Notes under the pieces: model-generated
The model's database searches: none
What the model was told of the DNA's origin: nothing
What the model saw: only the letters and a program-made list of their open reading frames with translations
Shown here: in pieces, positions 1 to 37,922 of the stretch
Layout: each line of letters begins with the position of its first letter
How positions within the stretch are numbered: the stretch's first letter is position 1
Source: Actinomycetota bacterium
Lineage (GTDB): Bacteria; Actinomycetota; Acidimicrobiia; Acidimicrobiales; Ilumatobacteraceae
Length of the DNA: 37,922 nucleotides
Reading direction: 5' to 3'
Assembly: GCA_016870865.1 (NCBI GenBank)
Contig: VGAC01000017.1
Location: 1-37,922 of the forward strand
Translations under genes and position numbers: made by a program

Positions 1-158
1 CTGTCACCCATGACGCGGTCGAGGCCGAGTTGCAAGAGCAAAAGCCATTCAGGATGCAGCGCTTGGCGCAGGACGGCAACGCCATCGCGGGCATAGGTGT
101 CGCGAACCTCGGGTGTGATCAGCGCGACGGCTTCTTCAACTGTTGCCGGTGCCCCCAT
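1..158 (-). CDS. Phytanoyl-CoA dioxygenase-like protein, N-terminal fragment
   Basis: Partial gene: the ATG is at 158 on the minus strand and the reading frame runs off the left edge after 52 codons. The visible residues include YARDGVAVLRQALHPEWL, which resembles the usual beginning of phytanoyl-CoA dioxygenase (PhyH) family proteins, Fe(II)/2-oxoglutarate-dependent hydroxylases. The iron ligands (HxD...H) would lie beyond the edge, so activity cannot be judged. It starts 20 nt after the stop of the EthD-like gene and is probably the last visible member of the same minus-strand operon, which starts at the CMD-like gene near 1792. Family assignment rests on a short N-terminal pattern only. 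Confidence 0.6.
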   Translation of the reverse strand, partial: MGAPATVEEAVALITPEVRDTYARDGVAVLRQALHPEWLLLLQLGLDRVMGD

Positions 159-177
159 ACAACGAGATTAAATCGCC

Positions 178-897
178 TCAGTGGGGTCGTTGGATACGGT
201 CGCTGATGCGGTGGTAAACGGCCATCAACGAATTGGGTGCGATGGCGTCGGTCATCTTCACCGTTCCGGCCGCAATGTGCTCGCGGATCTTGCCGAAGGC
301 AGCGCCGTAGGCGTCTTGGTCGGTGTGCATGTGCTCGTAGACCGCGAGAAGCGGGTTCTCGCTGACCCACGGCTGGCCGACCATGTTGATGTCGGTTTTG
401 GTGTAGCGCTGTGCGGCCGTGAACCCGGGAAGGTCGAGCACGTCGGGAAGGTGTTGGGTGTCGTACCAGTGATCCAGCTCGGCGGCGCGTTCGGCTGCAG
501 ACGGAGCGGCGTAGGCAAGAAACACGCCATTCGGCACGTCCGCTTGCTGCAACTTGCTCGTCTGCCGTGGCGAGCGCTCGAGGTAGTACATCGCGCGCAT
601 TGTTTCGCGGTCCATCGCACCGTCGGGTGAGCGACGCATCTCGCCGGCGCCGATGCGCCTCATGTGCTCGTCGGAGATGCGTTGAATATGCGCGGCATCG
701 GTGACGTCGAGGTCGTAGATGGTGAGGTACCGCTGGGGAATCGGCAGCCACGCGGGGAAGCCCTTGTAGCGAATGGCCGACACGTAGCCGGGAACCTCGA
801 GCACGTCGGGCAGGTGAACGTTGGTGTACCAGTCGTTGTAAGCGGCTTCGGCGTCGGGTGAACCCGGATTGGTAAGAACGATGAGTACGGCTTTCAT
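178..897 (-). CDS. Tandem EthD/DUF4286-like dimeric alpha-beta barrel protein
   Basis: A 239-residue protein made of two related halves. Each half carries a W-Y-x3-HLPDVL-x-(V/L)PG pattern (near residues 23-36 and 145-158), typical of ferredoxin-like dimeric alpha-beta barrel proteins of the EthD type. These small barrels bind hydrophobic or aromatic substrates or act as accessory proteins in degradation pathways; the substrate here is unknown. The start chosen is ATG 897, because it overlaps the stop of the upstream CMD selenoprotein (ATGA, 894-897) and begins directly with the beta strand MKAVLIVL. A longer frame upstream lies inside the neighbouring gene and is not used. The duplication probably lets one chain form the barrel that a homodimer forms in single-domain relatives. 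Confidence 0.75.
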   Translation of the reverse strand: MKAVLIVLTNPGSPDAEAAYNDWYTNVHLPDVLEVPGYVSAIRYKGFPAWLPIPQRYLTIYDLDVTDAAHIQRISDEHMRRIGAGEMRRSPDGAMDRETMRAMYYLERSPRQTSKLQQADVPNGVFLAYAAPSAAERAAELDHWYDTQHLPDVLDLPGFTAAQRYTKTDINMVGQPWVSENPLLAVYEHMHTDQDAYGAAFGKIREHIAAGTVKMTDAIAPNSLMAVYHRISDRIQRPH

Positions 898-1400
898 GAA
901 GGCTTGACCCAGTGGCCTTCCTCGTTGAAATGGAGCGGTGTGAGTTCGCCCTCTTTGACCTCGAAATCGTTGCGTAGCGACACGGGAATCTTCTGGTAGT
1001 TCCACTTCATGATGTCGAGGGTCATTTCGATGATCTGTTCGCGCGTGAAATGAACGAAGAGGCTCGAGCGAAGTTCTCCGCCGATCCGGCCGGGCTGGGC
1101 CATCACTGCGTCGGCGAAGCGGAGGGCGATCTTGTGGCGCTCGGGTAGGTCGCTCGACTCGTAGGACTTCACCTTTTCGATGGTGGGTTCATCGAGACCT
1201 TCCTGCTTGGCGACCGCCAAGCGGACACTCAGTCAAGTCTTGCAGTCGTGGTAGACCGCGCAACGCATGCGGACGATCTCGGTCGTGATCGGATCGAGAC
1301 TCGCCATGCGGACAACGGCGGCCTGCCAGTCACCGAGCGGCTTGCGCAACGGCACCGCGGCGTAGGTTCCCGACGCAACGCGGGGAATGCGGTCACTCAC
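894..1400 (-). CDS. AhpD/carboxymuconolactone decarboxylase-like selenoprotein (UGA-decoded Sec56)
   Basis: A 168-residue protein read through an in-frame TGA at 1235-1233. Before it the frame gives RMRCAVYHDCKT, after it LSVRLAVAKQEGLDE. In AhpD/CMD relatives this region is R-C-A-x-x-H-D-C-x-x-C, so the TGA occupies the resolving-side cysteine and yields C53-K-T-U56. The rest of the family pattern is intact, including YESSDLPERHKIALRFADAV at about residues 80-99. A perfect SECIS-like hairpin follows the TGA (1205-1222). AhpD-type proteins are thiol peroxidases or disulfide reductases, and CxxU versions are known in bacteria. The GTG start at 1400 overlaps the preceding stop (GTGA), and the end overlaps the next start (ATGA), so translation is coupled on both sides. 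Neither a nonsense mutation nor a sequencing error explains the hairpin and the exact position as well. Confidence 0.87.
1205..1222 (-). promoter_or_regulatory. Bacterial SECIS element of the CMD selenoprotein
   Basis: On the mRNA, 10 nt after the UGA, lies a perfect 7-bp stem GCUUGGC / GCCAAGC closed by the loop GGUC. The GGU of the loop is at +21 to +23 counted from the U of UGA. In E. coli fdhF the SelB-binding loop has G-G-U at +22 to +24 on a helix of similar length. Stem, loop residues and spacing therefore all match a SelB-dependent recoding signal. Confidence 0.85.
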
Positions 1401-1792
1401 TTGGCTTCTCCGAAAACCGTCGCCCATGTCAGGGCGATGCGCTGACGCTGTTCGACAACGAGGAGCGCCGAAACGAAATCGACCATTGCCTGGTCACCGA
1501 GCACAGTACGCACGGCTGCGGCTGATTCATCACTGAGGTTTGCGACGTCGATCATGTATTCCTCGGTGAAGGCGAGACATGCTCTTTCTGTCGCTGACAG
1601 TGATGCGTCTGCGTGCCAGTTCGCAAGTTGCGCCGAATCAGCCACCCCGAGAATCTCACGAATACGTTGTTCACACAGACCAAGCAGTCGGTTGTCAACG
1701 ACGGTCCAGGCAGCGTCGCGAGCAAGGTTCAGTTGTTCGAGAACACCGGGATGGGCGGCGAGGTGTTCTTCGAGAATCGCATCGGCCGCCAT
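1397..1792 (-). CDS. CMD/AhpD-like protein without CxxC
   Basis: A 131-residue all-alpha protein of the carboxymuconolactone-decarboxylase-like superfamily. The start of the core (NRLLGLCEQRIREILG) and the later helix LSATERACLAFTEEYMIDV match the layout of the neighbouring selenoprotein. The CxxC-bearing helix has only a single Cys here, so a redox role like that of its neighbour is unlikely; it may be a partner subunit or a substrate-binding paralogue. Start ATG 1792 is preferred because the hexamer TAGCCT ends 7 nt before it, the arrangement of a leaderless promoter; a longer frame would run into the DUF2256 gene. Its stop overlaps the GTG of the selenoprotein. It is probably the first gene of the operon that includes the selenoprotein, the EthD-like gene and the PhyH-like gene. 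Confidence 0.75.
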   Translation of the reverse strand: MAADAILEEHLAAHPGVLEQLNLARDAAWTVVDNRLLGLCEQRIREILGVADSAQLANWHADASLSATERACLAFTEEYMIDVANLSDESAAAVRTVLGDQAMVDFVSALLVVEQRQRIALTWATVFGEAK

Positions 1793-1799
1793 GGGAAGG

Positions 1800-1805
1800 A
1801 GGCTA
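1800..1805 (-). promoter_or_regulatory. Leaderless -10 (TAGCCT) of the CMD operon
   Basis: TAGCCT ends 7 nt before ATG 1792, so transcription would begin at or within one base of the start codon. It would drive the CMD-like gene, the selenoprotein and the two following genes. Confidence 0.5.
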
Positions 1806-1826
1806 GTTCTCGTCCGGCGGGTCGAT

Positions 1827-1964
1827 TCACCGTGCGTTTCGGGGTTTGCCCCGACGACACGCATCGCTGCAGTACTTCACCTGCTCCCAGTCGCGTTCCC
1901 ACTTCTTGCGCCAGGTGAAGGGAAGCCCGCATGTGACACAGATCTTTTCGGGTCGGGGGGCCAT
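1827..1964 (-). CDS. DUF2256 zinc-ribbon protein
   Basis: A 45-residue protein with [14 protein letters not shown] followed by [10 protein letters not shown], the diagnostic pattern of DUF2256. Four cysteines in two pairs (CxxC...CxxxC) should bind one zinc. The family's function is unknown; members are often found near photolyase genes, which are not visible here. The gene diverges from the enoyl-CoA hydratase gene with only 18 bp between the start codons, and TATTCT lies 7 nt before its ATG, so it is probably leaderless. Confidence 0.88.
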
Positions 1965-1970
1965 GACAGG

Positions 1971-1977
1971 CAGAATA
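1971..1977. promoter_or_regulatory. Overlapping divergent -10 boxes
   Basis: The seven bases CAGAATA serve both directions: TATTCT (1972-1977, minus) ends 7 nt before the DUF2256 start, and CAGAAT (1971-1976, plus) ends 6 nt before the enoyl-CoA hydratase start. The plus-strand box departs from TANNNT at its first base, but AAGAAT occurs in the same position before two other genes in the window. Confidence 0.45.
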
Positions 1978-1982
1978 GAGGC

Positions 1983-2759
1983 ATGGGAAAACCCGTGCTT
2001 TGCGAACGCTCGGGAGACGTGGTGCGCATCACTTTGAACCAACCCGAGAGGCGCAATGCGCTGTCGCTCACCGTGTTGCGTGAGTTGACCGAGGCGTTCG
2101 CCGCGGTCGGCAAGACGGATGCGGCCGGTGTGGTCTTGGCGGCACAAGGACCGGTGTTCTGCGCGGGGCACAACTTCGGTGACATGTTGGGCGCCGACTA
2201 TGCCGCGACCTACGAGGTGTTCGAGACCTGTACCCGAATGATGAAAGTGGTGCAGTCGATTCCGCAGATCGTGGTTGCCCGCGTGCATGCCCTGGCGACC
2301 GCCGCCGGGTGCCAGTTGGTGGCGACGTGCGACCTTGCCGTCGCGGCCGACACCGCCTCGTTTGCCATTCCCGGCGGCAAGGGTGGGCTGTTTTGTCACA
2401 CCCCACTGGTGGCGGTCGCACGCAACCTCGGTCGGAAGCGAGCATTGGAGATGGCTCTCACGGGCGATGCGATCGATGCCCAGACTGCATTGCAGTGGGG
2501 TTTCGTCAACGCGGTCGTTCCCATCGATCAACTCGACGATGCGGTAGCCGACCTGTTGAGACGCGCGACGCGGGGGTCGGCGCACTCGAAGGGACTGGGC
2601 AAACAGGCTTTCTACCGTCAGGTCGAAATGTCACAGGACGATGCGTATGCCTACGCAGTCGGCATGATGGCTGCGGCGGCAACGACGGTCGATGCGCAAG
2701 AAGGCATTGCCGCATTTTTGGCGAAGCGGCCGCCCAACTTTGGTGGTGATCCCAAGTGA
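1983..2759 (+). CDS. Enoyl-CoA hydratase/isomerase family protein
   Basis: A 258-residue crotonase-fold protein. The N-terminal pattern [12 protein letters not shown], the oxyanion-hole segment [10 protein letters not shown] and the second oxyanion segment around [17 protein letters not shown] are typical of enoyl-CoA hydratases/isomerases, which hydrate or isomerise acyl-CoA thioesters in fatty-acid or related degradation. The usual catalytic glutamates are not obvious at the second site ([12 protein letters not shown]), so isomerase or hydrolase activity is possible. ATG 1983 is chosen because the family fold begins there; in-frame codons upstream are antisense to neighbouring genes. Its stop overlaps the GTG of the copper ATPase (GTGA), so the two are co-translated, although no functional link is obvious. 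Confidence 0.88.
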
Positions 2760-5044
2760 CCGCTGTCGAGACCCCGAATTCGATCGAGCTGTCGGTGTCG
2801 GGAATGACGTGCGGTGCTTGTGCCGCACGAATTCAAGAACATCTCAATGAAATCGACGGTGTGCAGGCCGCGGTCAACTATGCAACGGAAACCGCAACGA
2901 TCAATTTGCTTCGTGGAATACCGCTCGAAAGATTGATCGGTGCAGTCGAGGAAATAGGTTACGGAGCCGAGGTGCGAGACGTCGAGTCGGCACATCTCGG
3001 GGCCAGCGACGAGGACTACGAGGAAGATCTCGGTGTGTTGCGTCGGCGTTTGTCGGTGTCGCTTGCATTGGCGGTACCCGTCACCTTGCTCTCGATGGTC
3101 GAGACATGGCAATTCCGCAATTGGCAATGGTGGGCGTTGTTGCTCAGCGCGCCCGTGGTGACCTGGGGGGCGTGGCCGTTTCATCGTTCGGCCGCGGTGA
3201 ACCTTCGGCACCGCACCGCAACAATGGACACACTGATTTCGATCGGCGTGATCACCGCAGTTGCATGGTCGATCTGGGCTTTGGTGTGGGGCGATGCCGC
3301 AGCCATGTGGGGCTCGATGGGTCCGATGCTCGGTATGGACCACGGGGACGGCCACCACGTTTATTTCGAGGTCGCCACAACAGTGACCGTCTTCATCCTC
3401 TGTGGGCGTTATCTCGAGGCCCGTGCGAAGCGTTCCGCGGGTGATGCGCTCCGCGCATTGCTTGCCCTCGGTGCCAAGTCGGCAACGATCATGCGGGACG
3501 GCAGGGAAGTGCAGGTCGAGGCGAAGAGCATCGCGGTGGGTGACGTTCTTGTCGTACGACCCGGAGAAAAGTTTGCTGCCGACGGCGAAGTTGTGGATGG
3601 GTCGTCGTCGATCGACGTGGCCATGCTGACGGGGGAAAGCGTGCCGGTCGACGTCGCACAGGGCGATGCCGTGACCGGTGCGACCATCAATCTGACGGGA
3701 CGTTTGCTCATCCGCGCAACCCGAGTGGGAGCCGACACGACGTTTGCGCAGATGGCCAAATTGGTGCGTGAGGCACAGGCCTCGAAGGCGCCCGTCCAAC
3801 GCCTCGCCGACCGTGTCAGTGCGTGGTTCGTTCCGGTGGTACTGCTGATTTCGTCGATCACGTTGTTCGGCTGGTTGATCGTCAATGGTGACTCGGCGAA
3901 GGCATTCACCTCGGCAGTTGCCGTACTGATCATCGCCTGCCCGTGCGCGCTGGGTTTGGCCACGCCGACCGCACTGATGGTGGGGAGTGGACGCGCCGCA
4001 CAGATGGGTGTCGTCATCAAGGGTGTCGACGTGTTGCAAGGGACTCGCCGCATCGACACCGTGGTGTTCGACAAGACCGGCACCGTCACGACTGGCGTGA
4101 TGCAGTTGAAAGAGGTGGTGTGTGCACCCGGAGTGGACAGACGCGACGCGCTACGTTTCGCTGGCGCCGTTGAGTTTGCAAGCGAGCATCCGATTGCGAA
4201 GGCGATCGCCAGGGGAGCACTGCGTGAACTGGGCGACTTGCCCCGCGTCGACCAGTTCAACGCACTTGCGGGCGTGGGCGCGCGGGGAGTCGTCGATGGT
4301 GTCACGGTGATCGTCGGCCAGGAACGCTTGTTGCAGGGCGAAATGATTCTCGTACCCCGACCTCTGGGCACCGCGCTGGCCGAGGCCCGCGAGCAGGGCA
4401 ACACCGCAGTCGTGGTGGCGTGGGGTGGTCAGGCACGCGCCGTCTGTGTGGTGGCCGATGCCCCGAAAGGAACGTCGGTCGAGGCGATCGAATCGTTGCG
4501 AAAGATGGGTATGGCGCCGGTGTTGCTCACGGGTGACACACAGGCAACGGCAATGGCAATCGCTCGACAGGTGGGCATCGAAACCGACGATTACCACGTG
4601 CGCGGTGGGGTTCTGCCGCACGAAAAGGTGAACGTGATCCGAGAGATTCAGGAACGTGGCTATGCGGTCGCAATGGTCGGTGACGGTGTGAACGATGCGG
4701 CGGCGTTGGCACAGGCCGATGTCGGTATCGCCATGGGCACGGGCACCGACGTTGCCATACAGGCGAGCGACCTGACGATCGTCAGCGGGGACCTGCGTCT
4801 CGTGGCGGATTCGATCGAGTTGTCCCGTGCGACGCTGCGCACGATCGGCGCGAACGTTTTTTGGGCATTCGCCTACAACGCGGCGGCGATTCCCGTGGCT
4901 GCAAGCGGCCACCTGAACCCGATGTGGGCCGGTCTCGCGATGGCATTCTCGAGCGTGTTCGTGGTGACGAACAGTCTGCGTCTGCGGCGCTTCACACCGC
5001 GACATCGCAACCTGGCGCGGCATCCTTCGCGTCGAGGGGCCTGA
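2756..5044 (+). CDS. copA: Copper-translocating P1B-type ATPase
   Basis: A 762-residue heavy-metal P-type ATPase. One N-terminal HMA domain carries GMTCGAC (residues 16-22). TGES in the actuator domain is at 292-295, the membrane CPC copper motif at 395-397, the phosphorylated aspartate in DKTGT at 439, the SEHP loop of the nucleotide domain at about 475, and GDGVND at 642-647. The C-terminal YN and MxxSS membrane motifs indicate Cu(I) specificity. A Met/His-rich external loop (about residues 184-201, MWGSMGPMLGMDHGDGHH) may collect or release copper. The protein exports Cu(I) from the cytoplasm. GTG start overlaps the preceding stop. The 3' end overlaps the convergent regulator gene by 53 bp. 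Confidence 0.93.
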   Translation: MTAVETPNSIELSVSGMTCGACAARIQEHLNEIDGVQAAVNYATETATINLLRGIPLERLIGAVEEIGYGAEVRDVESAHLGASDEDYEEDLGVLRRRLSVSLALAVPVTLLSMVETWQFRNWQWWALLLSAPVVTWGAWPFHRSAAVNLRHRTATMDTLISIGVITAVAWSIWALVWGDAAAMWGSMGPMLGMDHGDGHHVYFEVATTVTVFILCGRYLEARAKRSAGDALRALLALGAKSATIMRDGREVQVEAKSIAVGDVLVVRPGEKFAADGEVVDGSSSIDVAMLTGESVPVDVAQGDAVTGATINLTGRLLIRATRVGADTTFAQMAKLVREAQASKAPVQRLADRVSAWFVPVVLLISSITLFGWLIVNGDSAKAFTSAVAVLIIACPCALGLATPTALMVGSGRAAQMGVVIKGVDVLQGTRRIDTVVFDKTGTVTTGVMQLKEVVCAPGVDRRDALRFAGAVEFASEHPIAKAIARGALRELGDLPRVDQFNALAGVGARGVVDGVTVIVGQERLLQGEMILVPRPLGTALAEAREQGNTAVVVAWGGQARAVCVVADAPKGTSVEAIESLRKMGMAPVLLTGDTQATAMAIARQVGIETDDYHVRGGVLPHEKVNVIREIQERGYAVAMVGDGVNDAAALAQADVGIAMGTGTDVAIQASDLTIVSGDLRLVADSIELSRATLRTIGANVFWAFAYNAAAIPVAASGHLNPMWAGLAMAFSSVFVVTNSLRLRRFTPRHRNLARHPSRRGA

Positions 5045-5831
5045 ACTCTTCGACCCACGAGGGCACGGCCCTGAGTGCCGCCGCCTTGTGCCAGCGCACG
5101 GTGCGCTCGTTCATGCCGAGCCGTCGGCCGATGTCGGCGCCTTGCCACCCGTCGCACATCAGTCGCATGATGGTGACGCGCAGTGGACTGACGTTGTGGA
5201 GCTGCAGGTCGATGAGGAAATTGTGGACGTGGTCCTCCTCCGGTGGAGTCGAAGTTCCGGTTGGCGGTGTGCCCATGTCGCCCGAGAGGAAGAAGTCGTG
5301 GTCGACGAATTCGACCTTTGTGCGGCGCGCACGGTGTCCCGCCACGTACTCGAAGTACTCGATGTCGCGCACGATGTTCGCGGCAACCTTGTGGGGTCGG
5401 CGTTCGACTGGATAGCAGGAGATCACGAACCAGGCCTGTGTGACGAGGTCGCCGAGCGCACCCTCGATCCCCCCGACGTGGCGCCGGCCACGACGCCGCG
5501 CGATCGAGATCACCGGGGGCAACACGCGATGAAGAACGATCTGTGCCGCGAGACGGTCCGTTGCGGCCAGGCGCACGAGACTCAACAGATAGGCATCGGC
5601 ATCGTCACAGTCGGGACGGCCGCCGAATCCGGCCCGAACGACCATGTCGTTGAGGTGTGCCACCGGTCCGCCCGGCAGGCCCCACGAGTTGGCCCGGCGC
5701 AGGGCCCGCGGGCTGCGGGCGGCCGCCTCCCAGTCGTCGAGGAGGCCCTTGACGAGGGGACCCATTCGTCTGGTGCGAATGAGTGCATCGTTGGCTGTGG
5801 ATACGGGTTGTGGTGTCGGATGTGTCGGCAT
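4992..5831 (-). CDS. Sigma-70 region 4/LuxR-type helix-turn-helix protein
   Basis: About 279 residues. The C-terminal part (roughly the last 60 residues) reads SPLRVTIMRLMCDGWQGADI, then GRRLGMNERTVRWHKAAALRA, a helix-turn-helix of the sigma region 4/LuxR type. The middle contains VLPPVISIARRRGRR and a helical stretch that resembles the sigma region 2-like part of actinobacterial sigma-factor-related regulators, but I cannot name the family. Start uncertain: ATG 5831 is given, ATG 5864 would add 11 residues. It faces the copper ATPase tail to tail with a 53-bp overlap, so antisense effects between the two mRNAs are possible. No target can be inferred. Confidence 0.65.
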   Translation of the reverse strand: MPTHPTPQPVSTANDALIRTRRMGPLVKGLLDDWEAAARSPRALRRANSWGLPGGPVAHLNDMVVRAGFGGRPDCDDADAYLLSLVRLAATDRLAAQIVLHRVLPPVISIARRRGRRHVGGIEGALGDLVTQAWFVISCYPVERRPHKVAANIVRDIEYFEYVAGHRARRTKVEFVDHDFFLSGDMGTPPTGTSTPPEEDHVHNFLIDLQLHNVSPLRVTIMRLMCDGWQGADIGRRLGMNERTVRWHKAAALRAVPSWVEEFRPLDAKDAAPGCDVAV

Positions 5832-5913
5832 GCGCGTGACTGTGCGCTCGGGCCCTCTCCGCACCTCTCGGTGCGGGTCTCACCGCAGGTCTCACCGGTG
5901 GAAGAATCGCGCC

Positions 5914-6579
5914 ATGCGCATCGCCCTGCCCTCCGGAACCGTCGCCGAAGTGGTCCGGCCCGCTGGCACGCCGCGACTCGGCCTGGTTGTCACACCCGAC
6001 ATCTTCGGTGTTCGTCCGCATTTCGACGCCCTTGCAGCGGGGTGGGCACGCGACTGGGGGATGGCCGTTGCGGTGGTCGACCAGTACGCCGGAGCCCAAC
6101 CGGGCGAGGACGCCGACATTGTCGCGCGCTACGCGGCAGTTGCCGGTATCGATGACGACCGCCATCTCGCCGACCTCCACGCGGCGGCCGATGAGCTTGC
6201 AACACCCCTGGCCGGTCTCATGGGTTTTTGTATGGGCGGTATGTACTGCTTCAACTCGGCACGCAGCGACCGCTTCGCGCGGATCGTCAGTTTTTACGGG
6301 ATGATCACACTGCCCGACGCCTGGAAAGGACCCGGCCACCGTGAGCCACTCGACTATCTGCGCCGCGGACACGCGGATCGTGTGCTTGCCGTCATCGGTT
6401 GCAAGGACACGTGGACACCCGCCGATCAGGTGGCGCAACTGCGCGAGCTGGGTGTCACCGTGGTCGATTATCCCGAGGCCGAGCACGCATTTGCCCACGA
6501 TCCTTTGCGTCCCGCGCATCGAGCCGACGACGCAGCCGACGCATTCTCACGTGCCCGCGCCTGGTTGGAGGGCGTCTAG
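5914..6579 (+). CDS. Dienelactone hydrolase family protein
   Basis: A 221-residue alpha/beta hydrolase. The nucleophile elbow GFCMGG places the catalytic cysteine at residue 106, a cysteine rather than serine as in dienelactone hydrolases. The acid is probably the aspartate in GCKDTWTP and the histidine that in EAEHAFAHD. Dienelactone hydrolases open the lactone ring in chloroaromatic degradation, but most family members act on unknown esters or lactones. AAGAAT ends 6 nt before the ATG, similar to the variant -10 before two other genes here. The TAG stop directly abuts the stop of the convergent Crp-family gene. Confidence 0.88.
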   Translation: MRIALPSGTVAEVVRPAGTPRLGLVVTPDIFGVRPHFDALAAGWARDWGMAVAVVDQYAGAQPGEDADIVARYAAVAGIDDDRHLADLHAAADELATPLAGLMGFCMGGMYCFNSARSDRFARIVSFYGMITLPDAWKGPGHREPLDYLRRGHADRVLAVIGCKDTWTPADQVAQLRELGVTVVDYPEAEHAFAHDPLRPAHRADDAADAFSRARAWLEGV

Positions 6580-7245
6580 TCAGGTGGCGCGTTGCTCAAG
6601 ATTCGCGCGGTTCAGCAACTTGTACTGACGGTCGCGCTGTTCGAGCCATCCGAGGCGGATGAAGCTGGCGATCGCTTTGTTGACACGCTCGCGTGATGCG
6701 CCAACCATGCCGGCGAGTTCCTCCTGGGTCACGGGGAGCACGAACTCGTCCACACCGCCCGACAGTTCGAGCAGCCGTTTGGCGGTACGACCGGTGACGT
6801 CGAGAAAAACGCTGTCGGCGAGGGCTTCATCCATCGCGCGAAGTCGCGTGGCAAGAACCTTGGTGACGGCCCAGAGGAGATCGGGGTTCGAGCGCAACTG
6901 TGGTTCGACCGCGCTGTAGGGGATGCGCAGTACCTTCGATGGTTCGAGCGCGCGGGCCATGGCGCTTCGTGCGCCACCGTCAAGAAGCGCCAGATCACCG
7001 AACAAATCGCCGGTGATCATCAGGGCCACGACACTTTCGCGCGAATCAAGTGGCTTGTTGTCCATGGCTATGGCGATACGACCAGAAAGAACGATGTAGA
7101 GCGCGTCAGGTGCATCGCCTTCGTTGAAGAGGACTTCGTTGCGCACGAGGGTTCTTTCGTCGGCCTGGGCCGCGATGGACTCGATGACCAAAGGGCTGGC
7201 ACCCGAAAAAAACTGACTGGAGGCGATCACGTCGGCGTGCAACAT
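6580..7245 (-). CDS. Crp/Fnr family transcription regulator
   Basis: A 221-residue regulator. The N-terminal cyclic-nucleotide-binding fold includes GDLFGDLALLDGGARSAMAR (about residues 79-98), close to the phosphate-binding cassette of CRP/GlxR proteins, so cAMP is a reasonable ligand. The C-terminal winged helix contains T-Q-E-E-L-A-G-M-V-G-A-S-R-E-R-V-N, the recognition region of the family. No cysteine cluster is seen, so it is not an Fe-S FNR. It diverges from ispD across a 29-bp gap. TACGGT lies 9 nt before its ATG and could be its -10. No TGTGA-N6-TCACA site was found in the gap. Confidence 0.88.
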   Translation of the reverse strand: MLHADVIASSQFFSGASPLVIESIAAQADERTLVRNEVLFNEGDAPDALYIVLSGRIAIAMDNKPLDSRESVVALMITGDLFGDLALLDGGARSAMARALEPSKVLRIPYSAVEPQLRSNPDLLWAVTKVLATRLRAMDEALADSVFLDVTGRTAKRLLELSGGVDEFVLPVTQEELAGMVGASRERVNKAIASFIRLGWLEQRDRQYKLLNRANLEQRAT

Positions 7246-7261
7246 ATACAGATGACCGTAC

Positions 7262-7267
7262 TACCCT
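7262..7267 (+). promoter_or_regulatory. Leaderless -10 (TACCCT) of ispD
   Basis: TACCCT ends 7 nt before ATG 7275. The promoter would serve ispD-ispF and probably rlmB. Confidence 0.5.
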
Positions 7268-7274
7268 CCAACGC

Positions 7275-7940
7275 ATGGCTGCACCGCCAGAGACCATCTG
7301 GACCATCGTCGTTGCGGCCGGTTCGGGCCAGCGGTTCGGCGGCTTGAAACAGTTCAGCGAAATGGGGTCGCGCCGAATGGTCGATCGGGCGGTGGAAACC
7401 GCGGCCCGTGCGAGCGCGGGGGTCGTCGTCGTGGTTCCCGTCGGCCAAGCCAACGACCCGGCGTTCGAAGTACCGAACGGAGCCACCACAGTCGTCGCAG
7501 GTGGTTCGACGCGCAGCGAGTCGGTGCGTCGGGGTTTGGCCGCCGTGCCCGATGGCGTCGAAGTCGTGTGTGTGCATGATGCAGTGCGGCCTTTTGCCAG
7601 TGTCGAGTTGTTCGAACTGGTCATTGCCGCCGTGTCGCGGGAAGGAGTCGATGCCGCGGTGCCGGGACTTGCCGTCGCTGACACGGTGAAGGTCGTCGAC
7701 CGGGCCGGCCGGGTGGTGTCTACGCCCGACAGGGCTCTTTTGCGTGCGGTCCAAACACCGCAGGCCTTCCGAGCGGCAGCACTTCGTGCCGCACATGCAT
7801 CGTCACCCGAGGCGACCGACGACGCGGCGGTCGTAGAAGCGGGTGGCGGTTACGTTGTCGTCGTGGAAGGCGAGGCCGACAACCGAAAGATCACCGCGGC
7901 CGAGGACCTTGCATGGGCGCAGGAACGGTGGAACCGATGA
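7275..7940 (+). CDS. ispD: 2-C-methyl-D-erythritol 4-phosphate cytidylyltransferase
   Basis: A 221-residue enzyme of the non-mevalonate isoprenoid pathway; it joins MEP and CTP to give CDP-ME. Visible signatures are the nucleotide-binding loop AAGSGQRFGGLKQF (residues 14-27), GGSTRSESVRRGL, HDAVRPF and LLRAVQTPQAF, then the C-terminal DDAAVVEAGG and NRKIT segments. Length is normal for the family. It overlaps ispF by ATGA. The ispD-ispF-rlmB order is common in actinobacteria. Confidence 0.95.
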   Translation: MAAPPETIWTIVVAAGSGQRFGGLKQFSEMGSRRMVDRAVETAARASAGVVVVVPVGQANDPAFEVPNGATTVVAGGSTRSESVRRGLAAVPDGVEVVCVHDAVRPFASVELFELVIAAVSREGVDAAVPGLAVADTVKVVDRAGRVVSTPDRALLRAVQTPQAFRAAALRAAHASSPEATDDAAVVEAGGGYVVVVEGEADNRKITAAEDLAWAQERWNR

Positions 7941-8419
7941 TCGTGCGTGTCGGTCAGGGCTTCGACATCCATCGATTCGAGGAAACACCGACACCGGGAC
8001 GTGTGTTGGTGCTGGGTGGCCAGAGGTTTCCCGACGAGCGCACCCTCGTCGGCCACAGCGATGCCGACGTCATCGCGCACGCGGTAATCGATGCGTTGTT
8101 GGGCGCGGCGGGTCTCGGAGACATCGGTCAGCATTTTCCCGACACGGACCCGAAGTGGAAAGATGCCGGCTCGATCGAGATTCTGCGCCTGGTTGCGAAG
8201 ATGCTCGTGGATGGTGGCTGGAACGTCGGTAATGTCGACTGCTCCGTGGTGTGCGAGCGCCCGCAGTTGGCACCCGCGCGTGATGCAATGCAGGCGAACC
8301 TCTCGGGCGCAGCGGGTGCACCGGTGACCGTCAAAGGCCGGCGGGCCGAGGGACTCGGTGCGATTGGCCGAAGCGAGGGCATCGCATGTTTCGCCTCGGC
8401 CGTTGTCACGCGAGGCTGA
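7937..8419 (+). CDS. ispF: 2-C-methyl-D-erythritol 2,4-cyclodiphosphate synthase
   Basis: A 160-residue enzyme that cyclises CDP-ME 2-phosphate to ME-cPP. The metal-binding G-F-D-I-H-R-F at residues 8-14 and GHSDADVIAHAVIDALLGAA with its downstream GDIGQHFPDTD are complete, as is the C-terminal EGLGAIGRSEGIACFA. The start is set at ATG 7937 because it overlaps the ispD stop (ATGA) and leads directly into the first beta strand. It works two steps after IspD, consistent with coupled translation. Confidence 0.96.
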   Translation: MIVRVGQGFDIHRFEETPTPGRVLVLGGQRFPDERTLVGHSDADVIAHAVIDALLGAAGLGDIGQHFPDTDPKWKDAGSIEILRLVAKMLVDGGWNVGNVDCSVVCERPQLAPARDAMQANLSGAAGAPVTVKGRRAEGLGAIGRSEGIACFASAVVTRG

Positions 8420-8423
8420 CCCG

Positions 8424-9329
8424 ATGGCGGGAGGAGCACGTCATGGTCGCCAGGGTGGCGGTCAACGCCCCGTGCGGGGACGTCGCGGACAAAGCTCGGC
8501 AAGCAGTCAAGGTCGAGGGACCCCGCCGAGCGGTGGTCGACCAAGGACGGGTAACGCGCCACGCAAGTCGAACAGCGAGAGGTCGCTGGGTGGTGAGCAG
8601 GTCGAGGGTCGACAGGCGATTCGCGAGATGCTCATTGCGGGACGACGCAAGGTGCGTGAGATTTGGATTGCCGGTGACATCGACGCAGCCGACGTGATCG
8701 ATGACATTCGCGAACTCGCAGCAGACTCGCGGGTACAGGTTCTCGACGTTGCGCGCAAGAGGATCGAACAAGCAGCACGCAGCGAGGCACCCCAGGGTGT
8801 GATCGCGTTTGCAGCACCCTTACCCGAGGCCGACTTCGACGAGTTGCTGGTTCCTCGCGGCAAGGTGAATCCCTTTCTCGTCGCACTCGATGGCGTCACC
8901 GACCCCGGGAACCTCGGCGCATTTTTGCGTTGTTGCGATGGCGCCGGCGTCACGGGCGTGATCCTGCCCAAGCATCGTTCGGTGCACATCACGCCGACCG
9001 CGGCGAAGGCAGCCGCCGGGGCGATCGAACATCTCGACATCGCAGTCGTGCCGGGTTTACCCAACGCAATGGAGCGCATGAAGAAGGCTCGCGTGTGGAC
9101 GATCGGGCTCGACGATGAGGCTGGGAGATCACTCTTCGAGATCGGCGAACTCGCGCGTGATCCCGTGTGCATGATTCTCGGTGCAGAAGGAAAGGGACTG
9201 TCACGACTCGTGCGCGAGCGCTGCGACCTCGTGGTGTCGATCCCGATGCAGGGGCAGTTGTCCTCGCTGAACGTGTCGGTTGCCGGAGCCCTTGCGACGT
9301 ATGAAATTCTCAGGAACCGCCGCCCGTAG
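8424..9329 (+). CDS. rlmB: 23S rRNA (guanosine-2'-O-)-methyltransferase, SpoU/TrmH family
   Basis: A 301-residue SpoU-class RNA methyltransferase. Residues 1-55 are a basic, Gly/Arg-rich tail. The substrate-binding domain begins at EQVEGRQAIREML. The knotted SAM-binding domain has motif 1 in DGVTDPGNLGAFLRCC, motif 2 in MILGAEGKGLSRL and motif 3 in QLSSLNVSVAGALA. E. coli RlmB methylates G2251 of 23S rRNA; family and position after ispDF support the same role, but another 2'-O-methylation target cannot be excluded. It starts 4 nt after the ispF stop. Its TAG stop may form part of the tRNA promoter just downstream. Confidence 0.88.
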   Translation: MAGGARHGRQGGGQRPVRGRRGQSSASSQGRGTPPSGGRPRTGNAPRKSNSERSLGGEQVEGRQAIREMLIAGRRKVREIWIAGDIDAADVIDDIRELAADSRVQVLDVARKRIEQAARSEAPQGVIAFAAPLPEADFDELLVPRGKVNPFLVALDGVTDPGNLGAFLRCCDGAGVTGVILPKHRSVHITPTAAKAAAGAIEHLDIAVVPGLPNAMERMKKARVWTIGLDDEAGRSLFEIGELARDPVCMILGAEGKGLSRLVRERCDLVVSIPMQGQLSSLNVSVAGALATYEILRNRRP

Positions 9330-9332
9330 ACT
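9327..9332 (+). promoter_or_regulatory. Possible tRNA -10 (TAGACT) on the rlmB stop codon
   Basis: TAGACT begins on the TAG stop of rlmB and ends 11 nt before the mature 5' end of the tRNA, which would leave a short leader of about 5 nt. No clear -35 was seen. The tRNA may instead be cotranscribed with rlmB. Confidence 0.35.
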
Positions 9333-9343
9333 GACCCCGCCAT

Positions 9344-9415
9344 GCCGGGTTAGCTCAGTGGCAGAGCAACCGCCTTGTAAGCGGTAGGTCGTGGGTTCAA
9401 ATCCCACACCCGGCT
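9344..9415 (+). tRNA. tRNA-Thr (anticodon TGT)
   Basis: Complete cloverleaf: acceptor GCCGGGT/ACCCGGC, D stem GCTC/GAGC, anticodon stem ACCGC/GCGGT with loop CTTGTAA (anticodon TGT, reading ACA and other ACN threonine codons), T stem GTGGG/CCCAC with TTCAAAT loop, discriminator T. The CCA end is encoded at 9416-9418. It lies 14 nt after rlmB. Confidence 0.97.
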
Positions 9416-9469
9416 CCATTTTCCCAACTACGGTGGGGTTTTGAACCGTTCACAAAGACGGAGGTAGTC

Positions 9470-10087
9470 ATGAGTCGTCAAGCAGGTGCACGCCGCGGGG
9501 GTTCGGCTGGCCTCGGTGGCCCCCAGGGCTTCAACGCGACGGCCAGTCTCGTGGCCGCGGCCGTTGCCGTGATCCTCGGTTTCTTCATTCTCCGCGACAT
9601 CAACAACGACAGTGACAACGGTGGTGGCGACGCGGCTCCCGAGACCACGCTGGCAACCGACACCACCATCCCCGGCGCAGCCACCACGACACCCAGCGGT
9701 CCAACGACGGGCTTCAAGGTTCAGGTCGTCAATGCGGCCGGCGTGTCGGGTGCCGCGGGCGACATGACGGTCGCACTCCAGGGCCTGGGCTTCATCGTCC
9801 AGCCGGCCCTCACGAAGAGCGATGCAACGCCGAAGCAGACGGTGACGAAGGTGTACTACTTCTCGGGCAGTGAAGCCGCCGCCGCATCGGTCGCGGCATC
9901 TCTTGGCAACGTGGAAACCGCGCCGATGCCGGACCCGGTTCCCAGTGAAACCGGCAATATCGGGGAGGCGAGCGTGATGGTTCTGCTCGGCACCGACCTC
10001 GCGGGCAAGCCGCTACCGGGTCAGGTTCCACCCGCAGTCGACACGACGCTCCCGCCCGTCGCCGAAACCACCACCTCCGCCGGCTGA
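9470..10087 (+). CDS. Membrane-anchored LytR_C domain protein
   Basis: A 205-residue protein. A basic N-terminus is followed by one transmembrane segment (about residues 26-42, SLVAAAVAVILGFFILR), a Thr/Pro-rich linker (about 55-80) and a LytR C-terminal domain starting at FKVQVVNAAGVSGAAGDMT, with a Thr/Pro/Val-rich tail. The stand-alone LytR_C domain, without the catalytic LCP domain, suggests a cell-envelope role, but its ligand is unknown. A clear Shine-Dalgarno sequence (ggagg, 8 nt before the ATG) contrasts with the many leaderless genes around it. The tRNA gene is 54 bp upstream. Confidence 0.85.
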   Translation: MSRQAGARRGGSAGLGGPQGFNATASLVAAAVAVILGFFILRDINNDSDNGGGDAAPETTLATDTTIPGAATTTPSGPTTGFKVQVVNAAGVSGAAGDMTVALQGLGFIVQPALTKSDATPKQTVTKVYYFSGSEAAAASVAASLGNVETAPMPDPVPSETGNIGEASVMVLLGTDLAGKPLPGQVPPAVDTTLPPVAETTTSAG

Positions 10088-10168
10088 CGCACAACGCCGA
10101 CAACTCCGCCGCCCAGGAGCGGGAAAAACCGTCGGCCTCGCACGGTGGTTCGGGGCACGATTTCACCC

Positions 10169-10202
10169 CGCACGTCCGTGGGGATCGTGTCCCCGACGTG
10201 CG
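10169..10202. terminator. Hairpin between convergent genes (possible bidirectional terminator)
   Basis: Arms CGCACGT ... GGGGA and TCCCC ... ACGTGCG pair around a 5-nt loop (10185-10189), with a small internal bulge. The site lies between the convergent LytR_C and glycerate kinase genes. There is no T-tract, so it may block or stabilise 3' ends rather than act as a classical intrinsic terminator. Confidence 0.45.
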
Positions 10203-10265
10203 TGGCTGTCGGCCGGCCGTTTCCCGCCGCAAGGGGTATCGAAGCCGATGCCCGGATGGTGGTGA

Positions 10266-11252
10266 TTACCCGGCCAATGCGCGGAGAAGGTCGGAGGCGG
10301 CGCGTTCGATGGACGTGCGTGTCTTTGTCACCGCTTCGTCGAGACCGTAGAGGGCGGTCAGGTTCGCCAGCGGAAAGTTCACCTTGATGTCGGCGTCGCC
10401 GACGATGGCGCCGAAGCGTTTGCTCTTTAGTTCAGCCAGGCCCTGCATCCCGCCGACGACCTTCCCGGCAAAACTCTGTTCGTCGAGGAATCCCTCCCCC
10501 GTGATCACGATGTCGCAGCGGTCAACCCGGTCGTCGAGACCGATTTCATCGGCGACCACGTCGAAGCCGGAAACCAACTGTGCACCGAGTGCAGCAAGAC
10601 CACCGGCGAGACCGCCCGCTGCGCCGGCACCTTCGATGTCGCCGACGTCGACGCCGAACTGTTCGATGTAGATCTGGCGCAACCGTTCGAGTCGACCACT
10701 GAGAAGTTCCACCTGTGTGGGTGTTGCACCCTTCTGCGGTGCGAACACGCGCGCGGCGTCCGTGAAACGTGTCGTGACATCACAGGCGACGATGAACTCG
10801 ACGGCTTTCAATCGAGCCGGAGCATGAATGGCGCGGACGGCACCGTAGCCACCGTCAGTCGTCGCGGAGCCGCCGAGGCACACGATGATCTTTTTCGCGC
10901 CGGCATCCAGTGCCTGATCGATCAATTCACCAGTGCCGGTCGTGGCGGCGGCAACAGGATCGTTTCGATCGAGGCCTCCGGCGATCTGCAACCCCGACGC
11001 GCGCGCCATTTCTATGATGGCGACGTCCCGCGACAACCGCCACGCAGCCTCGACGGTGTCGCCGAGCGGACCCGTCACCTGGCTGGTGCGGTTCGGCCCC
11101 CCGAGAACGTCGAGTGTGTTCTCGCCGCCGTCGGCGAGGGGTGCCTCGTCGCAGTCGAAACCCAGATCCCAACAAGCGTGCCCGACGGCGGCGCATGCCT
11201 CCGTCGCCGTTGCGGTGCCACGGAACTTGTCGAGGGCTGCCAGCACGCGCAT
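10266..11252 (-). CDS. Glycerate kinase (GlxK/GckA family)
   Basis: A 328-residue glycerate kinase of the GlxK type, which phosphorylates glycerate to a phosphoglycerate using ATP. The N-terminal VLAALDKFRGTATATEA, PLADGGENTLDVLGG, the glycine-rich GGSATTDGGYGAVRA and GGLAGGLAALGA segments match the family. Start ATG 11252 is set by the family N-terminus and by TACGCT 6 nt before it. It diverges from the amidase with 22 bp between start codons. Slightly shorter than the usual 370-380 residues, with the N- and C-termini both recognisable. Confidence 0.88.
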   Translation of the reverse strand: MRVLAALDKFRGTATATEACAAVGHACWDLGFDCDEAPLADGGENTLDVLGGPNRTSQVTGPLGDTVEAAWRLSRDVAIIEMARASGLQIAGGLDRNDPVAAATTGTGELIDQALDAGAKKIIVCLGGSATTDGGYGAVRAIHAPARLKAVEFIVACDVTTRFTDAARVFAPQKGATPTQVELLSGRLERLRQIYIEQFGVDVGDIEGAGAAGGLAGGLAALGAQLVSGFDVVADEIGLDDRVDRCDIVITGEGFLDEQSFAGKVVGGMQGLAELKSKRFGAIVGDADIKVNFPLANLTALYGLDEAVTKTRTSIERAASDLLRALAG

Positions 11253-11258
11253 GGCAAA

Positions 11259-11268
11259 AGCGTAGGGT
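11259..11268. promoter_or_regulatory. Overlapping divergent leaderless -10 boxes
   Basis: TACGCT (11259-11264, minus) ends 6 nt before the glycerate kinase start and TAGGGT (11263-11268, plus) ends 6 nt before the amidase start. They overlap by 2 bp, so RNA polymerase could open only one direction at a time. Confidence 0.5.
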
Positions 11269-11274
11269 TCGGAC

Positions 11275-12747
11275 ATGAGTTCAGGAAACGCGGACTCCCT
11301 TCTCGACCTCGACGCGAACGACCAAATCGGTGCGTTGCACCGTGGGATGGTGTCGCCGGCCGAGTTGACGGCTGCAGCAATCGCGCGCGCCGAGATGCTC
11401 AATCCGAAACTGAACGCGATCATTCATCCGCGCTTCGAGAAGGCGACACGGGAAGCAGCTGCACTCTCGGACGGCCCCGTCACGACACCACTACACGGCG
11501 TACCGGTGGTGGTGAAGGACCTCGAGGCTGCGATCGCGGGCGAGCCACATCACATGGGTTCGCGCGCGCTGAAGAATGTCGGATACATCGCGCCCGTCGA
11601 CTCGTACATCACGCGACGACTGCGTCGTGCGGGCGCGGTCATCATCGGCCGCACCAACACGCCCGAGTTCGGCAGCACCATCACCACCGAGCCCCTCGCC
11701 TACGGCGCTGCACACAACCCGTGGAGTCTCGAGCATTCGACGGGTGGCTCATCGGGAGGATCGGCCGCTGCGGTGGGTGCGCGCATCGTCGCGGTGGGTC
11801 ACGCCAACGACGGTGGCGGCTCAATTCGCATTCCGGCCAGCGAGTGCGGCCTTGTGGGGTTGAAGCCGTCCCGTGGTCGCATCAGCAAGGGTCCCGATGC
11901 GGGTGAATCCTGGATGGGCGCGACGATCGACGGGGTCGTCACACGCAGTGTCCGTGACACTGCCTTGATGCTCGACATCTTGTCGGGTTACGAATCGGGT
12001 GACCCATACACGGCACCTCCGTTTGTGCGACCGCTGACGCAAGAGGTGGGTCGCCCCGTCGGGTTCTTGCGCATCGGCATCATCGATCATCCGTTGATGG
12101 ACGGTGGCGTCGATCACCCCGAGACGCGAGAGTCGATGCTTCACACCCGTAGGTTGTTGGAGTCACTCGGTCACATCGTCGAAGACGCTCATCCCGCCGC
12201 GATGGGTGACCCTGACTTCGCCGATACGTTCACGGGCATCGTCGCCGTGGCCACCGACGTGGGCCTGACCGATGTGGAAAGCATCATCGGCCGCCCCGTC
12301 GGCGAGGACGACATCGAGGCGGACAACCTCTTCATGCGAGAGATCGGCCGGTCGATCAGTGCGACGCGTTACATCGCGATGGTGAACTGGATGCACGCCT
12401 GGTCACGACGCATGCTCGACTGGTGGACACCTGCAGAGGGGTCACAGGGCTACGACCTGCTTGTCACACCCACGCTTGCAGGGCCCCCGCCCAGGTTGGG
12501 CTGGCTCACGGGCCCCGAGGCAGGTCTGCGTCTGCGGTCGATTCTGCAGTACACCGCGCAGATCAACGTGACCGGCCAACCTGCGGTCAGCCTGCCGTTG
12601 CACTGGAGCGGTGACGGATTGCCGATGGGTGTGCAGTTCATCGCTGCGGCCAACAGGGAAGATGTGCTCGTGCGCATTGCGTCGCAACTCGAACTCGCGG
12701 CCCCGTGGCGCGACAAAGTACCGCCGATAGCGTGTGGCGCATGGTGA
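11275..12747 (+). CDS. Amidase signature family protein
   Basis: A 490-residue amidase-signature hydrolase. The Ser-cisSer-Lys triad is visible: K81 in VVVKDLEA, S159 in GGSSGGSAAA and S183 in GGGSIRIPAS; the 24-residue gap between the two serines matches the family. Such enzymes hydrolyse amides or act as GatA in Glu-tRNA amidation; here GatB and GatC partners are absent, so a stand-alone amidase is more likely. Its start is at ATG 11275, with TAGGGT 6 nt before it. The end overlaps the start of the sulfur-carrier gene by 7 bp. Confidence 0.9.
   Translation: MSSGNADSLLDLDANDQIGALHRGMVSPAELTAAAIARAEMLNPKLNAIIHPRFEKATREAAALSDGPVTTPLHGVPVVVKDLEAAIAGEPHHMGSRALKNVGYIAPVDSYITRRLRRAGAVIIGRTNTPEFGSTITTEPLAYGAAHNPWSLEHSTGGSSGGSAAAVGARIVAVGHANDGGGSIRIPASECGLVGLKPSRGRISKGPDAGESWMGATIDGVVTRSVRDTALMLDILSGYESGDPYTAPPFVRPLTQEVGRPVGFLRIGIIDHPLMDGGVDHPETRESMLHTRRLLESLGHIVEDAHPAAMGDPDFADTFTGIVAVATDVGLTDVESIIGRPVGEDDIEADNLFMREIGRSISATRYIAMVNWMHAWSRRMLDWWTPAEGSQGYDLLVTPTLAGPPPRLGWLTGPEAGLRLRSILQYTAQINVTGQPAVSLPLHWSGDGLPMGVQFIAAANREDVLVRIASQLELAAPWRDKVPPIACGAW
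12728..12733 (+). promoter_or_regulatory. Leaderless -10 (TAGCGT) of the sulfur-carrier gene
   Basis: TAGCGT ends 7 nt before ATG 12741 and lies inside the last codons of the amidase gene, so the small gene can be expressed on its own. Confidence 0.45.
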
Positions 12748-13016
12748 CCGTTCGTATCCCCACGACCATGCGCCCGATCTCGGGCGGAGCATCCACCGTC
12801 CAGGTCGACGGAGCGACTCTGCGCGACGTGTTGCGCAACCTCGACGCGAAGCATCCCGGTTTCGGCGAGCGCCTTTTCGACGAGACCGGCGCGTTGCGCA
12901 AGTTCGTCAACGTTTTCGTTGCCGACGACGACGTGCGCTACCTGCAGGGCCTCGATACCCCGGTGCCCGCGAACGAAACGGTCTCGATAATCCCCGCTGT
13001 CGCCGGCGGGTTCTGA
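12741..13016 (+). CDS. MoaD/ThiS/CysO-like sulfur-carrier protein
   Basis: A 91-residue ubiquitin-fold protein. TLRDVLRNLDAKHPGF and the C-terminal segment V-S-I-I-P-A-V-A-G-G-F match the MoaD/ThiS/CysO family, whose C-terminal Gly-Gly carries a thiocarboxylate. The I-(I/L)-P-A-V-A-G-G ending resembles mycobacterial CysO, used in cysteine synthesis. Oddity: one phenylalanine follows the Gly-Gly, so it would have to be trimmed, or the end may be non-functional for sulfur transfer. No E1-like activator, Mec protease or cysM gene is in view. Overlaps the amidase 3' end. Confidence 0.85.
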   Translation: MVTVRIPTTMRPISGGASTVQVDGATLRDVLRNLDAKHPGFGERLFDETGALRKFVNVFVADDDVRYLQGLDTPVPANETVSIIPAVAGGF

Positions 13017-13351
13017 TCCAGCACCCGCGGGTGCGGGTCGACGACCTGTTCATCGCGGGATTCGCGTGCTCGAGGGAGCCGCCGCCGTCATCACCGTGGC
13101 CCAACGAGAGTCGAGTCCCGATGCTCGTCGCCGACGCAGCGACCTTCTGCGCCGCGCTCACCTTGCGCGGGCAGGCCGCCACTCCAGCCGCACCGGGCGG
13201 GCCACATGTGAGACAGACCCGTGGCCGAGGGGCGCTGCGTGAGCCAGACCCGGTGGCATTTCAGCGGCCGATTGTGGGCGTTGCGGTGAAGGCCGGCAGG
13301 TCGGAAAATCAAGAACCGGTCGGGAATCGGGTCGAGGCCGGCGTTGGCGGG
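13017..13351. other. Gene-free stretch upstream of groEL
   Basis: Between the sulfur-carrier gene and the CIRCE element I see no gene I can support: short minus-strand frames have no recognisable family and arginine-rich, repeat-poor composition. A 14-bp perfect palindrome GCACCCGCGGGTGC at 13021-13034 directly follows the stop of the sulfur-carrier gene and may be a transcript-end hairpin. Confidence 0.5.
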
Positions 13352-13373
13352 TTAGCACTCACCCCGTTAGAGT
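13344..13373 (+). promoter_or_regulatory. groEL promoter (TTGGCG-N18-TAGAGT)
   Basis: A -35-like TTGGCG (13344-13349) and -10-like TAGAGT (13368-13373) are 18 nt apart. The CIRCE element overlaps the spacer and the -10, so HrcA bound there would block the promoter. Confidence 0.5.
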
Positions 13374-13378
13374 GCCAA
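13352..13378. promoter_or_regulatory. CIRCE element (HrcA operator) of groEL
   Basis: TTAGCACTC - 9 nt - GAGTGCCAA, one mismatch from the CIRCE consensus (GAGTGCTAA in the right arm) with the exact 9-nt spacer. CIRCE is bound by the heat-shock repressor HrcA. It lies 72 bp before the groEL start. Confidence 0.95.
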
Positions 13379-13402
13379 CACTCGCGCACCACGCGCGCGT
13401 GA

Positions 13403-15070
<1,668 letters not shown>

Positions 15071-15088
15071 TCATCCGGCTTCATCGTC

Positions 15089-15970
15089 GTGATTGCGCTC
15101 GTCACCGCTGCGGTGTCGCGCGATCTCGACGAAGACATGCCGATTCTGGGTGCCGCGCTCGAGAGGGCCGGCGCCCAGTTCCATCTTGTGGACTGGCACG
15201 GGGACGTCGACTGGTCGCAGTACGCAGCGGTGTTCCTGCGCAGCCCGTGGGACTACCACTTGCGGCGCGACGAGTTCCTCGCCTGGATGCGGAACGTCTC
15301 GGTTGTCACCCGCATATGCAACCCGTACGAGGTCGTGGAATGGAACAGTGACAAGCGGTACCTCGGTGATTTGGTGTCCGCGGGGATTCCCATTGTGCCC
15401 ACGTGCTTCGTCACGAACGCCGACGAGTCGTCGGTACGCGATGTTCTCGACGAGTTCGGCAACGATGTCGTTGTCAAGCCCAGCATCTCGGCCGGCTCGC
15501 ATGAAACGCTGCGATACCGCGATGCGTCACTCGTCATTTCCGATGTCATCGACCACATTTCCCGAATCGTCTCCGCAGGTGCCTCTGCCATGGTCCAGCC
15601 CTACGAGGCAGGCATCGACGAAGAAGGTGAAACCGGCATGGTGTGGTTGAACGGTGAACTCAGTCATGCCTTCCGCAAAGGGTCGATTCTTGCCGTCGAA
15701 CCCGACATGGACAACGGTCTCTATGCCGCCGAGGACATCGCCTCGCGTACCGCGTCGATCGAAGAGGCTGCACTGGGGGAGTCGATCATGGACTTTCTGC
15801 GCGATCGCTTCGGTGCGGCGCCTCTGTATGCGCGGGTCGACGTGATTCCCAACAATGCGGGCCGACCGCAGTTGATGGAACTCGAGCTCGTCGAACCCTC
15901 TTTCTTCTTGGCCTACGCCCCGGGGGCCGACGACCGGGTGGCTTCGGCGTTCGTAAACGCCCAGCTGTAG
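15089..15970 (+). CDS. ATP-grasp ligase (RimK/glutathione-synthetase-like)
   Basis: A 293-residue protein with the ATP-grasp fold. After an N-terminal Rossmann-like part with SPWDY (residues 52-56), the segment N-P-Y-E-V-V-E-W-N-S-D-K-R-Y-L, then GIPIVPT, marks the central domain; DVVVKPSISAGS is the ATP-binding strand and loop, and MELELVEPSFFL near the end supplies Mg ligands (E-x-E-x-x-E-P-S). The arrangement resembles RimK/DcsG-like ligases that form amide or peptide bonds, but the substrates are unknown. GTG 15089 follows the groEL stop by 18 nt. Its TAG stop is also part of the hemQ -10. Confidence 0.78.
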   Translation: MIALVTAAVSRDLDEDMPILGAALERAGAQFHLVDWHGDVDWSQYAAVFLRSPWDYHLRRDEFLAWMRNVSVVTRICNPYEVVEWNSDKRYLGDLVSAGIPIVPTCFVTNADESSVRDVLDEFGNDVVVKPSISAGSHETLRYRDASLVISDVIDHISRIVSAGASAMVQPYEAGIDEEGETGMVWLNGELSHAFRKGSILAVEPDMDNGLYAAEDIASRTASIEEAALGESIMDFLRDRFGAAPLYARVDVIPNNAGRPQLMELELVEPSFFLAYAPGADDRVASAFVNAQL

Positions 15971-15973
15971 CGT
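15968..15973 (+). promoter_or_regulatory. Leaderless -10 (TAGCGT) of hemQ on a stop codon
   Basis: TAGCGT begins on the TAG stop of the ATP-grasp gene and ends 7 nt before ATG 15981. Confidence 0.5.
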
Positions 15974-15980
15974 TGCCTCC

Positions 15981-16655
15981 ATGAGCGAACCGATGTCTCC
16001 CTCGATAGGAATGGGCGTCCTGCACCTCTTTTGTAAGGCCGGTGGATCATTCGATCGCCAGGCAACGATCAATGCGGTCAAGGAAGCCGAAGCCGCAGGT
16101 CTCACGGTCATCACGGTGTCGATGCTCGGTCACAAGAGCGATGCCTGCTTCATGGCGCTTGCCAACGACATGCGCGAACTTCGCCGCTTCCAGACAGCCA
16201 TTCATCGCGCGGGCCTCGACATCGTCGACAGTTACGTATCGCTCACCGAGGTAAGCGAATACGCGGTGGGTGTGCCCCAGGAAATGCTCAACGCTCGCCT
16301 CTACCCGCAGATCCCCGTTCCCGGCAAGAACGCGTTCTGCTTCTACCCCATGTCGAAGCGCCGCAACGTGGGCGCCAACTGGTTCACTCTCTCCTACGAC
16401 GAGCGTCTGCGGCAGATGCAGGAGCACGGACACAGCGGCCGCAAGTTCGGGGCCAAGGTCACGCAGCTCGTCACGGGTTCCACGGGCCTCGACGACTACG
16501 AGTGGGGTGTGACCCTCTTCGCCGTGAGCCCCGACGATCTCAAAGAAGTCGTCTACACGATGCGCTTCGACCAGGCGTCGGCTGAATATGCCGAGTTCGG
16601 TCCGTTCTGCATGGGCATGCTCACACCGATCGACGAACTGATCGACCTTCTCTGA
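15981..16655 (+). CDS. hemQ: Coproheme decarboxylase HemQ (chlorite dismutase family)
   Basis: A 224-residue member of the chlorite dismutase family. FCFYPMSKRR carries the catalytic tyrosine (Y122), and QEHGHSGRKFG supplies the proximal heme histidine (probably H149). TQLVTGSTGLDDYEWGVTLF is the family signature. Actinobacterial and firmicute members are HemQ, which removes two propionates from coproheme III to make heme b in the coproporphyrin-dependent route. True chlorite dismutases keep a distal arginine that is not expected here. No other heme gene is adjacent. Confidence 0.93.
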   Translation: MSEPMSPSIGMGVLHLFCKAGGSFDRQATINAVKEAEAAGLTVITVSMLGHKSDACFMALANDMRELRRFQTAIHRAGLDIVDSYVSLTEVSEYAVGVPQEMLNARLYPQIPVPGKNAFCFYPMSKRRNVGANWFTLSYDERLRQMQEHGHSGRKFGAKVTQLVTGSTGLDDYEWGVTLFAVSPDDLKEVVYTMRFDQASAEYAEFGPFCMGMLTPIDELIDLL

Positions 16656-16664
16656 CGAAACGTG

Positions 16665-17366
16665 ATGCACACCGATCTTGCATATCTGCGTGATGCGTTC
16701 GTGCGTGAGTTCGATGCGGCCGTCGTCGCGGTCGAAGGGAACGAGATTGCGCTCGACTCCACGTACTTCTATCCAACGGGTGGTGGCCAACCCCACGACA
16801 CAGGCACGCTCGGCAGTGCCCATGTGTCGGATGTCCGCAAGGACGGGGACCTCGTATGGCACATCCTGCAGGGTCCGATCCCGAACGTCGGTGAAACGGT
16901 GCACGGTGTCGTGCACTGGGAGCGACGTTTCAACCTCATGCGCACACACACGGCGATGCACATTCTCTGCGGGGTCATCTGGAGGGAGTGGCAGGTACCC
17001 GTCACCGGCGGCAACATGGAGCCGCTTTCCGCGCGCATGGACTTCGAGTTCGACCCTCTACCGGAGGGCTTCGCACAACGCGTCGAAGAGCTCGTGAACG
17101 AAGCCATCGTCCACGATCACCCCATCGAGGTCAGTTTTCTCCCCCGTGACACGGCGGTCATGGATGAAGACCTCATCCGTACCAAGGTCTCCCTGATCCC
17201 TGAAACCGTGCGGGACATCCGCGTCGTCGACATCGTCGGCCTCGACAAGCAGGCCGACGGCGGTACCCACGTCGCGTCGACCAGAGACGTTGGTCGGTTG
17301 CGGGTCACCAAGTTGGAAAACAAGGGCAAGGGCAACAAGCGCGTGAGGGTCGAAATCACCGATTGA
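16665..17366 (+). CDS. AlaX-type alanyl-tRNA editing protein
   Basis: A 233-residue stand-alone editing protein related to the C-terminal half of alanyl-tRNA synthetase; it hydrolyses Ser-tRNA(Ala) or Gly-tRNA(Ala). FYPTGGGQPHDTG (residues about 37-49) and the zinc-binding THTAMHILCG (HxxxH) are typical. The second zinc site reads ADGGTHVAST, with aspartate in place of the cysteine found in full AlaRS, as in many AlaX proteins. Start could be GTG 16662 or ATG 16665; ATG is given. The gene follows hemQ by 9 nt and is probably cotranscribed. Confidence 0.88.
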   Translation: MHTDLAYLRDAFVREFDAAVVAVEGNEIALDSTYFYPTGGGQPHDTGTLGSAHVSDVRKDGDLVWHILQGPIPNVGETVHGVVHWERRFNLMRTHTAMHILCGVIWREWQVPVTGGNMEPLSARMDFEFDPLPEGFAQRVEELVNEAIVHDHPIEVSFLPRDTAVMDEDLIRTKVSLIPETVRDIRVVDIVGLDKQADGGTHVASTRDVGRLRVTKLENKGKGNKRVRVEITD

Positions 17367-17374
17367 AGAAATTC

Positions 17375-17419
17375 GTGACGGGAACGCGATCTCCATCAAA
17401 CGATCGCAGCCCGTGTCAC
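17375..17419. terminator. Long hairpin after the alaX gene
   Basis: GTGACGGG (17375-17382) and GCGATC (17386-17391) pair with GATCGC (17402-17407), CCCG (17410-17413) and TCAC (17416-17419), with small bulges and a 10-nt loop. No T-tract follows. It sits 8 nt after the stop and before the exporter gene, so it probably marks the 3' end of the hemQ-alaX transcript. Confidence 0.45.
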
Positions 17420-17444
17420 CCGGCAGATCGGTAATGATGGGCTG

Positions 17445-18869
17445 ATGCGATTCGGTGCCGTGGGAACCGCCGAGGTTCCTGCCGTCCCACGACGCGCGTG
17501 GTACGTACTGATGCTGACGTCGTTCGGCCAATTCTTTGTCATCTTCGACTCGACGGTTTTGAACGTGGGTTTCGCGTCAATCGAGAAAGATTTCTCGAAC
17601 GTCGCGCGCACCACGCTGGCATGGGCACTGACGAGCTATTCAATCGGTACTGCGTCACTGCTGTTGCTCGCGGGACGTGTCGCCGATCTTTTTGGTCGCA
17701 GGCGGATCTTTCTCATCGGCATCTCGATCTTCGCCTTGGGGAGCCTCGGCGCCGGTTTGGCGCCAAACGTCGGGGTACTGATTGCGACGCGTACCGTGCA
17801 GTCGGTTGGTGGGGCGTTGATGGTGCCCACATCGATCGCGCTTGCATTGCCCGAATTTCCACCGGAGCGGCGCAGTTTGGCGGTGGGGGTGTGGGGTTCG
17901 ATCGCTGCCCTGGCGGGAGGTTTGGGTCCGCCCCTCGGCGCCGGCGTCATCGAACTTGGTGGTTGGCGCTGGATCTTCTTCATAAACATCCCAGTCGTCG
18001 TGCTGGTCGTGGTGTCGGGACGCAACGTCCTGCGCGAATCGAAAGGTTCGTCGACGGGTACGGGTCTGGACATGTTGTCCGTACCACTCGGCACGACAGG
18101 CCTCGCGCTGCTGACGTTGGGGGTCTTGCAGGGTGCCAAGTGGGGATGGACGAGTCCGGGAATCACGGCGTCGTTCGTCGGCGCCATCGTGTTCGGTTGG
18201 ATCGTTGTCCGGCGTTCGTTGACGCACGCGGAGCCATTGCTCGACATTGCGATCTTTCGGCAACGGCGGTTCACCGCGGCCTCGATTGCGACGTTCACGC
18301 TGAATCTTCCCGTGGCCGGTTTCTGGTTCAGCGCTCCGTTGTTTTTCCAGACGGTGTGGGACTGGTCGGTCCTCAAGAGTGGGTTTGCGATCATGCCGAC
18401 TCCGGTCATCATCTTCGTGACCGCTTCTTTTGCGGGTCGCTACTCCGACCGCGGGCTGGTCAAGCCGATCATCGGTACGGGGATTGGCTGCTGCGCGATC
18501 GGCATCGTGGGACTCGCCGCCTTTCTCGACGCGGAGTCGAACTATTGGATGCACTACCTACCCTTCGCCGCCATCTACGGCATCGGCCTGGGCCTGTCCT
18601 GGTCGACGTTGACGGCCGCCGCGCTGATCGGTATCGACCAAGAAAAGTTCGGAGCAGCCAACGGGACCAACCTGACTTTCCGTCAGGTTGGCGGCGCAAT
18701 GGGTGTTGCGTTGTCGATTGCCGTTGCCGGCGAGGCCGGGGTACCGGGCTCGGCAGCCGCATTCCATCGTGTCTGGTTGGTCCTTGCTGTGTGGGTGGCT
18801 CTCACCTTCGTCTTCTTCGTTGCTGCGTATCCGAGAATTTCACTTCCGACCAAAGAGGCCCACAACTAA
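17445..18869 (+). CDS. MFS exporter, DHA2/EmrB-like family
   Basis: A 474-residue membrane protein with many hydrophobic segments, probably 14 transmembrane helices. FDSTVLNVGFASI in the first helix (position of the D-x-T-x-x-N-x-A motif) and GRVADLFGRRRIFL (motif A, about residues 76-89) place it in the DHA2 drug:H+ antiporter family. The substrate is unknown. Its TAA stop supplies the -10 of the LysE-type gene downstream. Sequence around 17431-17444 (gtaatgat then 6-7 nt) may be its own -10. Confidence 0.9.
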   Translation: MRFGAVGTAEVPAVPRRAWYVLMLTSFGQFFVIFDSTVLNVGFASIEKDFSNVARTTLAWALTSYSIGTASLLLLAGRVADLFGRRRIFLIGISIFALGSLGAGLAPNVGVLIATRTVQSVGGALMVPTSIALALPEFPPERRSLAVGVWGSIAALAGGLGPPLGAGVIELGGWRWIFFINIPVVVLVVVSGRNVLRESKGSSTGTGLDMLSVPLGTTGLALLTLGVLQGAKWGWTSPGITASFVGAIVFGWIVVRRSLTHAEPLLDIAIFRQRRFTAASIATFTLNLPVAGFWFSAPLFFQTVWDWSVLKSGFAIMPTPVIIFVTASFAGRYSDRGLVKPIIGTGIGCCAIGIVGLAAFLDAESNYWMHYLPFAAIYGIGLGLSWSTLTAAALIGIDQEKFGAANGTNLTFRQVGGAMGVALSIAVAGEAGVPGSAAAFHRVWLVLAVWVALTFVFFVAAYPRISLPTKEAHN

Positions 18870-18872
18870 AGT
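18867..18872 (+). promoter_or_regulatory. Leaderless -10 (TAAAGT) of the LysE-type gene on a stop codon
   Basis: TAAAGT begins on the TAA stop of the MFS gene and ends 6 nt before GTG 18879. Confidence 0.5.
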
Positions 18873-18878
18873 GACGCA

Positions 18879-19517
18879 GTGCCCGAGACGTCGAATCTGA
18901 TCGCATTCATCAGTGCGACGGCAGTCCTTCTTCTCATTCCCGGTCCCGCGATCATTCTCAACCTGAACCGCACCCTGGCCGACGGACGGTCTCACGGTTT
19001 GGCAACGGTCGCAGGCCTCGAGATCGGTGACACGATCCAGGCCCTGCTTGCGGCACTGGGCATCAGTGCGGTTCTCGCGACTTCCATCAGCATCTTCAAC
19101 GCAATCAAATGGGGTGGTGTCGTGTATCTCATCTTCACGGGGGTGAAGACGTTGCTGACATCTCCCGATGAAATACACGGAGATCCGACACATACGACAC
19201 TCGCGCAGTCCTTCCGTCAGGGAATCATCGTGAATGCCCTGAACCCGAAGACATCACTCTTTTTCCTTTCCATCTTTCCGCAATTCGTCGATGCAAAGGC
19301 TGCCAACGCAAAGGTTCAGTCGCTTGTGCTGGGGCTGGTCTTCGTGGTGCTTGCGACGATCTTCAACGGTTCGTACACCTTGGTGGCGAGCGGATTGCGC
19401 GATTGGCTGTTCCGTGGTCGTGCGGTCTACGTGATGCGTCGATACGTCGCAGGGTTTGCCTTCATCGGTCTCGGACTCCTGGCGATGACCGCGGGACTCC
19501 CGTCGGGTACCGACTGA
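18879..19517 (+). CDS. LysE/RhtB family exporter
   Basis: A 212-residue membrane protein with about six hydrophobic segments. The N-terminal AVLLLIPGPAIILNLNRTLADGR, split by the P-G-P motif, and GIIVNALNPKTSLFFLSIFP are signatures of the LysE/RhtB amino-acid exporter family. Substrate specificity cannot be read from sequence. GTG 18879 is set by the TAAAGT box 6 nt before it. It is followed after 8 nt by the alpha/beta hydrolase gene. Confidence 0.9.
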   Translation: MPETSNLIAFISATAVLLLIPGPAIILNLNRTLADGRSHGLATVAGLEIGDTIQALLAALGISAVLATSISIFNAIKWGGVVYLIFTGVKTLLTSPDEIHGDPTHTTLAQSFRQGIIVNALNPKTSLFFLSIFPQFVDAKAANAKVQSLVLGLVFVVLATIFNGSYTLVASGLRDWLFRGRAVYVMRRYVAGFAFIGLGLLAMTAGLPSGTD

Positions 19518-19525
19518 GGAACCCG

Positions 19526-20419
19526 ATGTTTCCCGTGCACTTTGCATCACCGCGTGCCTTTCGCCAGGCGTTTCACCACGAGAGGGCAGGCAGTGGTTGC
19601 GAAGTCGCGATGGTGTGCGTCCACGGTTGGCCTGAAACCAAACGTCTGTACCACCGGGTCGTGGGTCCGTTGCGCGACGCGGGTTTCGATGTGGTGGTAC
19701 CGGATCTGCGCGCCTTTGGGGATTCGGGCATCGGTCCCGACGGCTTCAACGATGTTGTTTCGCATGCACGCGACATCCACGCGTTGGTGCACGACCACCT
19801 GGGTTACGGCGAGGTGGTTCTCGTCGGGGGCGACCTCGGCGGCTCGGTGATCCAAGAGATTGCCTTGCGCTGGCCCGAGTGGGTCGATCGAATGGTGCTG
19901 TTCAATTCACCCTTGCCCTACATGAGGGCCGAGATGGTTGGCCTCGCAACCCGCGCTGATGCTTCGACGCGCGACTATTTCGAGCGGCAGGGAACGGATG
20001 CGGAGGGTCTGATCAGCGAGTTGACCTCGGCAGAAGCGTGTCGGAACTACGTGGCGCAGTTCTATGGGCCACGAAATTGGGCCCACCCGGGCAAGTTTTC
20101 GTCCTCGGATGTTGCCTATCACGTCGAGCCATTCGGCGACCCGCGCCGTCTGCGTGAAACGTTCGGCAACTACGAATCTGCCTACTCATCACAGAAACGT
20201 GTCGAGCAGCCGCTGTACGGGGCGAACTCAACGACGCCCACGCTCATTGTTTTCGGAACGAGCGATCGTGTGATCTACCCCGACTTCGACAAAATGGCAG
20301 AGATCGTCTTCGCCCGTCACCGAGACCCCGTGCGCATCGACGGTTGCGGTCACTTCGTACCATGGGAAGCCCCCGAACGTTTCATCGAGTTGACTCTCGG
20401 GTTCTGCCGCCGGGGTTAG
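19526..20419 (+). CDS. Alpha/beta hydrolase (epoxide hydrolase/dehalogenase-like)
   Basis: A 297-residue alpha/beta hydrolase. HGWPE (residues 33-37) is the oxyanion motif, and the nucleophile elbow GGDLGG has aspartate (D103), as in epoxide hydrolases and haloalkane dehalogenases rather than serine esterases. The acid may be the aspartate in FGTSDRV and the base the histidine in CGHFVPWEAPE. A cap domain with tyrosines lies in between (about residues 125-225). A Shine-Dalgarno sequence (gagga) precedes the ATG by 6 nt. Its TAG stop forms the -10 of the next gene. Confidence 0.88.
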   Translation: MFPVHFASPRAFRQAFHHERAGSGCEVAMVCVHGWPETKRLYHRVVGPLRDAGFDVVVPDLRAFGDSGIGPDGFNDVVSHARDIHALVHDHLGYGEVVLVGGDLGGSVIQEIALRWPEWVDRMVLFNSPLPYMRAEMVGLATRADASTRDYFERQGTDAEGLISELTSAEACRNYVAQFYGPRNWAHPGKFSSSDVAYHVEPFGDPRRLRETFGNYESAYSSQKRVEQPLYGANSTTPTLIVFGTSDRVIYPDFDKMAEIVFARHRDPVRIDGCGHFVPWEAPERFIELTLGFCRRG

Positions 20420-20422
20420 CCT
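20417..20422 (+). promoter_or_regulatory. Leaderless -10 (TAGCCT) of the PPOX gene on a stop codon
   Basis: TAGCCT begins on the TAG stop of the hydrolase gene and ends 6 nt before ATG 20429. Confidence 0.5.
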
Positions 20423-20428
20423 GCCGAC

Positions 20429-20827
20429 ATGAGCCAGGAACTCGGCCGTGCCCACTATGTCTCGTTCACCTCGTTCAAGAAAAACGGCGAACCGGTGTCC
20501 CTACCCGTGTGGGTAGTCCCGTTCGAGGGTGGATATGCGTTCACAACCGATCCCGACGCCTACAAAGTCAAGCGCGTCCGCAACAATCCGAAGGTGAGCC
20601 TGCGCGTGTGTTCGATACGCGGAAGGGTTGCGGCCGATGCAACGGTGTTCCACGGCACGGCTGAATACGTGGACACGGCGACGGCGGACCGCGTGAACGA
20701 GGCGATTCGCCGCAAGTACTGGATTGCCTATCGCATGCTCATCACCCCGTCGAACCTGTGGTCACGGTTGCGTGGCGAAGCGGGTGCCGCAGGCCACGCC
20801 GCCATCAAGGTCACGCTCGACTCCTGA
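20429..20827 (+). CDS. PPOX-class F420/FMN-binding oxidoreductase
   Basis: A 132-residue split-barrel flavin-type protein. YVSFTSFKKNGEPVSLPVWV at the N-terminus and K-V-K-R-V-R-N-N-P-K-V-S-L in the middle are typical of actinobacterial PPOX-class F420-dependent enzymes (pyridoxamine-oxidase-like fold). These reduce or oxidise diverse compounds with F420H2. The substrate is unknown. The hypothetical gene and glnD follow closely, but a functional connection to nitrogen control is not evident. Confidence 0.85.
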   Translation: MSQELGRAHYVSFTSFKKNGEPVSLPVWVVPFEGGYAFTTDPDAYKVKRVRNNPKVSLRVCSIRGRVAADATVFHGTAEYVDTATADRVNEAIRRKYWIAYRMLITPSNLWSRLRGEAGAAGHAAIKVTLDS

Positions 20828-20843
20828 GTCGAGACCCGCGCAA

Positions 20844-21317
20844 ATGGCAACGACGTACGAATCTGCAACGAACGATCTGGTCGAGGCGATCGGTCGTGCC
20901 ATCGAGCCTTGGCTTGTGCGGATCGCGGTTGACACGTTTGCCGCTGAACGCGGTTCGGTGTCGCCCGAGTTCCGTCAGGTCGCCCAAGATGCGGCTCGCG
21001 AGGGAGGCGAATGGGTGTTGGCGAGGTTGCAGGCAACCCTTCGGGTTGACGTCGATGCACAGCGGGTGAACCCCTTGCAGACGTTGCGTGACGCTGTCCG
21101 ATTTCCCACACGGGTCCTGTGGGACGCGGGTGTCGCCGCGAAAGTCCGCGACGAGTACGACGAGAAGATCAACCCCGAAGACATCTACGGCATCGGACCG
21201 GCACACTGGACGGACATCGATGAGTCACTCACCGAACCGGGCATCGTATGGGGGGCGGCGAAGGCGAGCACGGTGTTGCAGCGTCGTCGAGCCGAGGGAA
21301 AACTTGATCCAACATGA
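20844..21317 (+). CDS. Conserved-looking hypothetical protein upstream of glnD
   Basis: A 157-residue soluble protein with no family I recognise. The N-terminal two thirds look helical (AIGRAIEPWLVRIAVDTFAA and similar amphipathic stretches); the end is charged and contains INPEDIYGIGPAHWTDIDES. It starts 16 nt after the PPOX gene and its stop overlaps the glnD start (ATGA), so it is translated together with glnD. That coupling makes it a candidate accessory protein, but no function can be stated. Confidence 0.75.
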   Translation: MATTYESATNDLVEAIGRAIEPWLVRIAVDTFAAERGSVSPEFRQVAQDAAREGGEWVLARLQATLRVDVDAQRVNPLQTLRDAVRFPTRVLWDAGVAAKVRDEYDEKINPEDIYGIGPAHWTDIDESLTEPGIVWGAAKASTVLQRRRAEGKLDPT

Positions 21318-23632
21318 CGGATCCCGCGACCTTTTCCGCCCGACGTCGTGATCTGATTGCCGACTGGGGCGTCACAGCAGCCCCTTCCGGAACGCAGTTC
21401 TGTGCCGCTTTGTGTGGACTCACCGACGAACTGCTGGTGCTCCTGTTCGATGAAGCGGTGGCAAGGACGGGGATCAAAGGTGAAGTCGCCTTGGTCGCCG
21501 TGGGTGGTTACGGCCGCAGGGAGATGGCGCCGTTCAGCGATCTCGATGTGTTGCTACTGCATCGCAATGTGAAGAAAATCGACGAACTCGCGAGTGCGCT
21601 CTGGTATCCGCTGTGGGACCTCAAGTTCAAGGTCGGCCACGCGGTGCGGACACCGAAGGAGACGAAGAGCCTCGGCGATCGCGACCTCGACACTGCCACC
21701 GCACTCGTGACGTCTCGCCTCGTGGCCGGAGATACCGACCTCGCGGCGGAGGTCATCGACCAGGCACGCACCCGCTGGCGCAAGCGGGGGCGTGATTCGT
21801 TGCGTGACGTCCACAAGCGTGTCATCGAACGCCACGCGAGTGCGGGTGAAGTTGCTTTTCTTCTCGAACCGAACCTGAAAGAGGGCCTCGGTGGCCTGCG
21901 TGACATCCACGCGCTGTGGTGGGCACTCGAGGCGGATCTCGTTCTGAGCGACACCGATCAACAAGAACTCAGGCGAGCCAGCGAGGTCCTCCTCACTGCA
22001 CGAGTGGCACTGCACCTCTCCACACAACGCGCGGGAGACGTTCTGCGTCTCGAAGACCAAGACGCGGTTGCGCGACTTGTCGGCTTTGGCGACAGCGACA
22101 AACTCATGGCGGAAATCGCCGCTGCGGGTCGCAGTGTGGCGTGGATCGCCGACGAAGCATGGGCGCGTCTCGACCCACCCGCGAATGTGAACGAACCACC
22201 CCGTCGGCTCGCGCCCGGCGTCGAACTCGTCCGCGGTGAGGTGCACCTCGACGAAACGGCGAACCCCGCAACCGACCCGACGCTTGTTCTCAGGGTTGCG
22301 ACGGCTGCCGCGCGGCTGAATGCACGCATCGACCACGAATCACTGAACCGTCTGGGAGAAGAAACGCCCGTATGGCCCGACCCGTGGCCGGCAGGGGCGA
22401 GCGACGATTTTGTCGCACTGATGCTCGAGGGCGAACGGGCAATTCCGGTGCTCGAGTCGCTCGACCAGCGCGATCTCATCACAAAGGTGCTGCCCGAATG
22501 GGCCCCGAACCGCAGCAAGCCGCAGCGCAACGCCTATCACCGTTACACCGTCGACCGTCATCTTTGGCAAACGGTTGCCAACGCGGCCGGCCTCGCCGAC
22601 AGGGTGTCGCGCCCCGACCTGTTGCTTTTCGCCGCGTGGTTCCACGACATCGGGAAGGGCTACCCGGGGGATCACACCGAGCTCGGGGTGAAGATGTTCG
22701 CCACGATCGGCCCCCGAATGGGACTTCCTGCCCACGACGTTGCCACGGTGCAGGCTTTGATCGAGCACCATCTACTTTTGGCGGACACCGCGACACGACG
22801 CGACTTGTCCGACGATGCGACCATCACCACCGTCGCCGCGACGCTGCAATCCGCGCTCACCCTCGAGTTGCTCTGTGCACTCACCGAAAGTGATTCGAAA
22901 GCGACGGGTGTATCGGCGTGGAGTGACTGGAAGGCGGGTCTCGTCACCGAATTGACCAAGCGTGTGCACCACGTTCTCGGTGGCGGTGACGTGCACGACG
23001 TGACCTGGAAGTTGTTCCCCGATGCGGAGGTCCTGGAAATGATGGCCGAGGGTAGGTTTGCGACGCGCACCACCGAGAACTCGGTCGTCGTCGTCAGCCC
23101 CGACCGTCCCGGAACCTTCAGCAAGGTGGCAGGGGTCATGGCGTTGTACGGCCTCGACGTTCTGGGTGCCGAGGCACATTCCGACGAGATGGGTATGGCT
23201 GCGTCTGAGTTTCGCGTCCAGCTACCCGCCACGCACTCGATCGAGTGGAGCCGTGTCGTCGAGAGTGTCGAACGGGCACTTCGCAACGAGATCGCGCTCG
23301 AGGTGCGGCTCGTCGAACGTGCCCGTGACTACGGCCCGTCCCGCGCGAAAACCGCCATCCCACTCGCCCCACCCACGGTGCGCTTTGACGACTCCGCATC
23401 ATCAAACAGCACGCTGCTCGAAGTACGTGCACCCGACAAGATCGGTTTGCTGTACAACATTGCAAAGACCATCGCGGACATGGGACTCGACATTCGCCAT
23501 GCCCGGGTACAAACGCTCACCAACGAGGTTGTCGACACCTTCTACGTTCGATCTGCGTCCGGTGGAAAACTCACCGACCCGATCCATCGAGCCGAAGTCG
23601 AAAAGGCGCTGCTCTTCGCCGTCTCCAAGTGA
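21314..23632 (+). CDS. glnD: Bifunctional PII uridylyltransferase/uridylyl-removing enzyme
   Basis: A 772-residue nitrogen sensor. The nucleotidyltransferase domain has GGYGRREMAPFSDLDVLLLH near residues 60-80. A GlnE/GlnD-type helical linker follows with LEPNLKEGLGGLRDIHALWW. The HD domain shows WFHDIGKG with H444-D445. Two C-terminal ACT domains begin with PDRPGTFSKVAGVMALYGLD and PDKIGLLYNIAKTIADMGLD. The enzyme modifies PII protein according to glutamine level. glnB/glnK and amtB are not adjacent. Start ATG 21314 overlaps the stop of the preceding gene. Confidence 0.95.
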   Translation: MTDPATFSARRRDLIADWGVTAAPSGTQFCAALCGLTDELLVLLFDEAVARTGIKGEVALVAVGGYGRREMAPFSDLDVLLLHRNVKKIDELASALWYPLWDLKFKVGHAVRTPKETKSLGDRDLDTATALVTSRLVAGDTDLAAEVIDQARTRWRKRGRDSLRDVHKRVIERHASAGEVAFLLEPNLKEGLGGLRDIHALWWALEADLVLSDTDQQELRRASEVLLTARVALHLSTQRAGDVLRLEDQDAVARLVGFGDSDKLMAEIAAAGRSVAWIADEAWARLDPPANVNEPPRRLAPGVELVRGEVHLDETANPATDPTLVLRVATAAARLNARIDHESLNRLGEETPVWPDPWPAGASDDFVALMLEGERAIPVLESLDQRDLITKVLPEWAPNRSKPQRNAYHRYTVDRHLWQTVANAAGLADRVSRPDLLLFAAWFHDIGKGYPGDHTELGVKMFATIGPRMGLPAHDVATVQALIEHHLLLADTATRRDLSDDATITTVAATLQSALTLELLCALTESDSKATGVSAWSDWKAGLVTELTKRVHHVLGGGDVHDVTWKLFPDAEVLEMMAEGRFATRTTENSVVVVSPDRPGTFSKVAGVMALYGLDVLGAEAHSDEMGMAASEFRVQLPATHSIEWSRVVESVERALRNEIALEVRLVERARDYGPSRAKTAIPLAPPTVRFDDSASSNSTLLEVRAPDKIGLLYNIAKTIADMGLDIRHARVQTLTNEVVDTFYVRSASGGKLTDPIHRAEVEKALLFAVSK

Positions 23633-23661
23633 CGCGGTACGGGTGCGGTCCCACACCGAAC

Positions 23662-23667
23662 TAATCT
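23662..23667 (+). promoter_or_regulatory. Leaderless -10 (TAATCT) of the NUDIX gene
   Basis: TAATCT ends 6 nt before GTG 23674 in the 41-bp gap after glnD; it supports the GTG as the start. Confidence 0.5.
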
Positions 23668-23673
23668 CGAAAT

Positions 23674-24378
23674 GTGAGCGAACTCGGACCACAGGACTTC
23701 ACGCGGGATCTGTTGCGGTGGAGTGAAGCGCTGGCCGCAATCGCGCGCACCGGCATGGGCTTCACCCAGAATCTCTACGAGCGCGAGCGCTACGAGGAGG
23801 TGCTCCACGTTGCCGCCGACATCAAAGCCGCCGTGGACGAGGCATCCGAGGTACGGCGCGAGCGAGACCATTTTGTCCAGGAGTGGATGGAAAGCATCGG
23901 CGAAGGAGTTCCGGGCTATGTCACGCCCAAGGTTGCGATTGGTGCGATCGTGGGCAACGAAGCAAACGAGATACTTCTCGTACAGCGCAAGGACAGTGGA
24001 TTCTGGTTGTATCCCACGGGATGGGCCGACGTGGGTTACTCGCCTGCCGAGGTGGCGCTGAAAGAGGTGCACGAGGAAACCGGCATCGAATGCGAGGCGG
24101 TCCAACTCCTGGGCGTGGTCGACGGCATGCGGATGGGATTCTCGCGCTTTGGTATGTACATGCTGTTGTTCCATTGTCGTGCAACCGGAGGCGAGTTGCG
24201 CGGCCATCCGCTGGAAACTTCGGGTGTCGGCTGGTTCTCGCGGGATCAGTTGCCGTACCCCACGGCCGGTGCGCAGTGGTGGGGACCGCTGGCGTTCAAC
24301 GCTCTCGACGGGGGTTCACACACTGCAACCTTCGATGCTCCCCGCGCCCCTATATGGCGCGGTGGTGAGTCGCCCTAA
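23674..24378 (+). CDS. NUDIX hydrolase with N-terminal helical domain
   Basis: A 234-residue protein: an N-terminal helical domain (about residues 1-80, like that of other NUDIX proteins acting on NDP-sugars) and a C-terminal NUDIX fold. The NUDIX box runs GWADVGYSPAEVALKEVHEE and ends TGI; the core EVHEE is intact, but Lys replaces the Arg and Tyr the first Glu of the consensus. The fold should cleave a nucleoside diphosphate-linked compound; the substrate is not known. Its end overlaps the convergent PAC2 gene by 4 bp. Confidence 0.88.
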   Translation: MSELGPQDFTRDLLRWSEALAAIARTGMGFTQNLYERERYEEVLHVAADIKAAVDEASEVRRERDHFVQEWMESIGEGVPGYVTPKVAIGAIVGNEANEILLVQRKDSGFWLYPTGWADVGYSPAEVALKEVHEETGIECEAVQLLGVVDGMRMGFSRFGMYMLLFHCRATGGELRGHPLETSGVGWFSRDQLPYPTAGAQWWGPLAFNALDGGSHTATFDAPRAPIWRGGESP

Positions 24379-25328
24379 CGGCCGTCCTGGTCGCGGAGGA
24401 ATTGTTCGACTTCCTCCATCAGCGTGTCGGTGTCGTCGACGTCGTTATCGGTGAGATCGACCGTGTCGTCACCGCTGTCGGTTGCAAAGTCGAACTGCAA
24501 CTGGCTGTCATCGTCCTCGACGTCGAAGTCGTCGTCGTCGATCGACATTCCCGAGTCCGACATCGTCTCGAGACGACCGACGTAGGACTGCAGGTCGTCG
24601 TCGTCTTCGATCATCGAATCAAGCTGCGACTCGTAGGCCGCAACGGTGTCCATCATGTGACCGACCGGAGCGGGCGTACCGATGATGTCGCAGGCGCGCT
24701 GCATGAGTGCAACCGCCGCCTTCGGTGAGCTGATTTGTCCCGCGTATGCGGGGACTGCTGCCCACAGCGATGCCGAGGGCACGGATGACCTGCCGCAGAC
24801 GTCGTGCAGCACGCCGACGATGCCCGTGGGACCCTCGTAGCGAGAACGCTGAAGGCTGTAGCGATTGACGAGCGAGTCATCCGTCGCGGTACCGATGAGT
24901 TGGACCGGCCGCGAGTGCGGGACGTCGGCCAGGAGTGCACCGAGTGTGAGAAACATCTTTGCATCGTATTTTTCGAAGACACCCAACAATTGGTCGGTGA
25001 ACAGCCGCCAGCGAAGGCTGGGCTCAGGTCCGAGAACCAAGATCACGTCGGTACCCGCGGAGCGGGCGTGCCACAGTCCGATCGTTGGCCACACGATGCG
25101 ACGCACACGACCACCGCTGAGTTTCACCTGTGGACGAATGCTGGCGAAATCCGTGAAGAGTTCAGGATCGATTTCGGCCAGTGCGGTGGCGCCCCACCCT
25201 TGGACGAGATTCTGGAGTGCCGATGATGCGGCATCAGCGGCGTCGTTCCATCCGGTGAAGGCGGCAATGACGGTGGGCTTCACGAGCCTGGGTTCGGAAA
25301 TCCAACGGATGTGTTCGGTGCCGCCCAT
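24375..25328 (-). CDS. PAC2 family protein with acidic C-terminal tail
   Basis: A 317-residue member of the PAC2 (proteasome assembly chaperone-like) family found in actinobacteria; AAFTGWNDAADAAS near residue 22 and the GPEPSLRW segment are characteristic. The last 80 residues are very acidic (runs DDDDL, SIDDDDFDVEDDD and a D/T-rich stretch) and end in MEEVEQFLRDQ, a tail typical of the actinobacterial family. The role is unknown; archaeal and eukaryotic relatives assist proteasome assembly. Actinobacteria often have proteasomes, but none is in this window. It starts 29 nt after the redoxin gene; TAGCGT 9 nt before ATG may allow separate expression. Confidence 0.85.
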   Translation of the reverse strand: MGGTEHIRWISEPRLVKPTVIAAFTGWNDAADAASSALQNLVQGWGATALAEIDPELFTDFASIRPQVKLSGGRVRRIVWPTIGLWHARSAGTDVILVLGPEPSLRWRLFTDQLLGVFEKYDAKMFLTLGALLADVPHSRPVQLIGTATDDSLVNRYSLQRSRYEGPTGIVGVLHDVCGRSSVPSASLWAAVPAYAGQISSPKAAVALMQRACDIIGTPAPVGHMMDTVAAYESQLDSMIEDDDDLQSYVGRLETMSDSGMSIDDDDFDVEDDDSQLQFDFATDSGDDTVDLTDNDVDDTDTLMEEVEQFLRDQDGR

Positions 25329-25357
25329 GACGCCCTAACGCTATCCAGCGATCCCCG

Positions 25358-26452
25358 CTATTTCGGACGATCCAAATTGGCCCGCACGTAGTAGTTGCCG
25401 CCCCCGCCTGCCGCCAGAACGTCGTCGAGCCAGTTGCCTTCGTACACGTCGTTCGGGCCCTGCATCAGATCGTTTTCCGTCGCACCTTCGGGCGTGGTCA
25501 CCAGAGTCCATGCTTGTCGTTTGTAAGTCCAGTTGTCGGGGTCGAGTGCGTGGGCGCGACGCCAGTAGGGAATCGCTGCATCGTGGCCAACCGTGCGATG
25601 CAGGTGTTCGCCCATCGCAAAACACGCGGATGCGAGCGCATTGTCGTTCGAGATCGCTCGCGACACCCCAACGACTTCGTCCGGGGTCATTGCGTACGGA
25701 CTCACCGAACCCTTGCGCACCCAGTCGAGCAGTGCCGCGCGGTACGCGGCGGAGTCATCGGGGATCGCCTTGACCTCGGTCATCATGCGCTTGAGTCGGT
25801 CGGGGACTCCGTCGGGGATTTGCATGTCGCGGGCAGGGCTGCGTTCGATCGACGCTTGTTCGGCTGGCCGCACGATGACACCGTTTTCGTCGATCCACAC
25901 GGCCATCGGGACGTTGATGAAACCGAAGAGTTCGTTGGTGCAGTGCGTCGTGTCGATCAAGGACGGATGCGTCGGGGACGCCGCATCAATCCATGGTCTG
26001 GCATGTTCGGGTTTGATGTCGAGGGCGACCGTCACGACGGTGCCACCAAGCGGTTCGATTTCACTATGCAGTGCCTGCCACCCGGGCAGGGCCGTTCTGC
26101 AGCCTCACCAACTTGCCCAGGCAATCATGATCACCCTGCGACCGCGCAGTGACGCGAAGTCGAATCCACGTCCCATCACGTCGATGAGTGATGCAGGAAA
26201 CCGAGCGACCGCGCTCGACAAGGTTCGACCCGTCACCGTCGCGGGTCCCAGTGACCACACGCCGTGATCGGCATCGTGGACGATGGGCATGCCGAGGCGG
26301 TCGGCCACAACTTCGACGTCGACCATGCCGTCGGTCAGGGCACCGGGTGCGGGCACGCAAAGCTCTCCGCGGCAGATGCCCTCGGGCTTGGCGTCCCATC
26401 CGCTCGTCGAGGAGAACTCATCGGCCGTGACGCGAAGGCTTGAGAAGATCAT
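25358..26452 (-). CDS. Redoxin/TlpA-like selenoprotein (UGA-decoded Sec116) with TPR-like tail
   Basis: A 364-residue protein read through an in-frame TGA at 26107-26105. Before it the frame gives VIMIAWASW, after it GCRTALPGWQALHSEI. In actinobacterial relatives this site is W-A-S-W-C-G-C-R, so TGA occupies the first, attacking cysteine, giving U116-G-C118. Downstream, VVTVALDIKPEHARPWID and the cis-proline segment NVPMAVWIDENGVIV are normal. An N-terminal domain of about 85 residues and a C-terminal TPR-like segment (ALASACFAMGEHLHRTVGHD and following) complete the known architecture. A perfect hairpin with a GGU loop follows the TGA (26074-26090). The likely role is thiol or peroxide redox chemistry in the cytoplasm, as no signal peptide is seen. 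Start ATG 26452 has TAAAGT 6 nt before it. Confidence 0.87.
26074..26090 (-). promoter_or_regulatory. Bacterial SECIS element of the redoxin selenoprotein
   Basis: On the mRNA, a perfect 6-bp stem CCUGCC / GGCAGG with loop CGGGU begins 14 nt after the UGA. The loop GGU is at +26 to +28 from the U of UGA, slightly farther than in E. coli fdhF but within the range of bacterial SECIS elements. Confidence 0.75.
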
Positions 26453-26458
26453 GTCGTG

Positions 26459-26464
26459 ACTTTA
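26459..26464 (-). promoter_or_regulatory. Leaderless -10 (TAAAGT) of the redoxin selenoprotein gene
   Basis: TAAAGT ends 6 nt before ATG 26452. The box probably also feeds the PAC2 gene. Confidence 0.5.
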
Positions 26465-26509
26465 TGTCATGTCACGCGGCATCACGGGCTGACGGGCAAG
26501 AATGGACCC

Positions 26510-26941
26510 ATGAGCGCTCAGATCGAAATCGCCCGCGAGGCCACCGACGAACTTGTGGCCGCGATGGCTGTACTCATGCCGCAGCTCTCGAAGTCGAACC
26601 CGCCGCCCACCAAGGCCGAACTTGCAGACCTCGTGGATTCCCGAGCCTGCACGATGTTCATCGCCCGCGTCGAGGGACGCATCGTCGGTTCGTTGACTTT
26701 GGTGATGTTCCGTATTCCCACGGGCGTGCGGGCATGGATCGAAGACGTCGTCGTGGACGATTCGGCCCGCGGCCATGGTCTCGGCGGGGCACTGAGCCGT
26801 GCCGCACTCGACTTTGCAAAACAGCACGGGGCCATCACCGTCGACCTGACCTCGCGGCCGTCACGCGAGGCAGCAAACCGCCTGTACCAGCGCATCGGAT
26901 TCGTGGCACGCGAGACCAACGTCTATCGCTACACGCTCTGA
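26510..26941 (+). CDS. GNAT family N-acetyltransferase
   Basis: A 143-residue GNAT protein. AWIEDVVVDDSARGHGLGGAL holds the acetyl-CoA pyrophosphate-binding R-G-x-G-x-G/A motif (R-G-H-G-L-G), followed by the C-terminal REAANRLYQRIGF signature. Acceptor unknown; candidates include amino groups of small molecules or proteins. ATG 26510 is chosen because the fold begins there, and AAGAAT ends 6 nt before it, as before the dienelactone hydrolase gene. It diverges from the redoxin selenoprotein gene. Confidence 0.88.
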   Translation: MSAQIEIAREATDELVAAMAVLMPQLSKSNPPPTKAELADLVDSRACTMFIARVEGRIVGSLTLVMFRIPTGVRAWIEDVVVDDSARGHGLGGALSRAALDFAKQHGAITVDLTSRPSREAANRLYQRIGFVARETNVYRYTL

Positions 26942-27107
26942 ATTCGATGCCGGATTGCAGCTATGGAGCCTGCGGTGCGGATCGGGTCATCGTCAACAAG
27001 AAGAGGGGCGAGTGAGACGAGCCCTGGTACTACTGGTTGACACGGCTGGTCGAGGCCGCCGAGGGTGAGCGACGGTTTGATTGCCCGAATTCGTCGCGTC
27101 GACTGAA
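26942..27107. other. Gap between convergent GNAT and amidohydrolase genes
   Basis: 166 bp. I see no gene, no strong hairpin and no promoter that I can support here. Confidence 0.4.
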
Positions 27108-28433
27108 TCAGCCGATGCTGCACTTTTTCAGTGCGTGTGCCGCCTCGTGGAACTTGTGTCGAATGCGTTCTTCATCGACTCCCACCACCTCACGGTTCTC
27201 CATCAGGAGCTTGCCGTTGACGATGCTGTGCGTGACGTCATCGGCTCGCGACGAGTAGACGAGCGCCGCTCGAGGATCGTACACCGGCTGGGTGTGCGCC
27301 GTATCGAGGTTCACAACGATGACGTCGGCTTTGGCGCCGACCGCGAGGCGGCCGGTGTCGGGTCGGTGCATTGCGATTGCACCCTGTGCGGTGCTCATTT
27401 CGAGGATCTCACCGATCTTGAGGAATTCGACGTCGGCAGTCGCTGTCTTGTGGATGAGCCCGGCGAACTTCATCTCTTCGAAAAGGTCGCTCGAGTTGTG
27501 GCTTGCGGGGCCGTCGGTGGCCAGACCAACCGTGATGCCCGCAGCCATCACCGCGCGAAGGGGCATCGTGCCCGAACCCAACTTGGCGTTGCTGACGGGG
27601 CAGTGGGCAACCTTCGTACCGGTGCGCGCGAGTATCGCGATGTCACGTTCGTCGAGACTGGAACAGTGGGCCGCGGTGACGTCGGGTCCGAGGAATCCGA
27701 GGCTGTCCAGCCACTGCACCGGACGCATTCCGTACGTCTCGGTGGTGTAGGCAACCTCTTGCTTTCCTTCGGAGAGATGGGTGTGGATCGACACTCCGAG
27801 TGAATCGGCCAGGCGCCGCACCTCGTGCCACATTTCGGCACCGCACGAGTAGACGGCATGCGGTGACAGTGCGATGTGGAGCAGGCCGTCACGGCTGTCG
27901 TGGTGCTCGGAGACGATGTCGGCAAAGCGCGCCATCGTGCGGTGCGAGTAGTCGGTGCGCGGTGCGTACAGCCCGCGATCGGCGAACCCGTAGCCGAGGG
28001 TCGCCCGCAACGGGATCTCCTCCAGCGCAGCCATCTGAGGCTCGACGTCATAGGCGTCGAAGTGTTCGTTGAACGAAGTGATTCCGGCCTTGACCATTTC
28101 GAGGTCGCCGCACAGACTCGCCCAGTAGAGGGTCTCGTGGTCAAAGTTGCGCTTCAGAGTCCACATGGTCTGCAGCCATTCGAAGAGCAGAACGTCTTCG
28201 AGCAGTCCGCGCAGGAGGAGATTCGACGCAACGTGGGTGTGGCTGTTGGCAAAGCCCGGCATGACCACCCCACCACGGGCATCGATGATTTTGCGTGCAT
28301 CCGAGACGTCGGTTGCCGAGTCACCGACAGCAGTGATGGAGTTTCCCCTGATCGTGACGACACCCGACTCGATGTCGGGTCGGCCACCCATCGGCAGAAC
28401 CGTGCCGTTGAGGATGGCGATGTCGCAGGCCAT
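27108..28433 (-). CDS. Amidohydrolase of the MTA/SAH deaminase type
   Basis: A 441-residue metal-dependent amidohydrolase (COG0402 group). PGFANSHTHVASNLLLRG carries the HxH metal ligands; a His in SIHTHLSEG and another in TAAHCSSLDE, and LATDGPASHNSSDLFEEM with the metal-binding Asp, complete the site. The pattern matches 5-methylthioadenosine/S-adenosylhomocysteine deaminases and related guanine or aromatic-amine deaminases; substrate is not certain. ATG 28433 is chosen because the fold begins there; it lies 4 nt after the stop of the SnoaL-like gene, with which it forms an operon. Confidence 0.88.
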   Translation of the reverse strand: MACDIAILNGTVLPMGGRPDIESGVVTIRGNSITAVGDSATDVSDARKIIDARGGVVMPGFANSHTHVASNLLLRGLLEDVLLFEWLQTMWTLKRNFDHETLYWASLCGDLEMVKAGITSFNEHFDAYDVEPQMAALEEIPLRATLGYGFADRGLYAPRTDYSHRTMARFADIVSEHHDSRDGLLHIALSPHAVYSCGAEMWHEVRRLADSLGVSIHTHLSEGKQEVAYTTETYGMRPVQWLDSLGFLGPDVTAAHCSSLDERDIAILARTGTKVAHCPVSNAKLGSGTMPLRAVMAAGITVGLATDGPASHNSSDLFEEMKFAGLIHKTATADVEFLKIGEILEMSTAQGAIAMHRPDTGRLAVGAKADVIVVNLDTAHTQPVYDPRAALVYSSRADDVTHSIVNGKLLMENREVVGVDEERIRHKFHEAAHALKKCSIG

Positions 28434-28437
28434 TCCA

Positions 28438-28797
28438 TCAGCCCCAAGCACCGGGTTGGGCGGACGAATTCCACGTCTCGGTGATCTTGCCGTCCACCAC
28501 GCGAAAGATCTCGACTCCACTGACCGTCTGCACGGCATTGCCATCACCGAAGGTGATGTTGTAGGCGCTGACCACGTGCGCCCCGTCATCAACGAGAACC
28601 ACGTTGTCGAACTGCGTGGTCGAGGCCAATGCCAGGAAATCACGGACACGAGCGACGTTCTCCTCAATCGACATCGTGACAAGGTGGCCGTGTTCGTGGC
28701 GGAGACACGGATCGGCGATGTAGTTGCGCGCGGCATCAGGGTTGCGCGCCGTGTAGACATCGTCGATATAGCACTGCAGAAAATCTCTCAGGCTCAT
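28438..28797 (-). CDS. SnoaL/NTF2-like protein
   Basis: A 119-residue cone-fold protein. YIDDVYTARNPDAARNYIAD near the start and the later SGVEIFRVVDGKITETWN are typical of SnoaL/NTF2-like polyketide-cyclase or ester-cyclase proteins, which have very diverse roles. Start ATG 28797 has TAACCT 7 nt before it. It is the first gene of a two-gene operon with the amidohydrolase, so a shared substrate is possible but unproven. Confidence 0.82.
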   Translation of the reverse strand: MSLRDFLQCYIDDVYTARNPDAARNYIADPCLRHEHGHLVTMSIEENVARVRDFLALASTTQFDNVVLVDDGAHVVSAYNITFGDGNAVQTVSGVEIFRVVDGKITETWNSSAQPGAWG

Positions 28798-28804
28798 GTA
28801 GACG

Positions 28805-28810
28805 AGGTTA
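28805..28810 (-). promoter_or_regulatory. Leaderless -10 (TAACCT) of the SnoaL-amidohydrolase operon
   Basis: TAACCT ends 7 nt before ATG 28797. Confidence 0.5.
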
Positions 28811-28892
28811 CATCGACACAATTCTCGGGGATTTTGCCATTCGAGCCAGCTCGGTGTCATCTGCCGTTGGTCGTGGTGTCAACTCGCGGTCG

Positions 28893-28898
28893 TACTCT
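28893..28898 (+). promoter_or_regulatory. Leaderless -10 (TACTCT) of the chromate transporter gene
   Basis: TACTCT ends 6 nt before GTG 28905, which favours that codon over ATG 28911. Confidence 0.45.
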
Positions 28899-28904
28899 GG
28901 AGTT

Positions 28905-30047
28905 GTGGGGATGGAGCAGCGGCGCGTGGGTCTCGGCGGGATTTTGCGCGAGTGGGGTCGGATCGGTGTGACCGGTTTTGGTGGTCCACCCGCACACATC
29001 GCCCAACTTCGTCGGCTCTGTGTCGAAAAAAACGGCTGGATTTCTGAGCGTGAGTTCGAGGATTCGATCGCGGCGTGCAATCTGCTTCCCGGTCCGGCGT
29101 CGACGCAACTTGCGGTCCACTGCGCGTACCGTGTCGGAGGTTCTGTTGGGGCCGTCGTCGGAGGTTTGGCGTTCATCATTCCGGGATTGGTTGCCATCGT
29201 TGCACTGGCCGCCTTGTTTCTGGCCGAATCTCCCCCCGAAGTGGTTCTCGCCCTCGGTGCGGGTGCAGCCGCAGCCGTGCCCGCGGTCGCGGTGAGTGCG
29301 GGCGTCAGCCTGGCGCGTCCGAGTTGGTCGAACGCATCGACAAGCGGGCGTTGGGTCCTCTATGTCATGTTCGGTGCTGCGGCTGCGGCAACGGCCGGGC
29401 CATACGTGGTGTTGGTGCTGTTGATGTGCGGTTTCGTGGAGACCGCCGCAAGGCGAACCGGCCATTCATCGGTGTCAGCATTTCTTCTCGGGACGATCGG
29501 TGTCGCCACGACCGGCGGCTTGATGGCTCTCGTGTGGACGGCATTCAAAGTCGGTGCCCTGTCGTACGGTGGTGGTTTCGTGATCATTCCACTGATGCAA
29601 AACGACGCGGTATCCGCCCACGGCTGGATGACGGAGGCGCAGTTCCTCAACGCCGTCGCTCTGGGTCAGGTGACGCCGGGGCCGGTCGTACTGACGGTTG
29701 CGGTCGTGGGTTACGCCGCGGCCGGACTCGGGGGCGCGTTACTGGCGGCGACCGTCGCATTCGGTCCGTCGTTCGTCATCGTGCTCGCGGGTGCACGACA
29801 TTTCGATGCGCTGCGGGCGAACGACGCCATGCGTGGTTTCCTGCAGGGAGCCGGTCCTGCCGCGATCGGTGCGATTCTTGGTGCGGCGATTCCGCTCGCT
29901 CTCGCCCTGGATCATGCCTGGCAGGTCGGAGTGCTGGCCACGGCATTCATCTGGTTGGTCGGACTCCGCAAGGGGGTTGTCCCCTGTCTCTTGATGGCGG
30001 CGGGCGTTGGGACCGCTGTCATGGCCTTTGGCGCGTCGGTCGCGTGA
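28905..30047 (+). CDS. chrA: Chromate transporter ChrA
   Basis: A 380-residue membrane protein with two homologous halves. Each half begins with the family G-G-x-x-x-x-I pattern: TGFGGPPAHIAQL in the first and GALSYGGGFVIIPLM in the second. Further signatures are A-C-N-L-L-P-G-P-A-S-T-Q and the second-half LGQVTPGPVVLT. The fused two-domain form is the long-chain type. It exports chromate in resistant bacteria; in many genomes the natural anion is not known. The start is GTG 28905 if leaderless (TACTCT 6 nt before), or ATG 28911. Confidence 0.92.
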   Translation: MGMEQRRVGLGGILREWGRIGVTGFGGPPAHIAQLRRLCVEKNGWISEREFEDSIAACNLLPGPASTQLAVHCAYRVGGSVGAVVGGLAFIIPGLVAIVALAALFLAESPPEVVLALGAGAAAAVPAVAVSAGVSLARPSWSNASTSGRWVLYVMFGAAAAATAGPYVVLVLLMCGFVETAARRTGHSSVSAFLLGTIGVATTGGLMALVWTAFKVGALSYGGGFVIIPLMQNDAVSAHGWMTEAQFLNAVALGQVTPGPVVLTVAVVGYAAAGLGGALLAATVAFGPSFVIVLAGARHFDALRANDAMRGFLQGAGPAAIGAILGAAIPLALALDHAWQVGVLATAFIWLVGLRKGVVPCLLMAAGVGTAVMAFGASVA

Positions 30048-30066
30048 CGACCGGAGTGAAACTGTC

Positions 30067-30111
30067 CACCACGATCGGTGGTGCGAAGGAATGAGTCGGT
30101 TGGGGCCGACT
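30067..30111. terminator. Two hairpins between convergent chrA and gpx genes
   Basis: CACCAC/GTGGTG with a 5-nt loop (30067-30083) and AGTCGG/CCGACT with loop TTGGGG (30094-30111). Neither has a T-tract; the second overlaps the stop of the glutathione peroxidase gene. They may protect or end both transcripts. Confidence 0.4.
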
Positions 30112-30655
30112 ACTTGCCGAGTTCGGCGTCGATGGCCGTGATGATCGCGGGATCATCGGGCGTCACCGTGGGTGCGAACCGCGCGACGACTTCGCCGTTC
30201 TTGCCGATGAGGAATTTCTCGAAGTTCCACAAAACGTCGGGATCCTGATTCGGGGTCATGCCGAATCCCTTGAGACGATCCCGAAAGGCATCGGGGTCGC
30301 CCTGCGCGCGCGGTGCGGCGTTGGTGAGTTCCTTGTACAGCGGGTGCTGGTCGTCACCGACGACACTGATCTTTTCGAACATTGGAAAGTTGACCGAGTA
30401 CGTGCGCGAGCAGAACTCGGCAATTTCTGCATTGGTGCCCGGCTCTTGCGCGCCGAAGTTGTTGGCGGGAAAGCCGAGGACCGCGAAGCCCTTGTCCTTT
30501 TTGTCCCCGTAGATCTTCTCGAGTGCCTCGTACTGGGGGGTGAGGCCGCACTTGGAGGCGACGTTGACGACGAGGAGGACGGTACCGGCGAAGTCCTTGA
30601 GGGACGAGGGCTTGCCATCGATGGTCTTCACCGGAATGTTTTGAATGTTGGACAT
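30110..30655 (-). CDS. Glutathione peroxidase family protein (Cys type)
   Basis: A 181-residue thiol peroxidase. VNVASKCGLTPQYEAL places the peroxidatic cysteine at residue 36; vertebrate and some bacterial relatives have selenocysteine there. GFPANNFGAQEPG holds the conserved Gln-containing loop, and the Trp lies in DVLWNFEKFL. In most bacteria these enzymes use thioredoxin rather than glutathione. Note that this genome keeps Cys here but apparently uses Sec in two other redox proteins nearby. Start ATG 30655 has TAGTTT 6 nt before it, in the 84-bp gap after the MFS gene. Confidence 0.92.
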   Translation of the reverse strand: MSNIQNIPVKTIDGKPSSLKDFAGTVLLVVNVASKCGLTPQYEALEKIYGDKKDKGFAVLGFPANNFGAQEPGTNAEIAEFCSRTYSVNFPMFEKISVVGDDQHPLYKELTNAAPRAQGDPDAFRDRLKGFGMTPNQDPDVLWNFEKFLIGKNGEVVARFAPTVTPDDPAIITAIDAELGK

Positions 30656-30661
30656 CCGCCC

Positions 30662-30667
30662 AAACTA
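30662..30667 (-). promoter_or_regulatory. Leaderless -10 (TAGTTT) of the glutathione peroxidase gene
   Basis: TAGTTT ends 6 nt before ATG 30655. The same hexamer and spacing precede the next two genes upstream. Confidence 0.5.
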
Positions 30668-30739
30668 CCCGTTTTGGTTGAGGCACGCGAACTCGCGCCG
30701 ACGGCGCATCGGGAAACCCGGCCCCCAAAGTGCCGCGTG

Positions 30740-32002
30740 TCAGTGAGCACTGAGTGGACGTTCCCGCCTCGGTACACCCGTGCCCGTCACAACGAGTCCC
30801 GCTGCGATGACGATGCATATGAAGAACCACGTTGCGAGCGGACGGATGGTTCCGTCGAAGCGGTCGCCCGCAAAACCACCGAGTAGTGCGCCACCTGCAG
30901 TGGTCACCGTGGCCATCACGCTGGAGGCGGTGCCTGCGATGTGCGCGACGGGTGACATCGCAGCCGTGTTGCACAGTGGTCCGAGACCCTGGGCGATTGG
31001 AACGACGAGAAGGATTGCCAACATGTACAACCAGAATGCCGGCGAACCATCCGACAGCCACGCGATCGCAAGGAAGAGCACCGCACTCGCGATGGCGAGC
31101 GCAATGAGTCGTCGTATCAGCGGAATGTTGCCGTGGGTTCGCACCATGCGCGCGTTGTTCAGTGCATTCATCGAGAAGGCAAAAGCGACGCATCCGAAGA
31201 TGAGTGGGAACCATGCGCCGTAGCCGTACACATCTTCGACGATGACCTCGGATCCGGCGAGATAGGCGGTGAGGACGGAAAAGAGGAACATCACCGCGAG
31301 TGTGAAAGTGACGGTTTGTCGGTGTGTCACCACTTCTCGTGCGGCCTCGCCGACCGATCTCCATGTGAACGGGCGCCGGCGTTCGACCGCGAGAGTCTCG
31401 GGAAGACGACGTGACCAGATGAGGAGAAGTGTCGCGAGAATCGCAGGAGATACGAAAACTGAGCGCCATGGAAACACTGTGAGAAGAAGAGCGCCGAAAC
31501 CGGGGGCGAGAATCGGTACGAGGAGAAACACCGCCATGATCGTCGACATGAGCCGTGCCATCGTGTCGCCCTCGTAGCGGTCACGAATCATCGCAGTCGC
31601 AATCGCTCGCGGAGCGCCGGCCGCGAGACCCCACACGAAACGCGACACTTTGACCCAACCCCATGTCGGAGCAAGGCAGGCGAGAAGGGCGCAGGCGATG
31701 TAGAGAACCAACCCGATCATCAGCGGTTTCTTCCGACCGAAACGGTCGGAGGCCGGCCCGTACAGCCATGGTCCGATGGCAACGCCGAGAAAAAACGCCG
31801 TGATGATCCAACTGACGTCGGTGGAGTCGGGTGGCATGCCGAACTCACTTCGCATCTCGGGGAATGCAGGGAGCATGATGTCGATAGCAAGTGCCCCCAA
31901 TGCCATGAAAGCGGTGACCATGGCGATGAATTCTTTGTTTCCCGCTGTCTTGCGGGCGTTCTTCCTTGTCGTCCCGTCGTCGACGACTTCACCCAGCGTC
32001 AC
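30740..32002 (-). CDS. MFS transporter, Bcr/CflA-like family
   Basis: A 420-residue transporter with about 12 hydrophobic segments. LAIDIMLPAFPEMRSEFG in the first helix region and YGPASDRFGRKKPLMIG (motif A, about residues 82-98) are typical of the Bcr/CflA drug-resistance branch of the MFS, which exports small molecules in exchange for protons. Substrate unknown. GTG 32002 is set by TAGTTT 6 nt before it; a charged N-terminal tail of about 25 residues precedes the first helix. Confidence 0.9.
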   Translation of the reverse strand: MTLGEVVDDGTTRKNARKTAGNKEFIAMVTAFMALGALAIDIMLPAFPEMRSEFGMPPDSTDVSWIITAFFLGVAIGPWLYGPASDRFGRKKPLMIGLVLYIACALLACLAPTWGWVKVSRFVWGLAAGAPRAIATAMIRDRYEGDTMARLMSTIMAVFLLVPILAPGFGALLLTVFPWRSVFVSPAILATLLLIWSRRLPETLAVERRRPFTWRSVGEAAREVVTHRQTVTFTLAVMFLFSVLTAYLAGSEVIVEDVYGYGAWFPLIFGCVAFAFSMNALNNARMVRTHGNIPLIRRLIALAIASAVLFLAIAWLSDGSPAFWLYMLAILLVVPIAQGLGPLCNTAAMSPVAHIAGTASSVMATVTTAGGALLGGFAGDRFDGTIRPLATWFFICIVIAAGLVVTGTGVPRRERPLSAH

Positions 32003-32008
32003 GGAGCC

Positions 32009-32014
32009 AAACTA
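32009..32014 (-). promoter_or_regulatory. Leaderless -10 (TAGTTT) of the Bcr/CflA gene
   Basis: TAGTTT ends 6 nt before GTG 32002. Confidence 0.5.
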
Positions 32015-32031
32015 GGGGAGTTGCGGCGTCC

Positions 32032-32799
32032 TCAACGAGGCAAACCGTCGATGTCGAGGAGTGCACCGGTGGTGTAGGAACTCGCATCCGAGGCGAAATA
32101 CAACGCGGCGCCCACGATTTCACCTGGTTCACCGCCGCGGCCGAGGGCGTAGGCGGTCTTTGCATGTTCGTTGAATGTCTTGATGTCCCACGCTTTTGAG
32201 ATGTCGGTCAGAAAAGGACCGGGAACGATGCAGTTGACACGTACCGTTGGTCCGTATGCCGCAGCCAGGCTCTTCGTGAGGCTGTTGATGCCCGCCTTCG
32301 CGGCGGCGTAGGGAGCCTCGGCGGGACTGGGCCGACGGCTGGCGACCGAGGAGACGTTGATGATCGATCCTCCTCCTCCACCGACCATTCGCGCGCCGAT
32401 GTTGGCGGACAAACGAAACGGACCTTTCAGATTGACGCCGATGACCTTGTCGAAGAGTTCCTCACTGACCTCGGCGAGCGAGGGATAGAGAGGTGACATG
32501 CCGGCGTTGTTGACGAGGATATCCACCCGTCCGAATCTGGCATAGGCGGCATCGGCGAGCGCATCGGCGTCGGACCAGTTGGCTGCGTGGTAGCCGACCC
32601 CAAGAGCCCGCCGGCCAAGGCTGCGCACTTCGTCGGCGACAACCTCGCAGTTGGCGACCTTGCGACTGGCTATGACTACGTCGGCCCCGTGAGCCGCGAA
32701 GGCCAGGACCATCTCGCGACCAAGACCCCTGCTACCCCCGGTGACGACGGCTACTTTCCCGGAGAGGTCGAACAATTCGTTGGTGTTGCGCTGGGTCAT
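32032..32799 (-). CDS. Short-chain dehydrogenase/reductase
   Basis: A 255-residue classical SDR. VTGGSRGLGREM is the NAD(P)-binding TGxxxGxG loop (about residues 19-30); VNNAG follows, and the catalytic Ser and Y-x-x-x-K lie in VSSVASRR and APYAAAKAG. The arginine in ASRK after the second strand hints at NADPH, but this is weak. Substrate unknown. It has its own box TAGTTT 6 nt before ATG 32799, and it lies 74 bp after the TetR gene, whose protein could control it. Confidence 0.92.
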   Translation of the reverse strand: MTQRNTNELFDLSGKVAVVTGGSRGLGREMVLAFAAHGADVVIASRKVANCEVVADEVRSLGRRALGVGYHAANWSDADALADAAYARFGRVDILVNNAGMSPLYPSLAEVSEELFDKVIGVNLKGPFRLSANIGARMVGGGGGSIINVSSVASRRPSPAEAPYAAAKAGINSLTKSLAAAYGPTVRVNCIVPGPFLTDISKAWDIKTFNEHAKTAYALGRGGEPGEIVGAALYFASDASSYTTGALLDIDGLPR

Positions 32800-32805
32800 G
32801 GGCCA

Positions 32806-32811
32806 AAACTA
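32806..32811 (-). promoter_or_regulatory. Leaderless -10 (TAGTTT) of the SDR gene
   Basis: TAGTTT ends 6 nt before ATG 32799. Confidence 0.5.
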
Positions 32812-32873
32812 CCGACCCGGTCCCTGTTGTGGGGGCTTTGCGGTGTGCCACGGGAGGCGAGAAACGAGGTGCG

Positions 32874-33512
32874 TCAGTCGCTTGCCACGAACATCGAACC
32901 GATGGCCACGCCCACGACGCGTTCCCAATCCTCGGCTGCCACGGGTTCGGTATCGAGGTCGAGCAAGACACGAGCAAGGTTGTAGCTCTGGACGAATACC
33001 GCGAGCGCGCGTGCATCGATGTCGGCTCGAATCCAGCCCATTTTCTGCCCGTGGCGAACGGCTTCGGCGATCGACTCGGTGTATGCGTGCTGCTGAAGTG
33101 CAAGTGACTCGCGCAGTTCGGGTCGTCCGTACGAACTTGCGATCACCGACATACGGTTGTGTCGTGCACGTTCACGCTCGGCCGAATTGCCGGTTTTGAC
33201 GAACGCCGCCGTTTTCGCGGCAAACTCCTCGAGCGTCGTTGCCTTTGTCAGCTCCTCGCGGATGCTCTTCGCGTCCTCTGAGATGAAGCGGCTGAACTGC
33301 ACCACGCGCGCCGCTGCGATGAGACCTTCGCGGCTACCGAAGTGGTGGTAGAGCGAGCCCTTCGAGATGCCGGTGGTCTTGAGAATGTCGTCGAGGCGGA
33401 CGCTGGCTTCACCATGTGCCTCGATCGCCTTGATGGTGGCCTCGAGTACACCTGTGACTGTCGCCTCTGCGCGGGCCTGAATCGGCCGGGGAACGCCAAC
33501 AGGTACGTCCAT
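32874..33512 (-). CDS. TetR family transcription regulator
   Basis: A 212-residue repressor. The N-terminal helix-turn-helix reads DDILKTTGISKGSLYHHFGS (about residues 41-60), diagnostic of TetR proteins. The C-terminal part is helical and ligand-binding; the ligand is unknown. TAGTAT lies 10 nt before ATG 33512 with an AAGGA between, so it has a short leader. A 14-bp inverted repeat overlaps this promoter, suggesting autorepression. Candidate targets are the Rieske oxygenase gene upstream and the SDR gene downstream. Confidence 0.9.
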   Translation of the reverse strand: MDVPVGVPRPIQARAEATVTGVLEATIKAIEAHGEASVRLDDILKTTGISKGSLYHHFGSREGLIAAARVVQFSRFISEDAKSIREELTKATTLEEFAAKTAAFVKTGNSAERERARHNRMSVIASSYGRPELRESLALQQHAYTESIAEAVRHGQKMGWIRADIDARALAVFVQSYNLARVLLDLDTEPVAAEDWERVVGVAIGSMFVASD

Positions 33513-33522
33513 ATCCTTGACA

Positions 33523-33541
33523 ATACTAACAGACCTCTGTT
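33523..33541. promoter_or_regulatory. tetR promoter and operator palindrome
   Basis: The inverted repeat AACAGA-CC-TCTGTT (33528-33541) directly abuts the minus-strand -10 TAGTAT (33523-33528). Its length and symmetry fit a TetR-family operator, and flanking bases (CTA ... TAG) extend the symmetry loosely. Confidence 0.5.
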
Positions 33542-33565
33542 CTAGACGATGCCCGACAGCCGGAC

Positions 33566-33595
33566 GTTTCAGTCCTTTTCGTTTCAGTCCTTTTC
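33566..33595. repeat. 15-bp tandem duplication at the end of the Rieske gene
   Basis: GTTTCAGTCCTTTTC occurs twice in a row (33566-33580 and 33581-33595). On the minus strand each copy contains the codons EKD and the TGA stop, so the gene end is duplicated, probably by replication slippage. The first stop met is at 33584-33586. Confidence 0.9.
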
Positions 33596-34837
33596 GATGT
33601 GGGGCCCGAGAACCTGCGCCACTCGCATGTGCGCGGGAATACGGTCGACGCCGATCGTGCGGTCAACCGTCTCGTGAAAGTGCCATATACGCCGCTCCTG
33701 ATAGTTGACAACGACGCCCTTCATTGCCGGCGACTCGAGCGAGCGCTGCATCGGGGCCATGTTCCACTTGTCCTCTCCCATGATGAAGTCGAACTCGTCC
33801 ATGCGCTGCTGCCAGTGCGGCGGCAATTCGTCGCCCTCCCAGTCCTTTGGCGCATAGTGCGACCACATGAGCCGGGTGTTCGACTTGTCAATCGGCCAGA
33901 ACATGATGAACGGAAATCCGTACGAAGCAAGAGGCGAGATGAGATTCGGGAAGAGCGAGAACGCGGTGCTCGTCGAGCGAATCATGTCATTGACCGTTGG
34001 TATGTCGATGAAGCGGTCATCTCTGAAAGTCTGGAAATCGGCCCAGTCCTTCATGCCGCGGAGTTCGCAGGCCTTTTTCGAAAAGGGTGTGACCATGCGG
34101 CTGCAACCGTTGGGCAACAGACCCATCGATGCACCGCGGTTGTCGAGCGCACTCCAACCACCGCGGTCATGAATGAAACGGAAGTGATAGACCTCGAGGA
34201 ATGCCTCCGCGGTGACCTTCCAGTTGCATGGAATGTCCATCATGCGCGGGCCGACTGCGCGCAGTTGCCCGCCGTCGAGTTCCTCCATTTCGCGAAACGG
34301 CACGCCGAACCAATCCTCGAGCGGGGCCGCGTCAGGGTCTTGATTCACCCAGATCCATCCCTGCCACGACTCACAACTGATCTCCTTGAGGAACTTCTCC
34401 TCACGACACAGACCGATGAAGTCGCGTTCATCGGGCACACTCTGGAGTCGGCCCGAATCGATGCTGTACACCCAGCCGTGGTACTGGCACCGCAACTGGT
34501 TGGCGCACCCCTTTTCCTCGCGCACCACCGGCGCACCACGGTGCTGACAAGTGTTGTAGAAGGCGCGCAACCTGCGGTCGTTGCCTCGCACGACGACGAT
34601 CGGCACGCGCAGATGGTCGAACGTGAAGTAGTCGCCGGGGTTGGCAGCGTCTTCTTCCCGACCTGCCATCACCCACACGCGTGACCACAGGTGCTTTTGC
34701 TCGAGTTCCCAGAATTCATCGCAGATATAGCGATCAATGGGTACGTCATGAAATGCGGGGAAGCCCTCGGGGTTGCCCTTGCGCTCGAATTGCTCGTGCA
34801 TGTCGCGCTTGATGCGCTCGATCAACGTTGCGTCCAT
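33584..34837 (-). CDS. Rieske-type aromatic-ring-hydroxylating oxygenase, alpha subunit-like
   Basis: A 417-residue Rieske non-heme iron oxygenase. The Rieske 2Fe-2S site is C-Q-H-R-G-A-P ... L-R-C-Q-Y-H-G-W (CxH and CxxH). The catalytic domain shows NWKVTAEAFLEVYHFRFIH, carrying the two histidines of the iron site. It hydroxylates or demethylates an organic substrate with electrons from a ferredoxin or reductase not seen here. A good Shine-Dalgarno sequence (gagga, 11 nt before ATG 34837) is present. It lies between the HEAT-repeat gene and the TetR gene on the same strand. Confidence 0.92.
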   Translation of the reverse strand: MDATLIERIKRDMHEQFERKGNPEGFPAFHDVPIDRYICDEFWELEQKHLWSRVWVMAGREEDAANPGDYFTFDHLRVPIVVVRGNDRRLRAFYNTCQHRGAPVVREEKGCANQLRCQYHGWVYSIDSGRLQSVPDERDFIGLCREEKFLKEISCESWQGWIWVNQDPDAAPLEDWFGVPFREMEELDGGQLRAVGPRMMDIPCNWKVTAEAFLEVYHFRFIHDRGGWSALDNRGASMGLLPNGCSRMVTPFSKKACELRGMKDWADFQTFRDDRFIDIPTVNDMIRSTSTAFSLFPNLISPLASYGFPFIMFWPIDKSNTRLMWSHYAPKDWEGDELPPHWQQRMDEFDFIMGEDKWNMAPMQRSLESPAMKGVVVNYQERRIWHFHETVDRTIGVDRIPAHMRVAQVLGPHIEKD

Positions 34838-34872
34838 TGGGCCCCTTCCTCGAAACGCGCGTTCCACCAACG

Positions 34873-35502
34873 TTACGGCTCGTCGCCACCCGTTTCGGAG
34901 TCGGACAAATTCGCAGCGGAAAGCAGATCCTCCGCGGCTTGCCGGACTTGCCAGTCGCGGTCGGTCAGGGCAGCGCGGAGGGCGGAAGTCACTTCGGGGG
35001 AGTCGAACGGGGCGAGCGAAATGACCGCCCGCCGACGCACTGCAGGCTTGTCTTTGCAGGCGTTGAGAATGGCGGGGAGTCCCCGTTCGTCGCCGAGCGA
35101 GCCGAGAGCCGCGATGCACGATTCGCGGACGAGAGGATGCTCATGCGCCGTGGCCGACATGATGAGCGCCTGCATTTCGGCATCCGACACGGCATCGCGT
35201 TCGCCCAGCGCCCAGGCGGCGGTCTCGGCGACGGCAAAGTCGTCGTCCGAGAGCAGTCGCAGAAGATCGACGCGTGGTTCGTGCGCGGCAATTCGGGCGA
35301 GTCGGTGACGAACCAATCGTTCGTGGTCCGTCAGCGCGAGAGCGATGTGTCGGGGTGTCAGCGCGTCGCATTTGTGCAGCGAGGAAAGCGCGATGGCACG
35401 CACGTGGGGATCGTTGCCATTGAGGGCGGCTTCGAGTGTTGCCGTGTCGTTCTCGTGAGCGGCAAGCGTGACGGCCGTCAGCGTGACGGGGACCGGCTCC
35501 AC
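34873..35502 (-). CDS. HEAT-repeat protein
   Basis: A 209-residue protein made of about five helical HEAT repeats; examples are DPHVRAIALSSL, HERLVRHRLARIA, DFAVAETAAWALG and HPLVRESCIAALGSL. Such repeats form a curved scaffold for protein contacts. No catalytic motif is visible. GTG 35502 starts 3 nt after the stop of the small membrane protein gene, so the two are co-translated and may work together at the membrane. The ending is acidic. Confidence 0.8.
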   Translation of the reverse strand: MEPVPVTLTAVTLAAHENDTATLEAALNGNDPHVRAIALSSLHKCDALTPRHIALALTDHERLVRHRLARIAAHEPRVDLLRLLSDDDFAVAETAAWALGERDAVSDAEMQALIMSATAHEHPLVRESCIAALGSLGDERGLPAILNACKDKPAVRRRAVISLAPFDSPEVTSALRAALTDRDWQVRQAAEDLLSAANLSDSETGGDEP

Positions 35503-35505
35503 GGA

Positions 35506-35832
35506 TCAGCGCAACAGGTCGTTGGCCGACTCGACCAGAAGGGCGACCGCGACGGACAGGGCGAGGGCGACGACGAGGCCCGCAGCGACGGCGAACCCGA
35601 CGAGGCCACCTGTTGCCGTCATGCGGCGCCGTGCCGACGGTGGACGGTAGACCCGTCCGGCACGCTGGTCGACTCGCAGATAGATGGGTACGGGAGGCCG
35701 CCGGCCAGCCCGTATCTGGCTCCAGTCGACGCGTTGGCCAAGCACGGCGATGGCAAGAGCAGCGGCGAGACCCACGACACCGGCGCGCACGGTGACATCG
35801 GCCGTTGACAATGCAACAATCAGCGCGGTCAT
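35506..35832 (-). CDS. Small two-helix membrane protein
   Basis: A 108-residue protein of no recognised family. Two hydrophobic segments lie at about residues 13-32 (VTVRAGVVGLAAALAIAVLG) and 77-100 (GFAVAAGLVVALALSVAVAL); between them is a basic loop rich in R (about residues 38-70). Its ATG on the minus strand shares bases with the ATG of the divergent PDZ-Lon gene. It is coupled to the HEAT-repeat gene. Confidence 0.7.
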   Translation of the reverse strand: MTALIVALSTADVTVRAGVVGLAAALAIAVLGQRVDWSQIRAGRRPPVPIYLRVDQRAGRVYRPPSARRRMTATGGLVGFAVAAGLVVALALSVAVALLVESANDLLR

Positions 35833-37003
35833 GTCAGATGCATCTCCCCATCAATCGTCGCCGAGCGTACTGCCCCCGCCGGTCATTCCCGCCGTCGCGC
35901 AGCCGACCGTGTCCGTGCGCCGATTGTGGTGGGCACTTCCGATGCTGACCCTTTCGTGGCTGGTACTCGCTGCGATCATCGTTGCGGGCGCAACGACCAT
36001 CCAACGCTGGGAAACCGCGCCCGGTTCGGTCGATGCCGTTGCGCCCCGCCTTGGATTCGGTGCAGGTGCCATCGATGTCACGCGTTACCGCACCGGCAAC
36101 AGCATCCGTTTCGTGACCGCGTACGGGTCACAGTTGACGGCGCTCGAGGGTTTTGTTGGCTGGATCGACAGGGACATCGTTGTGGAGACGAGACTCCAAC
36201 GGTTCGGCGACAGGTCACCGCGTGAACAGCGTCGCCTCGGGTTCCAGGCAATGGTGGGTGCAAAACAGATCGCCGAATACGTGGCACTCAAGCGTCTTGG
36301 CTACGACGTCGCCCTCAAATACGGATCGGTCGTCGTCGAGCAGGTGATTTGTGAGGAAAGGCCGACGGTCGACTCGGCGTGCAAGCGGTTGAACCCGGGC
36401 GATGTCATCGAGTCGCTCGCCGGTACCCCGACTCCGGCTCTCGACGTTCTGGTGAAGGTCATGGAAGGTCGAAAAGTTGGCGAGGTCGTGGAAATCGTGG
36501 TCAACACGTTGAAGTCGAATCCCAACGAAACACGCCGCACGGAAAAGGTGCGTCTGATCGCCAGCCCCGATGACGCAACACGCACGATCATCGGAATCGT
36601 TCCTGCGGATACGCGCACCGTTGACATCCCCTTCGAGGTCGATATCTCGACCGATTCGATTGGTGGACCGTCGGCAGGACTCGCATTCGCACTGGCGCTT
36701 CTCGACGAACTCACCCCGGGCAACCTCATGGGCAAGGTATCTGTGGCTGCGACGGGAACCATTGCCGATGACGGAGTGGTCGGCTCAATCGGCGCGCTGC
36801 GACAAAAAGCCGTCGCCGTCAAACGCAGCGGTGCCAAAGTATTCCTCGTTCCCGCGTCGCAGACACCCGAGGAGATCGCATCTGCGCGCGCTGCGGTGGG
36901 TTCTGGCCTGATGATCGTGCCCGTCGGGACACTCGAGGAGGCACTCGATGCGCTCGCGACGTACGGCGGGGGCAAGTTGCCCGCACAAACGCCAGGCGAC
37001 TGA
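35831..37003 (+). CDS. PDZ-Lon-type membrane serine protease (YlbL-like)
   Basis: A 390-residue protein. One transmembrane helix (about residues 37-57, PMLTLSWLVLAAIIVAGATT) follows a proline-rich tail. A PDZ domain lies near residues 190-235 (NPGDVIESLAGTPTPALDVL). The C-terminal Lon S16 protease domain has DSIGGPSAGLAFALAL with the nucleophile S281 and RQKAVAVKRSGAK with the likely general-base lysine at about 326. The protease domain faces outside the membrane and, as in YlbL relatives, probably cleaves cell-envelope proteins. ATG 35831 overlaps the divergent ATG at 35832. Confidence 0.9.
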   Translation: MSDASPHQSSPSVLPPPVIPAVAQPTVSVRRLWWALPMLTLSWLVLAAIIVAGATTIQRWETAPGSVDAVAPRLGFGAGAIDVTRYRTGNSIRFVTAYGSQLTALEGFVGWIDRDIVVETRLQRFGDRSPREQRRLGFQAMVGAKQIAEYVALKRLGYDVALKYGSVVVEQVICEERPTVDSACKRLNPGDVIESLAGTPTPALDVLVKVMEGRKVGEVVEIVVNTLKSNPNETRRTEKVRLIASPDDATRTIIGIVPADTRTVDIPFEVDISTDSIGGPSAGLAFALALLDELTPGNLMGKVSVAATGTIADDGVVGSIGALRQKAVAVKRSGAKVFLVPASQTPEEIASARAAVGSGLMIVPVGTLEEALDALATYGGGKLPAQTPGD

Positions 37004-37055
37004 CGCCACCATTGCCACGGCTGGACAATGCCACGTTTGGGGTGCGGCGCGGGCG

Positions 37056-37061
37056 TACCAT
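37056..37061 (+). promoter_or_regulatory. Leaderless -10 (TACCAT) of the DivIVA-domain gene
   Basis: TACCAT ends 7 nt before ATG 37069. Confidence 0.45.
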
Positions 37062-37068
37062 TCCACAA

Positions 37069-37922
37069 ATGGCGATTTCATTCTCACGCCCCGACCCGTC
37101 GTCGCCCGCTGCCGTGAGTGCCGCGGCGTTCAGCGTCGCGCGCCGTGGCTATGACCAAGCCGAGGTCCGCGACTTCCTGCGCATGGTCGCGGCCGAGCTC
37201 GCCCGCCTCCAGGAGCGGGAGAGGTTCCTCGAAAGCGAACTGAAAGCGATGCAGACGCGGGGAATGTCCGCCCCCGGCGTGCTCGACGAGGAAGTCGTCA
37301 CCACTCTTCTCGGCGAGGAAGCCGCCCGCGTCCTCGGGGCCGCCCGCGAGGCGAGCACCCAAATCCGCCAGCGGGCCGAGGAAAACGCCACCCGTCTGGT
37401 CAAAGAAGCCGCCGCCGACGCAGCCCGTCTTCGCGAAGAGGCCGAACTCGAGGCCGTACGCCGTCGTGATGATGCGGCTGGAGACGCCGAGGCCGAAATC
37501 GAACTCGCCAAACAGCAGGGTCGCGAAATGGTCAACGAGGCCCGCGAGTACCGCGAAAAGGTGCTCTCAGAGCTGGCCCGCCGCCGCGAACTTGCGCGCA
37601 CCCAGATCGAACAGCTCGTCGCGAATCGTGATCGCCTGCTGAATGCTTTCGAGCGTGCCCGTCTCGCCACCGACGACGTGATGACGGGTCTGGTCTCCGT
37701 CGACGACGACCTGCCGCGCGAGTTCGTCAACCTCGCACCCACCACGGGTCCCGTTGCACCAGTCACACTCAACGCGCCGGTGGTCCAGATGTTCGACCGC
37801 GAGAAGCACGACCTCGACATAGGTCAGGCCGAAGAACCAAGCGTTGAACCGATCGGCGATGTTGTCATCGCTGAGGACCACATTGAACAAGCCGCGAGCG
37901 AACAAACCGCGAGCGAACAAAC
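37069..37922 (+). CDS. DivIVA-domain coiled-coil protein, N-terminal part
   Basis: Partial gene running off the right edge after 284 codons. AFSVARRGYDQAEVRDFLRM (about residues 20-39) is the membrane-binding DivIVA/GpsB-type motif; a long Ala/Arg/Glu-rich coiled coil follows (about residues 40-210), then a Pro/Val-rich stretch and an acidic tail with an E-Q-A-S repeat. Such proteins sit at the curved membrane and organise polar growth or division. Family and position next to an envelope protease are consistent with a cell-wall role. Confidence 0.85.
   Translation, partial: MAISFSRPDPSSPAAVSAAAFSVARRGYDQAEVRDFLRMVAAELARLQERERFLESELKAMQTRGMSAPGVLDEEVVTTLLGEEAARVLGAAREASTQIRQRAEENATRLVKEAAADAARLREEAELEAVRRRDDAAGDAEAEIELAKQQGREMVNEAREYREKVLSELARRRELARTQIEQLVANRDRLLNAFERARLATDDVMTGLVSVDDDLPREFVNLAPTTGPVAPVTLNAPVVQMFDREKHDLDIGQAEEPSVEPIGDVVIAEDHIEQAASEQTASEQ
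37885..37920 (+). repeat. 15-bp tandem repeat at the right edge
   Basis: GAACAAGCCGCGAGC is followed by GAACAAACCGCGAGC and a third GAACAA, encoding E-Q-A-A-S, E-Q-T-A-S, E-Q. One base differs between the copies. The array may continue past the window. Confidence 0.8.

Follow-up and report, generated by a model that had tools for sequence, protein, structure and literature searches.

Thiol-disulfide oxidoreductases of the ResA/TlpA type are characterized by a CxxC active site together with export or a membrane anchor. In peroxiredoxins, the peroxidatic motif is P-x-x-x-T/S-x-x-C, and selenocysteine (Sec, U) is well suited to peroxidase chemistry. Redoxin-like proteins with a UGC motif have been listed as selenoproteins for some time. 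The GOS survey of 2008 lists 46 sequences as "Prx-like (UGC-containing)", which were commoner in non-marine samples (PMC2398784), a UGC-containing Prx-like protein appears in another selenoprotein list (PMC9312934), and a 2026 review lists a "UGC-containing TlpA disulfide reductase family protein" (PMC13188914). In PMC5029168, to which the review refers for this family, the main text lacks the term "UGC". Our literature searches yielded no functional study of the WAxxUGC/NF041054 family.

Here we describe such a gene in a stretch of 37,922 nucleotides, referred to as the window, which is contig C17 of an Ilumatobacteraceae draft genome (1.95 Mb, 42 contigs, 96.3% complete). The encoded protein matches NCBIfam NF041054 ("WAxxUGC_long") over nearly its entire length, with residues 1-358 aligned to positions 1-352 of the 354-position profile at 488.6 bits (cut-off 300). 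The same profile matches all 49 members of our set of extracted relatives (A1) at E<=0.001.

Results

The gene and its in-frame UGA

The features of the locus and of the Sec machinery are collected in Table 1. The TGA at codon 116 is the sole interruption of the reading frame, and reading it as U gives ...IAWASWUGCRTALPGW..., with 248 residues past the U. A mechanical ORF listing cuts the gene in two, 26105-26452 and 25358-26035. The coordinates, the motif, the length of the continuation and the 6-bp hairpin with a CGGGU loop given in the original prediction were all correct on re-checking. Two relatives belonging to this genus, G415 at 91% and G419 at 85% identity, each contain exactly one in-frame TGA, at the same WASW-TGA-GCR site and with the same hairpin as the window gene. 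This retention excludes chance or a sequencing error as the source of the TGA. The internal stop codon is very probably read as Sec, the computational evidence as a whole pointing to a selenoprotein gene.

Table 1. Positions of the gene, its elements, its neighbours and the Sec machinery (window positions unless a contig is given)
Feature	Position	Strand	Remarks
Selenoprotein gene	25358..26452	(-)	ATG 26452, stop TAG 25358; 364 residues with Sec116
Sec codon UGA, codon 116	26105..26107	(-)	within W-A-S-W-U-G-C-R; WASWUGC is residues 112-118
N-terminal domain, residues 1-80	26213..26452	(-)	AlphaFold2 model of the domain alone, pLDDT 89.5
Invariant C27-xxxx-C32 pair	26357..26374	(-)	49/49 members of A1
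Redoxin / AhpC-TSA domain, ResA-like fold	25847..26197	(-)	Pfam PF00578, PF08534
Cys118, putative resolving partner of Sec116	26099..26101	(-)	49/49 in A1, Cys demanded by the pattern
Bacterial SECIS-like hairpin CCTGCC-CGGGT-GGCAGG	26074..26090	(-)	6 bp, 5-nt loop
C-terminal helical, TPR-like tail	25361..25843	(-)	helices in AlphaFold2 model
PAC2-family gene	24375-25328	(-)	same strand, ~30 bp downstream of the selenoprotein gene
GNAT gene	26510-26941	(+)	divergent, upstream of the selenoprotein gene
selA-selB	C1:154992-157819		adjacent, selB directly after selA; both over cut-offs
tRNA-Sec (selC)	C16:15818-15909		64.7 bits (gathering 47); ARAGORN: tRNA-SeC, anticodon TCA

Sec and Cys at position 116

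The family was examined at 150 loci, 147 of which contain the motif; four of these have a second copy, resulting in 151 hits. The three loci without the motif were left out (L067 and L068, in which the match starts past the site, and L109). The pattern used to extract the 151 hits demanded Gly-Cys after the site and Trp or Phe four residues before it, with residue 116 left free; for A1, Sec or Cys was also demanded at 116. This means that the conservation of Gly-Cys and of Trp/Phe is partly the result of selection. Of the 151 hits, 125 have Sec and 26 have Cys at residue 116. The statement in the original prediction that actinobacterial relatives have Cys here thus holds for a minority of these hits, the majority having Sec. 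Since some genomes are present in two sources, we also counted distinct 57-nt sequence windows, which number 107 for Sec and 26 for Cys. The record titles of the relatives name Acidimicrobiales/Ilumatobacteraceae, Chloroflexi, Proteobacteria, Acidobacteria, Thermoanaerobaculia and Frankia, several of them being MAG labels that are possibly wrong. Three Frankia records (L153, L162 and L163) contain two copies each, all six of which are Cys forms.

An order-wide search found a family match in 259 of 397 genomes and, among the matches listed, every one above 200 bits has at least one in-frame TGA. Within the genus, 12 of 13 genomes have a match, ten of them near full-length with one TGA. The gene of G397 is split across two contigs with a TGA in both pieces, and the match in G417 lies in pieces that miss the Sec site. 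All five genus relatives that were fetched have the TGA at the motif. Two irregular loci were also observed. In L109 (~432-1352), a relative with 87% identity, an in-frame gap of 57 residues, due either to a genuine deletion or to faulty assembly, has removed the active site, the UGA and the hairpin. In L069 (G004, contig C176), two parts of the family gene apparently lie in different frames, suggestive of either a frameshift or an assembly fault.

A quickly built tree of 134 proteins requires at least 8 switches between Sec and Cys, 5 of which are forced by well-supported branches, as compared with 24.1 changes when the label is shuffled on the same tree. A selA match (E<=0.001) was present in 49 of the 50 genomes with a fetched Sec form, the miss being G063 (78% complete), and in 4 of the 17 genomes with a fetched Cys form, a weak match in G210 being excluded from the count. 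The association of the Sec form with selA, tallied by hand, gives a Fisher p of 1.2e-9 with kinship ignored; it is not significant when relatedness is allowed for, a test in which no more than 2 to 3 independent pairs were available.

The downstream hairpin

The hairpin begins 14 nt past the UGA and its loop 20 nt past it. At its apex, 26084 pairs with 26081 around a GG loop, and U26080 is left unpaired. In the MFE fold of the 48 nt after the UGA, the five inner pairs are kept. The bacterial SECIS model as summarized in the 2026 review places a G in the first two loop positions, 16-37 nt from the UGA, on a stem of 4-16 bp (PMC13188914). The hairpin agrees with this model in loop, G position, stem and spacing, the loop being N-G-[G/U]-N with a closing pair.

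Pairing was compared with 1000 shuffles in which synonymous codons were exchanged within columns, a procedure that leaves shared ancestry in the shuffled set. Of the 107 distinct Sec sequences, 105 form all five inner stem pairs. The shuffle already gives 99.6 (sd 0.7), which means that stem completeness is mostly fixed by the conserved codons and that the argument from covariation is carried by the apical pair. This pair consists of the third positions of a Pro codon and a Gly/Val codon, which are free as far as the protein is concerned. It is Watson-Crick in 102 of the 107 Sec sequences (C-G in 89, A-T in 7 and G-C in 6), as compared with 78.5 (sd 2.2) in the shuffle, none of the 1000 shuffles reaching the observed count. 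The A-T and G-C types, as well as stem variants with T-A for C-G, fall in separate clades of the tree. The 26 Cys forms do no better than their shuffles: a full stem was counted in 9 of them (shuffle 9.0) and a Watson-Crick apical pair in 11 (shuffle 10.0).

Sec machinery of the genome

Sec machinery, which the original prediction proposed to look for, is encoded in the genome. The scores of selA (401 bits, cut-off 267.9) and selB (261 bits, cut-off 242.25) are accompanied by a SelB winged-helix domain in the same ORF as the latter, and a tRNA-Sec is present. A search of the draft genome gave no match for selD. Among the 31 genomes of the family, the window's own included, selD is over cut-off in 23, and both other genomes of the genus within the 31 (G397 and G412) have it. 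The selD of G412 lies at 8237-9145 of L178, and its synteny was compared with the window's genome. One flank aligns to contig C21, ending at the start of C21 (~L178 8188, extrapolated), and the other aligns to the start of C34 (~L178 10282). Because the flanks match the starts of these two contigs, the selD of the window's genome probably lies in the assembly gap between them. In some relatives (L170-L173), selD itself has an in-frame TGA, situated in GAG-U-GCK in L170-L172, so that SelD looks like a selenoprotein there.

Domain structure

The layout of an N-terminal domain, a redoxin domain and a TPR-like tail in the original prediction is borne out by the Pfam matches and by the AlphaFold2 model of the whole protein (pLDDT 95.9, pTM 0.93). 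The Pfam families AhpC-TSA and Redoxin match 49/49 relatives at E<=5, and the ResA and TlpA profile models also match all 49 members. The best VIA match to the model is the DsbE-like 3gl3 (Z 14.0, 139 residues, 2.1 A), followed by ResA 1st9 (Z 12.8), with TlpA further down. N180-V-P182 of the redoxin domain is presumably the cis-Pro position. None of 150 proteins has a Cys at +3 from site 116, so the centre is U-x-C and not C-x-x-C. A simple hydropathy threshold found an N-terminal hydrophobic segment in 1 of 134 proteins and none in the other 133, which argues for a cytosolic place; the window protein is probably cytosolic. The combination of CxxC and anchor that marks ResA and TlpA is not found in the family of the window protein.

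Only four positions are occupied by Cys or Sec in all 49 members of A1, namely C27, C32, U116 and C118. The N-terminal domain that holds the first two had no match in the PDB at E<=0.001 by Foldseek and no significant one by hmmsearch (best E 0.93), which does not show that its fold is new. A copper amine oxidase N1-like domain was considered for this part of the protein; it is absent among the Pfam families listed (25 of 33). For the C-terminal tail, a TPR_2 match was obtained at E<=5 for 30 of the 49 members, the best one having 2.4e-6, and the window protein itself matches only TPR_1, at 0.19.

Gene neighbourhood

Neighbouring genes were clustered over 80 sources, the window and 79 of 80 loci, many of them on short contigs. 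PAC2 is kept in 20 sources, NUDIX in 15 and a GlnD-like gene in 11; a GNAT cluster (20/80 sources) is mixed with overlapping shadow ORFs. The 80 neighbourhoods gave no hint of a functional partner or substrate, gene order being common to close kin only. A glutathione-peroxidase-like ORF, named by eye, lies at 30110-30655 (-), 3.7 kb from the selenoprotein gene; its sequence, MSNIQNIPVKTIDGKP...VASKCGLTP, has Cys at the usual Sec/Cys site.

Discussion

We are highly confident that the window gene encodes an NF041054 selenoprotein in which UGA116 is decoded by means of SelB, tRNA-Sec and the hairpin, with Sec at the site of the first Cys of ResA/TlpA. The redoxin/TlpA-like reading with a Sec-Gly-Cys centre put forward in the original prediction is upheld by the Sec machinery, the Sec/Cys exchange, the covarying hairpin and the ResA-like fold. 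That prediction had also named what would speak against it, which was a genome without Sec machinery, homologues with a residue other than Cys at the site, or a corrected sequence lacking the TGA. None of these came true; the nearest was the missing selD, which probably lies in an assembly gap. The selenoprotein call is correct. The novelty that it implied did not survive, as the entire architecture is that of a curated family and UGC-containing Prx/TlpA-like selenoproteins have been listed since 2008. Since the family is already catalogued, the finding is mostly not new.

Could the TGA be something other than a Sec codon? That a mechanical listing yields two ORFs is what a true stop would give, as would a sequencing error or a pseudogene lesion, the downstream part being dead or separately started. 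However, relatives at 33-91% identity, in records labelled as several phyla, retain this TGA, both halves of the gene are conserved, and the hairpin covaries. We consider such an explanation highly improbable, and the pseudogene reading was rejected on the conserved TGA in the same-genus relatives. Still more improbable is a changed code in which TGA specifies an ordinary amino acid, Trp or Gly, which would fit the one TGA that is read through. TGA is, however, the ordinary stop of several neighbouring genes with Pfam matches (GNAT, GlnD-like, amidohydrolase and chromate transporter), the residue found at the site in relatives is Cys and never Trp or Gly, and the genome encodes Sec machinery. 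A changed code was rejected on the termination of these neighbours at TGA and on the Cys at the site.

With UGA116 taken as a Sec codon, the question becomes what the Sec residue does. The protein would most likely be a thiol-disulfide oxidoreductase of ResA/TlpA fold with a Sec-Gly-Cys centre. The name "Prx-like (UGC-containing)" recalls another function, that of a selenium peroxiredoxin in which Sec116 would be peroxidatic and reduce hydroperoxides. The AhpC-TSA and Redoxin matches of all 49 members are in keeping with it, as are matches to the thiol peroxidase model PRK09437 in 13 of 49 at E<=0.001. In contrast, the Pro at -7 that the peroxidatic motif requires occurs in 0 of 150 proteins, position -3 being Ala in 107 and Ser in 43, and both the uniform ResA/TlpA matches and the best folds, which are ResA/DsbE-like, point away from it. 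A peroxidase function thus appears rather unlikely, and membership in the peroxiredoxins was rejected as the PxxxT/SxxC motif was not found.

For the thiol-disulfide oxidoreductase, the following scheme can be proposed. SelB and tRNA-Sec would decode UGA116, aided by the hairpin 14 nt downstream. Sec116 would take the place of the first active-site Cys of ResA/TlpA, and the Sec116-Gly-Cys118 pair would cycle through a selenenylsulfide. Of the two directions, we lean towards the reducing one. C27 and C32 may constitute a second redox or metal site, which may feed Sec116-Cys118. A single-chain relay, in which C27xxxxC32 passes electrons to or from the Sec-Gly-Cys centre of a cytosolic ResA-like domain, is a tentative and rather doubtful extension of this scheme; if it were true, the protein would be a self-contained four-residue selenoenzyme with its own reductant domain. 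The invariant C27/C32 pair noted here, in an N-terminal domain without a significant PDB match, offers a concrete lead on the mechanism of the family. The analysis also confirms a selenoprotein family with an unusual Sec-x-Cys centre; the window gene is split by a mechanical gene caller. A comparison of Sec with Cys is possible because natural Cys twins exist, those of Frankia L153, L162 and L163 among them.

How does the window protein compare with the systems already described? With ResA, TlpA and DsbE (CcmG) it has the redoxin core fold and the profile matches in common. It differs from them in having U-G-C for C-x-x-C, in the lack of a hydrophobic N-terminal segment (133/134 proteins) and in its extra N-terminal and TPR-like C-terminal parts. 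Like the UGC selenoproteins listed in the GOS survey and the 2026 review, it combines a UGC motif with an AhpC-TSA/TlpA-like domain. With NF041054, the ResA-like WAxxUGC motif-containing protein, it agrees over nearly its entire length; the table line of that family is silent on activity, SECIS and C27/C32. The Sec motif is part of the family name, the window protein has WASWUGC, and no difference was found in the features tested.
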